A stretch of DNA of 64,000 nucleotides. It comes from Flammeovirgaceae bacterium SG7u.111. Lineage in GTDB: Bacteria > Bacteroidota > Bacteroidia > Cytophagales > Flammeovirgaceae. This document shows, piece after piece, positions 1 to 64,000 of the stretch; the first letter of the stretch is position 1, and each line of letters starts with the position of its first letter. The position numbers and the translations under genes were made by a program. Under the pieces are notes generated by a model. The model had not been told where the DNA came from. It worked only from the letters and a program-made list of their open reading frames with translations, and searched no databases. The stretch lies in the NCBI GenBank assembly GCA_034044135.1, contig CP139021.1, positions 7,168,001-7,232,000 of the forward strand, in the 5' to 3' direction.

Positions 1-2
1 CC

Positions 3-149
3 CATGACAGAATGATAATCATCATGCGCTTTTCCATCACAGTTTCAGTAATTGGTTTTTCCATTTACCTTTATCTTCACCCAGAGTTGGATGGCAAAGG
101 TTTGGCAAATACGATGATTGGCGCAGTGGCGGGCTATTGGCTCAAGTAA
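3..149 (+). CDS. C-terminal part of a small membrane protein (5' partial)
   Basis: An open frame enters from the left edge and stops with TAA at 147-149. The visible residues include one strongly hydrophobic segment (RFSITVSVIGFSIYLYLH) followed by a short glycine-rich tail ending GAVAGYWLK. This looks like the end of a small integral membrane protein, or possibly a complete short protein starting at one of the ATGs at 12 or 24. No family is recognised. It converges on sucD and shares the bidirectional terminator at 165-186. Confidence 0.4.
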   Translation, partial: HDRMIIIMRFSITVSVIGFSIYLYLHPELDGKGLANTMIGAVAGYWLK

Positions 150-164
150 AGCAGTCACAAAAAA

Positions 165-186
165 AACCTTCCCGCTAAGGAAGGTT
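165..186. terminator. Bidirectional rho-independent terminator
   Basis: Perfect 8-bp stem AACCTTCC / GGAAGGTT with a 6-nt loop, A-run on the left and T-rich sequence on the right. It separates the partial gene on the left from the convergent sucD. Confidence 0.75.
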
Positions 187-218
187 CTTATAAATTTTTC
201 AGTTTAGAGGAGAAGAAA

Positions 219-1109
219 CTAAACAGTTTTTGCTTTGGATTCTTCCAATGCTCTTGCCATAGTTTCACCTATGTTGGCAGGAGATTCTACTACAAACAAC
301 CCACATTCAGCCATAATTTTCATTTTAGCTTCAGCAGTATCTTCAGCTCCACCAATGATTGCTCCTGCATGACCCATTCTACGGCCTGGAGGCGCTGTTT
401 GACCAGCAATAAAACCAACAACAGGTTTGCTTCCGTTTTCTTTGATCCACTGGGCAGCTTCCGCTTCCATCTGTCCACCAATCTCGCCTATCATGATGAT
501 ACCCTCGGTAGTTGGGTCTTCCATCAAAAGCTGAACAGCATCTTTTGTAGTAGTACCAATAATTGGGTCACCACCAATGCCAATACAAGTAGACTGTCCC
601 AAACCAGCTTTGGTAATCTGGTCTACTGCTTCGTAGGTAAGCGTACCAGAGCGAGAAACAATACCAATAGTACCTGGGTTGTGAATAAAGCCTGGCATAA
701 TACCAATTTTAGCTTCACCTGGAGTGATTACACCTGGACAGTTAGGTCCGATCAAGCGAGAGTCTTTGTCTTCAAGATACGATTTTACTTTGATCATATC
801 TTTGATCGGAATACCCTCCGTAATAGCGATTATTAACTCGATGCCTGCATCTGCTGCTTCCATAATTGCATCCGCTGCAAATGCAGGTGGAACAAAAATG
901 ATAGAAACATCGGCGCTTGTTTTTTTAACGGCTTCAACTACGGTATCGAAAACAGGTAAGCCTAAATGCTCTTGACCGCCTTTGCCAGGAGTAACACCAC
1001 CAACCACGGTGGTGCCGTACTCAATCATTTGCGATGCGTGAAAAGAACCTTCGGATCCGGTGAAACCCTGAACTATAACTTTAGAATTTTTATTTACTAA
1101 AACGCTCAT
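219..1109 (-). CDS. sucD: Succinate--CoA ligase, alpha subunit
   Basis: The enzyme makes succinate and ATP or GTP from succinyl-CoA in the TCA cycle, as a heterodimer with SucC. The 296 residues are full length. The N-terminal CoA-binding Rossmann domain starts with [12 protein letters not shown] near residue 14, followed by GPNCPG around 121-126. The phosphorylated active-site histidine is H247 in RRMGHAGAI. sucC is not in the window, so the two subunits are unlinked here, which is common in Bacteroidota. It appears monocistronic, with a candidate promoter about 32-65 bp upstream of the ATG. Confidence 0.97.
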
Positions 1110-1140
1110 TATCGGAGTTTTTATTTATGATAAATATGAA

Positions 1141-1174
1141 CAAAAATATATGATCAAAGTCAAAAAATAGTCAA
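1141..1174 (-). promoter_or_regulatory. Candidate Bacteroidota-type promoter of sucD
   Basis: On the minus strand TATTTTTG (1148-1141) matches the -7 consensus TAnnTTTG. A TTG at 1174-1172 lies 23 bp upstream, at the long end of the usual spacing. It sits about 32 bp before the sucD start. Assigned by motif only. Confidence 0.4.
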
Positions 1175-1342
1175 TTATTTGCGGTTTTTCATTTTTCATT
1201 TAATTGAGAAGCAGCTATTTCTCTTCGGGAACGTTCTATTATTTGTTTTTTAATAGTAATAAACTGAATAAAAAAACTCTCCGCCCCAGTAGATATGTAT
1301 ATTTATAACAGAGCAACTCAAATAGTGTTAATCATCATATAG

Positions 1343-1550
1343 AAGTTGTCTAAAGCAAGGGGTTTCATGCCGAGAATGAGCCTCCGTAGCAGCGAACGAC
1401 TTTGGTCTAGACGCTTCAATTTTGACTCGGACTGGTCACACAGACAAATAGTCGGTGATTATTTAAGGAAAAATTGACCGGGCAGTCACTACTGGAAGTA
1501 TAGGGCGAAACCGAGTATTCGTAGACGAAAGATTTTACTTTAGACAACTT
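1343..1550. mobile_element. 208-bp MITE-like element with 13-bp terminal inverted repeats
   Basis: AAGTTGTCTAAAG at 1343-1355 is repeated in perfect inverted orientation as CTTTAGACAACTT at 1538-1550. The inner edge continues to match after one mismatch. The enclosed 208 bp has no full-length reading frame, is less AT-rich than its surroundings and lies in a spacer that is otherwise AT-rich. This fits a non-autonomous miniature inverted-repeat element or an IS remnant. No convincing target duplication is visible; the flanks share only short TATA-like sequence. The same 12-bp end sequence recurs alone near 30467. Confidence 0.55.
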
Positions 1551-1580
1551 TATAAACTCACTCACCTAATTGCCAAACAC

Positions 1581-2750
1581 ATGCGAATCATACTTTTTAC
1601 GGGGAAAGGAGGAGTAGGCAAAACTACTATAGCCGCCGCTACTGCTCACCGTGCTGCCAAAGCCGGATACAAAACGCTCATTATCTCTACCGACCCCGCC
1701 CACAGCCTTTCCGACGCCCTAGATGTAGAACTCGGTCCCGAACCTACTTTTGTAAACGAAAACCTCGAGGGACAGGAGCTAGACGTATATTATTCGATGA
1801 AAAAATATTGGGGCAACATGCGGCAACTCATGCTCCAAGTTTTGCGCTGGCAAGGAATGGAAAACATGTTGGCAGAAGAAATGGCGGTGCTCCCCGGTAT
1901 GGAAGAAGCGTCGGCTTTTTTATGGTTGGAAAAATTTTATGAAGAGGATGAATACGATCTGATAGTGATAGACAGTGCCCCTACAGGCGAAACCCTCACG
2001 CTTTTGACCTTGCCCCAAGTGAGTAAATGGTGGGTAAGCAAGGCATTCCCTTTCCAGAAAACTACGGTAAAAACAGTTGGGTCCATCATCAGAAATGTAA
2101 CAGGCGTACCAGTAGACCGTGGCTACATGGAGCTGGAAAATATATTTGATAAGCTGGAAAAAATCCAAAAGGTCTTTGCCGATCCCGAAGTCAGTTCTAT
2201 CCGTTTGGTGGCTAACCCTGAGCGAATGGTGGTGCAAGAAGCCAAGCGGGCGTTTACCTATCTTCAGCTCTATGGCTATAATGTAGATGCGGTGGTGGTG
2301 AACAAAGTTTTGCCTCAAGAAGAAATCCCTACTGCATTTTCCAAATACCTTGTTTCCCAAGAAAAATACCTGATGGAAATAGAAAACAGTTTTTCTCCAT
2401 TGCCTATTTTTAAAGTAGAGCATGCTGGCGAAGAGGTATTTGGTGAAAAGCTGTTGACAAACATAGGTGAACAGATCTACGGGAAAAATGACCCTACAAA
2501 AGTGTATTTTAGCGAAAAGCCTTTTCAAATAACCGAACTAAAAAATGCTTTTGAGGTGAAAGTAAAATTACCTTTGGTAAAAAATACAGATTTCAAAGTG
2601 AGAAAATCGGGTGATGAATTGATCATCCAGTTGCAAAACCAAAGAAAAAACATTTTTTTGCCTCGGTTTACGCACTTTTACGAAATGGGCTCTTGCACCT
2701 ACGACAATCCTTGGCTCACAGTAAGACTTGAAGCCTCGGAAGAAAGATAA
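1581..2750 (+). CDS. ArsA/Get3-family ATPase with C-terminal Hsp20-like domain
   Basis: Deviant Walker-A ATPase of the ArsA/Get3 type. The signature-lysine P-loop GKGGVGKTT is at residues 8-16, switch I STDPAHSLSDAL near 36-47 and switch II IDSAPTGETL near 128-137. The last 75 or so residues form a beta-rich alpha-crystallin-like domain, which is common in bacterial ArsA homologues. There is no arsR, arsB or arsC nearby, so arsenite export is unlikely. A chaperone-like or membrane-protein targeting role is more plausible but unproven. The next gene, a MotA/TolQ-like protein, starts only 12 bp downstream. Confidence 0.85.
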   Translation: MRIILFTGKGGVGKTTIAAATAHRAAKAGYKTLIISTDPAHSLSDALDVELGPEPTFVNENLEGQELDVYYSMKKYWGNMRQLMLQVLRWQGMENMLAEEMAVLPGMEEASAFLWLEKFYEEDEYDLIVIDSAPTGETLTLLTLPQVSKWWVSKAFPFQKTTVKTVGSIIRNVTGVPVDRGYMELENIFDKLEKIQKVFADPEVSSIRLVANPERMVVQEAKRAFTYLQLYGYNVDAVVVNKVLPQEEIPTAFSKYLVSQEKYLMEIENSFSPLPIFKVEHAGEEVFGEKLLTNIGEQIYGKNDPTKVYFSEKPFQITELKNAFEVKVKLPLVKNTDFKVRKSGDELIIQLQNQRKNIFLPRFTHFYEMGSCTYDNPWLTVRLEASEER

Positions 2751-2762
2751 AACAAGGAAACT

Positions 2763-3320
2763 ATGGACTCGGAAACTAGTCAAATGATATGGGACGCCGC
2801 TTTTGGCAATGCGATAAACTTGCTGATTTTTGTATTGGCAGCGGTAAATGCCATTGTGCTCACCAAAGCTTATACCCAAATAAAACAACTGAAAAAAGAT
2901 CTTTTTGAAGGAGATGCCCCGCTTGAACGATTTGTAAGAAAAAGGCTTGGGCAAGAAGGTGATATCGAGAATCAGCTTCGAAGCAACTTCAGCAAAATGG
3001 AAGACTCTTACAATGCAGCCACCCGCTGGTTCCATATTTTTTCCTCTATCATTTCCGTGTTTCCCCTGCTCGGGATTTTAGGGACAATTTTAGGTATCAT
3101 CCCCGCCGTGTCAGACTTGGGCGACATCACCGATTCGTTCTCTTTAGCTCTTGTTTCTACTCTGCTAGGCGTGAGCTTTGCAGGGATTTTTAAGATCTTT
3201 GAAGGCATTCTTTCCGGAGATTTCACCATCATCTCCGAGCGAATTACCGTACTCACCAGCGATGTGACCAAGCATATTATTGAGAAGGAAGTACAAGGCT
3301 TAGTTACAAAAAAAGGGTAA
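2763..3320 (+). CDS. MotA/TolQ/ExbB-like proton channel family protein
   Basis: 185 residues with three predicted membrane segments: about 17-35, a second at 93-112 (IISVFPLLGILGTILGIIP) and a third near 125-146. The second and third helices, with the PLLGxLGTxxGxI pattern, are the hallmark of MotA/TolQ/ExbB channels driven by the proton-motive force. A charged cytoplasmic loop lies between helices 1 and 2. The usual partner with a single membrane helix and an essential Asp (ExbD/TolR/MotB) is absent next door. The gene is instead cotranscribed with the ArsA-like ATPase. The substrate process is unknown. Confidence 0.75.
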   Translation: MDSETSQMIWDAAFGNAINLLIFVLAAVNAIVLTKAYTQIKQLKKDLFEGDAPLERFVRKRLGQEGDIENQLRSNFSKMEDSYNAATRWFHIFSSIISVFPLLGILGTILGIIPAVSDLGDITDSFSLALVSTLLGVSFAGIFKIFEGILSGDFTIISERITVLTSDVTKHIIEKEVQGLVTKKG

Positions 3321-3378
3321 ATTTCAATTTTGACCGAAATTAGACCTTATCAAAAATTTAATCGGAAAGGTAAAAAAA

Positions 3379-3400
3379 GAGCCGCTCAAATTGGCGGCTC
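3379..3400 (-). terminator. Terminator of the lipA-hflX operon
   Basis: Stem GAGCCGC / GCGGCTC with an 8-nt loop. On the minus strand it is followed by seven T. It lies 6 bp after the hflX stop. There is no T-run on the plus side. Confidence 0.75.
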
Positions 3401-3406
3401 AACTAG

Positions 3407-4633
3407 TTATTCGTTCTCAGGCTTTTCCAACCAATATTGGTTGTAATCATATTTCTTGTGGTTTGGGTAAATCTCGTAATACGATTCCGATACCTTTCTG
3501 AATAATCGCTCCCTCAAATCATTAAAATTATCTTTCTCCGTAGCAGAAATAAACACCGCATTTTGCGATTTTGCCAAATAACTTTCTTTTAGTTCATCTA
3601 TAGTAGCAGGAGGAGTTTCTTCCTCAAATGGCGGATATTCCTTTGGTTGGAACAAATCAATCTTGTTGAAGACCAAAATGGTTGGCTTATCAGCCGCTTT
3701 TATATCCTGTAGCGTTTGGTTCACCACCTCCATGTGCTCCTCAAACGATTCGTGGGAAATATCAATCACATGTAGCAAAATATCTGCTTCTACTATCTCG
3801 TCGAGCGTAGATTTGAAACTCTCGATAAGCGTAGTAGGCAGTTTTCTGATAAACCCGACCGTATCAGTCAGCAAAAAGGGGATATTGTGCATCACAATTT
3901 TCCTTACCGTAGAATCTACCGTGGCAAACAACTTGTTTTCGGCAAATACATCCGATTTGGAAAGCGCCCGCATAATGGTCGATTTGCCCACATTGGTATA
4001 GCCCACCAAAGCAACCCTAACTTGCCTATCTCTCGACTTTCTCCTTACGGCGCTTTGCTTATCTATTTTCTCCAGCTTCTTCTTCAGGATCGAAATTTTA
4101 TCCCGAATAATCCTTTTATCTGTTTCAAGTTCCGTTTCACCAGGACCTTTCATACCGATACCCCCTTTCTGGCGGGAGTGGTGCGTCCAAAGGTTGGTCA
4201 ACCTTGGCAACATGTATTGGTATTGGGCTAACTCTACTTGGGTTCTCGCTTGGGCTGTTTGCGCCCTTTTCATAAAAATCTGGAGAATCAACAAACTTCG
4301 GTCTATTACAAGGCAATCCTTCAGCTCCTTATCCAAGTTTTTAACATGAGCTGTTGATAAATCATCGTCAAAAATGACCATGCCTATTTCATGCTCTTTG
4401 ATAAAAGCAACAATCTCCTCCAGCTTTCCCTTTCCTACAAAGGTCCGGGTATCGGGCCTTTCAAGCTTTTGGACAAAAACTTTTTTGGTTTCCACGCCCA
4501 AGGTCTTCGCCAAAAAGGCAAGTTCGTCGAGGTATTCCATTGTTTTTTCCTCAGTCTGATCTTGACTTTTTACCGCTACAAGTACCGCTTTGGGCTTATC
4601 GTGCTTTTGGGTGTATTCAAATTCCTTCTTCAC
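3407..4633 (-). CDS. hflX: GTPase HflX
   Basis: Ribosome-associated GTPase that splits or rescues stalled 70S ribosomes, particularly under stress. The 408 residues contain the HflX N-terminal domain with the GKGKLEE motif near 67-73 and the glycine-rich GPGETELETD region at 164-173. The GTPase domain follows, with P-loop GYTNVGKST at 211-219, switch II DTVGFIRKLP at 257-266 and NKID as G4. The only upstream start in frame is GTG at 4633-4631, 7 bp after the stop of the cytochrome b5-like gene, with no obvious Shine-Dalgarno sequence. Translational coupling within the lipA operon is likely. Confidence 0.95.
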   Translation of the reverse strand: MKKEFEYTQKHDKPKAVLVAVKSQDQTEEKTMEYLDELAFLAKTLGVETKKVFVQKLERPDTRTFVGKGKLEEIVAFIKEHEIGMVIFDDDLSTAHVKNLDKELKDCLVIDRSLLILQIFMKRAQTAQARTQVELAQYQYMLPRLTNLWTHHSRQKGGIGMKGPGETELETDKRIIRDKISILKKKLEKIDKQSAVRRKSRDRQVRVALVGYTNVGKSTIMRALSKSDVFAENKLFATVDSTVRKIVMHNIPFLLTDTVGFIRKLPTTLIESFKSTLDEIVEADILLHVIDISHESFEEHMEVVNQTLQDIKAADKPTILVFNKIDLFQPKEYPPFEEETPPATIDELKESYLAKSQNAVFISATEKDNFNDLRERLFRKVSESYYEIYPNHKKYDYNQYWLEKPENE

Positions 4634-4639
4634 TCACAT

Positions 4640-4879
4640 CTAAATTAAAATCCCTACAATCTCAAACTTATCGAAAACATTCTCATTGTGAGGAGCATCC
4701 CCAAGTTCTTCGGTGAGGTCTTGCCCAGCCCAATGTTCGTAATGCTTTCCGTTTCGCCATAACCTAGAGTCCGTCACATCATATATAACCCCTTGGTAGG
4801 CACACCATATTTCGTCTCTGTCATTCCCGTTGCGCAATGCCAATTGCTGCACTGTATACTTTGGGTATTTATCTGCCAT
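4640..4879 (-). CDS. Small cytochrome b5-like heme/steroid-binding domain protein
   Basis: A 79-residue single-domain protein of the cytochrome b5 fold: YTVQQLALRNG start, VIYDVTDSRLW centre, then GKHYEHWAGQDLTEEL and DAPH. Histidines H46 or H49 together with H64 are the candidate heme ligands. There is no signal peptide or membrane anchor, so it should be cytoplasmic. Its ATG directly abuts the TAA of lipA (TAAATG) and hflX follows by 7 bp, so the three are one operon. Electron partner and function are unknown; the fold assignment is by motif. Confidence 0.75.
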   Translation of the reverse strand: MADKYPKYTVQQLALRNGNDRDEIWCAYQGVIYDVTDSRLWRNGKHYEHWAGQDLTEELGDAPHNENVFDKFEIVGILI

Positions 4880-5752
4880 TTATACGTTCACATGTTTTTC
4901 GGCATGGTACGATGACCTTACCAACGGACCTGATTCTACATATTTCAACCCTCTTTTGAGTCCTTCTTCTTTGAAGAAAGCAAACTTATCAGGGTGAATA
5001 AACTCTGCTACTTCTATGTGCATTTTGGTAGGCTGGAGATACTGACCCAAAGTCAAAATATCGCAACCATGCTGCACCAAATCATCCATTAGTTTGAACA
5101 CTTCATCATCAGTTTCGCCTAAGCCGAGCATTGCACCAGACTTGGTTCTTTTCCCAAAGTCTTTTGTTCTTTTTATCTGCTCCAAACTGCGTACATACCT
5201 GCCTTGTGGTCTTACTGTCCGGTAAAGACTTTCTACAGTTTCCATGTTGTGGGAAACCACCTCTTGCCCTGGGTTTATCATCGTGATAAGTGCGTCCCAG
5301 TTGTTCCTTACATCAGGAATAAGCGTTTCTATGGTTGTTTCTGGACTTTGAATTTTAATTTCCTTTACCGTATCGTGCCAAATGGCAGCTCCTCTGTCTT
5401 TCAGCTCATCTCTGTTTACCGAAGTAAGCACGGCGTGTTTCACTTTCATCAACTTCACGGCCTCGCCTACTCTCTTTGGTTCTTCCGCATCGTACTCGTT
5501 TGGCCTACCCGTAGCTACTGCACAAAAAGAGCAACCTCTGGTACATACATTACCCAAAATCATGAACGTGGCAGTACCTGCTCCCCAGCATTCGCCCATA
5601 TTGGGGCAATTGCCGCTTTCGCAAATCGTATGAAGTTTATATTCATCTACTAATTGGCGCACATTTCTGTACTCTTTGCCCACTGGCAATTTCACTCTCA
5701 ACCAATCTGGTTTCCTTTTTCTTTCTTGAGGTATAACTGGTAATTCTATCAT
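4880..5752 (-). CDS. lipA: Lipoyl synthase (radical SAM)
   Basis: Inserts two sulfurs into octanoyl groups on lipoyl domains of 2-oxoacid dehydrogenases and the glycine cleavage system. The auxiliary Fe-S cluster cysteines are C44, C49 and C55 ([12 protein letters not shown]). The radical-SAM cluster cysteines are C70, C74 and C77 (CTRGCSFC). The C-terminal RSSY motif at 279-282 supplies the serine ligand. At 290 residues it is full length. It is first gene of the operon with the b5-like gene and hflX. lipB is not in the window. Confidence 0.97.
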
Positions 5753-6045
5753 CTGCTTTCTTCAATAAGTAAAAACAAGGAAAATATATTTATCAACAAA
5801 ATATGTTGTTAAGATGCCTCTCGCCACTATCCAACCAAATTCCACTTCCTAAAATTCACTTTTACTGCTTTCTTGATTTAGGAATGAACCCTATGAGTAT
5901 CATCTCTTTGCAAAAATACCCATAAAAAACTATTTATGGTGATAGAATGCAAGAAGCTGTATTTTTTAGCCATTTTGGGTTCTTACTTGTCTTAAAACAT
6001 CTTCCCTTATTAAACATTTTCTCCTAGTTTTGTTTTGCCCTTTGT

Positions 6046-6192
6046 ATGGAAAGCAAAAAATATAAGAAGGGCAACTTACCTACCAAAACATGCTCTACCT
6101 GTGGCAAACCATTTGAATGGCGAAAGAAATGGAAAAGCTGCTGGGAAGATGTGAAATATTGCAGCGAAAAATGTAGGAGAAATAAACCTTAA
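6046..6192 (+). CDS. DUF2256 family zinc-ribbon-like small protein
   Basis: A 48-residue protein starting [16 protein letters not shown]. It carries the DUF2256 pattern: K-x-N-L-P-x-K-x-C-x-x-C-x-x-P-F-x-W-R-K-K-W, then W-x-x-V-K-Y-C-S-x-x-C-R. Cysteines at 16, 19, 39 and 43 form a CxxC...CxxxC arrangement that could bind zinc. Function is unknown; in other bacteria the domain is often next to, or fused to, photolyase/cryptochrome-related or metabolic genes (general knowledge). It reads in the same direction as the EamA transporter 104 bp downstream. Confidence 0.8.
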
Positions 6193-6296
6193 AAAGGAAC
6201 TCCTCTCCTACTTTCCGAATTATAACAACTTAGCTTTCACACGTGCATTTTTTTTGCTTGAACAAACACATTTTTAGAACCATAACTATTTGGCTA

Positions 6297-7199
6297 ATGC
6301 CACAAACAACCCAAACCAAAACCGATACAGCACCAAGGCTTATCGACTGGCTTACCTTGGTGCTCCTTTCATTGATATGGGGTAGCTCTTTTATTTTGAT
6401 CAAAAAATCGTTGATCGCTTATAGCTTCGACCAAGTCGGCGCCCTTCGGGTAATTACTGCTTACCTATTTCTGTTGCCCGTGGCTATTTTGAGTTTGAGA
6501 AAAGTACCTAAAGGAAAATGGGGGTACATAGTAGCCATGGGCTTGCTTGGCAATTTCATCCCTGCTTTTCTCTTTGCAAAAGCGCAAACGCAAATACCCA
6601 GTTCGGTAACAGGTGTGCTCAATGCACTTACCCCGCTTTTTACACTTATTGCAGGCGTTCTTTTCTTCAAAGTTGGGATAAAGCGTACCCAGCTCATAGG
6701 ACTGATTATTGGTTTTGGCGGCTGTGTAATCCTTAGCTTAGTAGGAAGTGATGGAGGATTTGGGCAGGTAAATTATTATTTTTCATTTATCATATTGGCT
6801 ACCATCTGCTACGGGATAAACGCCAATATTATAAAGGTACACCTGACTACTATCCCAGCCCTAAGGCTTACCGCCTTAGCCATGTTCGGAATAGGCCCTT
6901 TGGCAATTATCTACTTGCTCACTACAGATTTTACGTATAGATTAGCCAATACAGAAGGAGCGTGGCTAGCTCTTGGATACCTCACCATATTAGGTGTGTT
7001 GGGTACTGCCATCGCCTTGGCTATTTTCAACAAAATGATTCAATATACTTCAGCTGTTTTTGCCACTTCGGTAACTTACATTATTCCCATAGTAGCTATA
7101 GCATGGGGAGTTTTTGATGGCGAAGTGCTAGAAACTTATCATTATGTGGGTATGGTAGCTATTATTATTGGTGTATTTATCACCAACCGCAGCAAATAA
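6297..7199 (+). CDS. EamA/DMT-family transporter
   Basis: Inner-membrane drug/metabolite transporter of about 300 residues with ten hydrophobic helices arranged as two EamA repeats. The first repeat starts with LVLLSLIWGSSFILIKKSL and includes the PxxxALR-like segment and the helix containing TPLFTLIAG. The second repeat ends in a helix at the C-terminus with the AIIIGVFITNRSK tail. A longer frame opens with GTG at 6243, but the ATG at 6297 (MPQTTQTKTD) gives the normal short cytoplasmic N-terminus and is preferred. The substrate cannot be told. Confidence 0.85.
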   Translation: MPQTTQTKTDTAPRLIDWLTLVLLSLIWGSSFILIKKSLIAYSFDQVGALRVITAYLFLLPVAILSLRKVPKGKWGYIVAMGLLGNFIPAFLFAKAQTQIPSSVTGVLNALTPLFTLIAGVLFFKVGIKRTQLIGLIIGFGGCVILSLVGSDGGFGQVNYYFSFIILATICYGINANIIKVHLTTIPALRLTALAMFGIGPLAIIYLLTTDFTYRLANTEGAWLALGYLTILGVLGTAIALAIFNKMIQYTSAVFATSVTYIIPIVAIAWGVFDGEVLETYHYVGMVAIIIGVFITNRSK

Positions 7200-7210
7200 C
7201 ATTCATAAAA

Positions 7211-7232
7211 AAAGCAGCCTAATGGCTGCTTT
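7211..7232. terminator. Bidirectional terminator between the EamA gene and porP/sprF
   Basis: AAAGCAGCC / GGCTGCTTT stem with a 4-nt loop, A-run upstream and T-run downstream. It separates two convergent genes. Confidence 0.8.
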
Positions 7233-7242
7233 TAAATTGATT

Positions 7243-8295
7243 CTAGTTTTTAAGCTTTTTATATTTTCCTTTATATCCTTTCATCTTTCTTTTCTCCCTC
7301 CTCGATGTAATCGGTTTCCTTGGCTTGTCGGCTTTTACTTTTTGTACCCCTCCTAGCCTAAAGCCTTTGCCTTTCTTAGGACCTCCGCTACCAAAATAAC
7401 CAACATTATCGTTGCTCATGAACACATAGCGTAATACAATTTCATCAGAACTTCCTATGTCATTCGAATATTCATTGGCAAACGACTGGCGAGAGTACCC
7501 AATGGTAAAATAATCGTAATGCAATGCGGCAGATACATTATAGGTTGTATTTGTCCTATAAGCGCCCCCCACAGTTAGGAGATCGTTGTACGTATAATAC
7601 ACCCCGATATCGAGCAAGTTTTCAAAATATTTGACCGTACGATAGTTCAAGCGAGGTTCCAATACATCTCTATCATTTGCCACTGGCAAGAAAAAAGCAG
7701 CTTGGAACGTGGCAAATTCTGTAAAAAGATTTCCCGAAGGGTCTGAGTTGTCAGAAGAAAAGAAATTGATCATCCGGTTCATAGATGCCCCAACCGAATA
7801 ATAGGTAGACCTCAGGTTAGCCCCGAAAGTAAAGTCGAAACCATTATACCCAGGATAGTTCAAAATAAGTGGGTCTGTCTCATTTATCACCCTCACATCA
7901 CTCAAGTCTATCCTATTATTGAAATATTCACCTTGCAAGCCAAAAGAGAGTGTAGTGTTATAGCTAACAGGGAGATGATATGCCCCAGCCCCAGATACAT
8001 AAAAGGTATTGAACAAGTTGATTTTCTCATTGAAGAAGTTTAGGCTCGCACCTATACTTCCGTCCATTAATGGAGCTTGAGCCATAAAGTACGAATTGTT
8101 CACTTTTCTATCTAAGCCATTCCACGCATTTTGGAACGCCAAATCGATAGAGCCTTCCGTTAAGCCCGAAAGAGCAGGGTTATAAAAGACTGAATTGCTA
8201 AATTTTTGGGTAAATACCGGCAGCTCTTGGGCAGTGGCAACCCCATTGGCAATCCATAAGCTCAGCAGAAAGAAGAGTATTTTAAAGTTTTTCAT
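7243..8295 (-). CDS. Type IX secretion PorP/SprF family outer-membrane protein
   Basis: 350 residues with a signal peptide (KILFFLLSLWIANGVATAQ, cleavage before ELPVF) and an outer-membrane beta-barrel of the PorP/SprF family: QKFSNSVFYNPALSGLTEG near the start, alternating aromatic strands throughout. The C-terminal 40 residues are very basic. In gliding Bacteroidota, SprF-like proteins are needed to export and attach a cognate surface protein with a type B C-terminal domain. The upstream gene, 55 bp away on the same strand, encodes exactly such a protein. The ATG at 8295 is chosen over an upstream in-frame codon at 8346 because it places the signal peptide at the N-terminus. Confidence 0.9.
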   Translation of the reverse strand: MKNFKILFFLLSLWIANGVATAQELPVFTQKFSNSVFYNPALSGLTEGSIDLAFQNAWNGLDRKVNNSYFMAQAPLMDGSIGASLNFFNEKINLFNTFYVSGAGAYHLPVSYNTTLSFGLQGEYFNNRIDLSDVRVINETDPLILNYPGYNGFDFTFGANLRSTYYSVGASMNRMINFFSSDNSDPSGNLFTEFATFQAAFFLPVANDRDVLEPRLNYRTVKYFENLLDIGVYYTYNDLLTVGGAYRTNTTYNVSAALHYDYFTIGYSRQSFANEYSNDIGSSDEIVLRYVFMSNDNVGYFGSGGPKKGKGFRLGGVQKVKADKPRKPITSRREKRKMKGYKGKYKKLKN

Positions 8296-8350
8296 TATAA
8301 TATTTTTTTCATGCACGAATGTATGTTTGTCAAATAAATACAACAATAGG

Positions 8351-11300
8351 CTATGGCCTTATTACTGCTACTATCTCCCTCAGAGGCTCTTTTCCTGATT
8401 CATTGAACTTCACTATACAGATGTAATTGCCAGGAGGAAGTGGCTTGCCAGAAAAATCGACAGCATTCCAATCGTTTTGATAGCCAGATGTTTTGAATAC
8501 TTCGAAACCCCATTTGTTGAGAATGGTCACTTCACCGTCTGGGAAGAATTCGATATTTTCAATATAAAGCACCTCGTTCATTCCATCGGCATTTGGTGTG
8601 ATCACGTTCATGATGGTCAGCTCCACATCGCTATCAATAATAGTAAGCGTAACTATAGCTGTGTTGTTTGTTTCATCTTCCTCATCTACTTCACCATCGG
8701 CATCAGCTACAAATATGAGGAAGTAGGTTCCTGGTTCTGTATCTACTGGCACGGTAAGGGCGAAGAATTTGCTATCCTCATCATTGAGGTCTAGCGAGCT
8801 TATATCTTGGGAAGAAACCTCAATATCATCGGCACCTAAGACTGTATCGGCAGATAAATACACCCTCATTGTGGTCGGTTGGGCTACCTCATCGCTGATA
8901 TTTAGCACAGCAGCTTGTGCCTGAACTGTTCCCCTACTGGTAATTTGACCGGGGGTAATACTGGCAGAAGAAATAACTAAATCTGGTTTTACCAACCTCA
9001 CTTCTATAGTAACTTCCGTTGGTGGGCTAATACAACCGGCAAACTCTTGGGTCACATAATAGGTAATAACCCCAGGCATAGAAGTATCAAAATCTGGCGG
9101 ATAGACTTCGCCCGTAAAAAGCGAATCGGTTAAGGTAGAATCAGAATACCATTTGATGATCACACCTGGTTCACTGCCGCTAGCCACTAAAGGCGTAGGC
9201 GGGTTTCCAAGTTTGATTACTGGCTGGTAAGAAACCTCTGGAGCACCTAAGTCCGGCCCTAAAGTAACTGGAGTTTCATCTGTAAAACCTGATGAAGTAT
9301 CGGTCACTCTAACCAAAGCAGCTCCATCTTTTGTCCAAACTATTCGAACCGGGTTATCAGTAGTCTCACCTAAAATAGTACCACCAACTACTTCCCATAT
9401 AAATGACCCATCTATTGGTTCTGCTGAATAGGTAACTGTATCTCCCATACAGGCAATATCAGAGCCTATGATACTTACAGGGTCGCCAATAATAATTTCA
9501 ACAGGTCTGCTGTATAATACTAGACCAGGTACATCAGGGTTAGTTATCTCTGCCCAATACAAACCTGCATCTTCAGCTTGTACATCAGTCAGATCAAATG
9601 TATTCACATTTAAAACCATTATTTCCACTCCGTCTTTGAACCACTTATAGCTACTAGTAGTAATAAATGGATCAATTTCAAGGTCAATGGTATAGTCGTC
9701 ACCAATGTCAAGGTTAACCGATCCGCCAGGACCTACACTATCTTGGGGCGAATACTGATCTTCGCCTATGTCAAAATATTTTATATTGTCAGGAAGAAAG
9801 TCTTCAAAAGTCAACTGGTTATCTTGTATAAATACGATGACACTATCGAGCGACTCCATATCAGGCAAGCCAGTAAATTGGTTTTCGTTCAAAAGCAATA
9901 CCCTGAGGCTATCCATCTGAGTAAATTCAACAGGAACATCTCCACTCAATGAATTACTCGTAAGGAATAACTCCACCAAGTTGTCCATATCCGCAATCTC
10001 TGGAGGGACATTGGAAATTTGGTTATTTGAAAGGTTGAGCGAATACAAAGAATCTAACTCGGCAATTTCGGCAGGAATAGTTCCGCTAAAAGCGTTATTG
10101 CTCAATGAAAGATCAACAAGGCTTGTCATATCTCCAATTTCTTCGGGGAGTTCATCGTCCAGCTGGTTTTGATCTAGCCATAGAACCGTAAGGCTAGCTA
10201 ACTTTCCAAACTCTTTTGGGAAATTCCCTTCAAGCTGATTGTTAAATAGAGATAAAGTATCGAGCATAAAGAGTTTACCAAGTTCCTCAGGAATAGTATC
10301 GCTCAAAGTATTATTCTCCATTTTCAATACCCTTAAGTTCACTAGGTCTCCAAGCTCGCTAGGAATTTCTCCTGATAAAACATTATCGGCAAGTACCAGT
10401 CTTTCCAGACTTACTATTGACCCAAGTTCGGCAGGCACTTCACCATTTAAGTTATTTCCAGTTAAATCCAGCTCATCTACACAACCCAAAGCATTGGTAC
10501 TTACACCATGCCAAGTGCTCATAAGTGTATCTAAGTTCCAAGTCTCCACCCAGTTGCCTCCGTTGGTACTATTATACAAAGTAACCAAAGCAAGTGAGTC
10601 GTCAACCCGGCAAGAAAGATCTGTTACAATAATTTCTACAGGGCGGGTATTAAGTGTAAGCGTTGGCGCAGACAGGTTTGTCACGACAACAGTATAAATT
10701 CCTTCATCAGCTTCTTGGGCATCGTTTATTGGAAGTTTATTTTCATTTGGCGCACCAACTATTTCTACACCGTCTTTAAACCAAGTATAGACATTCCCTT
10801 CTACTGTAGCATCAAAACCTAAATCTATCGTATAATTTTCTCCTGGGTTCAAAAATACAGTTCTCGCCTCTCCAATACTATCTTGAGGTGCATAAGCAAG
10901 ACCAGTGTTCAATACATTATTAGGAAGTAAATCTTCAAAAGTGAGTTGATTATTGATAATAATGATATTATCAATATTCGTGTACGTATCTAGGTCGTCG
11001 GGAAGCTCATCGTAAAGGTTTCTACTCAAGTTCAATGTCTCTAAGTTTGCCAAGTTCCGAAGTTCCTCGGGCAGTTCCCCTCCCAAGCTATTGTCCCTCA
11101 GATCAAGTGTCCGCAAATTACTCAAGCCTCCAAAGCTTGACGGGATTTCTCCACTTAGGTTATTTCTACTCAGGTTAAGAACCTCAAGAGCCGAAAGCGA
11201 ACCTAACGACGCAGGAATTTCCCCGCTCAGGTCGTTCGATGACAAATTCATTTCTCTCAGGTTGGCCAATGAGCCCAAGGTAGCCGGAATAGGTCCGGAA

Positions 11301-11725
11301 AGTTCATTTTCACTGAGGTTGAGCCTTTGCAAGTTCGTAAGATTACCCATATTCGGGATCGTGTCGCTCAGGTTGTTTTTATCTAGAAAAAGATCTTCGA
11401 GCAGGGAAAGGGAATCGATTTCTGGAGGGATAGAGCCTGTTAGCCCATTGTCGGTCAGCCTGATGCTTATCACGCAAGTATCGGCGTTTACCTCCACACC
11501 AAACCATTCAGTTATAGGAGTATTCAGGTCCCAAGTAGTTTTCCAGCTTGCCCCGTCGGTAGCATTGTAGAGCGCCACCAAAGACTCCCTATCGTTGCAG
11601 GCACCTTGGGCAAAAGAGGAATGCGAAGTAGCCAATAATACTAGCAACAGAGGTAAAAGCAGTATTTTTTTGACAACAGCGAGCTCAACTAACTGAAGCT
11701 TATTGGTAAATACTTTCTTGTTCAT
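8351..11725 (-). CDS. Giant LRR/Ig/CARDB surface protein with T9SS type B sorting domain
   Basis: 1124 residues, secreted. Signal peptide 1-40 (ILLLPLLLVLLATSHSSFAQ). Module 1: plant-type LRRs (L-x-x-L-x-L-x-x-N-x-L-S-G-E-I-P) about 86-265 and an Ig-like domain about 280-367. Module 2 repeats the arrangement at about 372-746. A PKD/Ig-like domain (750-825), a further Ig-like stretch, a CARDB-like domain (912-1028) and a gliding-type C-terminal domain (1040-1124, ITPNADGMNE ... ILNKWGFEVF ... PPGNYICIVK) follow. It is expected to be exported by type IX secretion with the adjacent PorP/SprF protein, and probably acts in adhesion or matrix binding. The longer frame from TTG at 11764 is not preferred. 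Confidence 0.92.
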   Translation of the reverse strand: MNKKVFTNKLQLVELAVVKKILLLPLLLVLLATSHSSFAQGACNDRESLVALYNATDGASWKTTWDLNTPITEWFGVEVNADTCVISIRLTDNGLTGSIPPEIDSLSLLEDLFLDKNNLSDTIPNMGNLTNLQRLNLSENELSGPIPATLGSLANLREMNLSSNDLSGEIPASLGSLSALEVLNLSRNNLSGEIPSSFGGLSNLRTLDLRDNSLGGELPEELRNLANLETLNLSRNLYDELPDDLDTYTNIDNIIIINNQLTFEDLLPNNVLNTGLAYAPQDSIGEARTVFLNPGENYTIDLGFDATVEGNVYTWFKDGVEIVGAPNENKLPINDAQEADEGIYTVVVTNLSAPTLTLNTRPVEIIVTDLSCRVDDSLALVTLYNSTNGGNWVETWNLDTLMSTWHGVSTNALGCVDELDLTGNNLNGEVPAELGSIVSLERLVLADNVLSGEIPSELGDLVNLRVLKMENNTLSDTIPEELGKLFMLDTLSLFNNQLEGNFPKEFGKLASLTVLWLDQNQLDDELPEEIGDMTSLVDLSLSNNAFSGTIPAEIAELDSLYSLNLSNNQISNVPPEIADMDNLVELFLTSNSLSGDVPVEFTQMDSLRVLLLNENQFTGLPDMESLDSVIVFIQDNQLTFEDFLPDNIKYFDIGEDQYSPQDSVGPGGSVNLDIGDDYTIDLEIDPFITTSSYKWFKDGVEIMVLNVNTFDLTDVQAEDAGLYWAEITNPDVPGLVLYSRPVEIIIGDPVSIIGSDIACMGDTVTYSAEPIDGSFIWEVVGGTILGETTDNPVRIVWTKDGAALVRVTDTSSGFTDETPVTLGPDLGAPEVSYQPVIKLGNPPTPLVASGSEPGVIIKWYSDSTLTDSLFTGEVYPPDFDTSMPGVITYYVTQEFAGCISPPTEVTIEVRLVKPDLVISSASITPGQITSRGTVQAQAAVLNISDEVAQPTTMRVYLSADTVLGADDIEVSSQDISSLDLNDEDSKFFALTVPVDTEPGTYFLIFVADADGEVDEEDETNNTAIVTLTIIDSDVELTIMNVITPNADGMNEVLYIENIEFFPDGEVTILNKWGFEVFKTSGYQNDWNAVDFSGKPLPPGNYICIVKFNESGKEPLREIVAVIRP

Positions 11726-12335
11726 ATTCTCTTTAGTTGTTTTATAGTTTTTTCGAAGTTGCAAAAAGCAGAGCTTGCGTATAATTTCTTCATCAATACT
11801 ACATCTGCAGTACCCTATTTATTAATCAGTAAACTGTTTAGTGCAAGAGTGGTTCTTAATTTCTTTCTTGAAAAGAGCCACCAATATAGGTTAGTTAAAA
11901 TGTAGCTGAAATTATTCGAAGATAAGAAAACCTTACATAAGTACTGTTTTACTACCAATCTTCACTATATCATCAAAAACCATTCAAATTATAGTTCTTC
12001 AGTGCAAAGACTCTTTTTTTGCATAAAAAGAAGGAATCATATTCGTAAAAAAATATACAAAATTCTCAAATAGATACAACAAACTTACATATTGAGAATG
12101 CAAAATGCATTATGAGCCTTGGGCTTATTAACTGTTTTTAAGCAATCAAATATTAACAAGTGACCTGTCAGGTTTTCTCGTTTTATTTACGATAACAGAA
12201 AAATATTTGGGAAAGAAATAAGAAGCTGTTCACCACAAATGTTTAGGTGAAGAGCGTGGCGAAAGCTATTTTTGCTTACATTTCACAAAACCAAATACAA
12301 CCCGAGCAGCACTGCCTAAACCAAAAACACAGCAC
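11726..12335. other. 610-bp divergent spacer between the surface protein and recJ
   Basis: AT-rich, without a credible gene. It must hold the promoters for both divergent units. The recJ side has a TAnnTTTG match at 12267-12274. A short palindrome ACCTGTCAGGT lies at 12163-12173. Nothing else is evident. Confidence 0.5.
12267..12274 (+). promoter_or_regulatory. Candidate -7 element of recJ
   Basis: TATTTTTG matches TAnnTTTG, 62 bp before the recJ ATG. No clear -33 TTG at the expected distance. Confidence 0.3.
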
Positions 12336-14048
12336 ATGGAGAAAAGATGGGATTTTAAAGCAATACCTGAGGAAGAGTTGATCGATTCGCTTTCGGAAGA
12401 AATTAACGTAAGCAAACCAATGGCAACTATTTTGTGCCAAAGGGGAATCTCTACCTTCGAGCAAGCCAAGGCTTTTTTCCGCCCCCAGCTCTCCGACCTG
12501 CACGACCCTTGGCTCATGAAAGACATGGACATTGCCATCGACCGCATCAACAAAGCCATCGAAAACGAGGAGAAAATATTGATTTATGGCGATTATGACG
12601 TGGATGGCACTACATCGGTTGCTTTGGTTTTTGGGTATCTCAACAAATTTTACCAAAAACTCGACTTTTACGTACCCGACCGCTACAAGGAAGGCTACGG
12701 AATTTCCCAAAGAGGAGTTGATTATGCTCACCAAGAAGGTGCTAGCCTCATTATCGCCTTGGACTGCGGAATAAAAGCGTTGGACAAAGTAGAATATGCC
12801 AAGAAATTTGGGATTGACTTTATCATCTGCGACCACCACAACCCCGGCGAGAATCTTCCAAAAGCAGTCGCCGTACTTGACCCCAAGCGCAAAGACTGTC
12901 CGTACCCATTCAAAGAACTTTCGGGCTGCGGAATTGGCTACAAGCTCTTGCAGGCCCTTGCCCAAACAAGGAACTTGCCTCAAGAAGATTTACTCGAAAT
13001 GCTCGATCTTCCTGCCATCAGCTCGGCCTGCGACATCGTTCCGCTCAACGGGGAAAACAGGATTTTGGTGAAATATGGCCTAGAACTGCTCAACGAAGAA
13101 CCAAGAACTGGGTTGAAAGCGCTGATTGTTACCACGGCTAGGGAAGGAACAATTGATGTAAATTCGATGGTATTTGGCCTTGGACCAAGGATAAACGCCG
13201 CTGGCAGAATTGCCCACGCAAACCAAGCCGTAAAACTACTTTTGTCGGAAGACGAAGAAGAAGCGCAGGACATTGCCAAACAGGTAAACAACAATAACAC
13301 CCTCCGAAAGACTTTTGATGAGAGCATCACAGGAGAAGCTTTGGCGCTGATTGAAGAGCATGTTGCCCCAGATGCAACTTCGTCGGTACTTTACAAATCG
13401 GATTGGCACAAAGGGATTGTGGGGATTGTGGCTTCTAGGTGTATTGAAAAGTATTACCGACCGACCATTATCCTAACCGAATCGAATGGGAAGGCGACTG
13501 GCTCTGCCCGCTCGGTAGATGGATTCGATTTGTACGAAGCAATTTCCGAATGTTCTGAATTTTTGGAGCAGTACGGCGGGCACAAGCATGCAGCGGGAAT
13601 GACGCTGCAAATTGAAAATATAAAGGGCTTTGCCGAAAAGTTTGAGGAAGTGGTAAGCTCACGTATTACCCCAGAACAGCTCGTCCCAAAAATCAATATC
13701 GATCTTCAAATCGACCTAGATCAAATCAACTATAACTTTTACAAGGTAATGAGGCAAATGGCACCTTTCGGTCCTGCCAACATGCACCCTGTATTTGTTT
13801 CCGAAGTTGTTTGTTCCGAAGGTCATTGGAAACTTTTGAAAGAAAAGCATCTGAAACTTTCGGTTAGGCAAGAAGGAACAGATCGCTATTTCAATGCTAT
13901 TGGCTTTAGTATGGAAGAGTTTTATGATCAGATTGAGCCAGAAGTCCCTTTCTTAATTTGCTACAATATAGAAGAGAATATATTTAGGGGGGAGAAGTCT
14001 TTACAGCTCCATCTCAAGGATTTGAAATTCCCCAACCACCAAGCTTAA
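12336..14048 (+). CDS. recJ: Single-stranded-DNA-specific exonuclease RecJ
   Basis: 5'-3' ssDNA exonuclease of the DHH family, acting in RecF-pathway recombination and mismatch repair. 570 residues, full length. DHH motif I GDYDVDGTTS at 85-94, DCG at 143-145 and DHHNP at 166-170 provide the metal ligands. The DHHA1 motifs KGIVGIVASR, GSARSVDGFDL and GGHKHAAGM follow, then the C-terminal OB-like region. The stop overlaps the stop of the convergent DUF4846 gene by 4 bp (14045-14048), with no terminator between them. Confidence 0.97.
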   Translation: MEKRWDFKAIPEEELIDSLSEEINVSKPMATILCQRGISTFEQAKAFFRPQLSDLHDPWLMKDMDIAIDRINKAIENEEKILIYGDYDVDGTTSVALVFGYLNKFYQKLDFYVPDRYKEGYGISQRGVDYAHQEGASLIIALDCGIKALDKVEYAKKFGIDFIICDHHNPGENLPKAVAVLDPKRKDCPYPFKELSGCGIGYKLLQALAQTRNLPQEDLLEMLDLPAISSACDIVPLNGENRILVKYGLELLNEEPRTGLKALIVTTAREGTIDVNSMVFGLGPRINAAGRIAHANQAVKLLLSEDEEEAQDIAKQVNNNNTLRKTFDESITGEALALIEEHVAPDATSSVLYKSDWHKGIVGIVASRCIEKYYRPTIILTESNGKATGSARSVDGFDLYEAISECSEFLEQYGGHKHAAGMTLQIENIKGFAEKFEEVVSSRITPEQLVPKINIDLQIDLDQINYNFYKVMRQMAPFGPANMHPVFVSEVVCSEGHWKLLKEKHLKLSVRQEGTDRYFNAIGFSMEEFYDQIEPEVPFLICYNIEENIFRGEKSLQLHLKDLKFPNHQA

Positions 14049-14998
14049 AACCGCTTGAGATCAGAAGAAGTAAATCGCCATTCGGGAGTGATGAGCATTC
14101 CCGATTCTTTTATTTTTTCTACTTCGTACCAAGCACCAAGAGTTTGGTCAGTAGGGTTTACCAGCACGTGAATATCTTGGGCAGGCATATAGCTTTGGGC
14201 GAGCATTATCACTTTTTTACCAGAAGTAGAAACTGCCATGTCCACCACTATTATGGCATGCCCTGGAAAACCTCCTTGTATAAATACATCTCCGATTTCT
14301 ACCTCCGAAATAGCTACCGGCTTTAGCTCCTTACTGAGCGAGGCTGTACCTGCATACATAAATATCCAAGTCATGTATTTTCTGAGGCTAGTATGCGTCC
14401 CGTTTGAAGAAGATGAAGCTACCCAAAGTGCCTTATTTCCCTTTACGGAAATCTTATAGCCATTTTTCCATTTTGCAAACGGCATATTTTGTCCATTGGT
14501 AAAGTTGAAATGGATGTTATCATATTTTTTTACAGAATAAAGATATTCCGCCCTTAGCCTCATTACCGCATCGGCACATTGCTGCAAATCCCTTTTGCCC
14601 ACATCTATATTTACTACCGCGGCATGGTGACCTTGGGAGTATTTCTTGTCCCCGTTATATAACCTAACTTCTGACCCCTTGGGTTTTAAGGGTAAAAAAC
14701 GAAGCCATTCACCATAGCTATTGGCTTTTTCATCGCTGCGTGTATAATTTGCTGGAGGGGCGATTTTTGAAATACGTTCTTTCTCACCATTCTCCGTGTC
14801 TAACCATAAGTACCTCGGATTGCCTTTGGGCAAAGAATCGCTCCCAACTTCGGGTATTACTGCTTTAGAACCTTTCTCTGGCACAGCAGCTATGGGCGCA
14901 GATTGCTGTTGAGTACAAGAAAGTAAAAACAGCAATAGCGATGTAAAAAGAAAAATGCGATACATATTTTGGGAAGTTGATTTTATGTTCATCCGCAT
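14045..14998 (-). CDS. DUF4846 family lipoprotein
   Basis: 317 residues with a lipoprotein signal (RIFLFTSLLLFLLSC, lipobox LLSC). The body matches DUF4846 features: YGEWLRFLPLKPKGSEVRLYNG, a central HHAAVVNIDVG, the QCADAVMRLRAEYLY segment, and a C-terminal GDVFIQGGFPGHAIIVVDMA stretch resembling a papain-like His/Cys fold, although no catalytic Cys is apparent. Function is unknown. ATG at 14998 is listed; an internal ATG at 14965 would give a tighter lipoprotein signal and is equally likely. Confidence 0.75.
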   Translation of the reverse strand: MRMNIKSTSQNMYRIFLFTSLLLFLLSCTQQQSAPIAAVPEKGSKAVIPEVGSDSLPKGNPRYLWLDTENGEKERISKIAPPANYTRSDEKANSYGEWLRFLPLKPKGSEVRLYNGDKKYSQGHHAAVVNIDVGKRDLQQCADAVMRLRAEYLYSVKKYDNIHFNFTNGQNMPFAKWKNGYKISVKGNKALWVASSSSNGTHTSLRKYMTWIFMYAGTASLSKELKPVAISEVEIGDVFIQGGFPGHAIIVVDMAVSTSGKKVIMLAQSYMPAQDIHVLVNPTDQTLGAWYEVEKIKESGMLITPEWRFTSSDLKRF

Positions 14999-15071
14999 CC
15001 TTACTTAGGATGTAAACTACTTTACATTTTTTTAACCCTACAATTTTCAACAAAGCTTAGCTTAAGAGCCC

Positions 15072-15079
15072 TATATTTG
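15072..15079 (+). promoter_or_regulatory. Candidate -7 element of the DUF4625-like lipoprotein gene
   Basis: TATATTTG is a full match to TAnnTTTG, 33 bp before the ATG. No TTG is seen at the -33 position. Confidence 0.4.
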
Positions 15080-15111
15080 TACATCCATTTTATAAAAAGC
15101 AAAGAGGTTTC

Positions 15112-15843
15112 ATGAGAGTTTCATACGTTTTTATTTGCATGGCAATATTGTGGGCAAGTTCCTGCCTTGAAGAAGACACTACTCCACCAGATGTAGAAGG
15201 GCTTACGCTAACTACAGGTGAGGGTTACGTTCAAGATGCCACTTCCGAAACAGTAAACATTCCTGGGGATATCAGAATAGAGGGGGCTTTCTCGGACGAT
15301 GTGCTTTTACTTCAATTCATCACTACATTAGATGCAAATTTTGAAACTAATTATCCTCTTTCTAACCAAACTAGCATCACTCAGGTAGATACGTTTTATA
15401 TAGCTGGAAATGCGAGTGTGGCAGACAGAAAACTAACAGTAAGCAATGAAGCGGCAAGTGGCAAATACACCCTAAACTTCGTAGCATCGGACGAGCGCGA
15501 AAATGAGGCTAACCTAGGCCCTTTTGAAATTAATATCCAAAACAACTTGCCCTTTATTGGGCTAAACATGCCTACAACAGATAGCGTTGCTCTTCCTCAA
15601 AGTGAGGTTTTAAATATAGAAGGACTTGTTAGTGCCCATGAAAATCTTAGCACCTTGACTATCGAACTTACTACCGATTCAACAGAGTTTTTGGTTGGAA
15701 GCTTTTCCGATATAAAAGAGCTAACATTCACCATTGATACTAGCTATACATCCACTGAAAAGGGGCTGCACGAGTTAGTAATATCTGCTGAAGACAGCTT
15801 AGGCAACAAATCTGAACAGAGAAGCCTTGTCAATTTCTTATAA
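15112..15843 (+). CDS. DUF4625-like lipoprotein
   Basis: 243 residues. The signal MRVSYVFICMAILWASSC ends in lipobox ASSC, followed by an acidic linker EEDTTPPDVEGL. Two tandem Ig/FN3-like beta-sandwich regions are suggested by alternating hydrophobic strands. The phrases DTTPPxV, IRIEGAFSDDVLL and YTLNFVASDERENE are typical of Bacteroidota DUF4625 proteins, which are predicted to be surface-exposed and beta-rich. Role unknown. It stands alone and converges on the MOSC gene with only 7 bp between the stops. Confidence 0.65.
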   Translation: MRVSYVFICMAILWASSCLEEDTTPPDVEGLTLTTGEGYVQDATSETVNIPGDIRIEGAFSDDVLLLQFITTLDANFETNYPLSNQTSITQVDTFYIAGNASVADRKLTVSNEAASGKYTLNFVASDERENEANLGPFEINIQNNLPFIGLNMPTTDSVALPQSEVLNIEGLVSAHENLSTLTIELTTDSTEFLVGSFSDIKELTFTIDTSYTSTEKGLHELVISAEDSLGNKSEQRSLVNFL

Positions 15844-15850
15844 CAAAAAC

Positions 15851-16654
15851 TTATTCCAAGACTTCCAACTTATCTCCCAGCGCTACTTTTGAGCCGCTTT
15901 CGCAAAGTAGGTTTTGCCCAAACATAATTTTCTTTCCAACTTTTCTGTAGCTAGCCAAGGTCTTTAAGGGTTCCTTCCCTTTTTCCCCTGTAAGCGGGTC
16001 GACCGTGGTGAGGACGCAACGGGCACATGGCTTTGAAACTGAAAAAACTGCTTCACCTATTCTAATTTTTTTCCAACCATCTTCTTGGAATGCTTCCCCA
16101 CCACTCACTACAATGTTTGGCCTGAACCTTTCCATACCAACAGGAGTATCTAAGCGAGAATTGAGATCTGCTAAAGACGCTTCTGATATCAATAAAAAAG
16201 GAAAACCATCGGCAAAGCTTACCAATTTTTCACCTGGGTTATAATCCTTTTCCACCAACCTTTCGCTAATATCTGGCATATACACTACTTGGCATTCCTT
16301 GTCCAAAAACTCACTCATCCACCTGTTTAGTTTTTCATCGGGAGCTATAGCTTCACATTCATCGCCCCACACTTCCACTTCTACCGTTTTGCCCATCGTC
16401 GGCTCTGAGGTAAAAGCGTAAGCCCCCATGTTGGGAGCATGAATTTCAATTTTACCATCTTTTAGCTGAGTTTCAACCAGGGCAAGTTGGGTAAAAACCC
16501 GCTGTGTCAAAAATTGTCCCTCCATGTCCGTTATCATCCACCTCCGATCATGCGCAAAGCCTGTCTGGCTAATTGTAGCTTTGGGAACAGAAATGCCTTT
16601 TGCAGACTTGAGAGGGAAAACAGTAAGTGAGCTGACAGTTATTTTGCTATCCAT
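15851..16654 (-). CDS. MOSC domain protein (YcbX/mARC-like)
   Basis: 267 residues. An N-terminal MOSC beta-barrel domain (SLTVFPLKSAKGISV ... GFAHDRRWMITD) is followed by the MOSC domain. The conserved cysteine expected to ligate molybdenum is in the PCARCVLTTVDPLTG motif. Homologues reduce N-hydroxylated compounds using molybdenum cofactor. This protein lacks a fused ferredoxin domain, so an external electron donor would be needed. The start overlaps the end of the upstream gene by 8 bp. Confidence 0.88.
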   Translation of the reverse strand: MDSKITVSSLTVFPLKSAKGISVPKATISQTGFAHDRRWMITDMEGQFLTQRVFTQLALVETQLKDGKIEIHAPNMGAYAFTSEPTMGKTVEVEVWGDECEAIAPDEKLNRWMSEFLDKECQVVYMPDISERLVEKDYNPGEKLVSFADGFPFLLISEASLADLNSRLDTPVGMERFRPNIVVSGGEAFQEDGWKKIRIGEAVFSVSKPCARCVLTTVDPLTGEKGKEPLKTLASYRKVGKKIMFGQNLLCESGSKVALGDKLEVLE

Positions 16655-17069
16655 GATTTAATATTTTTTCGATGATTGGAATAATTTGATCTTCGCTTTC
16701 TAGTTCAAAAAGCATTTCTTTCTTTACTAGTTTAAGCATTTTATCTAACATCGGGTGATTTCCTACTTTCACAAAAAACATCTCTCCTTTTTTCTTCACC
16801 AAGATGCTTACTATCGTTTTAATGATACCCAATTCTTCAGCATCATTAAGAGATAACACCAAAACAATAGGTTTTGACTCTTCGATGAGCTGTTTTGCAT
16901 AGGTTAGCATTGATTGGTCGGAGTGGTTATCAACATCAAAGAAAGGTATATGTTTATATCTCGCTTTGAAAGAAACAGCCCAATCCTTTTGATAAGAATA
17001 ATCCAAGCCATTGTTCAACTCTCCATAAAAAAGCAACCTTGATGTGTTATCCATGTTAGTTTGATTCAA
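16647..17069 (-). CDS. Conserved hypothetical protein, STAS-like pattern
   Basis: 140 residues, soluble, alpha/beta. A central segment (PIVLVLSLNDAEELGIIKTIVSILVKKK) followed by FFVKVGNHPMLDKMLKLV resembles the strand-helix order of STAS/anti-anti-sigma-like domains, but the similarity is weak and not claimed as a family. It precedes and overlaps the MOSC gene by 8 bp (shared ATGGATAG), so the two are probably cotranscribed. An alternative ATG lies 15 bp inside at 17054. Confidence 0.55.
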   Translation of the reverse strand: MNQTNMDNTSRLLFYGELNNGLDYSYQKDWAVSFKARYKHIPFFDVDNHSDQSMLTYAKQLIEESKPIVLVLSLNDAEELGIIKTIVSILVKKKGEMFFVKVGNHPMLDKMLKLVKKEMLFELESEDQIIPIIEKILNHG

Positions 17070-17356
17070 AAAAATCCTTTGATTGACTAGTGATGTTTAA
17101 ATTTTTCTACCTAAACTTGAGAAGAGGTTTTGTACACGGCTCCATAACTATTTTTTTTACCACCCTCAGAAAGTTTTTTCCAAAAATGAGAATCTTCATC
17201 TGAAATCAAGATAACTAACAGGTAATAAAGATCTTTTTGTACAGTTTTGTAGAAATATGTATTTTGGCATTGGATTTTCTTATGAATAAATAGCACCTAC
17301 CCAAGAGGTATGGCAAACTAGCTAGGCAATTAATCAATTAAACCAAGGGAATTAAC

Positions 17357-18664
17357 ATGTACTACCACAACCTAAATGCGTTTAAACGCATTTTCTCTCT
17401 TTCTTCTTTCAACCCAACTAAAATCCATCAAAGGTTAGCCTATGTATTATTTTTCATCATAGCCCTAACCATATCTTCCAGCTCTTATTCGGCAAATACC
17501 AATGCTGTTTCTACTTCTTACCACTTAGTAAAAAAAGGCGAGACGCTATTTGCTATCTCGAGAAAATACAAGGTGACCGTAAGCAAAATCCAACAATTGA
17601 ATAAAATAAAAGGCAGCAATATTTACGCTGGCCAACGCCTCAAGGTCAACGAAATCTACCGCCCGGTTACAAGTAGGAACAATTCGAAAAGCTACAGTTC
17701 TTCCAAAAGGTTCGTTACCACTATTGCTTACGAAAATTATAGGTTTATCCTGCAAGTGAAGCTAAACAGGCAAAAGCTTGGAATGAGATCTACTTACAAC
17801 AAGAAACATGATATTACTTACGAGGGGGCAAAACTTGCTTCGGTAGAAGATAACATCAGAAGCCGCCATACGGTACACGCTGATGGAATTCGTTACTACG
17901 GACAAGAAAGAGCTCACCGAAACTTTATCTACAAATATGCTGGCTACGATATGAAGGTAGCCAAGGCATTGGCTTTCGCATCGTCCAACGAAGGCAGTTT
18001 CGATGCACTTAATTTTTACGATGGCTCTGGAAGCATCGGCTTTATCCAATTCAATGCAAAATATGGCGCACTAGGATATTTGCTTGCCTGGACCAAAGAA
18101 CATCAACCTTTTTTATTCAGGAAATATTTCCAAGAGTTTGGGATCGATGTTGAGTACTACAGACATAACAGTTACACGTACTCCAGCATCAATATGGTTG
18201 TAGTAGACCCTAACCTGACTACTGGAAAACTAAAACTGAAGAACAATGATGCGGTTACTTATTTACGTAAGCACAAAGAACTAAGTGGAATCTTCGTGAG
18301 GGCATTTAGAAATGAAAACTTAAAAGCTTGCCAAGTTCAGTCTGCGGTACAAATGTTTGTGAAGCCAATTCAAAACTCAAAACTGATTATAGGTAACTAC
18401 TCATACAGAGCTGGAACTGTGCTAAACTCAGATGCGGGAACAGCTGCCTTGGTTGATCTTAGCGTGAAACTAGGCTCAGACGGGGCGAAGAAATTGCTAG
18501 AAAAGGCAATTAAACTTCACCTTGCAAGTAATGGGAAAGGTTATAATTTGGCAGCCTATATACACGATAGGGATATTGTAAAGGCTATAATCAGAGCTAG
18601 TTACGATCCAGTTGTACAGAAGCGTATGCAAAAACTCCTCAGCTCGAGCTTAAGTTTTTCTTAG
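17357..18664 (+). CDS. LysM protein with transglycosylase-like catalytic region
   Basis: 435 residues, exported (hydrophobic segment about 28-45). A LysM peptidoglycan-binding domain covers about 54-98 (YHLVKKGETLFAISRKYKVTVSKI...). The second half carries ASSNEGSFDALNF with candidate acid E212 and then GSGSIGFIQF at 223-232. This is the spacing of the E-S/G ... G-x-x-Q-F motif of lysozyme/SLT-like enzymes. A peptidoglycan-cleaving role is inferred; the exact glycosidase family is not recognised. Stand-alone gene, convergent with the GH3 fusion gene 14 bp away. Confidence 0.7.
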   Translation: MYYHNLNAFKRIFSLSSFNPTKIHQRLAYVLFFIIALTISSSSYSANTNAVSTSYHLVKKGETLFAISRKYKVTVSKIQQLNKIKGSNIYAGQRLKVNEIYRPVTSRNNSKSYSSSKRFVTTIAYENYRFILQVKLNRQKLGMRSTYNKKHDITYEGAKLASVEDNIRSRHTVHADGIRYYGQERAHRNFIYKYAGYDMKVAKALAFASSNEGSFDALNFYDGSGSIGFIQFNAKYGALGYLLAWTKEHQPFLFRKYFQEFGIDVEYYRHNSYTYSSINMVVVDPNLTTGKLKLKNNDAVTYLRKHKELSGIFVRAFRNENLKACQVQSAVQMFVKPIQNSKLIIGNYSYRAGTVLNSDAGTAALVDLSVKLGSDGAKKLLEKAIKLHLASNGKGYNLAAYIHDRDIVKAIIRASYDPVVQKRMQKLLSSSLSFS

Positions 18665-18678
18665 TCTACTATAACAAA

Positions 18679-21678
18679 CTAATCAAGCTTAGCCCTTCCA
18701 ATGGCAGCGTCTTCGTGGTAATCTTCAATAGAGCTGTAGATTATATCTTGAATGACCTGCCTTGTATTGTTCCTTATCAGCTTCCTGTTTCCTGCAAAAG
18801 GATGAATGCGATTGGAAAGAAACACATATACCAACTCATGCTGGGGATCTACCCATGCACAAGTTCCGGTAAATCCCAAATGGCCAAATGTTTCGGGCGA
18901 GCTTTTTTCCGAGGTAGGACCTTCGATATCTTTTACCCCTGGTTTATCCCAACCTAAGCCTCTGCGGTTTCTGTTCTTTACAAAGTATCTTGTATTGAAC
19001 TTTTCTAAGCTTTCTTGGCTAAGGAGCTGTTTTCCTCCATAATACCCACCCTGCAGATTCATTTGTAAGAGTACTGCTATATCATGGGCATTGCTAAACA
19101 AGCCAGCATGTCCACCAACCCCAGACTGCAAAATAGCCCCCGGGTCATGCACATATCCGTGAACAAGCCCTTTGCGGAGGTAAATGTCCATTTCGGTAGG
19201 GGTAATATTATTTTTATCAAGTCTTCCAAGAGGGTTATAACCTAAATATTTAAGACCCAGTGAAGTATAAATATTTGATGTCACTATAGAATCTAACCTG
19301 GTGCGCTCCACCCTTTCAACTACTTGTTTCAAAAACATAAATCCCAAATCGCTGTAGCGATATGTATATGTGGAAGCCCTTCCTCTTCTTGTAGAAAGTT
19401 TTGTTTCAATCAACCACTGATATACAGAATCTTCAATGGTATTTATCGCAAACAAATCATCTGAGAGCTGAACGTTAAAACTATCGCTTTGTGTAGTAGA
19501 GAGAAAAGCGGGGTTGTGTTTCTTTTTCTCCATTATCTTACTCCAAAAAGGGTAAAAAGGGATAAGCCCTGCCTGATGTCCCAAAATTTGGAATAAAGTC
19601 ATATTCGCTTTGTCCGTGCCTTCCAGCTCAGGAAGGTAATCAACAAGCTTGGCATCTAAGTTTATTTTTTTATCTCCCTCCAGTAGCATCACCGCTTGCA
19701 AAGTAGATAGCACTTTGGTGAGCGAAGCCAGATCATAAACATTGTCTGTGGTAACCGGTTTTTTCTTGCTATAAGTATGGTAACCATAGGCTTTTTCGAA
19801 AATGATTTTCCCCTTCCTTGCCACTAGCACTTGGCAACCTGGCGACTCTTCCTTACGGATAGCCTCAGCTACTACAGAGTCAATCATTGCCAACTTTCGG
19901 GCATTCATTTTTACATTTTCGGGAAAGCTATATCCCATTCTTCCAATCGAATTTACTCTGAAGCCCTGCCCCTCTTTCATCTCTTCAGAAACCGTTACAG
20001 GTAATTTCCCATAACTATTGAGAGAACCGAAAAGAACTTGCGGAACTGCTTTTTGCATAAGTGTATCATCTTCGTACGCACACACTAGCCAATCTTGAGA
20101 AGGCAAGTATTTTAAGCTATAAGGATTGCCAAACGCAACCACTACCACTTTCGTTTTTTGCCTCAATTTGTTGATAAAAGAAACCGCTCCAGAAGACAAA
20201 TTATATCTTTTGCTTCTCCTGTTCGTCATCCCATGGATTCCTACTACCACAAAATTTTTGGTAGAAGCTTTTGCCATTATTTTGCTTACCTCGCCCGGCG
20301 TAGGAGTAGAACCCGTATTAAAATGCTCGAAATCGGTGTACTTCTCTAAGTATTTTTGAAAGCTGGTTTTACTCTTGCTTCCTATGGAAATAGAAGCATA
20401 TTCCAAACTATCAACATTTACAAATGGCAACAGTCCTTCTTTGTTATTTACAACAGTTACCGCCTGCTCATATAATTCCGACTTGATAGCCAAAGCCCGT
20501 GAGCGGAACAGATCAGCTTGCAAGTTATCCATTGGCAGTTTTTCAAACCTATTGAGACCTACAATGAATTTTGCCTTTAAAATCTTGATTACTCGTTCAT
20601 CAATATCTTCTTCGGCAAGAGTTCCGTCTTCTATCGCTTCTTTTATTTTTTTTATAGCCAAAGGAATGTTTTCAGGAGAAAGTAGAATATCGACACCTGC
20701 CTTTAATGCTTCCAGCTCTACTTCTCCTGCGCGATAATATTTAGTGACTCCTTTCATGTTAAGCGCATCGGTAAAGACCAAGCCTTGGAAACCAAGCTCA
20801 TTTTTGAGCAAGCCGGTTACCACAGGCTTTGAGAGAGAAGTTGGTAAGTTCGGTGTGGAATCGAGAGAAGGTACATTCAAATGGGCAATCATCACGCTAA
20901 GTAATGAATCTGCTATCAGGCCTCTGAATGGATACATTTCAATAGAATCGAGCCTAGTCCTGTCGTGCTTGATAACTGGTAGGTCGTAATGAGAATCTAA
21001 GTTGGTGTCGCCATGACCTGGGAAATGCTTGGCATTTGCTATCACTTGATTGTGTTGCAAGCCTTTCATATAGGCTTTTGCCTTTCTTGTTACGTTTTCA
21101 GGGTTTTCCCCAAAAGAGCGCCAGCCTATCACAGGGTTTGCAGGGTTTATGTTTACATCTACTACTGGAGCAAAGCTCACATTTACGCCAACTGCTTTTA
21201 GCTGGTGGGCTATTTCCGCTCCCATGTCGTAGAGATATCGTTCATCATCAATGGCGCCAAGTGTCATTTGATTAGGGAATCTCATGGTACTATCTAGACG
21301 CATAGCCAAACCGTACTCAGCATCTTGTGCTATAAGAAGAGGAAGTTCGGAAAGGTTTTGATACCGATTTACCAACTTGATTTGCCGTATAGGTCCTCCC
21401 TGCATAAAGATCAAGCCCCCTATTTTATACTCCTTTATCAAGCTTTCTATTTGCTGAACATGCGCATTTCCCAAATTGGAATAAGCTGTAACCATAAACA
21501 ACTGCCCAATCTTATCTTCCAACTCCATTTGCGAAAAGACGCTATCCACCCAATTGGTTTGCCCAATGGGGAACAGGTCACCTTTTTGCGGAGGCTGGTT
21601 TCTATCCTTCACGGACAAACCCATAAGAAAGCAGCTTGTTAATACAATAATTAATCTCACTGATGCGCTCAACTTCAT
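18679..21678 (-). CDS. GH3 beta-N-acetylglucosaminidase fused to a class C beta-lactamase-like domain
   Basis: 999 residues. Membrane or lipoprotein signal at the N-terminus (IIVLTSCFLMG). The GH3 catalytic domain (about 40-400) has the NagZ-type motif KHFPGHGDTNLDSH at 217-230, whose His/Asp pair serves as acid/base. A GH3 C-terminal alpha/beta domain runs to about 590. The serine-hydrolase domain from about 600 has S652-L-T-K655 (SxxK), YSD and HLGFTG. The architecture is common in Bacteroidota and is thought to act in peptidoglycan recycling or remodelling. It is not evidence of clinical beta-lactam resistance. Confidence 0.9.
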   Translation of the reverse strand: MKLSASVRLIIVLTSCFLMGLSVKDRNQPPQKGDLFPIGQTNWVDSVFSQMELEDKIGQLFMVTAYSNLGNAHVQQIESLIKEYKIGGLIFMQGGPIRQIKLVNRYQNLSELPLLIAQDAEYGLAMRLDSTMRFPNQMTLGAIDDERYLYDMGAEIAHQLKAVGVNVSFAPVVDVNINPANPVIGWRSFGENPENVTRKAKAYMKGLQHNQVIANAKHFPGHGDTNLDSHYDLPVIKHDRTRLDSIEMYPFRGLIADSLLSVMIAHLNVPSLDSTPNLPTSLSKPVVTGLLKNELGFQGLVFTDALNMKGVTKYYRAGEVELEALKAGVDILLSPENIPLAIKKIKEAIEDGTLAEEDIDERVIKILKAKFIVGLNRFEKLPMDNLQADLFRSRALAIKSELYEQAVTVVNNKEGLLPFVNVDSLEYASISIGSKSKTSFQKYLEKYTDFEHFNTGSTPTPGEVSKIMAKASTKNFVVVGIHGMTNRRSKRYNLSSGAVSFINKLRQKTKVVVVAFGNPYSLKYLPSQDWLVCAYEDDTLMQKAVPQVLFGSLNSYGKLPVTVSEEMKEGQGFRVNSIGRMGYSFPENVKMNARKLAMIDSVVAEAIRKEESPGCQVLVARKGKIIFEKAYGYHTYSKKKPVTTDNVYDLASLTKVLSTLQAVMLLEGDKKINLDAKLVDYLPELEGTDKANMTLFQILGHQAGLIPFYPFWSKIMEKKKHNPAFLSTTQSDSFNVQLSDDLFAINTIEDSVYQWLIETKLSTRRGRASTYTYRYSDLGFMFLKQVVERVERTRLDSIVTSNIYTSLGLKYLGYNPLGRLDKNNITPTEMDIYLRKGLVHGYVHDPGAILQSGVGGHAGLFSNAHDIAVLLQMNLQGGYYGGKQLLSQESLEKFNTRYFVKNRNRRGLGWDKPGVKDIEGPTSEKSSPETFGHLGFTGTCAWVDPQHELVYVFLSNRIHPFAGNRKLIRNNTRQVIQDIIYSSIEDYHEDAAIGRAKLD

Positions 21679-22199
21679 AGTTAATCTTAATTTTAGCAGT
21701 TCTTGTTGTTCAGTTTAAGTATATAAACCTGTAATTCCAGATTTATTAAAACTTGTTTGGTATTGAATGAGAGGATTTGAACTCTGTAAAGATATAATTG
21801 ACTTTTACCAATACGAGGTGCTTAGTTAAAAAAAATCATGCTTTTTCCCTAAGCTTTTGTCTTCTAAAAAGACACACTATCGCCCCGATGAGTTAACGAA
21901 GGTTAATAATTTTATTTCTTCTGGGCTAAGAACAAATCCTATAATTATTTTGATTACCAACAGGTTACAAATTGTTTTTTTCTTGTGGTAGATATTAAGT
22001 ACATCAACTCTTTTGCCCGAAATACAACATAAATAAAGGTTTGCATTTTGAGTAGCAAAACCTGCTATACCGCCAATAAAATGAGTTATATTTGAAGGTA
22101 TCGGCTTTTTGTCTATTTTTTTGCAACATATAGAATTAAGCTTTGTCACAAGGCAAAAACTAGAACCGATGTTTACCGATCCCTACAAACACAAAGGCT
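21679..22199. other. 521-bp divergent spacer
   Basis: AT-rich spacer between the GH3 fusion gene and the saccharopine dehydrogenase-like gene. The only open frame (21877-22149, minus) has no family resemblance and poor composition. A TAnnTTTG match is at 22087-22094. No RNA gene seen. Confidence 0.4.
22087..22094 (+). promoter_or_regulatory. Candidate -7 element upstream of the saccharopine dehydrogenase-like gene
   Basis: TATATTTG, an exact TAnnTTTG match, would give a leader of roughly 100 nt. No TTG at the expected -33 distance. Confidence 0.3.
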
Positions 22200-23540
22200 A
22201 TGCGACTAAAAAAAATATTATTGCTTGGTGCCGGAAAATCAGCCCACACCCTCATTAAGTACCTTCTAGATAATGCTGCAGAATACAATTGGCAAGTTTC
22301 TATTGGAGATAAGAATATGGAAGCCTTAATGCGCAAAGTAAAAGGGTCTAGCGCACGGGTAATCGACTTTAGTGTACATAATGAAACACAGCTAAGACAA
22401 GAAGTGGGAATGGCAGACATTGTTATATCAATGCTACCAGCTAGGTTTCATCCCAAAGTAGCCAACACCTGCTTAGACCTAGGCAAGTCTATGGTCACGG
22501 CTTCCTACGTTTCTCCCGAACTTCAAAAACTCGATAAAGAAGCCAAGGAAAAAAACATCCTATTTTTAAATGAAATTGGATTAGATCCAGGTCTCGATCA
22601 TATCTCGGCCATGAAAGTAATTGACGAGATACGAGGAAAAGGCGGTGAGATGATCAATTTCGAATCTTTTGCTGGTGGCTTGCTTTCACCAGAAAGCGAA
22701 AACAATCCGTGGAAATATAAATTCACTTGGAATCCCAGAAATGTAGTTTTGGCAGGGCAGGGGACGGTAAAATTCATCCAAGAAGGTAGGTACAAATACA
22801 TTCCTTACCACAAACTGTTCAGGCGCACAGAAATAATTGAAATAGATGGCTATGGTAAATTCGAAGGCTATGCCAATCGCGATTCGCTAAAGTACCTAGA
22901 TGTATATAACTTGAGAGGAATCAGCACAATCTACCGCGGAACGCTTAGGCGACCAGGTTTTTGCCGAGCTTGGAATGCTTTTGTACAACTGGGAGCTACG
23001 GATGATTCTTACGTAATGGAAGGTTCTGAAAACTTTACCCATCGCCAGTTTATCAACTCCTTTTTGTCATTCAACCCTCACGACTCTGTAGAGCTAAAGC
23101 TGATGCATTACCTCAAAATAGACCAAGATTCTGACATCATGGAAAAGCTGAAATGGCTTGGGATATTTGAAGACAAAAAAGTAGGGCTTCCAAATGCTAC
23201 TCCGGCACAAATTCTTCAGCATATTTTGGAGAAAAAATGGAAGTTAAGTGCTGAAGACAAAGATATGATAGTGATGTGGCACTTGTTTGATTACAAACTA
23301 AAGGACAAGACTTATAGAAAAACCTCTTCGATGGTAGTGCTAGGCGAGGATCATGAAAATACTGCTATGGCAAAAACGGTTGGTTTGCCCCTAGGCATAG
23401 CCATAAAAATGATTCTAGAAGAAAAGATAAAACTAAAAGGCATCCATGTACCCATCACCCCCGAAATTTATGAACCTATTTTGGAGGAACTAACCAACAT
23501 GGGAATCAGTTTCACAGAAAAGGAAGAAGAGCTTAGTTAA
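22200..23540 (+). CDS. Saccharopine dehydrogenase family protein
   Basis: 446 residues. The N-terminal Rossmann fold starts at once with ILLLGAGKSAHTLIKYL (GxGxxA-type dinucleotide site), then ADIVISMLPARFHPKVA. The C-terminal domain contains NEIGLDPGLDHISAM and the FAGGLLSPESENNPWKYKFTW segment typical of saccharopine dehydrogenase/lysine-ketoglutarate reductase relatives. It probably oxidises or reduces a lysine-derived substrate with NAD(P)H. hemW starts 10 bp after its stop, so they share a transcript although the functions look unrelated. Confidence 0.88.
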   Translation: MRLKKILLLGAGKSAHTLIKYLLDNAAEYNWQVSIGDKNMEALMRKVKGSSARVIDFSVHNETQLRQEVGMADIVISMLPARFHPKVANTCLDLGKSMVTASYVSPELQKLDKEAKEKNILFLNEIGLDPGLDHISAMKVIDEIRGKGGEMINFESFAGGLLSPESENNPWKYKFTWNPRNVVLAGQGTVKFIQEGRYKYIPYHKLFRRTEIIEIDGYGKFEGYANRDSLKYLDVYNLRGISTIYRGTLRRPGFCRAWNAFVQLGATDDSYVMEGSENFTHRQFINSFLSFNPHDSVELKLMHYLKIDQDSDIMEKLKWLGIFEDKKVGLPNATPAQILQHILEKKWKLSAEDKDMIVMWHLFDYKLKDKTYRKTSSMVVLGEDHENTAMAKTVGLPLGIAIKMILEEKIKLKGIHVPITPEIYEPILEELTNMGISFTEKEEELS

Positions 23541-23550
23541 GTAAGGGAAA

Positions 23551-24672
23551 ATGTCGGGAATCTATATCCACGTACCTTTTTGTAGGAAGGCCTGTCATTA
23601 TTGCGACTTTCATTTTAGCACTAATTTTCAGCTAAAAGAAAAAATGTTACAAGCAATGGAAAAAGAAATGCGCTGGCAGACAAACTACTTTTCAGATACT
23701 ATCCAGACAATTTATTTTGGAGGAGGCACGCCATCGGTTCTTTCTGCCCAAGAGTTGACTCAACTGCTTGCTTCAATCCAACAAACGTTCGATGTTTCGC
23801 CTACAGCAGAAATTACGCTGGAAGCAAACCCTGATGACCTTTCCTTAGAAAAACTTACAGAACTAAAGTCAGCCGGAATCAATAGGCTGAGTATAGGTAT
23901 CCAAACTTTTAATGACGAGTATTTGGTGAAAATGAACCGCTCTCACAATGCTAAACAGGCTGTTGATTGTGTAAAAAGCGCTCAAGCAACAGGTTTCGAT
24001 AATATCACGATCGACCTCATTTACGCCATTACCGAGGATAGCTGGGATATTTGGAAAAAAGATGTAGAAACGGCTTTAAAGCTCAATACCCAGCATGTTT
24101 CGGCGTATAGCCTGACTATTGAAGAAAAAACCGTATTTGGGAATTGGGCAAAAAAAGGAAAGCTTGAGCTTGTGGAGGATGATTTTTCTGCCGACCAATT
24201 TGAATATCTAATTGAGGAATTGACCAAAAATGGTTTTGATCATTATGAAGTCTCCAATTTTGGCAAACCAGGCTTCCATTCGCTTCACAATACCAACTAC
24301 TGGAAACAAGTCCATTACTTAGGCATAGGCCCTGGAGCACATTCGTTTAATGGAACAACTCGCCATTTTAATATCGAGAGCAACCCAAAATATATAAAAG
24401 CGATCAATAGTGGCCACCAAGCTTATGAACTTGAAAGATTAACGAAAGAACAACAAATAAACGAGTTTGTCATGACCTCTGTTCGGACAATGTGGGGATG
24501 CGATCTTGAAACCCTTCAAAGTAAATTTGGCATTAATTTGAAGGAAATTAAAAAAGAAGAAATTTCGGTATTGGAAAAACATCAACTCATAGAAAAAAGC
24601 AAGGACTACATAAAAGCTAGTAAAAAAGGAATACTTCAAGCAGACTATATTGCCCAAACTTTATTTTTATAG
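23551..24672 (+). CDS. hemW: Radical SAM family heme chaperone HemW
   Basis: 373 residues. The radical-SAM cluster cysteines are C11, C15 and C18 in VPFCRKACHYCDF; YFGGGTPS follows. The C-terminal HemN-type domain (VMTSVRTMWGCDL, then a winged-helix-like end) is present. HemW is a heme-binding chaperone rather than coproporphyrinogen dehydrogenase. The start at 23551 puts the cluster at the usual distance from the N-terminus. It is downstream partner of the saccharopine dehydrogenase-like gene. Confidence 0.92.
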   Translation: MSGIYIHVPFCRKACHYCDFHFSTNFQLKEKMLQAMEKEMRWQTNYFSDTIQTIYFGGGTPSVLSAQELTQLLASIQQTFDVSPTAEITLEANPDDLSLEKLTELKSAGINRLSIGIQTFNDEYLVKMNRSHNAKQAVDCVKSAQATGFDNITIDLIYAITEDSWDIWKKDVETALKLNTQHVSAYSLTIEEKTVFGNWAKKGKLELVEDDFSADQFEYLIEELTKNGFDHYEVSNFGKPGFHSLHNTNYWKQVHYLGIGPGAHSFNGTTRHFNIESNPKYIKAINSGHQAYELERLTKEQQINEFVMTSVRTMWGCDLETLQSKFGINLKEIKKEEISVLEKHQLIEKSKDYIKASKKGILQADYIAQTLFL

Positions 24673-24721
24673 TGAACATGCCTAATGTTACTAATGGCTT
24701 TTAAACAATTAGCTCGTAAAA

Positions 24722-24757
24722 AAAGAGGGCGGTTTCTTTAAAGAAACTGCCCTCTTT
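24722..24757. terminator. Long bidirectional terminator after hemW
   Basis: 18-bp stem (24722-24739 with 24740-24757), one G-U pair, essentially no separate loop beyond the central TTT/AAA, with A- and T-rich flanks. Separates hemW from the convergent hypothetical gene. Confidence 0.85.
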
Positions 24758-24776
24758 CTAAAAAAAATGCTCTGAT

Positions 24777-25160
24777 TTAAGAAATATAGTTGTTGTCCAC
24801 ATGCCCCAAACTCATTACCATATTCTCAAAAACTGATTTGGTCTCTTTATAACTATCTACAATAGAGTTTATAGTTTTTCTCTTGTTTTCATGTCCCTCC
24901 AAAAAGACATCACTGTCAACTGCTAATATATTGACTGCGCTTATATGAGCTTCAATCGTCTGTTGCATCTCCTCTATATATAATATTTTACCCTCAACCT
25001 TACCCTTAAATTGGGCTGCTTGTTGTCGGATAGGTTTCTTCACATTTATGGTCATCAAATAATTCAATTTGTTATTGAAGTATCTAAACTCGTCTTGAAT
25101 GAAGATAAGTTTATTCAACCACTCTTTATATTCCTGGGTAAATTGATTAATGTTTTTCAT
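24777..25160 (-). CDS. Hypothetical helical protein
   Basis: 127 residues, soluble, nearly all helix-forming, with heptad-like stretches (EYKEWLNKLIFIQDEFRYFNNKLNYL and a second long helix). No signal peptide and no recognisable catalytic motif. ATG at 25160, then the stop lies 19 bp from the shared terminator, so it is a coherent single-gene unit. Function unknown; a helical-bundle regulatory protein is one possibility. Confidence 0.6.
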   Translation of the reverse strand: MKNINQFTQEYKEWLNKLIFIQDEFRYFNNKLNYLMTINVKKPIRQQAAQFKGKVEGKILYIEEMQQTIEAHISAVNILAVDSDVFLEGHENKRKTINSIVDSYKETKSVFENMVMSLGHVDNNYIS

Positions 25161-25686
25161 TTTTCAAGGATATAAGATATTGGCTATTGAAATAATAGCT
25201 TGATTTGTTAGTATAAAAAAAATGAATTTTATCTAGAAAAAGTTTCACCTATCTTAGATTGCAAATATGATAATTTATATTTTTTACTAATCACACATAG
25301 TATTAATCTGTATTAACATTTTGACTTTATATAAATACACCTCCCTCTTATATGGCAATCCACACAAAAAGCCATATTTAAACTTGATCTATACCTTTTA
25401 AAACCAAGTCACAACAACACTCCTTTTAGTATAAAACACACCTGTTTATTAACTATTGTTAACTTATAGGGATATTTCATTATTCTCTGAATCCATACAC
25501 ACCTATATACATTGGATGACTAAAATGTAAACAAGCACTCTTGACAAACCCAAAACAAAAGCACTCCATTAAAAAAAATGTAAAAAACACACCTATTTTT
25601 AGATAGTTTAATTATTTGTTAAAGCCCAAGATGTACTCCATGAGAGATCTTAGATTAGCTTTGCTACTTACTTTAAAGATCAAACA
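25161..25686. other. 526-bp AT-rich divergent spacer with repeated ACACACCT
   Basis: No gene is credible here. ACACACCT occurs at 25436-25443, 25497-25504 and 25587-25594; the first and third share the longer AAAACACACCT. A promoter-like element is at 25656-25663. The repeats could be operator sites but may be chance. Confidence 0.35.
25656..25663 (+). promoter_or_regulatory. Candidate -7 element of the Na/Pi cotransporter gene
   Basis: TAGCTTTG, an exact TAnnTTTG match, 23 bp before the TTG start codon. Confidence 0.35.
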
Positions 25687-26871
25687 TTGATACGCACTAT
25701 TCAAAAGAATAAAATAACGGAAATCCTCAAAGATGTATTGAGCATCACTGGGATAGCCATGCTTTTTCTTTTGTCTTTAGAAATGATGACCCTTTCATTC
25801 ATGGCCTTGGGCAACGACATTGCTGGGGAAATCATCTATGCGACATCTAACCCCTTTGTCGGGCTTTTTATAGGCTTGCTCTCAACCGCCATTATCCAAA
25901 GCAGCTCCACTACAACGACTATGGTAGTAGCCATAGTTGCAACAGGAAGGTTATCCTTAGAAAGTGCTATACCTATTATAATGGGGGCAAACGTGGGGAC
26001 TACGGTAACTTGTGCCATTGTTTCTTTAGGTCATTTTACCAGAAGGTTGGAATTCAAAAAAGCCATTGCCGCAGCAGCATTGCACAACTTTTTCAACATC
26101 ATAATTGTCGCCATACTTTTCCCGCTAGAATATATGACTGGCTTCATTTCTTCTTTATCTACTACAATTGGGAGTTGGATTGGAAGCACTAATGTGGGGC
26201 ATTCTGAAAATACAATTTCATTCCTCAGTTTTAAATTCATCCTCCAATACCTCAACCCAATTATAGAAAAGTACCCTTTACTGATTATGCTTTTCGCCCT
26301 AACCCTGCTTTTTGTCGCAATAAAGCAATTTACCAGAAAGCTCCAAAACATGGTGATAGGAAAGGCACAAAGCAGATTAGAAGGCTTAGTGTTTGGTGGT
26401 GGGTTCAAATCATTAGGGGTTGGCTTTTTACTTACCTCTATTGTCCAATCAAGTTCTGTTACTACTTCTCTTACCGTCCCATTGGTAGCAGCTAGGAAGG
26501 TAGGGCTAAAAAATGCTTTTCCGTTTATAATGGGGGCAAACGTGGGGACTACAGTAACAGCACTTTTGGCCGCAATATCAAAGTCTGATGCAGCTATCAG
26601 TATTGCTATCGCCCACTTTTTACTCAACTTTATAGGAGTACTCATACTATTTCCCATTCCCACTGTAAGAAATCTACCTATTAAGCTAGCCAATAAGCTA
26701 GGTCACGCTACTGCTCAAAACCGGTTGGTTGGGTTTGCCTATGTTTTAATAACATTCTTCTTGTTTCCATTTTTTCTTATTTTCTTTTCAAACCACAGCA
26801 ATATTTTAGCTAAAAGTGCAAATGCTAGAAAATTAGAATGGATTGAAACCAAGCATAGAACTGAACCATAA
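25687..26871 (+). CDS. Na+/phosphate cotransporter family protein (NptA/PF02690 type)
   Basis: 394-residue inner-membrane protein with two copies of the Na/Pi-cotransporter repeat. The first has TAIIQSSSTTTTMVVAIV then IIMGANVGTTVT, the second TSIVQSSSVTTSLTVPLV then FIMGANVGTTVT. The QSSS motifs form the substrate and ion sites. The PhoU-like cytoplasmic tail seen in many bacterial homologues is missing. The start is TTG at 25687 (MIRTIQKNK); the next ATG would remove half of the first helix. Probably takes up inorganic phosphate. Confidence 0.9.
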   Translation: MIRTIQKNKITEILKDVLSITGIAMLFLLSLEMMTLSFMALGNDIAGEIIYATSNPFVGLFIGLLSTAIIQSSSTTTTMVVAIVATGRLSLESAIPIIMGANVGTTVTCAIVSLGHFTRRLEFKKAIAAAALHNFFNIIIVAILFPLEYMTGFISSLSTTIGSWIGSTNVGHSENTISFLSFKFILQYLNPIIEKYPLLIMLFALTLLFVAIKQFTRKLQNMVIGKAQSRLEGLVFGGGFKSLGVGFLLTSIVQSSSVTTSLTVPLVAARKVGLKNAFPFIMGANVGTTVTALLAAISKSDAAISIAIAHFLLNFIGVLILFPIPTVRNLPIKLANKLGHATAQNRLVGFAYVLITFFLFPFFLIFFSNHSNILAKSANARKLEWIETKHRTEP

Positions 26872-26914
26872 GCCACATCCCTGAGGCAAAGCTGCCAAAA
26901 TTTACAAAAATGCT

Positions 26915-26922
26915 TACCTTTG
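26915..26922 (+). promoter_or_regulatory. Candidate -7 element of ileS
   Basis: TACCTTTG matches TAnnTTTG and would give a leader of about 90 nt. No T-box or other riboswitch structure is apparent in that leader. Confidence 0.35.
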
Positions 26923-27017
26923 CTGCTTCCAAGTGAGGATAGAACCTAAGTGGTTTTTACCTTGTTTGTAGTGCAGCAAAAGCTGTTTCCAAAAATATCA
27001 TCGATAAGAAGTATAAA

Positions 27018-30000
27018 ATGAAATACCAAGAGTACAAAGGGTTAGACCTAGTAGGAGCTGGAAAAGAAGTGCTGGAGTTTTGGAACAAAAACCACGTTTT
27101 CGAAAAGTCTGTGACGGAGAAAGAAGGAAACCCTTCTTTTACTTTTTATGAAGGACCGCCTTCGGCAAATGGAATGCCCGGCATCCACCACGTAATGGCA
27201 CGTGCGGTAAAAGATATTTTTTGCCGTTACAAAACGCTAAAAGGTTTTCAGGTAAAAAGAAAAGGTGGCTGGGATACGCACGGCTTGCCCGTTGAGCTCA
27301 AAGTTGAAAAAGACCTCGGCATCACCAAAGAAGATATAGGTACGAAAATTACCGTAGAAGAGTATAACCAAAAGTGCCGCGAAGCAGTGATGAAGTTCAC
27401 GGATGCTTGGGACGACCTTACCCAAAAAATGGGTTATTGGGTCGACCTTGATGACCCGTACGTCACCTACAATCGCAACTATGTCGAATCTTTATGGGCA
27501 TTGCTCAAAAAACTTTACGACAAAGGCTTGCTTTACAAAGGGTATACTATCCAGCCTTATTCGCCTGCGGCGGGAACAGGGCTTAGCTCTCATGAGCTGA
27601 ACATGCCAGGTTGCTACCGCGATGTGAAAGATACGAGTGTGGTGGCACAATTTAAGGTAGTGAAAAACGAGCAATCAGTTAAGCTTTTTGCTAATTCGGA
27701 AGCACCAGTTTATTTCCTTGCCTGGACTACGACCCCTTGGACTTTGCCATCCAACTCAGCCTTGGCAGTAGGGGAAAAGATCACGTATGCACAGGTGAAC
27801 ACGTTCAACCCTTATACTTTTGAACCTGCTTCGGTAATATTGGCAAAAGACCTTTTGGGCAAGTTTTTCACAGAAAAGCAGAAAAAGGCTGTTTTTGCCG
27901 ACTACAGTGCTGGCGACAAGGTAATCCCTTACGAAATAGCTGCTGAATTTACTGGAAATGAGATAGTAGGAATGAGCTACGAGCAGCTTATGCCGTATGT
28001 TCAACCTAAAGGCGAGGGCTTTAAAGTAATCCCTGGTGATTTTGTAAGCACGGAAGACGGTACGGGAATCGTACATATCGCTCCAACTTTTGGTGCAGAT
28101 GACCAGCGTGTTGCTCAAAAAGCAGGTATCTCAGCCATATTGGTGGAGGACGAAAACGGGAAAGAAGTGCCTTTGGTAGATAAGCGTGGTCGCTTCGTAA
28201 GCGAGGTAACTGATTTTGCAGGCTTTCCTGTAAAGGAAGAATATGCCAGCGAAGACGAAAACTTCGACAAGCCTACCGATGTGCTCATCGCCATCAAACT
28301 GAAAGAAGAAAACAAAGCTTTCAAAGTAGAAAAATACGAACACAGCTACCCACACTGCTGGAGGACGGACAAACCAGTTCTTTACTACCCTCTTGACTCA
28401 TGGTTTATAAAAACCACCGAATACAAGGATAAAATGGTGGAGTTGAACAAAACCATTAACTGGAAACCTGCTTCTACAGGTTCTGGTAGGTTTGGAAATT
28501 GGTTGGAAAACTTGGTGGACTGGAACTTGTCTAGGTCGAGATTCTGGGGAACGCCGTTGCCAGTTTGGAGAAACGAAGATGGTTCGGAAGAAGTTTGCAT
28601 AGGTTCTATTGCTCAGCTCAACGAAGAGGTAAAAAAAGCAGTAGCTGCTGGTGTAATGCCAGCGGACTCCAAGCTTTTGGAAAATGGCGAGCTTAAAAGC
28701 GACTTTGATTTACACAGACCATTTGTAGATGATGTTGTATTGGTAAGCCCTACTGGCGAACCAATGAGAAGAGAGCCTGATTTGATAGATGTTTGGTTCG
28801 ATAGCGGCGCCATGCCGTATGCCCAATGGCATTATCCCTTGGAAAATGAGGATACCTTCAAAGCAAGTTTTCCTGCTGATTTTATAGCTGAGGGAGTTGA
28901 CCAAACGAGGGGCTGGTTCTTTACGCTTCATGCACTTGGCGTGATGCTAGAAGACAGCGTTGCCTTCAAAAATGTGATTTCGAACGGGCTGGTGCTTGAT
29001 TCGAAAGGAAACAAGATGTCCAAAAGGCTCAATAATGCGGTTGACCCCTTTGAGACCTTGGAGAAATACGGACCAGATGCCACAAGGTGGTACATGATCT
29101 CTAATGCCAACCCTTGGGAAAACCTGAAATTTAACCAAGATGGTATCCAAGAATCGCAACGGAAATTCTTTGGTACACTTTATAATACCTATTCTTTCTT
29201 TGCGCTTTATGCCAATTTGGACGGGTTTAACTTCTCAGAAGAGAGCATTCCTTTGAAAGAGAGGACTGAAAGCGATCAGTGGATCATCTCCAAGCTCAAC
29301 AGTTTGATAAAAGCAGTTGATGAAGCATACGCTGACTATGAGCCTACAAAAGCTGCCCGCTTGATTCAGTCGTTTACCATAGACGATTTGAGCAACTGGT
29401 ACGTAAGGCAAAACAGGAAAAGGTTTTGGAAAGATGAGCTTGGAAAAAACAAAGTTGCGGCTTACCAAACACTTTATACTTGTTTGAAAACTATTGCGAA
29501 GCTCATGAGCCCTGTTGCTCCATTTTATGCAGATAAGCTGTACAACGATCTCAATGCAGTGAGCGAACATGAAGGTGCTATTTCAGTACATTTGAGTGAT
29601 TTTCCTCAAGCCGATGCTTCTATGATAAACATAGACTTGGAAGAGAAAATGGAGTTGGCTCAAAATATTTCTTCATTGGTGCACTCACTAAGGAAGAAAG
29701 AAGCCATAAAAGTTAGGCAACCGCTTTCGAGGGTTCTTATCCCAGATTTGAATGAAAAATTGACCCGTCAGATAAAAGATGTGGAAAGCATCATCTTGAG
29801 CGAGGTGAACATCAAAAAAGTGGAGTACATCGACGATTCTTCAGGAATTTTGGTAAAGAAAATAAAGCCAAACTTCCGAAAACTTGGTCAGCAGTACGGT
29901 CGCTACATGAAGGATATCAATGCAGCTATCAGTCAGTTTGGTCAGGCAGAAATCAGCCAGATAGAAAAAACAAACAGTTATTCTCTCACGGTTCAAGATC

Positions 30001-30374
30001 AGGAAATAAACTTGACTTTGGACGATGTGGAAATCACATCGGAAGATATCCCAGGCTGGTCAATTGCCAAAGACAATGGCTTGACCGTAGCGCTTGATGT
30101 GACTATTTCGGAAGAATTAAAGAAAGAAGGTGTCGCCCGTGACTTGGTGAACAAAGTTCAAAACCAGAGAAAGGATATGGGCTTAGAAGTTCAGGACAAA
30201 ATTTATATCACGGTGGAGAAAAATGAAGCGTTGGTAAATGATGCTTTGGAAATCCACAAAGGCTATGTTTGTGCTGAAACCCAAGCATTGGAACTAAGCA
30301 TCGAAGATTCGATAACCGATGGTGTTGAAATGGACTTGGACGATTTCAAATTGAATGTAAAAATCAGAAAGTAA
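27018..30374 (+). CDS. ileS: Isoleucine--tRNA ligase, type 2, with G-I-H-H signature
   Basis: 1118-residue class I synthetase, longer than the roughly 940-residue type 1 enzyme and of the eukaryote-like type 2 layout. The region normally reading HxGH is ANGMPGIHH, i.e. G55-I56-H57-H58, so the first and third positions of HIGH are exchanged. KMSKR is intact at 666-670 (GNKMSKRLN). The CP1 editing domain lies between (TTPWTLPSN ...). The anticodon-binding and C-terminal extension regions are complete. The GxHH form has been reported in some type 2 enzymes with very high mupirocin tolerance (from memory). Stand-alone gene with a strong terminator. Confidence 0.97.
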   Translation: MKYQEYKGLDLVGAGKEVLEFWNKNHVFEKSVTEKEGNPSFTFYEGPPSANGMPGIHHVMARAVKDIFCRYKTLKGFQVKRKGGWDTHGLPVELKVEKDLGITKEDIGTKITVEEYNQKCREAVMKFTDAWDDLTQKMGYWVDLDDPYVTYNRNYVESLWALLKKLYDKGLLYKGYTIQPYSPAAGTGLSSHELNMPGCYRDVKDTSVVAQFKVVKNEQSVKLFANSEAPVYFLAWTTTPWTLPSNSALAVGEKITYAQVNTFNPYTFEPASVILAKDLLGKFFTEKQKKAVFADYSAGDKVIPYEIAAEFTGNEIVGMSYEQLMPYVQPKGEGFKVIPGDFVSTEDGTGIVHIAPTFGADDQRVAQKAGISAILVEDENGKEVPLVDKRGRFVSEVTDFAGFPVKEEYASEDENFDKPTDVLIAIKLKEENKAFKVEKYEHSYPHCWRTDKPVLYYPLDSWFIKTTEYKDKMVELNKTINWKPASTGSGRFGNWLENLVDWNLSRSRFWGTPLPVWRNEDGSEEVCIGSIAQLNEEVKKAVAAGVMPADSKLLENGELKSDFDLHRPFVDDVVLVSPTGEPMRREPDLIDVWFDSGAMPYAQWHYPLENEDTFKASFPADFIAEGVDQTRGWFFTLHALGVMLEDSVAFKNVISNGLVLDSKGNKMSKRLNNAVDPFETLEKYGPDATRWYMISNANPWENLKFNQDGIQESQRKFFGTLYNTYSFFALYANLDGFNFSEESIPLKERTESDQWIISKLNSLIKAVDEAYADYEPTKAARLIQSFTIDDLSNWYVRQNRKRFWKDELGKNKVAAYQTLYTCLKTIAKLMSPVAPFYADKLYNDLNAVSEHEGAISVHLSDFPQADASMINIDLEEKMELAQNISSLVHSLRKKEAIKVRQPLSRVLIPDLNEKLTRQIKDVESIILSEVNIKKVEYIDDSSGILVKKIKPNFRKLGQQYGRYMKDINAAISQFGQAEISQIEKTNSYSLTVQDQEINLTLDDVEITSEDIPGWSIAKDNGLTVALDVTISEELKKEGVARDLVNKVQNQRKDMGLEVQDKIYITVEKNEALVNDALEIHKGYVCAETQALELSIEDSITDGVEMDLDDFKLNVKIRK

Positions 30375-30427
30375 CCTTTCTCAAAATATCTCTTGTGTAG
30401 TTCTGATGGACTGCATAAGTTTTTTTT

Positions 30428-30465
30428 CACCCACTTCCTGAAATACGGGAGTGGGTGTTTTTTTT
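30428..30465 (+). terminator. Terminator of ileS
   Basis: Stem 30428-30438 with 30447-30457 (one G-U pair) followed by eight T. Confidence 0.85.
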
Positions 30466-30481
30466 GAAGTTGTCTAAAAAA

Positions 30482-30757
30482 TCACGAATCGGAGGGAATC
30501 CTTTTGTTTTTTGTAAACTCCCAAACCCTCAAAGAAAAGGACAAGACATAAATGATGCATAAAACTGGGAGGGGAATCAAATCACTTTCAGAATAGACGT
30601 GGAGGAACATAAAAAACATGGCAGTAATGACTGAAATTTCGGTAGCAAAGTAAAGAGTGGACTGAAAGCCTTCTTTGAACCATTTGGCAGGAAGAAAACG
30701 GATGATAATGGAAATAGTGGCGATAATTCCAACAATACCAAAAGCTAGAGGAATCAT
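30482..30757 (-). CDS. Hypothetical small membrane protein
   Basis: 91 residues with three hydrophobic segments: 2-21 (PLAFGIVGIIATISIIIRFL), about 33-50, and about 58-76. The C-terminus is polar and charged (RVWEFTKNKRIPSDS). The start is an ATG. It resembles small integral membrane proteins of no known function. It converges on ileS; its stop lies directly beside the copy of the AAGTTGTCTAAA sequence at 30467-30478. Confidence 0.6.
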   Translation of the reverse strand: MIPLAFGIVGIIATISIIIRFLPAKWFKEGFQSTLYFATEISVITAMFFMFLHVYSESDLIPLPVLCIIYVLSFSLRVWEFTKNKRIPSDS

Positions 30758-30846
30758 AGTTGTAATGTAATTTGGTTAAAAAAAATCATGATATCCTAAG
30801 ATACAAACAAACTGTATTTGTTCAAAACAAAATAAAAACAATAAAA

Positions 30847-30880
30847 AAGTCCCAATAACCTGAAGCGGTTATTGGGACTT
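30847..30880 (-). terminator. Terminator of the MFS transporter gene
   Basis: Perfect 14-bp stem (30847-30860 with 30867-30880), 6-nt loop, followed on the minus strand by a T-run. Confidence 0.85.
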
Positions 30881-30907
30881 TGTAAAAATATATTTCAATA
30901 GCTTGCT

Positions 30908-32227
30908 CTAGCTATGGTTTTTCTTTACCATTAGCAGAAGCACAACGAAACAGCCAATAAGTATGGCAGGTAAAATAGTCATATAACCTAGTGTAGCCTG
31001 AGGTCCTGCCGTTTCAATTGATTTGCCCATGATAGGAAGAACCAATGAAGTAGCCGCCATACCAGCACCACCCATAATAGATAGGCCAAGCGCTCCGCTT
31101 TTCGGTACATATTCTGAAGTAACACCAATCATAGTTGGCCAGAAGTAACATACACCAAAGGCAAAAACTACCGCAGCTATCAGTGTTTCAGTACCGCCGC
31201 TTGCTATGCTCATCCAGTACAGACCCGCCGTTGCCAATACGGCTGAAGCCAATAAAACTCCCGTAGGGTTGAGTCGGTGGATAAACGCTCCTGCAAAGAA
31301 CCTACCTACTGCCATAATCCCTGTCACCATCACCAAAATCAACATTGGATTCACTCCGTTATTTTCGAGCAAGGCATTGATCCATTGGTTAGTTCCAAGT
31401 TCAGACGAAGCTGTTAAAAGCATACAAAAAAGTAGGAATGGGAAAATTAGACTTACTTTGTTGAGCGCCTTCGTTTCCAAAATCACAAATACAAGGATAG
31501 CCCCGAGTACAATATAAGGGGTTGAAGAGCTAAAGTCCAATGCGATAAGACCTGGAAAAGATGCCATCAAAATCATCAAGAAAACAGCCACTAAGATAGT
31601 GTAGGGAGCGCCCACGTTTTTGAGCATATCTTTGTACGAAACTCCAGTAGCCACCCGCTCTGTTTCGGGAATTTTTTGCCCAAAGAATAAGAAACCATAA
31701 ATAGCTAATGGGATGAACAACAAACCAACAAGTACATGCCAGCTTAAATCCATATAATCCATGAGCAAGGTAGATAATAAACCACCGATCACGATACCGC
31801 CAGGGAACCAAACGTGAAACCTATTGAGCATCGTCGTTTTTTTATCACTATGAATAGTTGCAACTAAAGGGTTACAAGCAGCTTCCACGCTACCATTACC
31901 AAGCCCTATAAATACATTGGCTATAAAAAGCATGGTTTTGTCTTTGGCCATAAGCAAAAGAACAATACCTATTAGATGTGTAAAAAATGCTAACCAAACA
32001 ATTGAACGGGTTTTTACGATATCGATCAAAAGCCCTCCTATAAACATAGCAATAGTGAAGCCCCAAAACGCAGGACCGAACGCCCATCCAATTTCTTCTT
32101 TTGAGAGCCCATATTCTGCTCCAAATACGCCTTCAATTTTGGCTCGTACAGCAAATGTGAGAGAGGTAACTAATAAGGCAAGGCAACTGGCTATAAAAAG
32201 CCGTTTTTTGTTAATTTCCATTTCCAT
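30908..32227 (-). CDS. MFS transporter, sugar/fucose-permease-like
   Basis: 439 residues, twelve predicted membrane helices in two six-helix halves. The loop after helix 2 (DIVKTRSIVW) corresponds to the MFS D-x-x-x-R signature region, and helix 4 contains GLGNGSVEAACNPLVA, which is typical of the FHS/fucose-permease branch (N-G-x-x-E-A). It is divergently oriented to an oxidoreductase-isomerase pair, which suggests uptake of the sugar or polyol they degrade. Substrate not determined. Confidence 0.85.
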   Translation of the reverse strand: MEMEINKKRLFIASCLALLVTSLTFAVRAKIEGVFGAEYGLSKEEIGWAFGPAFWGFTIAMFIGGLLIDIVKTRSIVWLAFFTHLIGIVLLLMAKDKTMLFIANVFIGLGNGSVEAACNPLVATIHSDKKTTMLNRFHVWFPGGIVIGGLLSTLLMDYMDLSWHVLVGLLFIPLAIYGFLFFGQKIPETERVATGVSYKDMLKNVGAPYTILVAVFLMILMASFPGLIALDFSSSTPYIVLGAILVFVILETKALNKVSLIFPFLLFCMLLTASSELGTNQWINALLENNGVNPMLILVMVTGIMAVGRFFAGAFIHRLNPTGVLLASAVLATAGLYWMSIASGGTETLIAAVVFAFGVCYFWPTMIGVTSEYVPKSGALGLSIMGGAGMAATSLVLPIMGKSIETAGPQATLGYMTILPAILIGCFVVLLLMVKKNHS

Positions 32228-32581
32228 GATTTGTGAATAATTAAATTTCTTATAACACCATAAATCTTGAGCACAGTTTTCTACACTGTACTCTTAGATT
32301 AATACATAAATACTTAAAAAAAGTCATATTAGAAAATGGGAACAGAATTATTGGGAACGTTTGATTGAATCCTATAAGGATCATGAACAAAGGCTGAAAT
32401 TAAGCTTCAGATTTTTAGAATGGCGTCAAATATTTTCTAAATTTAGCAACATGTTTCGTTTTCGACGTCTCAACTTTTTTGCCTTTGACTTTTTATCGGG
32501 AGCAATTTGATTTGGGCTGAGACGTAACTTGGACTTCATTTTATACTTAAACTTATTATCAAAGAAAAACTGAAATTTACC
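32228..32581. other. 354-bp divergent regulatory spacer with an inverted repeat
   Basis: Shared upstream region of the MFS gene and the Gfo/Idh gene. ACGTCTCA at 32465-32472 and TGAGACGT at 32518-32525 form a perfect 8-bp inverted repeat, 45 nt apart, just before the Gfo/Idh start. They could be paired operator half-sites or the base of a leader hairpin. No gene. Confidence 0.35.
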
Positions 32582-33754
32582 ATGGACAGAAAATTAAGAT
32601 TGGGAATGGTAGGAGGGGGTCGTGGTGCGTTTATCGGTGGAGTACACCGAATAGCCGCCGCAATTGACCAACAAATAGAACTGGTTTGCGGAGCATTCCA
32701 CGTTGATCCGGATATTTCCATCGCTTCTGGTAAAGATTTTCACCTCGACCCTAATCGGGTGTACCGCACTTACCACGAAATGTTTGAAAAGGAAAGCCAA
32801 CTTCCTGAAGACCAACGAATGGATTTGGTATCGATAGTTACCCCAAACCACGTCCATTACGAACCTACCAAACTGGCTTTGCAAAATGGATTTCATGTGG
32901 TGTGCGAAAAACCACTAAGCTTTTCATTGGATGAAGCTTATGAACTTGAAAAATTAGTTGAAGAAAAAGGCCTGTTTTTCGCTCTTGCCCATGTTTATAC
33001 AGGCTATCCTATGGTAAAACAAGCTCGCGACATGGTCTCAAACGGTGAGTTTGGAGAAATCAGAAAAATAGTGGTAGAATATCCTCAAGGTTGGTTAGCC
33101 ACAAAAGTGGAGGATTCTGGCTCTCAGCAAGCATCTTGGAGAACGGACCCTAAACGCTCGGGAATTGCCGGTGCTATTGGAGATATAGGAACTCATGCAG
33201 AAAACTTAGCCGAGTTTATCACAGGTCTGAAAATCACAGAACTATGCGCCGACCTTACCACTTTTGTACCCGGCAGGTTACTCGACGATGACGGCAATGT
33301 ATTGCTGAGGTTCGATAATGGCGCAAAAGGTGTATTGCACTGCAGCCAAATAAGTGCGGGGGAAGAAAACGAACTGAATATCCGGGTTTATGGTGAAAAA
33401 GGTGGGCTAGAATGGCATCAGCACGAGCCAAACACTTTAATTGTGAAAAGATTGAATGGTCCATCCGAAATATACAGAACTGGCGCAAACCATACCTACC
33501 TTACCGAAAGCGCTTTGGCACATTCGCGTACCCCAGGCGGTCACCCAGAAGGATATCTCGAATCTTTTGCAAATATCTACCGAAATATAGCTAGCTGTAT
33601 CAAAGCTAAGGCTAATGGAGAAGAACCTACTTCTATCAACCTAGATTTCCCTACGGTTTCGGATGGGGTGAGAGGTATGGAATTCATCAAAACGGTAGTA
33701 GAATCTAGCAAATCTGATGAGAAGTGGTACAAGTTTGCTGGATGGAAAGCTTAA
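32582..33754 (+). CDS. Gfo/Idh/MocA family oxidoreductase
   Basis: 390 residues. The NAD(P)-binding N-terminus has LGMVGGGRGAFIGGVHR, and the sugar-dehydrogenase EKP motif is E109-K110-P111 (VCEKPLSF). The C-terminal beta-sheet domain contains GDIGTHAENLAEFITG, including the H and D/N expected near the active site. It probably oxidises a sugar, inositol or sugar-acid hydroxyl. It is followed after 60 bp by a TIM-barrel isomerase, a pairing frequent in polyol and inositol catabolism. Confidence 0.93.
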   Translation: MDRKLRLGMVGGGRGAFIGGVHRIAAAIDQQIELVCGAFHVDPDISIASGKDFHLDPNRVYRTYHEMFEKESQLPEDQRMDLVSIVTPNHVHYEPTKLALQNGFHVVCEKPLSFSLDEAYELEKLVEEKGLFFALAHVYTGYPMVKQARDMVSNGEFGEIRKIVVEYPQGWLATKVEDSGSQQASWRTDPKRSGIAGAIGDIGTHAENLAEFITGLKITELCADLTTFVPGRLLDDDGNVLLRFDNGAKGVLHCSQISAGEENELNIRVYGEKGGLEWHQHEPNTLIVKRLNGPSEIYRTGANHTYLTESALAHSRTPGGHPEGYLESFANIYRNIASCIKAKANGEEPTSINLDFPTVSDGVRGMEFIKTVVESSKSDEKWYKFAGWKA

Positions 33755-33814
33755 ACCCAACATTGATACAAACCTTTTTTTAAACACATTTACCCTTAAA
33801 TTTTTTTATAGAAA

Positions 33815-34867
33815 ATGAAAACGATTAAAGGACCTGGGATTTTCTTAGCACAATTTATGGGCGATGAAGCTCCTTTCAATACGCTTGACAATATCTGTAA
33901 ATGGGCTGCTGGGCTGGACTTCAAAGGTGTGCAAATCCCTACTTGGGACGGCAGGGCAATTGACCTACAAAAAGCGGCAGAAAGTAAAGACTATGCCGAT
34001 GAAATAAAAGGTATAGTAGAATCTCACGGGATGGAAATCACCGAGCTTTCTACACACCTTCAAGGCCAGTTGGTTGCAGTTCACCCAGCCTACAATGAAA
34101 TGTTTGACGGGTTTGCCCCAAAAGAACTCCATGGCAATCCAAAAGCCAGAACGGAATGGGCAGTCCAACAATTGAAATACGCAGCAAAAGCTAGTCAAAA
34201 CTTTGGATTAACAGCGTCTGTTTCTTTTTCAGGAGCATTGCTTTGGCATACGATGTACCCATGGCCTCAGCGCCCTGCTGGGTTGGTGGAAACAGGTTTC
34301 AAGGAGTTGGCAAACCGCTGGTTGCCTATCCTCAATGCTTATGACGAGGCTGGTGTGGATCTTTGCTATGAAATTCACCCTGGAGAAGATTTGCACGATG
34401 GAATAACTTTCGAGCGCTTTTTAGAAGCAACGAGAAACCACACAAGAGCAAACCTATTATACGATCCAAGCCACTACGTTCTTCAGCAATTAGATTATTT
34501 GGAACATATCGATATCTACCACGAGCGTATAAAAATGTTCCATGTAAAAGATGCTGAATTCAATCCTAACGGTCGCTCAGGTGTGTATGGCGGCTACCAA
34601 GACTGGGTAGACCGCCCCGGAAGGTTCCGTTCTTTGGGCGATGGGCAAGTTGATTTCAAATCAATTTTTAGCAAATTAGCTCAGTACGATTTTGATGGAT
34701 GGGCAGTGATGGAGTGGGAGTGCTGCTTGAAACACCCTGAAGACGGTGCAAAAGAAGGGGCTAAGTTTATCAAAAACAATATCATCAGGGTGACAGAAAA
34801 AGCTTTTGATGATTTTGCAGGTACAGGTGCTGACGAAGAATTCAATAAGAGAATTTTAGGGATTTAA
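33815..34867 (+). CDS. Sugar phosphate isomerase/epimerase (xylose-isomerase-like TIM barrel)
   Basis: 350 residues of the AP-endonuclease-2/xylose-isomerase superfamily. Candidate metal ligands are the Glu in CYEIHPGED, Asp in YDPSHYV, His/Asp in MFHVKDAEF and the final Glu of MEWECC. These motifs occur in the order typical of IolE/IolI/hydroxypyruvate-isomerase-like enzymes. The substrate is probably a product of the upstream Gfo/Idh enzyme. It ends 24 bp before a strong bidirectional terminator. Confidence 0.93.
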   Translation: MKTIKGPGIFLAQFMGDEAPFNTLDNICKWAAGLDFKGVQIPTWDGRAIDLQKAAESKDYADEIKGIVESHGMEITELSTHLQGQLVAVHPAYNEMFDGFAPKELHGNPKARTEWAVQQLKYAAKASQNFGLTASVSFSGALLWHTMYPWPQRPAGLVETGFKELANRWLPILNAYDEAGVDLCYEIHPGEDLHDGITFERFLEATRNHTRANLLYDPSHYVLQQLDYLEHIDIYHERIKMFHVKDAEFNPNGRSGVYGGYQDWVDRPGRFRSLGDGQVDFKSIFSKLAQYDFDGWAVMEWECCLKHPEDGAKEGAKFIKNNIIRVTEKAFDDFAGTGADEEFNKRILGI

Positions 34868-34891
34868 AAACTAGGTTTTCAATAGACAAAC

Positions 34892-34926
34892 AAAAGGGCT
34901 TGTGATGATTTATCACAAGCCCTTTT
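34892..34926. terminator. Bidirectional terminator between isomerase and SDR genes
   Basis: Perfect 15-bp stem (34892-34906 with 34912-34926), 5-nt loop, T-run on the right and A-run on the left. Confidence 0.9.
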
Positions 34927-34943
34927 TATATTCTTAGGTAAAA

Positions 34944-35759
34944 TTATACCCCGCTAAATGCGCTAAAACCACCATCGACCGGTACAATAATTCCTGTAAC
35001 AAATCTGGATGCATCACTACAAAGCCACTGAACAGTCCCATTAAGTTCTACTGCTTCCCCAAATCTTTTCATGGGTGTCTGATTTACAACAGCTTGCCCT
35101 CTTTCGGTCAAACTTCCATCTTCATTTGTCAATAACTTGCGGTTTTGCTCGCCTATGAAAAAACCGGGCGCAATCGCATTCACGCGAATCCCTTCACCAA
35201 ATTTTAGAGCCATTTCTACAGCCATCCATTTTGTAAAATTATCAATAGCAGCTTTTGCTACAGAATATCCTACCACACGTGTTATCGCCTGAGTTGCCGA
35301 CATAGATGAAATATTAATTATACTTCCTTTTTTTTGGTTGACCATAGCTTCGGCAAATACCATAGTTGGTAGCACAGTCCCATTCAGGTTGAGGTCGGTC
35401 ACTTTCTGAAAATCATCCATGGAAAGGTCAAAAACAGTTTGCTCTGGTTCGATCGTAGCTCCAGGCATATTACCTCCTGCCGCATTTATCAAAATATCGA
35501 CCTTCCCCCACTCTTTCAGCACCTTTTCTTTAGCAATTATCAACTGCTCCTTATCAAGCACACTACAGACCAAGCCCATGGCCTCACCTCCTAGCTCCTT
35601 TAATTCTGTAACTCTTTTTTCATTCGTTTCCTTCCTTGAACTGAGAACGGCAACCTTTGCCCCTGACTTTATTAGGCTTATTGCCATACTTCCGCCTAGC
35701 GCACCTGAACCTCCAGTTATAATTGCAACTTTACCTTTTAAGTCAAATTCATTTTCCAT
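34944..35759 (-). CDS. SDR family oxidoreductase, possibly D-mannonate/gluconate-type
   Basis: 271-residue short-chain dehydrogenase: cofactor motif TGGSGALGG at 15-23, NAAG near 92-95, catalytic Ser at 151/152 and Y165-x-x-x-K169. The sequence around FDLKGKVAIITGG and PVDGGFSAFSGV resembles Bacteroidota sugar-acid dehydrogenases of the gluconate 5-dehydrogenase or mannonate-oxidoreductase group; this is a weak assignment. Its position beside the sugar island suggests a joint pathway, but it is transcribed separately. Confidence 0.85.
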   Translation of the reverse strand: MENEFDLKGKVAIITGGSGALGGSMAISLIKSGAKVAVLSSRKETNEKRVTELKELGGEAMGLVCSVLDKEQLIIAKEKVLKEWGKVDILINAAGGNMPGATIEPEQTVFDLSMDDFQKVTDLNLNGTVLPTMVFAEAMVNQKKGSIINISSMSATQAITRVVGYSVAKAAIDNFTKWMAVEMALKFGEGIRVNAIAPGFFIGEQNRKLLTNEDGSLTERGQAVVNQTPMKRFGEAVELNGTVQWLCSDASRFVTGIIVPVDGGFSAFSGV

Positions 35760-35890
35760 AGTGGGTATTTGTTTTTATAGTTCAAAAATCACGAGGCAAT
35801 ACGTTATTAAATACAAATTTAAGCGAAAGAAATAACTCCTCCATTATTTTGGAAGATTCAGCTTTTACACAGCTTGCTGAAAAACAAAAA

Positions 35891-35915
35891 AGCTACCTTC
35901 ATTTAGGAGGTAGCT
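35891..35915 (-). terminator. Terminator after the outer-membrane barrel gene
   Basis: AGCTACCT / AGGTAGCT stem with a 9-nt loop, followed by a T-rich tract on the minus strand. 27 bp after the stop of the barrel gene. Confidence 0.75.
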
Positions 35916-35942
35916 CACAAATTTTTCTAGAACTAGAATTGG

Positions 35943-36950
35943 TTACCTAATAGAAAAACCAAGACCAGCGGTAAGCATTGAATAATCATTTACAGAATAA
36001 TCTCCATAGAACAAAAGAGGTCCTAGTTTCATGTTCATTCCAAAAGTCATCTTTGGGCTAGAATTTTTGAATTCCAATTGTAATGGGTCAACCAATGTAG
36101 TTTCGTCATTTATTTCATACTCTCCCAATACATCTATATTGGTAGAAATCGTATTGAAACCAAGTGAGCCATAAAAGGTAAAAACAGAAAGCTTTTTGGA
36201 AATAATACCATTGAAGGTCAAACCTTTAGTTACCCAAGATCCGGTCTGATCTAGGTCTTTATCAATATTTACAGTAGTGGTCATTTTGGTATAGCCAATC
36301 ATAGCCGAAAGGTCGAATGGCATTTCTTTGATACCCGGAATCCATTGCTTTACATCGTGCATCACTCCAAAGCCAATAAGGCTGAAGTCTCCATCACCAT
36401 AATCAATAGTCGGTACATACCTTATTTTTATATCAGTACCTTTTGCAATACCAAGGCCTAACTGAACCATAGGAGTTGGCACTACATTATACCCAATTTC
36501 ATCTTTAAGACCTGACCCTTGTGGAGAGGAAATACGAACAACTTCGTCACCATTATCATCAAAAACTGTAAGCTCTGGTCCAGGCTCAGCAGGTCCGAAT
36601 ACGGTAGGAAGTTCTTTGCTCTGACCTTCAGCAACTAGGATATTATTATACTCGCTATTGACGAAAGTGAAATATTGATCTCTTTGAGGAACCATAGCTA
36701 CATTAGCTGTAACTATTAGGTCAAAACCAAGGGTTTTGTGAGGCTTTGCAGTGTGAAACCAACCATTGTTAATGGAGTATCCAAAACCTTTGGCAAATGG
36801 TTTCATATAATTTTTTGTAAGTAATTCGGCATCTTCAATGCCGGCTTCTAGTATAACGTCTAACTGATCTTGAGCAGAAGCAGTAGTTACCGCTGAGCAA
36901 GAAAAAAGCAAGAATGCAAAAGCTACTTTTATGTAGTGAAAATGTTTCAT
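35943..36950 (-). CDS. DUF6588-like outer-membrane beta-barrel protein
   Basis: 335 residues from the ATG at 36950 (MKHFHYIKVAFAFLLFSC...). The signal peptide ends TTASAQ. The rest is a run of amphipathic strands ending YSMLTAGLGFSIR, whose terminal aromatic/R-type residue is typical of outer-membrane barrels. The conserved phrase LLTKNYMKPFAKGFGYSINNGWFHTAKPH fits DUF6588 (from memory). The longer frame to 37022 adds an implausible leader. It follows a lipoprotein gene by 90 bp on the same strand, with a hairpin between them. Confidence 0.75.
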   Translation of the reverse strand: MKHFHYIKVAFAFLLFSCSAVTTASAQDQLDVILEAGIEDAELLTKNYMKPFAKGFGYSINNGWFHTAKPHKTLGFDLIVTANVAMVPQRDQYFTFVNSEYNNILVAEGQSKELPTVFGPAEPGPELTVFDDNGDEVVRISSPQGSGLKDEIGYNVVPTPMVQLGLGIAKGTDIKIRYVPTIDYGDGDFSLIGFGVMHDVKQWIPGIKEMPFDLSAMIGYTKMTTTVNIDKDLDQTGSWVTKGLTFNGIISKKLSVFTFYGSLGFNTISTNIDVLGEYEINDETTLVDPLQLEFKNSSPKMTFGMNMKLGPLLFYGDYSVNDYSMLTAGLGFSIR

Positions 36951-36990
36951 AAGATAATTTATAGAAGTTAGGTTGTTAATTAGATAGTAA

Positions 36991-37032
36991 TCCATTCGCC
37001 CCAACCTCCAAAAATGGACCAAGGCGAATGGA
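36991..37032 (-). other. Intercistronic hairpin between lipoprotein and barrel genes
   Basis: Perfect 10-bp stem (36991-37000 with 37023-37032) enclosing a second small stem TCCA/TGGA. There is no T-run on the minus strand, so it looks like an mRNA-processing or stability structure, not a terminator. It lies 41 bp upstream of the barrel ATG. Confidence 0.5.
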
Positions 37033-37040
37033 ATTAAGAA

Positions 37041-37637
37041 TTAGCTTGCAGGGTTTACTTTGGCAGTAATATCATATTCAAAAGTAACATTGAACTTGAT
37101 TGGAGCTTCTCCTTCCATTTCAATTATAATAAGGTAAAAGAGCTCTTCTCCATTATTGAACGTATCGATCATACCATCAATTTCGCTTTGAGGGAATATG
37201 TCCAATACACTAATTTTTCCCGCTGAAGCTATTTTATCCAACGTAGAATATTCAGCACCTTTTCCAAGATCTTTATGAACAATCCAATTGTTGACAACAA
37301 TATTACCATTATTCTTTAACCCAATACCTGCTTTTGTTATATCAGCAGTCCCAATTACAGAAGTCTCTCCTTCGGCAGGCTCTATTGTGACAAACATTTT
37401 ATTGATAGACTCCACATTCATGTTGTCTTTGTACTCTTGGAACTCCTCACTGTCTTGAAGGTTTATTATTCCATTTTTCGTTTCTTCAATCACTCCAGAT
37501 TTAGATTCAGTGACCTCCACCAAATAAGATTCTTCCATTGTTTTAGATACATTGAAGCCAATGTCTTCAGGGTCACATGAGATGGCCATTAGGAGCATAG
37601 AGGCGAAAATCGCAGAAATGTTTAATACTTTCTTCAT
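37041..37637 (-). CDS. Lipoprotein, copy 1 of a tandem paralogous pair
   Basis: 198 residues. Signal MKKVLNISAIFASMLLMAISC with lipobox AISC, then DPEDIGFNVSKT. It shares its first 30 or so residues, the segment IEPAEGETSVIGTA and the ending EGEAPIKFNVTFEYDI with the gene at 37982-38557, in the same order, so the two are duplicates. No known domain. Predicted to be a lipidated, mostly beta-rich envelope protein. It is upstream of, and probably cotranscribed with, the outer-membrane barrel gene. Confidence 0.75.
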   Translation of the reverse strand: MKKVLNISAIFASMLLMAISCDPEDIGFNVSKTMEESYLVEVTESKSGVIEETKNGIINLQDSEEFQEYKDNMNVESINKMFVTIEPAEGETSVIGTADITKAGIGLKNNGNIVVNNWIVHKDLGKGAEYSTLDKIASAGKISVLDIFPQSEIDGMIDTFNNGEELFYLIIIEMEGEAPIKFNVTFEYDITAKVNPAS

Positions 37638-37981
37638 TAGTAAAAGTGTTTGTTAAATTAAGAGTTAATTTATGTTTATTAAGATTACAGCTTTAACGCA
37701 CCTACTTTAAAAAGATTATTTTATATCTGCTACTTGATTAAAGACATTAACAACCGATAGATGATTTTTAGCGAAAATAGCAATCATTTAAAGAAAAGTC
37801 TTTCACTAAAGGCGTGAAGAACTAAACTTTTTAACCAGAATATTCTTGCTGCGTAACATAAACCAGAAACTACTCTTATGAAGAAAGGATACAAAGATTT
37901 CGTGCGGCCCTTATAGAAACTTGGGGTACTCTGTAAAAAAGGTCCCTATCCATTTCTACGAATGAATAGGGAAGAAGTGTG
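37638..37981. other. 344-bp spacer between the paralogous lipoprotein genes
   Basis: AT-rich spacer between the duplicated genes. It holds the terminator of copy 2 at 37943-37972 and presumably the promoter of copy 1. No gene detected. Confidence 0.4.
37943..37972 (-). terminator. Terminator of the second lipoprotein gene
   Basis: TCCCTAT and CATT pair with AATG and ATAGGGA around a 6-nt loop, one mismatch, followed by a T-run on the minus strand. Confidence 0.7.
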
Positions 37982-38557
37982 CTACAATGGCGTCACTTTG
38001 GAAGTAATATCCACAAAATAGCTAATATGAAACTTAATAGGTGCTTCTCCATCCATCTCTAAGCCTACTTCGTATTTAAACTCTGTTCCAAAATTGAACA
38101 TTTCAATAATTACATCAAGCTCCGCTTGGGTGAAAAGACCTTTGATGTCAACCTTTCCTACAGTTGCAAGTTGAGTTAATGTAAGTGTAGCAGAGTTTGG
38201 AAGTTCCTTGGTAATTACTGTACCGCTCATATCATCATATTTAAGATATGCCGATTGTACCTCTGCAGTACCTATCACGCTAGTTTCACCTTCCGCAGGC
38301 TCAATCATCAAGTACATTTCATTTATTGATTGTACTACAAAGTCATCTTTATAATCATTAAATGCTTCGTTGTCTTGCAAGTTGATCCTACCTTGCCTTT
38401 TCTCGCTCATGTAACCTGCAGTGGTTTTAGTTACCTCTACCAAATAAGTTTGCCCTACTGTTTTAGAAACATTGAAAGCTATATCTTCAGGTTCACACGA
38501 CAATGCCATCAGAAGTATTGAGACGAAAATTACGGAAATGTTTAAAACTTTTTTCAT
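37982..38557 (-). CDS. Lipoprotein, copy 2 of a tandem paralogous pair
   Basis: 191 residues. Signal MKKVLNISVIFVSILLMALSC with lipobox ALSC, then EPEDIAFNVSKT. It aligns along its whole length with the gene at 37041-37637 (same N-terminus, IEPAEGETSVIGTA, DGEAPIKFH, final V-D-I-T-S-K-V), while the middle has diverged. It has its own terminator and so is a separate transcript. Function unknown; lineage-specific duplication with diversification is inferred. Confidence 0.75.
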   Translation of the reverse strand: MKKVLNISVIFVSILLMALSCEPEDIAFNVSKTVGQTYLVEVTKTTAGYMSEKRQGRINLQDNEAFNDYKDDFVVQSINEMYLMIEPAEGETSVIGTAEVQSAYLKYDDMSGTVITKELPNSATLTLTQLATVGKVDIKGLFTQAELDVIIEMFNFGTEFKYEVGLEMDGEAPIKFHISYFVDITSKVTPL

Positions 38558-39149
38558 TGTTAAAAGTCTGTTTAGTTAAAATTATTAGGATTCATGAATA
38601 TTCAAATTACTACTTAAATACATCCTTCTTGAAAAGGTTAGTTTTTACTAAAAACTGCTATATGGGAGTTTTTGAAGAAGGATATGGTTTAATCAGTTCT
38701 CTATTTCAACCAAATACATAAGAAAACCATACCATTTTTGATAGAGTAATAGAGTAGTTGAACCTGAATAATCCCAAAACATGGGTAATACTGCAATAAA
38801 AGACGATTTTACAGCAGTATTCATGCATTTGTGTAGAACTTCACGCTTTAACTAGCGTTAATTTAATTAGCAATGAACCCCAAACTGAGTATTTAACGTA
38901 ACGTTTTGATGATTTGTAAACGCTTATGTTTTCTCCTTCTAGAAGAAAACCTCTAAACGTGTGAAAAAAAACTTTTATCTTCGAGGCTTTAACAAATGGT
39001 GATAGTTTAAAGGATGGGATAGATTAAGCTGGCTTACATAAATTTTTTAAAACAGAGCGTTTGAATGGTAGATAAATGGCAAATAAGAAATGCTGTTTTG
39101 AAACTATCAATGCCTAGCCTCTAAACAAAAACCATATTAAAATTAGGTT
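38558..39149. other. 592-bp divergent spacer before lspA
   Basis: AT-rich spacer containing the promoters of lipoprotein copy 2 and of lspA. A short open frame at 38503-38721 is considered spurious. No repeats or RNA gene recognised. Confidence 0.4.
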
Positions 39150-39800
39150 ATGAGTACCAAGAAGTATTTTATTATTTCTTTAACAGTTGCTTTAGTCGAT
39201 CAGATAGCAAAACTTCTAGTCCATTACACAATGGATATGGGAGAGTTTGGAGAAATAGCACTTCTGGGTGATTGGTTCAAGCTTCATTATACACTCAACG
39301 AGGGAATGGCTTTTGGCTTCAAGCTTGGCTCAACCTACGGAAAACTAATTTTGACTTCTTTCAGGTGGCTTGCCATGGTCACAATAGCCATTTATCTTTT
39401 CAAATTTGCCAGAAAAAGAATCCACCCAGGCTTTCTATGGCTTGTTGCTCTCATTCTTGGTGGCGCCATTGGGAATGTAATGGACAGTACTTTTTACGGA
39501 GTATGGTTTGATAATGCTCCTTTGATGGAAAGCGAGCCACCTTTGTACCCTTGGTTTCATGGTCAGGTAGTCGATATGATCTTTTTTGATGTATGGCACG
39601 GCTCATTACCTGACTGGTTGCCCATTATAGGAGGTCGATATTATTCGTTTTGGCCTATCTTTAATATAGCAGATGCCGCTATTTTTGTGGGTGTGTCTGG
39701 AATAGTCTTATTCCAAAACTTTTTTTTTCCAGCACAAGCCAATGAAGAGGTAACTTTTGAACAAAACGATATCCACTTTGATAAGCAAATAAAGAATTAA
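39150..39800 (+). CDS. lspA: Lipoprotein signal peptidase (signal peptidase II)
   Basis: Aspartyl protease of the inner membrane that removes the signal peptide of diacylglyceryl prolipoproteins. Four membrane segments. Motifs: VDQIAKLL (conserved D17-Q18), GNVMDS with D112, then VVDMIFFD with D142 and FNIADAAI with D175 as the catalytic pair. At 216 residues it is about 50 longer than E. coli LspA because of inserts around the catalytic Asp residues, as usual in Bacteroidota. Consistent with the many lipoproteins here. The rluA-family gene follows after 54 bp. Confidence 0.93.
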   Translation: MSTKKYFIISLTVALVDQIAKLLVHYTMDMGEFGEIALLGDWFKLHYTLNEGMAFGFKLGSTYGKLILTSFRWLAMVTIAIYLFKFARKRIHPGFLWLVALILGGAIGNVMDSTFYGVWFDNAPLMESEPPLYPWFHGQVVDMIFFDVWHGSLPDWLPIIGGRYYSFWPIFNIADAAIFVGVSGIVLFQNFFFPAQANEEVTFEQNDIHFDKQIKN

Positions 39801-39854
39801 CCACATAACAAACCCATATTTAAGAATTACCAAATCGCCAAATTGAAGTACTAA

Positions 39855-40874
39855 ATGGAAGAAGAAAGAGATGATGATGAGATGCTTTATGAGCATTATA
39901 GATTTGTGGCGGATCCAAAACAAGCCTTAATCCGAATTGACAAGTTTGTAAACGACCGGTTAGCCAATACTTCGAGAAACAAAATCCAAGAGGGAATAAA
40001 AGATGGATTGATAAAGGTAAATGACCTCACGGTAAAGCCAAATCACAAGATCAAGCCTGACGATATCATTACGATAAATTTTCTCAAGCCTAAAGTAGAT
40101 TTTGAGATTGTCCCTCAAAATATCCCTCTCAATATTGTGTATGAAGACGATACACTCCTTATAATCAATAAAGAGCCGGGCATGGTCGTACATCCAGGCC
40201 ATGGTAACTGGGATGGCACTTTGGTGAATGCCCTGTCATACCTTTTCCAGAATTTACCCACTTCCAGAAATGGCGAAGTGAAACCAGGACTTGTCCACAG
40301 GATAGACAAAGATACATCTGGCCTGATGGTTATTGCCAAAACTGAGCAAGCGATGAATAAATTAGCCATCCAGTTTGCCGATCACTCCATAGAAAGAACT
40401 TATTATGCGCTAGTATGGGGAGAACCGAAGGAAGACGAGGGGACTATAGAAGGTCATATAGGCAGAAGCTTTAAAGACAGGCGGGTCAGTATGGTGCATC
40501 CTGAAGGGGAATATGGAAAGCATGCGGTAACCCATTATAAAGTCTTGCAAAAGTTTAGGTACGTATCGCTTGTAAAGTGTAACTTGGAAACAGGTAGAAC
40601 TCACCAAATAAGGGTTCATATGAAACATATTGGACATACACTTTTCAATGACGAGATGTATGGCGGAAATGCTATATTAAAAGGGGAGAGGTTTTCCAAA
40701 TACAAGTCATTTGTAGAAAACTGTTTCCAATTGATACCTAGGCAGGCTCTTCATGCCAAGTCTCTTGGGTTTAAGCACCCCACTACCGATGAATGGATGC
40801 AGTTCGATTCAGAACTACCCGAGGATTTTTCCCAAGTATTAGAAAAATGGGAAAACTATGTGAAATTTACCTAA
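39855..40874 (+). CDS. RluA-family 23S rRNA pseudouridine synthase (RluD-like)
   Basis: 339 residues. An S4 RNA-binding domain at about 26-75 (IRIDKFVNDRLANTSRNKIQEGIKDGLIKVN) precedes the synthase domain. The catalytic aspartate is D151 in LVHRIDKDTSGLMVIAK (HRxDxxTSG). The GRTHQIRVHMKHIGH motif follows. The presence of an S4 domain fits RluD/RluC-type enzymes acting on large-subunit rRNA; which uridines are modified cannot be told. Third and second genes of a run from lspA into the GT-C gene. Confidence 0.93.
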   Translation: MEEERDDDEMLYEHYRFVADPKQALIRIDKFVNDRLANTSRNKIQEGIKDGLIKVNDLTVKPNHKIKPDDIITINFLKPKVDFEIVPQNIPLNIVYEDDTLLIINKEPGMVVHPGHGNWDGTLVNALSYLFQNLPTSRNGEVKPGLVHRIDKDTSGLMVIAKTEQAMNKLAIQFADHSIERTYYALVWGEPKEDEGTIEGHIGRSFKDRRVSMVHPEGEYGKHAVTHYKVLQKFRYVSLVKCNLETGRTHQIRVHMKHIGHTLFNDEMYGGNAILKGERFSKYKSFVENCFQLIPRQALHAKSLGFKHPTTDEWMQFDSELPEDFSQVLEKWENYVKFT

Positions 40875-40890
40875 AAATATATTTACCAAA

Positions 40891-42663
40891 ATGGAGAAAG
40901 TGCTAAAACCTATCTTATTTTCATTATTGATATTAGGTTTTCTAGCACTTTCTTTTTTTTATCTATGTGCCTTATTTTATGATTATGATTTCCTCATTGA
41001 CAGCTTGCTCTCTTTCTACGACCAGCGAGACAAAATATCAGTAGTGAAGTCAAATTTCATTACTCCTTCAAAATTTGATCTATTAATAAAAGCATTTCCT
41101 TTTTTACTTTTTACCTACCTTACCTTCTCCTATTTCTTAATTAAGAATCTTCAAAAATTGATTGACTTTTTTGAAGAAGCTTTCCTAGAAATAAAATTAC
41201 TTTTACAAAAAGCCTTTTTAGAAATTAGTGTATTAGGAAAAAATGAAAAAGCACTTTTTTATACATCCATTGTTTTATTGAGTCTCTACAGACTTTATTT
41301 CATCAACAACTATTATATCCATATCGATGAAGCTTTTTCTTATGTATTCATTGTAAACAAGGGTTTCCCAGCCGTAATCAGTTATTACCCAGGTCCCAAC
41401 AATCATGTAGGTTACTTGTTTTTAGTCAAGTTTTTTGATTTGTTTTTTTCAGACCCAAAGTGGGCATTACGCCTTCCCACATTTTTTGCAAGCATACTAT
41501 TGTTCATTTTCCAGTTTGTACTTGTAAAAAGGTATTTTGGATTTTACTTGGCATTAAGTGCTTCAATTCTTTTTGGGTTTTCTGAGTATGGAAATTTCTA
41601 TTCTACCCACGGTAGGGGATATATACTCTTGACTCTACTAACATTTTTATCCTACTTTTTTTTGTTATCTGCAAGTATCAGAAAGCAACCCAGCACTTAC
41701 TATTTTTTCTTCATCATAAGCTCATCACTCGCCTTTTATACCTTACCGACTTTTTTATATCCATTTCTAACATTAATTATTCTTACATTTTTCTTCTTAC
41801 TATCATCCTGGAATATCCAACACCTTAAGTACCTGTTAATATCTTGTGCAGTTATAACAGGAGCAACCCTTTTTCTTTATCTACCAATCCTAACAGTGAG
41901 TGGGATTGATGCTATTATAGGAAACCGATGGGTCAAAAGCCTTAGTTGGGTAGAATATATTAGTCAGTTACCTCTTTATTTGTGGAAAACCTCTGGTACA
42001 TTTTATAGTTTAGAAAGTTTTGGTGGGCTTATTACACTTATCAACATTTTAGCTTGGATAACTATTTTTTTCAAACCTTCATCAAGCTGTTCCTTATCTC
42101 CGCTACAGCAAAAAAGACTAAGCCTTGCTATTCTTTTTTCTTATTCAATACCTTTCTTAATCATTAGCCTCCAAAGAGTTTTACCATTTCACAGAGTTTG
42201 GCTTTACCAGAGCTTTTTCGAATACACAAGCCTAACTATTGCTAGTTATTTGGTCGTGAAGCCTATTTATAAAGGAACAATAAGACCATCTGTTATTATA
42301 TTTTTTTGCACTTGCTATATCTTATTCTTTTTAAAGTTTACAGCCTATCAAGCATTTGAAGAAAAAGGTCCTTATGGATCAGTTGAAAAATTCTTAAGTA
42401 CGATTGACCGCTCAAAAGATTATTTCTTTTATATCAGTTATGACACTTATAATGTAATGCTCAGGTACGAAGGACTAAAGCAAATTGACACCAATTGGAC
42501 CTTTTTGAAATATGGTGAACAACAAAACCACTCTCCCGATTTCATCATATTAAAGAGAAGTGAAAAAGCTGAATTAGATAAAACTATTTATCATAAAGTT
42601 ATTATTGATGCTTACGCCCATATCTACAAAAAAAGGCTACTTAACCAAGTTAAGCAGCCTTAA
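40891..42663 (+). CDS. GT-C superfamily membrane glycosyltransferase-like protein
   Basis: 590 residues with about a dozen membrane helices. The first large extracytoplasmic loop has IHIDEAFSY, the acidic D-E pair that marks GT-C enzymes (ArnT/PMT/GT39-type), followed by YYPGPNNHVGYLF. The C-terminal periplasmic tail of about 100 residues is short. A polyprenyl-phosphate-sugar donor is expected. The stop at 42661-42663 is TAA and the last 29 nt of coding sequence form a hairpin that serves as terminator on the other strand. Target unknown. Confidence 0.7.
   Translation: MEKVLKPILFSLLILGFLALSFFYLCALFYDYDFLIDSLLSFYDQRDKISVVKSNFITPSKFDLLIKAFPFLLFTYLTFSYFLIKNLQKLIDFFEEAFLEIKLLLQKAFLEISVLGKNEKALFYTSIVLLSLYRLYFINNYYIHIDEAFSYVFIVNKGFPAVISYYPGPNNHVGYLFLVKFFDLFFSDPKWALRLPTFFASILLFIFQFVLVKRYFGFYLALSASILFGFSEYGNFYSTHGRGYILLTLLTFLSYFFLLSASIRKQPSTYYFFFIISSSLAFYTLPTFLYPFLTLIILTFFFLLSSWNIQHLKYLLISCAVITGATLFLYLPILTVSGIDAIIGNRWVKSLSWVEYISQLPLYLWKTSGTFYSLESFGGLITLINILAWITIFFKPSSSCSLSPLQQKRLSLAILFSYSIPFLIISLQRVLPFHRVWLYQSFFEYTSLTIASYLVVKPIYKGTIRPSVIIFFCTCYILFFLKFTAYQAFEEKGPYGSVEKFLSTIDRSKDYFFYISYDTYNVMLRYEGLKQIDTNWTFLKYGEQQNHSPDFIILKRSEKAELDKTIYHKVIIDAYAHIYKKRLLNQVKQP
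42633..42661 (-). terminator. Terminator of the FecR-like gene, inside the opposing coding region
   Basis: AAGGCT-A-CTTAAC pairs with GTTAAG-C-AGCCTT, one internal mismatch, 3-nt loop. On the minus strand it is followed by a T-run (A-run at 42628-42634 on the plus strand). It lies entirely within the last codons of the GT-C gene. Confidence 0.65.
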
Positions 42664-42683
42664 GCATTCGTGTTTATTGTGTT

Positions 42684-43664
42684 TTATTTTCCTGCACTCA
42701 CTTCTCTTGAAGAAGAGCTAAGCTGATAAAACTCTAGGAAACTATTATATGAAGCGATAAACTCAGGAGCTTCAGATATTTCAATAGCTTCTTCGTAAGC
42801 ATGAATTGCATTTGCTATCAGGTTGTGCTCTTCGAAGTATTTTGCTAGCACCATTTTACCTAAAGCCGTTTCGTCTTTTTCTAATATTTTCACCTCAGTA
42901 CCCATCTGCCCGGCATGCATTGGGTTTACAATGTTCAACATCAGCTCATCTGATGTTACTTCCTTTGAATTGTTCATTACAACAACCTGATAAAGAAGCA
43001 TCTTGCTATCGTTGAACCTTGCATCAGATAAATCTACAGTAACAGACTCTCCTGTAATTTCAGTATCATAAATTACTTTACCAATATTAAGCGGAGAACC
43101 GTCTTTTACTACAAACTTGTATTGAATATTGCTCTTAGAATCTAATATATTCGGGTTATTTACATACCACTTAATGGTAATTTTAGAATCGGCTAATACT
43201 TTGCTTGTTTTGCTGATCCCGTTTTCGTCAACAGGCATCAAAAACAAAATAGGTTTCTTGTGAAGACTTCGTGTTACCGAACCCGTTTTAGCTTTTCTGT
43301 TGAACCTTGAAGAACTAGAGTTCCCTGAGGTAAGCTCGTCCATTACAAATTTAGCATACTTACTTGCCAAATCACCATCTGCATTACCAAGCATAGACTC
43401 AAGGTCGCTTACCTTGTATTCTCCTGGTTTTGTGATCTCAAGAGTTTTAAAACTCTTGTGAGCCAGTCCCAGATATCCATCTGGCCCAACTGTTACTGTT
43501 TCACCGTCTTTAATCTTAGCTCCAACTTTTATTGCTGAACTTCCCTTCGTGTTTGTTCCTTTTGAGCCAAGCACTGTAAAAGTATAATCTTGGGCAAAAG
43601 CAGAAATGGAAAACAGCATGGAGACTAATATCAGGACAGTCGAATGAAGTTTGAGTTTGTTCAT
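42684..43664 (-). CDS. Secreted FecR-like protein paired with CHASE2 protein
   Basis: 326 residues with a signal peptide (TVLILVSMLFSISAFAQ). The N-terminal part (VGAKIKDGETVTVGPDGYLGLAHKSFKTLEITKPGEY) resembles the FecR-type beta-jelly-roll pattern of secreted signalling proteins. A beta-rich middle and a helical C-terminus with a TPR-like pair follow (LAKYFEEHNLIANAIHAYEEAIEIS). The start codon overlaps the stop of the CHASE2 gene by 4 bp (ATGA), so both are translated together. Periplasmic partner of the CHASE2 protein is the likeliest role (inference). Confidence 0.6.
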   Translation of the reverse strand: MNKLKLHSTVLILVSMLFSISAFAQDYTFTVLGSKGTNTKGSSAIKVGAKIKDGETVTVGPDGYLGLAHKSFKTLEITKPGEYKVSDLESMLGNADGDLASKYAKFVMDELTSGNSSSSRFNRKAKTGSVTRSLHKKPILFLMPVDENGISKTSKVLADSKITIKWYVNNPNILDSKSNIQYKFVVKDGSPLNIGKVIYDTEITGESVTVDLSDARFNDSKMLLYQVVVMNNSKEVTSDELMLNIVNPMHAGQMGTEVKILEKDETALGKMVLAKYFEEHNLIANAIHAYEEAIEISEAPEFIASYNSFLEFYQLSSSSREVSAGK

Positions 43665-44926
43665 ATCCTGTTTAGTTTAGGTTTGAATAGTTTAATCTTT
43701 AGTTTATTAGATAGTTTTAATCTCTGTATATTATGTACAAATATATCGACATAAATCTCTGTTACATCTCCTACCAGTATGATCACCAGGAAGGTAAGTG
43801 TAAGGTCTAGTTTATAATTATACATTCCGAACAAAAGAATTGTGATACTTACGATAAAAAGCACCTCAACCAACTGAACGATTTTAGTAAGCCCATAGTA
43901 AGGGGCTATCCTCTTATTAAATAATATCTTGGTGAAGAACACCACATTCAGGTGGCAGACTATAATGGCAATAAGAACCCCCATCCATATCGGCATTTCA
44001 TTTATATATGTACGATCTAGTATCATTGACACTATATTAGCGTGTACTACAACTCCAAACATATCGGGAACCCCTCTACCTACCATTTTCTCGTTAAGGG
44101 GGGTATAAAACTTATCTTCATCAAAATGATAATCGGTGTACCCATCACCCAAATACCCCATCAATATTATTTTCCCCTTAATAGTCTCAGACGTGAAGTT
44201 TTCATCCAATACGTCTTCTACATCAAGCTTTTGATATTTATCAAGATTACCTTTAAAATAAATATTTTCAATATCGTTCCCTCTTGCCATAAATTCTTCA
44301 GCAACTTCTTTATCGTATAACTCCGCAATTTTTGCCGCAAAGCAAACCTCTTCCACACCAGCTCTAGTCTTTTCTTTTACAGGAATATCTCTCCATGTCA
44401 CAAAATCATCAAACTCAATATTTCCTGTGTTCACATGTGCAGTATGAGCATATTGAGCAAACTGAACAGGTGGAACAATCAACGTATCCCAAGTGCTAGA
44501 AGTGTCACTAAGCACCCTAAACTCAGAGCCCATCACAAAATTCTTTGCATCTTTAATGGATTGAGCCAACATAAAATCACCTATTGGATCTTCATCTTTA
44601 AGCGTAAAAAACTTTGCATCTATCCCTATTACCTTAGGTTCATACTTGTTCAAAATAGCTATTTGAGCGGCAATACTTCTCCTGCCCCTATCAGCCCCAC
44701 CAATATTTACCAGCACTATATTTTCATCATACTTAACAGTCGAATTATCCCTCACTTTTGTATAGTAGATATCGGTCAAGTTATAATCACTGATCACCTG
44801 CTCAAATACATTCAAAAAATCAAATTGGATACCTATCTCCCCCAAAACCCACAGGAAACCAAACAAAGACAATGTCCCAAAAACATTTACCCAACTAACA
44901 AATTTTTTCATCTTATCTTTTTTCAT
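43661..44926 (-). CDS. CHASE2 domain membrane protein without output domain
   Basis: About 421 residues from ATG at 44926. One N-terminal membrane helix is followed by an extracytoplasmic CHASE2 domain of about 270 residues (ENIVLVNIGGADRGRRSIAAQIAILNKYEPKVIGIDAKF; later KGKIILMGYLGDGYTDYHFDEDKFYTPL and GVVVHANIVSMILDRTYI). Three C-terminal helices follow and a short basic tail. Kinase, cyclase or phosphatase domains that usually follow CHASE2 are absent. The TTG frame from 44941 is longer but not preferred. Probable sensor subunit working with the FecR-like protein. Confidence 0.75.
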   Translation of the reverse strand: MKKDKMKKFVSWVNVFGTLSLFGFLWVLGEIGIQFDFLNVFEQVISDYNLTDIYYTKVRDNSTVKYDENIVLVNIGGADRGRRSIAAQIAILNKYEPKVIGIDAKFFTLKDEDPIGDFMLAQSIKDAKNFVMGSEFRVLSDTSSTWDTLIVPPVQFAQYAHTAHVNTGNIEFDDFVTWRDIPVKEKTRAGVEEVCFAAKIAELYDKEVAEEFMARGNDIENIYFKGNLDKYQKLDVEDVLDENFTSETIKGKIILMGYLGDGYTDYHFDEDKFYTPLNEKMVGRGVPDMFGVVVHANIVSMILDRTYINEMPIWMGVLIAIIVCHLNVVFFTKILFNKRIAPYYGLTKIVQLVEVLFIVSITILLFGMYNYKLDLTLTFLVIILVGDVTEIYVDIFVHNIQRLKLSNKLKIKLFKPKLNRI

Positions 44927-45637
44927 GCAAAGCCCTACCAAACCATAGTTTAATAAGGCATCATACTTTATCTTATATTCTACTCTCTAACCTTTTAATC
45001 CTAGATATATTTTGCTGAAAAATACCGTAATCGTAACAGTTATGGGCATGTAAGCTTTTTATACAATTCGACTATTTATTTCAGCACTTTTAAATAAGTC
45101 TACCCAGTCCATTAACCTTACTTTTTGAAAAAGCACGCAACAACGACTTGAGTTTAAAATCATTAACAGTGAGAATTATGAAAATAGAAGGTTAGTATTG
45201 CTCGGTTCAATTAGCCAAAGCCGAAATAATACTTATTAGTATACAAAACATACATTATATAATAAGCTTAGCAGGTTATTATCGGGAGTAACATTATTTT
45301 TTAGCAGAATAATTAACCCATAAATATTTACGATAGTATAGGTTCAAACCTCCTTTTGTTAGAATAATTCAATTATTCCCTTGATATCATCAATTTCTTG
45401 GTTTATTATCGTTACTTATACCTCAATTGTGCTAATATCTGTGGATAGGCTTGAAAAATAAGAGAAATAAAAATACCTTTATTTACTTGCCTGACATTGT
45501 TTTCCAATTACCTATTAAAACAAAAACATCTATATGGAAAGCTCAATTTTTTAATCAAATATTCCTCTATCGTTAGCAAATTGCTAGATGTTATAAAACA
45601 AGCATTAATATTGATGTCTTTCAGAAAAAATTTAATA
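44927..45637. other. 711-bp AT-rich divergent spacer
   Basis: Between the CHASE2 gene and the solute-binding lipoprotein. An open frame from 45497 continues into the lipoprotein but its first 47 codons carry no signal and are treated as leader. AT-rich with no repeats recognised; contains both divergent promoters. Confidence 0.4.
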
Positions 45638-47395
45638 ATGAAGCTGTTTCCAAAATTACTATTAGTAAGCTTAGCGTTATTCCAATCGTGCTCATTCAAC
45701 TCTAACAAGGGCGATGAACAACAATTTAGACTAGGTAAAGGAGATCGATATTATGGTGGTGTTTTCAGGCTAAGCGAGCCAGAATATATCAAAAGCCTAT
45801 ATCCACCCAGTATTATCGATGTATACTCATATAGAGTCGCGTCGCAAGTGTATGAAGGCTTGTTCAAGTTCAATCAACAAAATATCACCGAACTAGAGCA
45901 TGGTCTTATAGAAAAGTATGAAATAGACGAAACTAAGACTGTTTATACATTCCACCTTAAAAAAGGTATCTATTTTCATGACAATGAATGCTTTGAAGGT
46001 GGAAAGGGCAGAGAGGTTACAGCTGAAGATATAGCTTACTGCTTTACAAATTTATGTACGCCCAACAGGCTCAATCAAAATTTCAATCTTTTTGAAAATA
46101 TAGTAAAAGGTGCTAACGAGTACTACGATACTATAAAAAACGGGGGGGATGCTCCCGAAAAACTAGAAGGTTTTGAGGTAGTGGACAAATACACTCTTAA
46201 AATCACTATCAACAAACCTAATTCAATTTTTTTATACAACCTAGCAAGACCTGGTTCACTCATCTATCCAAAAGAAGCATATGAAAAATATGGTGAAGAA
46301 ATGAGGATAAAAGCTGTTGGTACAGGACCATTCAGACTATCTAGCGTAGACGAAGGGCTTGCTATCAACTTGGTAAAAAACGAGAGATACTACGGTGTAG
46401 ATGAGTTTGGAAACAAACTTCCCTTCTTGGAAGCTTTGAGCATTCAATTTCTGAAAGACAAAAAGGTAGAACTACTTGAGTTCAAGAAAGGCAACCTAGA
46501 CATGATGTACCGCCTACCTACCGATTATATCATTGATATCTTGGATAATCCTAATGCCGAGCAAGAGTTTGAACTCCAGCGAGAACCTGAGATGTCTACG
46601 CAGATTTTAGCAATGAACAATAATAAAGGTATTTTTTCTGATGCTAATGTGAGGAAAGCATTTTCATTTGCATTGGACAAAGAAAGAATACTAGATTATG
46701 TACTCAATGGCGAGGCTTATAGTTCAGGAAAACACGGATTTACCCCTCCTTCATTTAGCAATTATGATATCACTGGTATAGAAGGCTATACATTTAACCC
46801 TGACTCGGCAAAGTTTTACCTCCAAAAAGCTGGCTACCCTAATGGTACTGGATTTCCAACTATCACACTCGACTTAAATGCAGAAGGGGAGAGGTACACC
46901 AACGTAGCCGTTGAAGTCCAAAAGCAACTCAAAGATTATTTAAATATCGAAATAGAGTTGAACATTGCCCCAATAGCCCACATTACCGAAAAAACACTAT
47001 CAGGAAACTTTGATTTGGTAAGGCTTGCATGGGTAGCCGATTATCCTAGTCCAGAAATTTTCCTCTGGATGTTCTATAGTCAAAATATACCAGATGATCC
47101 AAGCTCAAAGTCTTATCCTAACCTTATAAGGTACAAAAACGAAGAAGTGGATATGTATTATGAAAAGGCTCTCAATGCTTTTTCAGAAAAAGAGGCGCTT
47201 GAAAACTTTATGAAGGCGGAAAAATTAATGATGCAAGATGCACCAATTTTGGTATTATGGTATGACGAAAGTTATAGATTGTTACAATCTTATATTAAAA
47301 ACTTTCCAAACAACCCAATGCAGTACCGAGACTTCTCTCAAGTATACATGATTCCACATGAGAAGAAAGCAAATATTGTTGCCGCAGATAAATAA
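45638..47395 (+). CDS. ABC transporter substrate-binding lipoprotein, family 5
   Basis: 585 residues from ATG at 45638, where the lipoprotein signal MKLFPKLLLVSLALFQSC starts. The mature protein is a type II (peptide/nickel, SBP_bac_5) binding protein: YRVASQVYEGLFKFN, then LEHGLIEKYEIDETKTVYTFHLKKGIYFHD, then the conserved RKAFSFALDKERI region and DLVRLAWVADYPSPEIFL. No permease or ATPase genes are adjacent, so the transporter partners are elsewhere or the protein has another role. An upstream frame to 45497 is rejected because it hides the signal. Confidence 0.85.
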   Translation: MKLFPKLLLVSLALFQSCSFNSNKGDEQQFRLGKGDRYYGGVFRLSEPEYIKSLYPPSIIDVYSYRVASQVYEGLFKFNQQNITELEHGLIEKYEIDETKTVYTFHLKKGIYFHDNECFEGGKGREVTAEDIAYCFTNLCTPNRLNQNFNLFENIVKGANEYYDTIKNGGDAPEKLEGFEVVDKYTLKITINKPNSIFLYNLARPGSLIYPKEAYEKYGEEMRIKAVGTGPFRLSSVDEGLAINLVKNERYYGVDEFGNKLPFLEALSIQFLKDKKVELLEFKKGNLDMMYRLPTDYIIDILDNPNAEQEFELQREPEMSTQILAMNNNKGIFSDANVRKAFSFALDKERILDYVLNGEAYSSGKHGFTPPSFSNYDITGIEGYTFNPDSAKFYLQKAGYPNGTGFPTITLDLNAEGERYTNVAVEVQKQLKDYLNIEIELNIAPIAHITEKTLSGNFDLVRLAWVADYPSPEIFLWMFYSQNIPDDPSSKSYPNLIRYKNEEVDMYYEKALNAFSEKEALENFMKAEKLMMQDAPILVLWYDESYRLLQSYIKNFPNNPMQYRDFSQVYMIPHEKKANIVAADK

Positions 47396-47470
47396 TATCT
47401 GAAAATAAACTACACTCCTCTTTTATTTGTTGATAACTTATGTCGGAAATGTAGATATATCTTTCATATT

Positions 47471-50400
47471 ATGATTAATTCTAACCTAAACCGTTTCAAA
47501 CAGAAATACTACCTCAACTCATTGTTGAAAGGTAGTATTTCTGTTTTTGCAGTTTCTTTCACTGCATACTACTTAGTGAACATATTGGAGTACCTAGGAA
47601 ACTTTAGCAGTGTGTTTAGGGGGATTCTGTTTTATTCATTTATACTCACCCTTTCTGCTTCTTTCTATTATTGGGTAATCCGTCCCTTATATAGGCTACT
47701 CAATAGAGACAAGCAGCTAGATGATTTTGTTGCCGCAAAAAAAATAGGTGATCACTTTCCTGAAATCAACGATAAGTTAGTAAATACCCTACAGCTCCAA
47801 AAATTAAAAACCGAAGGAAATGATCTAGTCTTGGCCAGTATCCAGCAAAGAGAGGAGAAAATAGACCAATTTGATTTCACTAAGGCGGTTGACTATTCTT
47901 CCAATAAAAGATACCTAAAATTCATTGCCTTCCCTGCATTTTCTATTTTTATTACCTTACTTTTTGTACCACAGCTCTTTACAGAAAGTACACCAAGGTT
48001 GGTCAACTATGAAAAAACGTACGCTCCTAAGGCACCTTTCGATTTTATAGTCCAAAATGATGCTTTAAAAGCTTTTAAAGGGGAAAATTTTGAACTCAAG
48101 CTCAAATATGCAGGCAGCGCTATTCCTCAAAACACAACTATTATTACAGAGGACGGTCGTAAATTAAAAATGTCTGCAACAGATTCAGCTGGGCAATTTT
48201 CCTTTCTTTTTAAGAAAATTCAAAAAAACACAAACTTTCATTTTGAAGCATCAGGCTTTAAATCAGCTAATTATAACCTTGAAGTACTTGCCAGACCAAG
48301 CCTGAGAAGTTTTAACGTTTACCTAGATTACCCTAAATATATTGGGAAGGAAAATGAAAGGCTCGATAATAACGGAAATTTGATAGTTCCCGAAGGAACA
48401 AATATCAAATGGCAATTTAATACACTAGAAACCAATAACTTACAAGTTAATTTCCCAAAAAGGGATAATCTTGTTTCTACAATAAAAAACAACAAAGATC
48501 TTTTTGAATTTGGAATAACCTCTTCTAAATCAGAAACTTACCAGTTACTCTTAACAAATGAGTTTAGCTCAAACAAAGACATAATAGAATACTATATCAA
48601 TGTAATACCAGATGAATTTCCATCTGTGAATATGCAGCAATATGAAGATACGGTGCTTTACGATTACTTGGTACTAGGTGGAAATATTGGAGATGATTAC
48701 GGGATCACCAACCTTACCTTTAACTATAAGGTGCTTAGCGGAAGAAACGGTGAAAGCAAAGCAACTAAAAGCATTAGGCTTAATTTCAATCCAAATGCCA
48801 TCAACCAAAGCTTTTTTTACCAGTTTGATATTTCTAAACTCGATCTTTCACAAGGAGATGAGCTTGAATATTACGTAGAAGTTTGGGACAATGATGCTGT
48901 AAATGGTAGAAAGAGCTCAAAATCAAGCACTTTCAATTTTAAACTTCCTTCTAAAGCTGAGCTAAAAGAAGCAATAAGCCAACAAACGGAACAAACTCAA
49001 GAACATCTAGAGGAATCGTTAGAAAAAGCGAAAAACCTTAAGAAAGAAATAAAAGATATCCAAGATAAGCTTAAAGGAAAAAGAAAACTTGACTGGCAGG
49101 ACAAACAAAACATAGAAAAGCTTGCCCAAAAACATGAAGAGTTGCAGAAGGAAATAGAAAAACTGAAGCAGCTCAACAAGATGTTTGATGAGAAGAAAGA
49201 AAAGTTCAATGCGCAAAATGAGGAAATTTCTCAAAAAGCAGAGCAACTCCAAAAATTGATGGACGAGCTATTGGACGAGGAAACCAAGAAGCTTTACGAA
49301 GAGCTTCAAAAACTGATGATGGAACAAAACTTCATCAATCCTGATTTCCAAGAAATGCTCGACCAGATAGAAATGAAGGAAGAGACTATTGAAAAAGAGC
49401 TGGATAGAGCACTTGAGCTTTTCAAACAACTAAAATTTGATAATAAAGCCAACGAAATAATAAAAGACCTTGAAGAGTTGGCTGAAAAACAAAAAGAACT
49501 TGCCGAAGAGACCGAGGAAGCGAAAAATTCGGAGTTAGAAGAAATAGAGGAGAAGCAAAAAGAATTGAACGAGGAGTTTGAAGAGATTCAAAAAGAACTG
49601 GAAGAGCTAGAGGAAATAAACGAAACTCTTGAATCCCCAAAAGATATTGAGCAGCTGGAGAAAGAGCAAGAACAAATAGAGCAAGAGCAGCAACAAGCTT
49701 CGGAAAACCTCCAACAAAAGAAACAAAACAAAGCTTCTGAATCGCAACAGAAGATGTCGAAAGACATGAAGAAAATGGGGCAGAAGATGCAGCAAATGCA
49801 ACAATCGATGCAAATGCAGCAGATTACTGAAAATTATGATGATCTTAGGAAAATATTAGAGAATTTGATCAAACTTTCTTTTGACCAAGAAGACTTAATG
49901 CTAGATTTTCAGAAAGTTAAAAGAATAGACCCTAAATTTGTAGAGCTCGGACAACAACAACTTAAATTGAAGGATGATGCCAAAATAATTGAAGATAGTT
50001 TGGTTTCGCTTTCAAAAAGAGTTTTCGAAATAGAATCGTTTGTGACTAGGGAAGTTTCATCTATGAATAAATATATGGATGAAAGCCTTGAGTCGATTAG
50101 AAAACGAAGTCCTGAGATTGCCGCTAGTAAGCAGCAATTCGCCATGACATCGATAAACAATCTTGCTTTGCTTTTAAATGACATATTGAAAAGCATGCAA
50201 AACCAAATGAGCATGGCAATGAGCGGACAGCAAATGTCTGAAAAGCAGGGTGGAATGCCAAACATGAGCGACTTGCAAAAGCAGCTTAACCAAAAGATTC
50301 AAAACTTGAAAAAAAGTGGTAAGTCTGGAAGAGCTTTATCTGAGCAATTAGCCAAACTAGCTGCAGAGCAGGAAATGATCAGAAATGCGATGAAAAAGAG

Positions 50401-50881
50401 CATGGAAGGCCAGAAGGGGATGGGCAAAGGAAAACAGCAAGGTGGCGCTGAGGGAGGTGATGGACAGAATGGAGAGGGAGGTAACCCCAATGGAGAGAAT
50501 GAGAACCCTGAAGGCAAGGGACCAGGAGAGGAGAAAGGTGGAAAAGAGGGGGGCAATGGTTATGATGAACTCCTCAAGAAAATGGAAGAAACTGAAGAAG
50601 ATTTGGTAAACAAAAGGATTACCAATGAATTGATTGAAAGACAACAAGAAATCCTTACCCGTTTGCTAGAATCTGAAAAAGCCGAGAAGGAAAGGGAGTT
50701 AGACAAACAACGTGAGGCTAAAACAGCTGAACAAAATAAAAACCAAGCATCACCCAATGACTTTTCAGAATACCTTAAACTAAAGGAGATGCAAATAGAA
50801 TTGTTAAAGACTATACCGACGTCTCTTAATCAATACTATAAAAAGGAAGTCAACGAATATTTCAAAAAGATTAAAGAATAA
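47471..50881 (+). CDS. DUF4175 membrane coiled-coil protein
   Basis: 1136 residues. Two or three N-terminal membrane helices (about 20-75 and 155-175) and a large beta-rich extracytoplasmic part (about 190-500) are followed by a very long coiled coil (about 500-780, acid/lysine/glutamine repeats) and a Gly/Gln/Glu-rich low-complexity stretch (about 975-1035). This layout is that of DUF4175, a conserved Bacteroidota protein of unknown function. Composition-based homology searches will be misled by the coiled coil. It is followed after 18 bp by the RsbW-like ATPase gene, so it heads an operon into ybeY. Confidence 0.85.
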   Translation: MINSNLNRFKQKYYLNSLLKGSISVFAVSFTAYYLVNILEYLGNFSSVFRGILFYSFILTLSASFYYWVIRPLYRLLNRDKQLDDFVAAKKIGDHFPEINDKLVNTLQLQKLKTEGNDLVLASIQQREEKIDQFDFTKAVDYSSNKRYLKFIAFPAFSIFITLLFVPQLFTESTPRLVNYEKTYAPKAPFDFIVQNDALKAFKGENFELKLKYAGSAIPQNTTIITEDGRKLKMSATDSAGQFSFLFKKIQKNTNFHFEASGFKSANYNLEVLARPSLRSFNVYLDYPKYIGKENERLDNNGNLIVPEGTNIKWQFNTLETNNLQVNFPKRDNLVSTIKNNKDLFEFGITSSKSETYQLLLTNEFSSNKDIIEYYINVIPDEFPSVNMQQYEDTVLYDYLVLGGNIGDDYGITNLTFNYKVLSGRNGESKATKSIRLNFNPNAINQSFFYQFDISKLDLSQGDELEYYVEVWDNDAVNGRKSSKSSTFNFKLPSKAELKEAISQQTEQTQEHLEESLEKAKNLKKEIKDIQDKLKGKRKLDWQDKQNIEKLAQKHEELQKEIEKLKQLNKMFDEKKEKFNAQNEEISQKAEQLQKLMDELLDEETKKLYEELQKLMMEQNFINPDFQEMLDQIEMKEETIEKELDRALELFKQLKFDNKANEIIKDLEELAEKQKELAEETEEAKNSELEEIEEKQKELNEEFEEIQKELEELEEINETLESPKDIEQLEKEQEQIEQEQQQASENLQQKKQNKASESQQKMSKDMKKMGQKMQQMQQSMQMQQITENYDDLRKILENLIKLSFDQEDLMLDFQKVKRIDPKFVELGQQQLKLKDDAKIIEDSLVSLSKRVFEIESFVTREVSSMNKYMDESLESIRKRSPEIAASKQQFAMTSINNLALLLNDILKSMQNQMSMAMSGQQMSEKQGGMPNMSDLQKQLNQKIQNLKKSGKSGRALSEQLAKLAAEQEMIRNAMKKSMEGQKGMGKGKQQGGAEGGDGQNGEGGNPNGENENPEGKGPGEEKGGKEGGNGYDELLKKMEETEEDLVNKRITNELIERQQEILTRLLESEKAEKERELDKQREAKTAEQNKNQASPNDFSEYLKLKEMQIELLKTIPTSLNQYYKKEVNEYFKKIKE

Positions 50882-50899
50882 GAAAGAATCTCAAAAGGG

Positions 50900-51313
50900 A
50901 TGACAAAAAACAATTCACTCAAACTAAAAATACCTTCACTGATCGACAATATCAGGATTGTAGAAAGCTTCATCGATCACGCAAGAGAAACATTTCACTT
51001 CAACGATGATATTTATGGGAATATAATGGTGGCAGTTACCGAGTCTGTCAATAACGCCATTGTACATGGAAACCAAAACAATAAAAACAAAAACGTCCAT
51101 ATATCCCTAGAGGTAAATGAAGCTAATATAAACTTCATTATAAAGGACGAAGGAAAAGGATTTGACCCAAAAAAACTTGCTGATCCAACTGCAGCAGAAA
51201 ACATCAACTCACCAGGGGGCAGAGGAATATTCCTCATTAAGCACTTAGCTGATGAAGTAAAGTTCCTTTCCGAAGGAAAAGAGATTAAGATGACATTTTA
51301 TATGAACACATAA
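50900..51313 (+). CDS. ATP-binding protein of the anti-sigma-factor/RsbW (GHKL) type
   Basis: 137 residues, single HATPase_c domain. N box ESVNNAIVHGN, G1 box DEGKGFD, G2 box GGRGIFLIKHL and a short C-terminal strand. No sensor or receiver domains, so it is of the serine-protein-kinase anti-sigma type (RsbW/SpoIIAB). In Bacteroidota these small kinases sit beside general stress genes. Target sigma or anti-anti-sigma factor is not identified. Its stop lies 12 bp before the start of ybeY. Confidence 0.88.
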   Translation: MTKNNSLKLKIPSLIDNIRIVESFIDHARETFHFNDDIYGNIMVAVTESVNNAIVHGNQNNKNKNVHISLEVNEANINFIIKDEGKGFDPKKLADPTAAENINSPGGRGIFLIKHLADEVKFLSEGKEIKMTFYMNT

Positions 51314-51325
51314 GCCTTACAAAAA

Positions 51326-51753
51326 ATGGAAAATATCTTTTTTTTTGTGAAGACATCACTTTTGAGCTAAAGAATCAAGAAAAAGCAGTTTCTTGGATAA
51401 ATAAGGTTTCAGAACAACATAATCATCAGATAGAAGAGCTTAATTATATCTTTTGTTCTGATGATTATTTGCTTAAAATAAACATAGATTACCTTTCCCA
51501 CGATACCCTAACAGACATAATAACTTTTGACAATAGTGAAACTGAAGGTAAAATCATTGGAGATATATTCATCAGTATAGATAGGGTAACAGAAAATGCA
51601 GGTACATTTCAAAATACTTTTGAAACAGAACTGGCAAGAGTTATGATCCATGGAGTTCTCCACCTCTTAGGCTTTAAAGACAAAACAAAAACAGAAGCCC
51701 AATTAATGACAGAGAAAGAAAACGAAAGCCTCAACGCTCTCATGAAAACATAA
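51326..51753 (+). CDS. ybeY: rRNA maturation endoribonuclease YbeY, with apparent frameshift
   Basis: Zinc-dependent endoribonuclease for 16S rRNA 3' end maturation and ribosome quality control. The ATG at 51326 starts MENIFFF, then the reading frame must slip by one base in a run of nine T (51338-51346) to continue CEDITFELKNQEKAVSWINK ... IEELNYIFCSDDYLLKINIDYLSHDTLTDIITF. Zinc ligands are in HGVLHLLGFKD (H-x-x-x-H). With ten T the protein would be 142 residues, normal for the family. Without the slip only the C-terminal 94 residues (from TTG at 51469) can be translated. Either the sequence has a homopolymer error or slippage is used. Confidence 0.85.
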
Positions 51754-51755
51754 AA

Positions 51756-51771
51756 TGTTCCACGTGGAACA
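51756..51771. other. parS-like ParB binding site 1
   Basis: TGTTCCACGTGGAACA, a perfect 16-bp palindrome matching the ParB/Spo0J parS consensus. The palindrome extends symmetrically to 24 bp (51752-51775). The T-run after it could also serve as a weak terminator for ybeY. Lies 4 bp after the ybeY stop. Confidence 0.7.
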
Positions 51772-51816
51772 TTTTTTTTAGTTTAAAAGGATCATGGTTT
51801 TGAACTCAAACTAAAT

Positions 51817-51824
51817 TACTTTTG
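51817..51824 (+). promoter_or_regulatory. Candidate -7 element of mnmG
   Basis: TACTTTTG matches TAnnTTTG. It lies between the two parS-like sites, 112 bp before the mnmG ATG. A TTG at 51800-51802 is closer (14 bp) than the usual spacing. Confidence 0.35.
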
Positions 51825-51888
51825 TAGTATCAAATATTTTTAATTCGATTTAATCTAAAAAACTAGGAAAACACTTTACTTGTAAGAG

Positions 51889-51904
51889 TGTTCCACGTGG
51901 AACA
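51889..51904. other. parS-like ParB binding site 2
   Basis: A second exact copy of TGTTCCACGTGGAACA, 133 bp from the first and 33 bp before the mnmG ATG. Two identical copies around a single promoter are unlikely by chance. Confidence 0.7.
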
Positions 51905-51936
51905 TTTTCGAAAGCCTAGTATATACACTTGTAGAA

Positions 51937-53802
51937 ATGGATAGAAATTATGATGTAATAGTGATAGGAGGGGGGCATGCTGGCTGTGAAGCCACTCATG
52001 CATCTGCTACTATGGGAGCAAAGACACTTCTCATTACTATGGATATGAATAAGATCGCCCAAATGAGCTGCAACCCTGCAATGGGAGGTGTGGCAAAAGG
52101 GCAGATTATACGAGAAGTTGACGCATTAGGGGGGATGAGCGGAATAGTGACTGATAAAACGATGATCCAGTTTAGGATGCTCAATTTATCAAAAGGTCCT
52201 GCTATGTGGAGTCCACGTGCCCAAAGTGACCGTATGAGGTTTGCTGAGGAATGGCGTATAAAACTTGAACAGAACCCAAATGTGGATTTTTGGCAGGAAA
52301 TGGCTACTGAGCTTATTGTCGAGAAAGGTGTATTGAAAGGAGTGAAGACTGCCATAGGGGTAGAGTTTTATGCAAAGAGCGTCATCTTGACTAATGGGAC
52401 ATTCTTGAATGGATTGATCCATATAGGCGAAAAGCAATTTGGTGGTGGAAGGGCAGGGGAGAGGCCTGCAAAAGGATTGACAGAGCAATTGGTTGCTTTA
52501 GGTTTTGAAGCTGGAAGGATGAAAACAGGGACTCCTCCTAGATTAGATGGCAGAACTATCAACTACGAAGCTCTAGAAGAACAAAAAGGGGATGAAAACC
52601 CTGGTAAATTTTCGTATTCTGATGAAACGACTACTTTGAAAGAACAAAGAAGTTGCTTTATCACCTATACCAGTGATGAAGTTCATGATATCCTGAAAAA
52701 GGGGTTTGAGGAGTCGCCGATGTTTACTGGTCGAATCCAAGGTATAGGACCAAGGTATTGTCCTTCTATAGAGGATAAGATAAATAGGTTTGCCGAAAGA
52801 AACCGCCACCAGATATTTGTAGAACCAGAAGGTTGGAACACGGTAGAAGTATATGTCAATGGTTTTTCAACATCACTTCCAGAAAGAGTGCAATATGAAG
52901 CGTTGAGAAAGATAAAAGGTTTTGAGAATGCAAAAATGTTCCGCCCAGGGTATGCTATTGAGTATGATTATTTCCCACCTACTCAACTGAAGCTAACTCT
53001 TGAAACAAAACTGATCGAGAATTTATATTTCGCAGGTCAGATAAATGGAACAACTGGATACGAAGAAGCCGCCTCCCAAGGTTTAATTGCGGGAATAAAT
53101 GCGGTAAACAAAATAAAAGAGAAAGAGGAATTTATTCTAAGTCGTTCTGATGCGTATATAGGTGTGCTGATAGACGATTTGGTGAACAAAGGTACGGAAG
53201 AACCTTACAGAATGTTTACTTCAAGGGCAGAGTACAGGCTTTTATTAAGGCAAGACAATGCTGATGTCCGCTTGACCCAAAAAGGACATGCTATAGGTTT
53301 AGCTTCCGATGCAAGCCTTGAGACCGTAGAGAAAAAAATGTCGGAGGTTCAAGACTTGGTTAGTTTCTTAAAAAGTGAAAGTGTAAAACCTGAAGATGTT
53401 AATAACCGCCTAGAAGAGTTAAACTCAGCTGCTATTCCTCAGAAACTAAAGATTGCCCAACTGATAAAACGTCCTAATATAGGAATTGAAATGCTTGAGA
53501 CTTGTAATGAGTCTATTCAAAATAGACTTGGTGCTGTCGACAATGTAGTAAAAGAACAAGCTGAAATTCTACTGAAATATGAAACATACATAGATAAGGA
53601 GCAAAAGATCGCTTTGAGGCTGAGTAAACTTGAGAATTTCAAAATAGATGAAAAGCTGAATTACGAAGAGATAAACGCAATGTCAAACGAGGCTAGGGAA
53701 AAGCTAAAAAAGATAAAGCCAAAAACTATTGGGCAAGCTTCGAGAATAAGTGGGGTTAGCCCCGCAGACATTTCCATATTAATGGTTTATCTAGAAAAGT
53801 AA
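51937..53802 (+). CDS. mnmG: tRNA uridine-5-carboxymethylaminomethyl(34) synthesis protein MnmG (GidA)
   Basis: 621 residues, full length. FAD-binding N-terminus VIVIGGGHAGCEATHAS; the GidA signature GPRYCPSIEDKI with the conserved Cys; GRAGERPAKGLTEQL; and the C-terminal helical domain (RISGVSPADISILMVYL). Works with MnmE to make cmnm5U34 in tRNAs for split-box codons. mnmE is not in the window. The gene name gidA, from the neighbourhood of oriC in E. coli, fits with the origin candidate 2.3 kb downstream. Confidence 0.97.
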   Translation: MDRNYDVIVIGGGHAGCEATHASATMGAKTLLITMDMNKIAQMSCNPAMGGVAKGQIIREVDALGGMSGIVTDKTMIQFRMLNLSKGPAMWSPRAQSDRMRFAEEWRIKLEQNPNVDFWQEMATELIVEKGVLKGVKTAIGVEFYAKSVILTNGTFLNGLIHIGEKQFGGGRAGERPAKGLTEQLVALGFEAGRMKTGTPPRLDGRTINYEALEEQKGDENPGKFSYSDETTTLKEQRSCFITYTSDEVHDILKKGFEESPMFTGRIQGIGPRYCPSIEDKINRFAERNRHQIFVEPEGWNTVEVYVNGFSTSLPERVQYEALRKIKGFENAKMFRPGYAIEYDYFPPTQLKLTLETKLIENLYFAGQINGTTGYEEAASQGLIAGINAVNKIKEKEEFILSRSDAYIGVLIDDLVNKGTEEPYRMFTSRAEYRLLLRQDNADVRLTQKGHAIGLASDASLETVEKKMSEVQDLVSFLKSESVKPEDVNNRLEELNSAAIPQKLKIAQLIKRPNIGIEMLETCNESIQNRLGAVDNVVKEQAEILLKYETYIDKEQKIALRLSKLENFKIDEKLNYEEINAMSNEAREKLKKIKPKTIGQASRISGVSPADISILMVYLEK

Positions 53803-53876
53803 ATCATATATAATCTTATAATACTGCTAACCAATTGTTTAAACACTATTAAGCTAGGTTTCCAGTATTGAAATAG

Positions 53877-53910
53877 AAAGCATATCTTTGAAGCGAGATA
53901 TGCTTTTTTT
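53877..53910 (+). terminator. Terminator of mnmG
   Basis: Perfect 11-bp stem (53877-53887 with 53896-53906), 8-nt loop, followed by T-run to 53910. Confidence 0.8.
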
Positions 53911-53968
53911 GTTTCAAAATCAATACGCTCTTTTTTTACACTGAAAAGAGTATTAAAATACATACGGC

Positions 53969-56062
53969 GTGAAAAATACATCTGTCAAAAAGCTAATAAG
54001 AACTTCTGTCTTTTATTTATTTGTAACACTTCTATTATCTGACTGTGCAAGTGTTCAGCCCCCTCCGGGCGGACCAAAAGATGAAGACCCACCTATTTTG
54101 ATAGGTACTGTTCCTAAAACAGGAAGTATAAATTACAAAAGTAGATCAATCGAGCTCATTTTTAATGAATCAGTTCAGCTTGATAATATCTTTAGACAAT
54201 TGATCATTGCCCCTTATAGCGATATCAGGTATGTAACCAAGATCAAAAAGAATGTGGTTACACTCGAATTCGACGAAGACTTGGAAGAAAATACCACGTA
54301 TTCCCTCAACTTTAGAGAATCGGTAGTGGATGTCACTGAAAAAAATATTGCCAAGAATGTAAAAGTAGCTTTTAGTACGGGCGATTACATCGATTCGCTG
54401 AAGATAGAGGGAAATGTAAGTGAATTATTTTCCGGGAAACCCTCGGAAGAAGCTACGGTGATGCTACTTAGAGAAGAAGATACACTCAATGTTCAGAAGC
54501 CTTATTACCTCGCCAAAACAGATGAAGAAGGAAATTACCTCTTGGAAAATATAAGAGAAGGTATTTACCAAATCTATGCGGTATTTGAAGATGACAATAA
54601 CTTGCAGTACACCGGTGAGGAAAAAGAGCTTTTCGGGTTCAAGGCTGATAATATAACGCTAGACTCCAACCTAATTGATATGGATTTTCAACTAGCTAAA
54701 TACGATATTGAAGATATCTTTTTCAAAAGAACAGGTGTCGACGCTCAGTATGCAGAAATAGAATACAACAAGAAAATCGAGAGCTACGAATTTGAACTAC
54801 TTGATGAGGACATGAAAGATTCCGTTTATCATATCTTAAACGAGAATATGATAAAGCTATATAAATTAAAAGACCCAGCTGATACTGTAATAGAACTATC
54901 AAGATCGGAAAGAAAAAAGGAAAGGAAAAAAGAAGCTGAAATAGAAAATAACCCTGAAGCAGCAGCAGATTCTCTCACAGCAATAATTATTGCATACGAT
55001 GAACTAGGACAATCTAGTACAGATACGGTAAAATTCACTTTCTCAGAAAGAAGGTCAGTAGATCCTGAACCTTTATCAGTATCTATTTCCCCAAAAAATG
55101 GAGGGAAAATGATCCCTGAAGAAACATTTGATGTAGATATCACTTTCAACAAACCAGCCTTAAAATTTGACCCCGATAAGATAAATATTCTCCGAACCAG
55201 GGATACTACACTATATAACCTAGATACAATGTACTATGTATTACAGGCAGATACTTTATTATTAGAAGTTGATAGCACATTATTGATTCCTATAAAGGAA
55301 ATCCAAGATGAGAATGAGGAAGAAGGAAAAATCGAACCAGTGCCTGTAGAAAGCGATACATTGGAGCTCGTGTATAATAAGGAGCTTAAATTTGATTATT
55401 CCATACTAGGAGATAAAATAGACCTTATAATCAAACCCAAGGCAACTGATAGGGATAAAAGTATCACACAAGTCAGTGCCAATGCCGATACGGTCATCTA
55501 TGCTATCAATATATTGAATTTAAATAGCTTCACACTAGATACTACCTACTATGAAACCGAAGTGACCGACACGCTTCCAAACCCTTACGAACTTGAAACT
55601 CTTCCAAATTTTTCAAAAATAACCATAAAGGATTATTTACCTGCGGATAGAGAAGCTATTCTCCTCGACTCCTTAGCCTTCCTTTCGGTAGAATATGACA
55701 CGCTTAAAGGTGAAAAGGCTAGTTATAAACTTAAGAATATTGATGACTACGGAAGTATAGAAGGAAGAGTAGAGACTGACTTTACAAGCTTCTTTGTACA
55801 ACTGCTCAACGATAAGTTTGAGGTAGAGCAAGAACTTGTGAACCAAAAAGAATTTAGGTTTGACTACGTGGAGCCAGGCACCAAGTATTTGAGGCTTCAG
55901 GTTGATAATAATAATGACGGGGTTTGGGACAAAGGCAATTTCAGAGAGCGCCGCCCAGCAGAAGATGTCTATTTTAGTGAGAAAGGTGGGATAGATGTGA
56001 AACCAAACTGGGAAATACTTGGCGAGTTGATTTCAACAAAAAAGAAAAAAACGAAAAAGTAA
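53969..56062 (+). CDS. Big_5/Ig-like domain lipoprotein
   Basis: 697 residues starting at GTG. The N-terminus KLIRTSVFYLFVTLLLSDC leads into C-A-S-V-Q-P-P-P-G-G-P-K-D, the hallmark of Bacteroidota Big_5 lipoproteins (the -1 Asp in the lipobox is unusual). The first Ig-like (SbsA/Big_5) domain covers about 38-135: PKTGSINYKSRSIELIFNESV ... VTLEFDEDLEENTTYSLNF. A carboxypeptidase-regulatory-like region (GNYLLENIREGIYQIYAVFED) follows, then another Ig-like domain (about 365-395) and a C-terminal DNNNDGVWDKGNF stretch. Acidic throughout. Function unknown; it ends just before oriC. Confidence 0.8.
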   Translation: MKNTSVKKLIRTSVFYLFVTLLLSDCASVQPPPGGPKDEDPPILIGTVPKTGSINYKSRSIELIFNESVQLDNIFRQLIIAPYSDIRYVTKIKKNVVTLEFDEDLEENTTYSLNFRESVVDVTEKNIAKNVKVAFSTGDYIDSLKIEGNVSELFSGKPSEEATVMLLREEDTLNVQKPYYLAKTDEEGNYLLENIREGIYQIYAVFEDDNNLQYTGEEKELFGFKADNITLDSNLIDMDFQLAKYDIEDIFFKRTGVDAQYAEIEYNKKIESYEFELLDEDMKDSVYHILNENMIKLYKLKDPADTVIELSRSERKKERKKEAEIENNPEAAADSLTAIIIAYDELGQSSTDTVKFTFSERRSVDPEPLSVSISPKNGGKMIPEETFDVDITFNKPALKFDPDKINILRTRDTTLYNLDTMYYVLQADTLLLEVDSTLLIPIKEIQDENEEEGKIEPVPVESDTLELVYNKELKFDYSILGDKIDLIIKPKATDRDKSITQVSANADTVIYAINILNLNSFTLDTTYYETEVTDTLPNPYELETLPNFSKITIKDYLPADREAILLDSLAFLSVEYDTLKGEKASYKLKNIDDYGSIEGRVETDFTSFFVQLLNDKFEVEQELVNQKEFRFDYVEPGTKYLRLQVDNNNDGVWDKGNFRERRPAEDVYFSEKGGIDVKPNWEILGELISTKKKKTKK

Positions 56063-56097
56063 GAAAATCACTTCATTATCAATAGGATAGCATTAAA

Positions 56098-56545
56098 AAC
56101 AAAGAGGCTGTGGTTTAAGTTGCCAACTTATTCACAGTCTCTTTGTTGATAAATAGGCTATTGTTGATAAATCTCTAAAAAACACAAAAGTTATCAACAC
56201 TTATCAACAGCTATCAACATAAATTTTGGATGAACGAGTTATTAACTGACTTATTGTATTCCGCCAACTTAGATTCACAACTTATTAACCACGAATAACC
56301 TGTCCTGAATTATTCACAAAAACAAACCTTAGTGTTGATAACTTATATATCTAACTAATTATCAAGTAATTACAAATTTATTAAATGTTGGTAAACATAT
56401 GAATCACGAGGTTTTTACCAACACAAATAGTTATCAACAAATCAACACACCTAATAACAATAAGTGTTTTATTTATATATTAAATATATATTTATAATTA
56501 GTGTTGTTAGTTAATAAAGTCTCACGAGCTAACTAAATTCAGAAT
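56098..56545. other. Candidate chromosomal replication origin (oriC)
   Basis: Gene-free spacer with a cluster of DnaA-type nine-mers (TTATNNACA). Forward TTATTCACA at 56128 and 56310; forward TTATCAACA at 56191, 56201 and 56431; reverse TGTTGATAA at 56144, 56162 and 56333. A related CTATCAACA is at 56211, so 56191/56201/56211 are in exact 10-bp steps. TTACCAACA-type boxes lie in inverted orientation at 56386 and 56415. An AT-rich unwinding-type stretch (about 56467-56515) follows. A 15-bp inverted repeat (56098-56147) and a 10-bp one (56386-56423) add structure. dnaA itself is not here. Confidence 0.7.
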
Positions 56546-58360
56546 ATGTCTAAGTCCTTAAAAAAAAACCTTAGTATTTTTTCTTTCCTTTTCATTTCAT
56601 TCTATGCCCTTTCGCAAGACAATAATGTTGAGCTAGCAAATCAGTATTATGCAAATGATGAGCTAGACAAAGCTGTGGAGTTGTACGAAAAGCTTGTTAA
56701 AAAACCTTCTGATCGTGCTCTTGTGCACCGGAACTACTTGGAAGCTCTAATGAGATTGGAAGAGTATAAGGATGCTGAGAAGTACCTTAAAAAGCTTCTG
56801 AAGGATGAGCCTTACGATGCACGGTATAATATTGACTATGCGATGCTTGTAAGTGCCCAAAAGGGTGAGCCCAAATCAAATGAGTATTTAGATAATTACT
56901 TAGAGCAAATAAAGAAGAACGATTCCCAGCTTCAATACGCTGCCACGTTTTTTATTGATAACGGAAAGTTTGAATATGCTGAGAAGTCATTTTTAATGGC
57001 TCAAAAGAATAATGTTGAAAACTTTTACGATGAACTGGCAGACCTTTATGCGCTTTGGAACAAGCCAGAGAAAATGGCTGCTGAGTACATTAAGATTTTG
57101 GAGGAGGATCCAAGTAAGCTCGAATATGTGGAAGACATGCTCCAAGAAAGATTGGGCGAAGAAGAGGATTTTGATAAGCTAGGGAAAATATTGGTTGAAA
57201 ATGTTCAGAAAAAGCCTGATCAGCCTGTTTTCAATGAGTTGTTGATTTGGTATTTCTTACAAAAACAAGAGTTCTACAAAGCGTTTATTCAGGCCAGGGC
57301 AATTGACAAGAGAAAAAGGCTTGAAGGTCGTAAAGTTCTGGAAATAGGAAAGTTAGCTTTGGGTAATGGAGCTTATAAAGATGCAAGCAGGATATTTCAA
57401 TACCTTGTTGATAAGTACGAGAATAAGAATGTTTATTTTAGTGCGAGGCGCTTGTTGGTAAAGTCGAAGGAAGAACTTGTAAAACATACTTTCCCAATAG
57501 ATCTGGATGAAATACGCTCATTATCAAATGATTATAGCAATATAGTAAAAGAACTTGGCATTCGTCCCAATACGGCAGACGCTGTGAGGAGTATGGCGTT
57601 GCTGCAGGGCTTTTATCTAAACAATGTTGATACGGCCATAATTATCTTGGAAGACTTGGTCAAAAGACCTGGCATGAAAAAATATTTGATCTCGAATGCC
57701 AAGCTCGACTTGGGAGATATTTACCTCCTCAAAGGAGAACCTTGGGAAGCCTCTTTGCTCTATAGCCAAGTGGAAAAAGCAGAGAAAGATGAAAACCTTG
57801 GTCACTTTGCCAAGCTAAAAAATGCCAAGCTTTCTTATTACAAAGGCGAGTTTGAATTGGCAAAGGCGCACTTAGATGTGTTGAAAATGGCTACTTCTAG
57901 GGAAATAGCCAACGATGCCATGCAACTCTCATTACTTATCCAAGATAACCTTGCGCTAGATACTTCCGATGTGGCCATGAAAGCATATTCTTCTGTGGAG
58001 CTTTTGGTGTTCCAAAGTAAGTACGAAGAAGCCATTGTTGCCTATGAAAATATGCTTAAAGAATTTGCAAACCACAGCCTGACCGACGAGATCTATTGGG
58101 AACTTGCCAACATCAATTTGAAGCTTGGGAATTTTGACGAATCAATTACTTCATTAGAAAAAATATTAGAGGAATATCGCTACGATATATTGGCGGACGA
58201 TGCCAATTTCCTCATTGGAAAAATATATGAAGAAAACATGAATAACCCTGAAAAAGCAATGGAGTACTACGAAGCACAGCTCAAAGATTTTCCAGGGAGT
58301 ATTTACAATGTAGAAGCCAGAAAACGCTTCAGGAAATTGAGGGGCGATAGCCTTAACTAG
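56546..58360 (+). CDS. Secreted TPR-repeat protein
   Basis: 604 residues. Signal peptide (KKNLSIFSFLFISFYALSQ, cleaved before DNNVELANQYY), then about ten or more tetratricopeptide-like helix pairs: AVELYEKLVKKPSDRALVHRNYLEALMRLEEYKDAEKYLKKLLKDEP, later GSLYSQVEKAE-type and a last set ITSLEKILEEYRYDILADDANFLIGKIYEENMNNPEKAMEYYEAQLKDFP. Probably a periplasmic scaffold. The ATG is 31 bp beyond the AT-rich end of the origin candidate, so its promoter lies inside that region. Confidence 0.8.
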   Translation: MSKSLKKNLSIFSFLFISFYALSQDNNVELANQYYANDELDKAVELYEKLVKKPSDRALVHRNYLEALMRLEEYKDAEKYLKKLLKDEPYDARYNIDYAMLVSAQKGEPKSNEYLDNYLEQIKKNDSQLQYAATFFIDNGKFEYAEKSFLMAQKNNVENFYDELADLYALWNKPEKMAAEYIKILEEDPSKLEYVEDMLQERLGEEEDFDKLGKILVENVQKKPDQPVFNELLIWYFLQKQEFYKAFIQARAIDKRKRLEGRKVLEIGKLALGNGAYKDASRIFQYLVDKYENKNVYFSARRLLVKSKEELVKHTFPIDLDEIRSLSNDYSNIVKELGIRPNTADAVRSMALLQGFYLNNVDTAIIILEDLVKRPGMKKYLISNAKLDLGDIYLLKGEPWEASLLYSQVEKAEKDENLGHFAKLKNAKLSYYKGEFELAKAHLDVLKMATSREIANDAMQLSLLIQDNLALDTSDVAMKAYSSVELLVFQSKYEEAIVAYENMLKEFANHSLTDEIYWELANINLKLGNFDESITSLEKILEEYRYDILADDANFLIGKIYEENMNNPEKAMEYYEAQLKDFPGSIYNVEARKRFRKLRGDSLN

Positions 58361-58378
58361 CAGGCGTGCCCCTAAAAT

Positions 58379-59143
58379 CTACATTTCGATATTGACAGAG
58401 ATTGGGCAATGGTCTGAGTGAACAGCATCGGGGTGAATATCAGCCCCTTTCAGTTGATCTGACAGCGTTTCGGTTGCCATGAAGTAATCTATCCGCCAGC
58501 CTTTGTTTTTGCCCCTAGCCCCCGCTCTGTATGTCCACCAAGTGTAATGGTGGGACTCTTCATTGAAATACCTGAAGGTATCAACAAAACCAGATTCGAT
58601 AAACTTTGTCATCCAAGCCCGTTCTTCAGGCAAAAAACCTGAAGAGTTCTTGTTGCTAACAGGGTTGTGGATATCTATTGGTTTATGGCAAATGTTATAA
58701 TCTCCGCAGATAATCAGCTTTGGTCTTTCTTTCCGGAGCTCGGTTACATAATCAAAAAAGTCATCGAGCCATTGGTATTTGAAATCTTGTCTGGCGTCGC
58801 CCGAAGTGCCAGAGGGCATGTAGACATTTAGCAAAGTAGTATCTCCATAATCCGTTCTCAGGACTCTTCCTTCCTTGTCATAAATTTCCATGCCCATTCC
58901 GTGTACAACGGCATCGGGTTTCTTTTTTGAAAAAGTGGCAACTCCCGAATAACCTTTTTTCTCGGCGGAGAACCAATCAATTTCGTATCCCATTTCCTTG
59001 AAAGTACTTAGGTCAACTTGTTCTTCTAAGGCTTTCACCTCTTGAAAGCAAATTACATCAGGAGCATTTTCTTTCACCCATTCGTCAAGCCCTTTTTTCA
59101 AAGCGGCCCGTATGCCGTTCACATTGTACGATACAAATTTCAT
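58379..59143 (-). CDS. xth: Exodeoxyribonuclease III (Xth family)
   Basis: 254 residues, endonuclease/exonuclease/phosphatase fold: MKFVSYNVNGIRAAL, ICFQEVKA with catalytic Glu, GDYNICH, and SDHCPI with the terminal His. Cleaves at abasic sites and digests duplex ends from the 3' side in base-excision repair. It converges on the TPR gene with 18 bp between the stops. First gene in transcription order to its right is a hypothetical gene 20 bp upstream of its start on the same strand, so the three minus-strand genes may form one unit. Confidence 0.95.
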   Translation of the reverse strand: MKFVSYNVNGIRAALKKGLDEWVKENAPDVICFQEVKALEEQVDLSTFKEMGYEIDWFSAEKKGYSGVATFSKKKPDAVVHGMGMEIYDKEGRVLRTDYGDTTLLNVYMPSGTSGDARQDFKYQWLDDFFDYVTELRKERPKLIICGDYNICHKPIDIHNPVSNKNSSGFLPEERAWMTKFIESGFVDTFRYFNEESHHYTWWTYRAGARGKNKGWRIDYFMATETLSDQLKGADIHPDAVHSDHCPISVNIEM

Positions 59144-59163
59144 TTTTTTCTAGTCTTAAAAAT

Positions 59164-59520
59164 TTAGAACCCTATTTCAGTCTCGAAATATTCGATAACA
59201 TGGATTTTTAAAAGTTTTTCTTGCGAAAGAAGATCAAAAAAAGGAAGCTTTTTTACCAATTTCCAATGAGGCCAACCCTCTTCATCCACCCCTTCAAGCT
59301 CATAATAACCCGACAAGCTCAATACCTTGCAAATGGCTATGTGCAGCAAGTCCTGTTTTTCTTCTTTGGTGTATGTCATAGGCCCTTTGCCCAGTTCGTG
59401 TACCCCAATTATGAACAAAATAGCATTTAGGTCTGGGGTTTTCACACCCATTTCCCTTGAAACTTTTGCCTGGAGAACTTCCCATTTTTGCTCTAGTTCT
59501 AATTCACTTTTTATAATCAT
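59164..59520 (-). CDS. Conserved hypothetical protein
   Basis: 118 residues, soluble, no signal. Predominantly helical: IIKSELELEQKWEVLQAKVSREMG, then LNAILFIIGVHELGKGPMTYTKEEKQDLLHIAICKVLSLSGYYELEGVDEEGWPHWKLVKKLPFFDL. The GWPHW and HELGKG phrases look conserved in a phylum-specific family, but no named domain is recognised. Sits between the AhpD-like gene and xth on the same strand with short gaps (26 and 20 bp), indicating an operon. Confidence 0.7.
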   Translation of the reverse strand: MIIKSELELEQKWEVLQAKVSREMGVKTPDLNAILFIIGVHELGKGPMTYTKEEKQDLLHIAICKVLSLSGYYELEGVDEEGWPHWKLVKKLPFFDLLSQEKLLKIHVIEYFETEIGF

Positions 59521-59546
59521 TTGTTAATTTTTTTTAGAGCTAAAAA

Positions 59547-59906
59547 TTAGGCGTCACCTTCAGTTTCTTCTTTACTCAAGGCTTCCAAAAAGTCAAAAGC
59601 CCGACGGAGATGAGGGATTACGATGGTGCCACCTATCAGATTGGCAATGCTCATGGCATCTATGACTTCCTTGTCTGTTAACCCAGCCTTTTTACAAGCT
59701 TCCAAGTGATATTTCACGCAATCGTCGCAGCGCAGCACTAGGGAACACGAAAGGCCGATAAGCTCTTTTGTTTTTTTGTCGAGCTCACCTTTGTCGAAGG
59801 CGAGGGTATCTACACCAAATATTCGCTTGAGTACTTTATTGTCGGCAGAAAGTATCTTTTCGTTCATTTCTGCCCTATAAGCCCTAAATTCTTCAGGAGA
59901 TTCCAT
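59547..59906 (-). CDS. Carboxymuconolactone decarboxylase/AhpD-like protein
   Basis: 119 residues of the AhpD/CMD fold. The catalytic-type motif is C60-x-x-C63-x-x-x-H67 (RCDDCVKYHL), preceded by E48 (KELIGL) as the proton-relay Glu. This is the AhpD pattern, so a thiol-disulfide peroxidase-reductase role is likelier than decarboxylation. It heads the minus-strand run into the hypothetical gene and xth, consistent with an oxidative-damage link. Confidence 0.88.
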   Translation of the reverse strand: MESPEEFRAYRAEMNEKILSADNKVLKRIFGVDTLAFDKGELDKKTKELIGLSCSLVLRCDDCVKYHLEACKKAGLTDKEVIDAMSIANLIGGTIVIPHLRRAFDFLEALSKEETEGDA

Positions 59907-60090
59907 ATTTTTATATAATCAAGTTAAAATTGTGTCTAGTGCTACAAGCACTAGACAATACTTCACGCCGTTGGTACAACAAGAGTTTAAACAAGGCAAA
60001 TGCCCAAATTGATTTGTAAAACTAATGACTTCTTCAGTCTCTGGAGCTATTCCATCTTCCAAAATTGGCTGAAGACAACCCCCAAGGCTT

Positions 60091-60768
60091 ATGTGGAAAG
60101 ATTTTGTTGATATGTTGTACCCACGAAGTTGCGCTGGATGCGAAACGGTGTTGGTAAAAAACGAAGAACTGATTTGTACTTCATGCCGGCTCGATCTTCC
60201 TACTACAGATTATCATTTATTTCCCGATAACGAGCTTTCGAAGCGGTTTTATGGAAAATTGCCCATCGCTCATACCATGGCTTACCTCAAGTTTGTGAAA
60301 AAAGGAAAAGCCCAAAAGATAATCCATAACCTCAAATATCATGGAGAAGAAAAAATAAGCTACCAATTTGGTAGGTGGTATGGAAGAGAACTGTTAAAAA
60401 GTGAAAGTTATCAACAATTTGACCTTATCGCACCGGTTCCGCTGCACAAAAAACGCCTAGGCCAGCGGGGTTACAACCAAGCCGAAGGATTTGCCCAAGG
60501 GCTCTCGGAAGTTTTGGATATCCCTTGGAGCAAAGAGCTTTTGATAAGGACAGTGGCCAGCACCACCCAAACCAAAAAAAGAAGCTTTGAAAGGTGGCTC
60601 AACGTAGAAAAAATCTTTGAAGTAGCCCAGCCTGCACTCGTTTTGGGCAAGCATGTTTTGTTGGTAGACGATGTGATCACTACAGGTGCTACATTTGAAG
60701 CTTGTGCCAAAAAGTTATTAGATAGCCAATGTGGAAAAGTGAGTATAGCGGCTATTGCAGCTGCATAA
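60091..60768 (+). CDS. comF: ComF family phosphoribosyltransferase-like protein
   Basis: 225 residues. An N-terminal four-cysteine zinc finger (C14-A-G-C17 and C29-T-S-C32) precedes a phosphoribosyltransferase fold with the PRPP-binding loop VLLVDDVITTGATFEACAKKL near the C-terminus. LIAPVPLHKKRLGQRGYNQAEGFAQGL is the ComF signature. In naturally competent bacteria ComF helps ssDNA handling during uptake. It is stand-alone and divergent from the AhpD-like gene. Whether this strain is competent is not shown by this window. Confidence 0.92.
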   Translation: MWKDFVDMLYPRSCAGCETVLVKNEELICTSCRLDLPTTDYHLFPDNELSKRFYGKLPIAHTMAYLKFVKKGKAQKIIHNLKYHGEEKISYQFGRWYGRELLKSESYQQFDLIAPVPLHKKRLGQRGYNQAEGFAQGLSEVLDIPWSKELLIRTVASTTQTKKRSFERWLNVEKIFEVAQPALVLGKHVLLVDDVITTGATFEACAKKLLDSQCGKVSIAAIAAA

Positions 60769-61105
60769 AACAATGATTTGGGCAAGACTATGGAATATAG
60801 TGATTCTATAGCCCTCACTTCCTAAAAACACTTGCCCAAGCCTCAACAGTCTTCATTTCGGCTATTTTTCCTTCTTCAATTCCCAAACCCTTGCTCAAAT
60901 CTTACCCTCAAACCTTGCATTCGTACATATCCTTTCCAAAAGGAGCAATCCTGCCCAAATATGTCTAACTTTGCGGATATTAAGTGGTTGTATAGAAAAA
61001 AGTGACCTTCTTTTCTTGATAAGGATTGGTTGCCAATATCGAGCTTGTTGTTAAAATAGCACTAGTGTTTGCTGATTTTATAGAGCTTATAAAAGTCTCA
61101 AAGTA
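60769..61105. other. 337-bp spacer between comF and nusB
   Basis: AT-rich. A TAnnTTTG match lies at 60966-60973. No gene. Confidence 0.4.
60966..60973 (+). promoter_or_regulatory. Candidate -7 element of the nusB cluster
   Basis: TAACTTTG matches TAnnTTTG, 132 bp before the nusB ATG. No TTG at -33. Confidence 0.3.
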
Positions 61106-62224
61106 ATGCTGAACAGAAGAATATTAAGGGTGAAGGCGATGCAGAGTATTTATGCCTTCGAAAGAAATAAGGAATCTGCTTTTCATTTGGTATTGGCCAA
61201 CATAAAAGAAGATTTTAGGTTGGAAATGCTCCGAATGGGCAAAGATAACCGCGAACTAATGAGCGAGCGTGAGAAAAAAGTAGCGGATGCTTTTAAGGAA
61301 TATGTGCAAAATAATGTGACTACCTCCGAGTCGTTTGATGGCGATGAGTTTTCACAAAAAATATTTTTATCTGCCTGCGCTTCTTACCGAGATAAAATCT
61401 ATAAAGACAGGCAATACCACAAAGAGCTGATGATCTCTGAGACGGAGAAAGTATATGACCGTTACCTGAGAATGCTCAATTTGGTGTTGAACCTTGCCAG
61501 TGTGGACAGGAGCCTGAACCTGCTCGAAAATAAGGTTATTTCATGTTGGAGAAACAATGCTTCCCTACAGCGGATTATCACAGAAAAGAAAGTTGATTGG
61601 GATACCGATTTGATAAAGCAATGGTACCGCAACCTTAAAAAAGATGAGGAACTGGTGAAGGGGATAACTGTGGAAAGTGGTGACTTTGCCGAGGAGAAAA
61701 TGGCTGTTCGGGTCTTGATAAGAGACTTTTTATATAAAAACGAGCAAATAATCGAGTTCTTTGAAGAAGAGGATATCAACTGGTCGGAAAACAAGGATAT
61801 TGTCAAGAGCATGTTGATAAATACGGTGAAGGGAATGGAGGACGATGACTGTGAGAACCAAAGACTTTATCTGCTTTCAAGAAATTGGGAAGAAGACCGG
61901 GAATTTTTCGTTGATCTTTTCGATTTCTATATGAAAGACAAAACCCAGTATGAGCAGATTATTTCCAAACAAGCAAAGAAATGGAGCTTGGATAGGATTG
62001 CTTCTGTTGATAGGATAGCGATAGAAATGGCTATTTGCGAAATGCTAAACTTTTCAAGTATTCCTGTAAAAGTCACGATCAATGAGTATATTGACATTGC
62101 AAAAACATACAGTACGCCCAAAAGCTGGCAGTTTGTAAATGGTATGCTAGATGAGATAGCCAAAAAACTGGAAGACGAAGGGCAGATAAGAAAGACAGGA
62201 AGAGGGCTGATTGATAATAAATAA
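61106..62224 (+). CDS. nusB: Transcription antitermination factor NusB, long Bacteroidota form
   Basis: 372 residues, against about 140 in E. coli. The first 20 residues (LNRRILRVKAMQSIYAFE) align with the first NusB helix and the C-terminal third (about 250-365: LDRIASVDRIAIEMAICEMLNFSSIPVKVTINEYIDIAKTYSTPKSWQFVNGMLDEI) with the core domain. In between lies an insertion of some 220 helical residues. Long NusB is standard in this phylum. It acts with NusE in rRNA operon antitermination and 30S assembly. First gene of nusB-ytxH-DUF1573-yajC-ybbR. Confidence 0.9.
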   Translation: MLNRRILRVKAMQSIYAFERNKESAFHLVLANIKEDFRLEMLRMGKDNRELMSEREKKVADAFKEYVQNNVTTSESFDGDEFSQKIFLSACASYRDKIYKDRQYHKELMISETEKVYDRYLRMLNLVLNLASVDRSLNLLENKVISCWRNNASLQRIITEKKVDWDTDLIKQWYRNLKKDEELVKGITVESGDFAEEKMAVRVLIRDFLYKNEQIIEFFEEEDINWSENKDIVKSMLINTVKGMEDDDCENQRLYLLSRNWEEDREFFVDLFDFYMKDKTQYEQIISKQAKKWSLDRIASVDRIAIEMAICEMLNFSSIPVKVTINEYIDIAKTYSTPKSWQFVNGMLDEIAKKLEDEGQIRKTGRGLIDNK

Positions 62225-62336
62225 TAAATTAACTTTAGCACTTCCAAATTGGTTATAAGGGCATGGGCAGATAAAGCTTAAACATGTTCTAAATTAAATA
62301 CTAAATCACTTTTTAATAATAAAAACCTAAAAAGCT

Positions 62337-62657
62337 ATGAGCAGTAAAGGTGGAAGTAATTTATTGGCATTTATAGTTGGAGCTGCAGCAGGGGCTGCTG
62401 TAGGTATTTTGTATGCTCCTGAAAAAGGGATCAATACAAGGGATAAGCTTAGGTACAAGCTTGACAAATATAAAGAGCAACTCCAAGAATTAATTGACGA
62501 TTTGTTGGAAGAAGAAGGCGAAGAGTCTGTGAGCGAAGCGAGAAATAAAAGCCAAATGGTGATTTCAGATGCTATAAAGCATGCTGAGCAACTGATGAGC
62601 GAAGTTGATGCGCTCAAAAAACAGATTACAACCCGAGAAAAAACAGTAGAAGAATAA
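62337..62657 (+). CDS. YtxH domain protein
   Basis: 106 residues. One N-terminal membrane segment rich in Gly/Ala (LLAFIVGAAAGAAVGILYAPEKG) with the YtxH signature A-P-E-K-G, then a long amphipathic helix (KLDKYKEQLQELIDDLLEEEGEESVSEARNKSQ ... VDALKKQITTREKTV). Related to stress-associated small proteins of Gram-positive bacteria; role unknown. It follows nusB by 112 bp and is terminated at 62665-62686. Confidence 0.85.
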   Translation: MSSKGGSNLLAFIVGAAAGAAVGILYAPEKGINTRDKLRYKLDKYKEQLQELIDDLLEEEGEESVSEARNKSQMVISDAIKHAEQLMSEVDALKKQITTREKTVEE

Positions 62658-62664
62658 TTGAAGC

Positions 62665-62686
62665 CTAGCCCTATGGGCTGGTTTTT
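62665..62686 (+). terminator. Terminator after ytxH
   Basis: CCTAGCCC-type stem with one G-U pair, pairing 62665-62671 with 62675-62681, 3-nt loop, then five T. Confidence 0.7.
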
Positions 62687-62729
62687 ATAGTTGAACAATC
62701 ACAAATTAATTAATGAAATAGAATTAGTT

Positions 62730-63242
62730 ATGATGAAAATTAGCAGAACTTTTATCATAGTACTTGCTATCCAACTTGCATTTGTTGGATGTGATAACCG
62801 CAAGTCTGGAAGTAGCGAACAAGTAGCAGCTCCTACAACCGAAGAGGCGGCTTCTTCCTCAGAGACAAATTCAGGCGAAGCAGCAGCTTTAGCTGAGTTT
62901 TCTTTTGAAGAAAAAAGTCATGATTTCGGTACGCTAAACGCAGGAGACGTGGTAACTCACGTATTCAAGTTTACCAATAGCGGTGAAGCTCCTATGCTTA
63001 TTCAAGATATTAGGACGACATGTGGATGTACCACGCCTGAATACACCAAAGAGCCAATTGGCCCTGGTGAAACTGGTGAGATCACGGTGCAGTTCAATAG
63101 TAAAGGAAAAGCTGGGGTACAGAATAAGAACATCACTATTTTTGCCAACACAAAAAATGGATCGGATGTGATAAGTATCCAGTGTGTGGTGAACCAAGTA
63201 CAAGAAGTAAAAGGTCCTTATAAAGACCAGCCTGCTTCATAG
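62730..63242 (+). CDS. DUF1573 lipoprotein
   Basis: 170 residues from ATG at 62730 (62733 is equally possible). Signal KISRTFIIVLAIQLAFVGC with lipobox FVGC, then a Ser/Glu-rich linker. The DUF1573 domain has HDFGTLNAGDVVTHVFKFTNSGEAPMLIQDIRTTCGCTTPEYTKEPIGPGETGEITVQFNSKGKAG, an immunoglobulin-like fold with the conserved TTCGCT. Very common in Bacteroidota and placed here, as usual, between nusB and yajC. An in-frame TTG upstream at 62691 is rejected because it hides the signal. Role unknown. Confidence 0.9.
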   Translation: MMKISRTFIIVLAIQLAFVGCDNRKSGSSEQVAAPTTEEAASSSETNSGEAAALAEFSFEEKSHDFGTLNAGDVVTHVFKFTNSGEAPMLIQDIRTTCGCTTPEYTKEPIGPGETGEITVQFNSKGKAGVQNKNITIFANTKNGSDVISIQCVVNQVQEVKGPYKDQPAS

Positions 63243-63267
63243 AAGAGCAACTTTTTTATAATTTATA

Positions 63268-63594
63268 ATGTACAGCGAATTAAGTATGATACTATTACAG
63301 GCGGGCTTAAATCCGCAATTGATGAATGTTTTGTTCATCGGCGGAATGATCCTTATTTTTTACTTTTTTATGATAAGGCCTCAACAGCAAAAGCAAAAAA
63401 AGCAAAAAGAGTTTGCCAGCTCAGTGAAGAAAGGCGACGACGTGGTAACTATTGGGGGGATGTATGGAAAGATTGCATCTTCAGAAGGAGATACCGTTTT
63501 GTTAGAAGTTGATAGGGGGGTGAAAATAAGAATGGATAAAAGTTCTATCTCTTTCGAAAACACAGCTCTTTTAAAAAAGAAAAACGAATCGTAG
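63268..63594 (+). CDS. yajC: Preprotein translocase accessory subunit YajC
   Basis: 108 residues. One membrane helix (NVLFIGGMILIFYFFMIRP), the RPQQQKQKKQKE hinge and the KKGDDVVTIGGMYGKIASSEGDTVLLEVDRGVKIRMDKSSI domain are all typical of YajC. It associates with SecDF and SecYEG at the inner membrane. secDF is not in the window. The ATG at 63268 is used; an alternative ATG at 63286 would shorten the N-terminus. 25 bp after DUF1573. Confidence 0.95.
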   Translation: MYSELSMILLQAGLNPQLMNVLFIGGMILIFYFFMIRPQQQKQKKQKEFASSVKKGDDVVTIGGMYGKIASSEGDTVLLEVDRGVKIRMDKSSISFENTALLKKKNES

Positions 63595-63640
63595 AAATTT
63601 GAAAACGATTTTTCTCTAAACAGCATTTGATGCTTAACTT

Positions 63641-63686
63641 AAACTGAAAATTCTGATTTCTAAAATCTGGGTTTTCAGTTTTTTTA
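63641..63686 (+). terminator. Terminator after yajC
   Basis: Outer stem AAACTGAAAA / TTTTCAGTTT (63641-63650 with 63672-63681) with an inner stem GATTT/AAATC, followed by a T-run. Confidence 0.75.
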
Positions 63687-63768
63687 TTCCTTAAATTAAT
63701 ACCTATTATTCTATCTTATTTGTCATAAATAAGAATTGTCAATATTCTATTGGGAAGCATAGAAACAT

Positions 63769-64000
63769 ATGAAGGTCAAAGAATTTTTAAAGAAAATAAA
63801 GCTACCTGAAAATGAGCAGGTCAATCTGCCCAGTTTGAAAGGGGTGTTGGATTGGTCTAAGTACACTATTGAAAAAATGAAAGGCTGGGACTGGAAGGTA
63901 ATTTCCATTTGTTTCGGAACGGCTTTTACCTTTTGGATATTCAATGCACTCAACGATTCTCACACCGATGATGTTTCTATCCCTGTAGAATTACTTTATG
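63769..64000 (+). CDS. YbbR-like (CdaR family) protein, N-terminal part
   Basis: 3' partial at the window edge; 77 codons visible. MKVKEFLKKIKLPENEQVNL is followed by a membrane-anchor region (KVISICFGTAFTFWIFNAL) and the first residues of the YbbR repeat (DDVSIPVELLY). Position after yajC and upstream of what is normally coaE supports the assignment. YbbR proteins are accessory to diadenylate cyclase in Firmicutes; in Bacteroidota the role is not established. Confidence 0.75.
   Translation, partial: MKVKEFLKKIKLPENEQVNLPSLKGVLDWSKYTIEKMKGWDWKVISICFGTAFTFWIFNALNDSHTDDVSIPVELLY

Follow-up and report, generated by a model that had tools for sequence, protein, structure and literature searches.

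The window, the whole 64-kb stretch of DNA that was analysed, corresponds to C1:7168001-7232000 in a genome that totals 7,717,694 bases and consists of two contigs, C1 (7,664,104 bases) and C2 (53,590 bases). A gene-free spacer in this window is bordered by two genes on the forward strand, and a pair of parS sites and mnmG lie farther upstream. The features are listed below in window coordinates.

51756-51771, no strand: perfect parS TGTTCCACGTGGAACA, a 16-bp palindrome
51889-51904, no strand: perfect parS TGTTCCACGTGGAACA, a 16-bp palindrome
51937-53802, forward: mnmG (gidA), NCBIfam TIGR00136, 854.5 bits
53969-56062, forward: gene of 697 codons between mnmG and the spacer; a homologue lies upstream in conserved origin loci
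56063-56545, no strand: predicted oriC, the gene-free spacer, 483 bp, 27% GC, eight exact DnaA boxes
56128-56136, forward: DnaA box TTATTCACA
56144-56152, reverse: DnaA box TTATCAACA
56162-56170, reverse: DnaA box TTATCAACA
56191-56219, forward: three boxes in 10-bp phase, 56191 TTATCAACA, 56201 TTATCAACA and 56211 CTATCAACA (one mismatch)
56310-56318, forward: DnaA box TTATTCACA
56333-56341, reverse: DnaA box TTATCAACA
56386-56423, no strand: inverted repeat TGTTGGTAAA / TTTACCAACA, containing two one-mismatch boxes
56431-56439, forward: strong upstream box TTATCAACA of the unwinding-like module
56439-56447, forward: weak second box AAATCAACA, in 8-bp register with the first, matching 5 of 7 fixed positions
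56451-56463, forward: trio-like triplets CTA-ATA-ACA-ATA-A (lower strand 3'-GAT-TAT-TGT-TAT-5'), 11 nt past the strong box
56467-56500, no strand: AT-only run of 34 bp, predicted DNA-unwinding element
56546-58360, forward: gene for a TPR-repeat protein, adjoining the unwinding side; matched in 52 of 58 genomes (own included)

The gene at 53969-56062 found no match in an NCBIfam search and carries the working label 'Ig-like', which is our assumption. The TPR protein shows, by sequence comparison, 61-63% identity to those of two metagenome-assembled genomes and of Flexithrix dorotheae (Flammeovirgaceae, Cytophagales, Bacteroidota). Also among the closest to the window's are the TPR proteins of two loci titled Thalassobius and Thalassovita (L116 and L117); we take both genera to be Alphaproteobacteria, and the loci are probably mislabelled metagenome-assembled genomes. 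The parS pair is located between ybeY and mnmG, 4.2-4.8 kb upstream of the spacer, and comprises all exact matches to TGTTNCACGTGNAACA that the genome contains (51756 and 51889). The sites that the earlier note had called 'parS-like' are therefore perfect TGTTCCACGTGGAACA palindromes and the sole exact pair. As expected of a ParABS centromere, ParB is also encoded; its sole match (TIGR00180, 180.9 bits) is at C1:3160774 (3.161 Mb), 0.47 of the circle from the spacer. mnmG is among the origin-associated genes listed for other bacteria in the part of PMC2099444 drawn on here.

All eight exact TTATNNACA nine-mers claimed for the spacer, in both orientations, were located (56128+, 56144-, 56162-, 56191+, 56201+, 56310+, 56333- and 56431+), six of them TTATCAACA and two TTATTCACA. 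At least three close variants had been announced; ten one-mismatch sites were counted. One of these, CTATCAACA, sits at 56211, and because of it the reported 10-bp phase of 56191, 56201 and 56211 is real. Inverted repeats bearing boxes were likewise found in the spacer. A cluster of eight exact boxes within 483 bp of gene-free DNA is rare: the count was reached in none of 5000 dinucleotide shuffles of the spacer (mean 0.41, maximum 5), and its Poisson probability is ∼5e-13 at the sampled genome density of 0.229 boxes per kb (367 boxes in 1.6 Mb, from 80 other 20-kb stretches, one of them from the small contig). The densest 450 bp of those stretches holds three exact boxes. Inside the window the runner-up 450 bp holds two, in keeping with the earlier statement that the density is unmatched there.

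Cumulative GC skew was followed over 82 stretches of 20 kb, 79 from the genome and three from the window. It has its minimum at ∼7.208 Mb and its maximum at ∼3.46 Mb, 0.49 of the chromosome apart, so that the presumed terminus lies about opposite the site. (Fractions of the circle rest on C1 taken as circular.) The best two-break fit places the switches at 3.51 and 7.218 Mb, and the spacer is at 7.224 Mb. The genome-wide minimum, a check set beforehand, thus falls at the window. Inside the window the running minimum falls at 48,624, 7.4 kb short of the spacer, so the origin can be placed by skew to within no better than tens of kilobases. A group of three DnaA boxes within 41 bp (G000:C1:3466207-3466230, L199) was also noticed close to the skew maximum, near the presumed terminus.

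Adjacency of dnaA to an origin is frequent and not obligatory, and here it is lacking, as had been stated. dnaA was matched only once, at 3.917 Mb; this places it 3.31 Mb, or 0.43 of the circle, away from the spacer and 0.46 Mb away from the skew maximum. A search for a better origin next to it gave none: the 4.4 kb examined there contain no exact TTATNNACA.

The module of box pair and triplets at 56431-56463 had escaped the earlier note, which was made from sequence alone. The third of its triplets is without a middle A. Beyond them lies the AT-only run, the single one of at least 20 bp in the 64-kb window, which adjoins the boxes as a predicted unwinding element would. An AT-only stretch at the right edge had indeed been described; its length is 34 bp (56467-56500) and not the 50 bp then given. 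Comparison of named relatives revealed a recurring design at the near edge of the sequence that precedes the TPR gene: two DnaA boxes in 8-9 bp register, then a short and often GC-rich stretch, CTAATAATAATAA-like triplets and finally AT-rich DNA. A simple module score of at least 19 was attained by 47 of 78 named loci, two of the 80 being omitted for too little upstream sequence, and by 6 of 216 control pieces, with the window at 24; these counts lean towards success because the pattern was devised after inspection of the same loci.

A test free of this bias was provided by searching the own genome with R1, a 50-position sequence profile built from 22 relatives, among which the window was checked not to be. 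With 150 of 3610 first-look candidates scored across the whole genome, the top match lay in the window (56428-56476, 26.1 bits, E 7.7e-5), and the next best among them, a box pair without triplets, reached 18.0 bits. The second and third matches are tandem DnaA-box pairs lacking triplets, ∼500 bp apart (G000:C1:260555-261086, L197 and L198), and possibly represent DnaA-titration or regulatory sites.

The arrangement is conserved in part of the order. Among the 54 full-length loci of the 80 named Cytophagales-type TPR loci, mnmG, its neighbour, the module and parS are all found upstream of the TPR gene in 23, none of them in 24 and a mixture in 7. Of 58 genomes (the own genome and 57 relatives), 35 contain exact parS. 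In all 25 genomes, own included, that carry parS and the TPR gene on one contig, the two lie within 13.3 kb of each other, with parS upstream in 24 and downstream in one; in the remaining 10 they are on different contigs or no TPR gene was found (G038). In the 76 of the 80 named loci with 700 bp of sequence ahead of the TPR gene, the density of exact boxes over those 700 bp is 3.07, versus 0.23 per 700 bp in the rest of each locus; 23 of the 76 have no exact box upstream.

With an E threshold of 0.01, R1 matched in 29 of the 58 genomes, own included (103 first-look candidates scored per genome). A missing match means little, since G007, itself part of the profile, was missed. The best match lies at most 350 bp from the TPR start in 21 of the 29; four of these (G008, G011, G015 and G040) contain training sequences of R1, and in G056 the match amounts to no more than a box pair, which lies on the opposite strand. 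In the other eight (G019, G026, G028, G037, G038, G050, G051 and G052) the best match is away from the TPR gene, with a second match adjoining that gene in G026. Module and parS share a contig in G019, G028 and G051, with the TPR gene on another. In G037 and G052 the module is remote from the TPR gene and has 14 and 18 boxes around it, respectively, and it seems that either the origin or the TPR gene has moved. No exact parS and no parB match were found in G018, G037 and G052, the three sampled genomes of one family in the order; ParABS loss together with origin relocation is a possible account of that family.

In 12 of the 58 genomes one contig carries both dnaA and the TPR gene, always separated by ∼0.25 Mb (G002) or more; G037 and G052, where the TPR gene is away from the likely origin, are among the 12. 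Skew is weak in G021, from another family: the best split, at 3.49/7.98 Mb, agrees with the TPR gene and module at 3.67 Mb, and the running minimum, at 3.04 Mb, is 0.63 Mb from the module. Nineteen loci, titled Pontibacter (13), Adhaeribacter (5) and Botryobacter (1), have the TPR gene without a convincing module 5' of it: 18 stay below a score of 19, and L170, for which just 390 bp of upstream sequence are available, reaches 19. Across the class, R1 matched in 19 of 247 genomes, the own genome and four others of the order included (24 candidates scored per genome). A link between the TPR gene and oriC beyond the order was considered and is not seen, as none of the 14 outside loci, each spanning 3 kb or less, contains the TPR gene.

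The boxes themselves differ among lineages. They are TTATTCACA in 15 of 15 cases upstream of the TPR gene in L101 (G054) and mostly so in L088, mostly TTATCAACA in L085-L087, and mostly TTATCCACA in L109-L112, which offers a chance to study co-change with domain IV of DnaA. In the Flammeovirga loci L128-L131 and L133, covered from ∼1 kb before the TPR start to 5 kb past it, boxes run into and past the TPR gene, with 10-20 of them at +1 to +5 kb versus 1-3 in the next 5 kb. L090 (G004) holds 36 boxes in 4.8 kb.

Taken as a whole, these observations are best explained if the spacer is the single chromosomal oriC, fired by a remotely encoded DnaA and with parS as its centromere, a reading that we regard as very probable. 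The candidate origin put forward by the earlier note is thus supported by the skew minimum, parS, the unwinding-like module and conservation in relatives. The steps from DnaA binding through unwinding, helicase loading and initiation to the action of ParB are predicted from sequence. Encoded nearly half a circle away, DnaA would bind the boxes of the spacer and load from the strong/weak pair at 56431-56447 onto the lower-strand triplets at 56451-56463. It would then open the AT-only run at 56467-56500, where helicases could load and two forks depart. The upstream parS pair may serve as the centromere for ParB, so that origin copies would be separated soon after copying. A bolder proposal, which we consider rather doubtful, is that the layout is inverted, with oriC and parS at one pole of the chromosome and dnaA and parB near the terminus; dnaA dosage, rising late, could then itself time initiation, and the Cytophagales module, tolerating a broken trio, might represent a form of the basal unwinding system (BUS) peculiar to this lineage.

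As skew resolves tens of kilobases only and its running minimum in the window is at 48,624, the origin could lie elsewhere within that distance, the spacer being a site of DnaA titration or reactivation of the datA/DARS kind. This is highly improbable. No other 450 bp of the window exceeds two boxes, the only other sampled 450 bp with three is near 7.3055 Mb (L080), and no genome candidate scored gave a comparable R1 match. Moreover, a box pair followed by triplets and an AT-rich run, kept in several genera, would not be expected of such a site. The boxes also stand directly 5' of the TPR gene and could mark a DnaA-regulated promoter region that is no origin. Weak promoter-like matches are present, but they number 6 against 3.8 expected in 801 bp, and a promoter leaves the skew switch and parS unexplained. 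It fits poorly, too, with G019, G028, G051, G037 and G052, whose TPR gene is distant or on a separate contig and whose module, away from that gene, has 5 to 18 boxes around it; in the first three, parS stays on the contig of the module. We therefore hold the promoter reading to be very improbable. Chance clustering is suggested by the 27% GC of the spacer and is excluded by the 5000 shuffles, none of which reaches eight boxes; similar arrangements in independent assemblies argue against an assembly artefact, and the odds of either are negligible.

Reading the spacer as oriC has practical consequences. Metagenome growth-rate estimates, marker-frequency work and replicating vectors depend on a correct origin, and dnaA, the usual landmark, sits nearer the terminus here and would mislead. 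The parS-mnmG-oriC-TPR block together with the 50-position profile supplies a dnaA-independent landmark for part of the Cytophagales, and the module is a concrete substrate for tests of DnaA unwinding in Bacteroidota. Judging by the title of a paper by Xu et al. from 2012, replicative oriC plasmids reportedly work in Cytophaga (Cytophaga hutchinsonii). No published Cytophagales origin with this block appeared among the literature matches listed, which consist of titles and abstract openings with subscription papers mostly outside, so that the negative is a weak one. The earlier suggestion that automated finders reliant on dnaA would miss the site was overstated, because skew and lineage-specific indicator genes enter the scoring of Ori-Finder 2022 as well, according to the portion of its description at hand (PMC10225481), and the program is not bound to miss it.

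The module invites comparison with the BUS of Bacillus subtilis and others, which, in the excerpts used of PMC8287927, has tandem boxes with the stronger one upstream and AT-rich DNA beyond, a box-to-first-trio spacing that peaks at 10-13 nt, and GAT as the first trio (PMC8287927). The present module is alike in having its stronger box upstream, a spacing of 11 nt, GAT first and AT-rich DNA beyond; the pair at 56431 and 56439 is well within 16 nt of the triplets. It differs in its third triplet, which reads TGT, so that the at least three consecutive 3'-NAN-5' trios of a strict BUS are wanting at 56451 (GAT-TAT-TGT-TAT); the comparison is one of sequence. This strict trio rule is satisfied by 32 of the 48 modules scoring at least 19 (window included). 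It discriminates poorly because 352 of 500 shuffles of the AT-rich spacer pass, and as a test of the site it was dropped as too permissive. The variant seen in the window, CTAATAACAATAA, recurs in four of the five Flammeovirga loci (L128, L129, L131 and L133; not L130). The module appears to work like a BUS; we call it BUS-like and do not class it as a proven BUS, because the strict rule does not hold for it.

mnmG close to the origin recalls gammaproteobacteria, whose oriC lies close to gidA/mnmG (gidA-mioC) in the sections of PMC10225481 and PMC2099444 drawn on; here, in contrast, a 2.1-kb gene separates mnmG from oriC and the TPR gene is on the other side. That the candidate origin is remote from dnaA, as the earlier note had it, holds, though the point was overstated: cases in Bacteroidetes are on record, and oriC is stated to be commonly far from dnaA in that group in the excerpted account of Prevotella intermedia OMA14 (PMC4755523). 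Chromosome I of that strain (DoriC) likewise has a DnaA-box cluster at the skew switch with dnaA not nearby. As such origins have already been described for Bacteroidetes, the present site is a further example of a known sort; parS, mnmG, the synteny with the TPR gene and the unwinding module are features found here and absent from that part of the OMA14 account (PMC4755523), and what is added is the synteny and the lineage-specific module.
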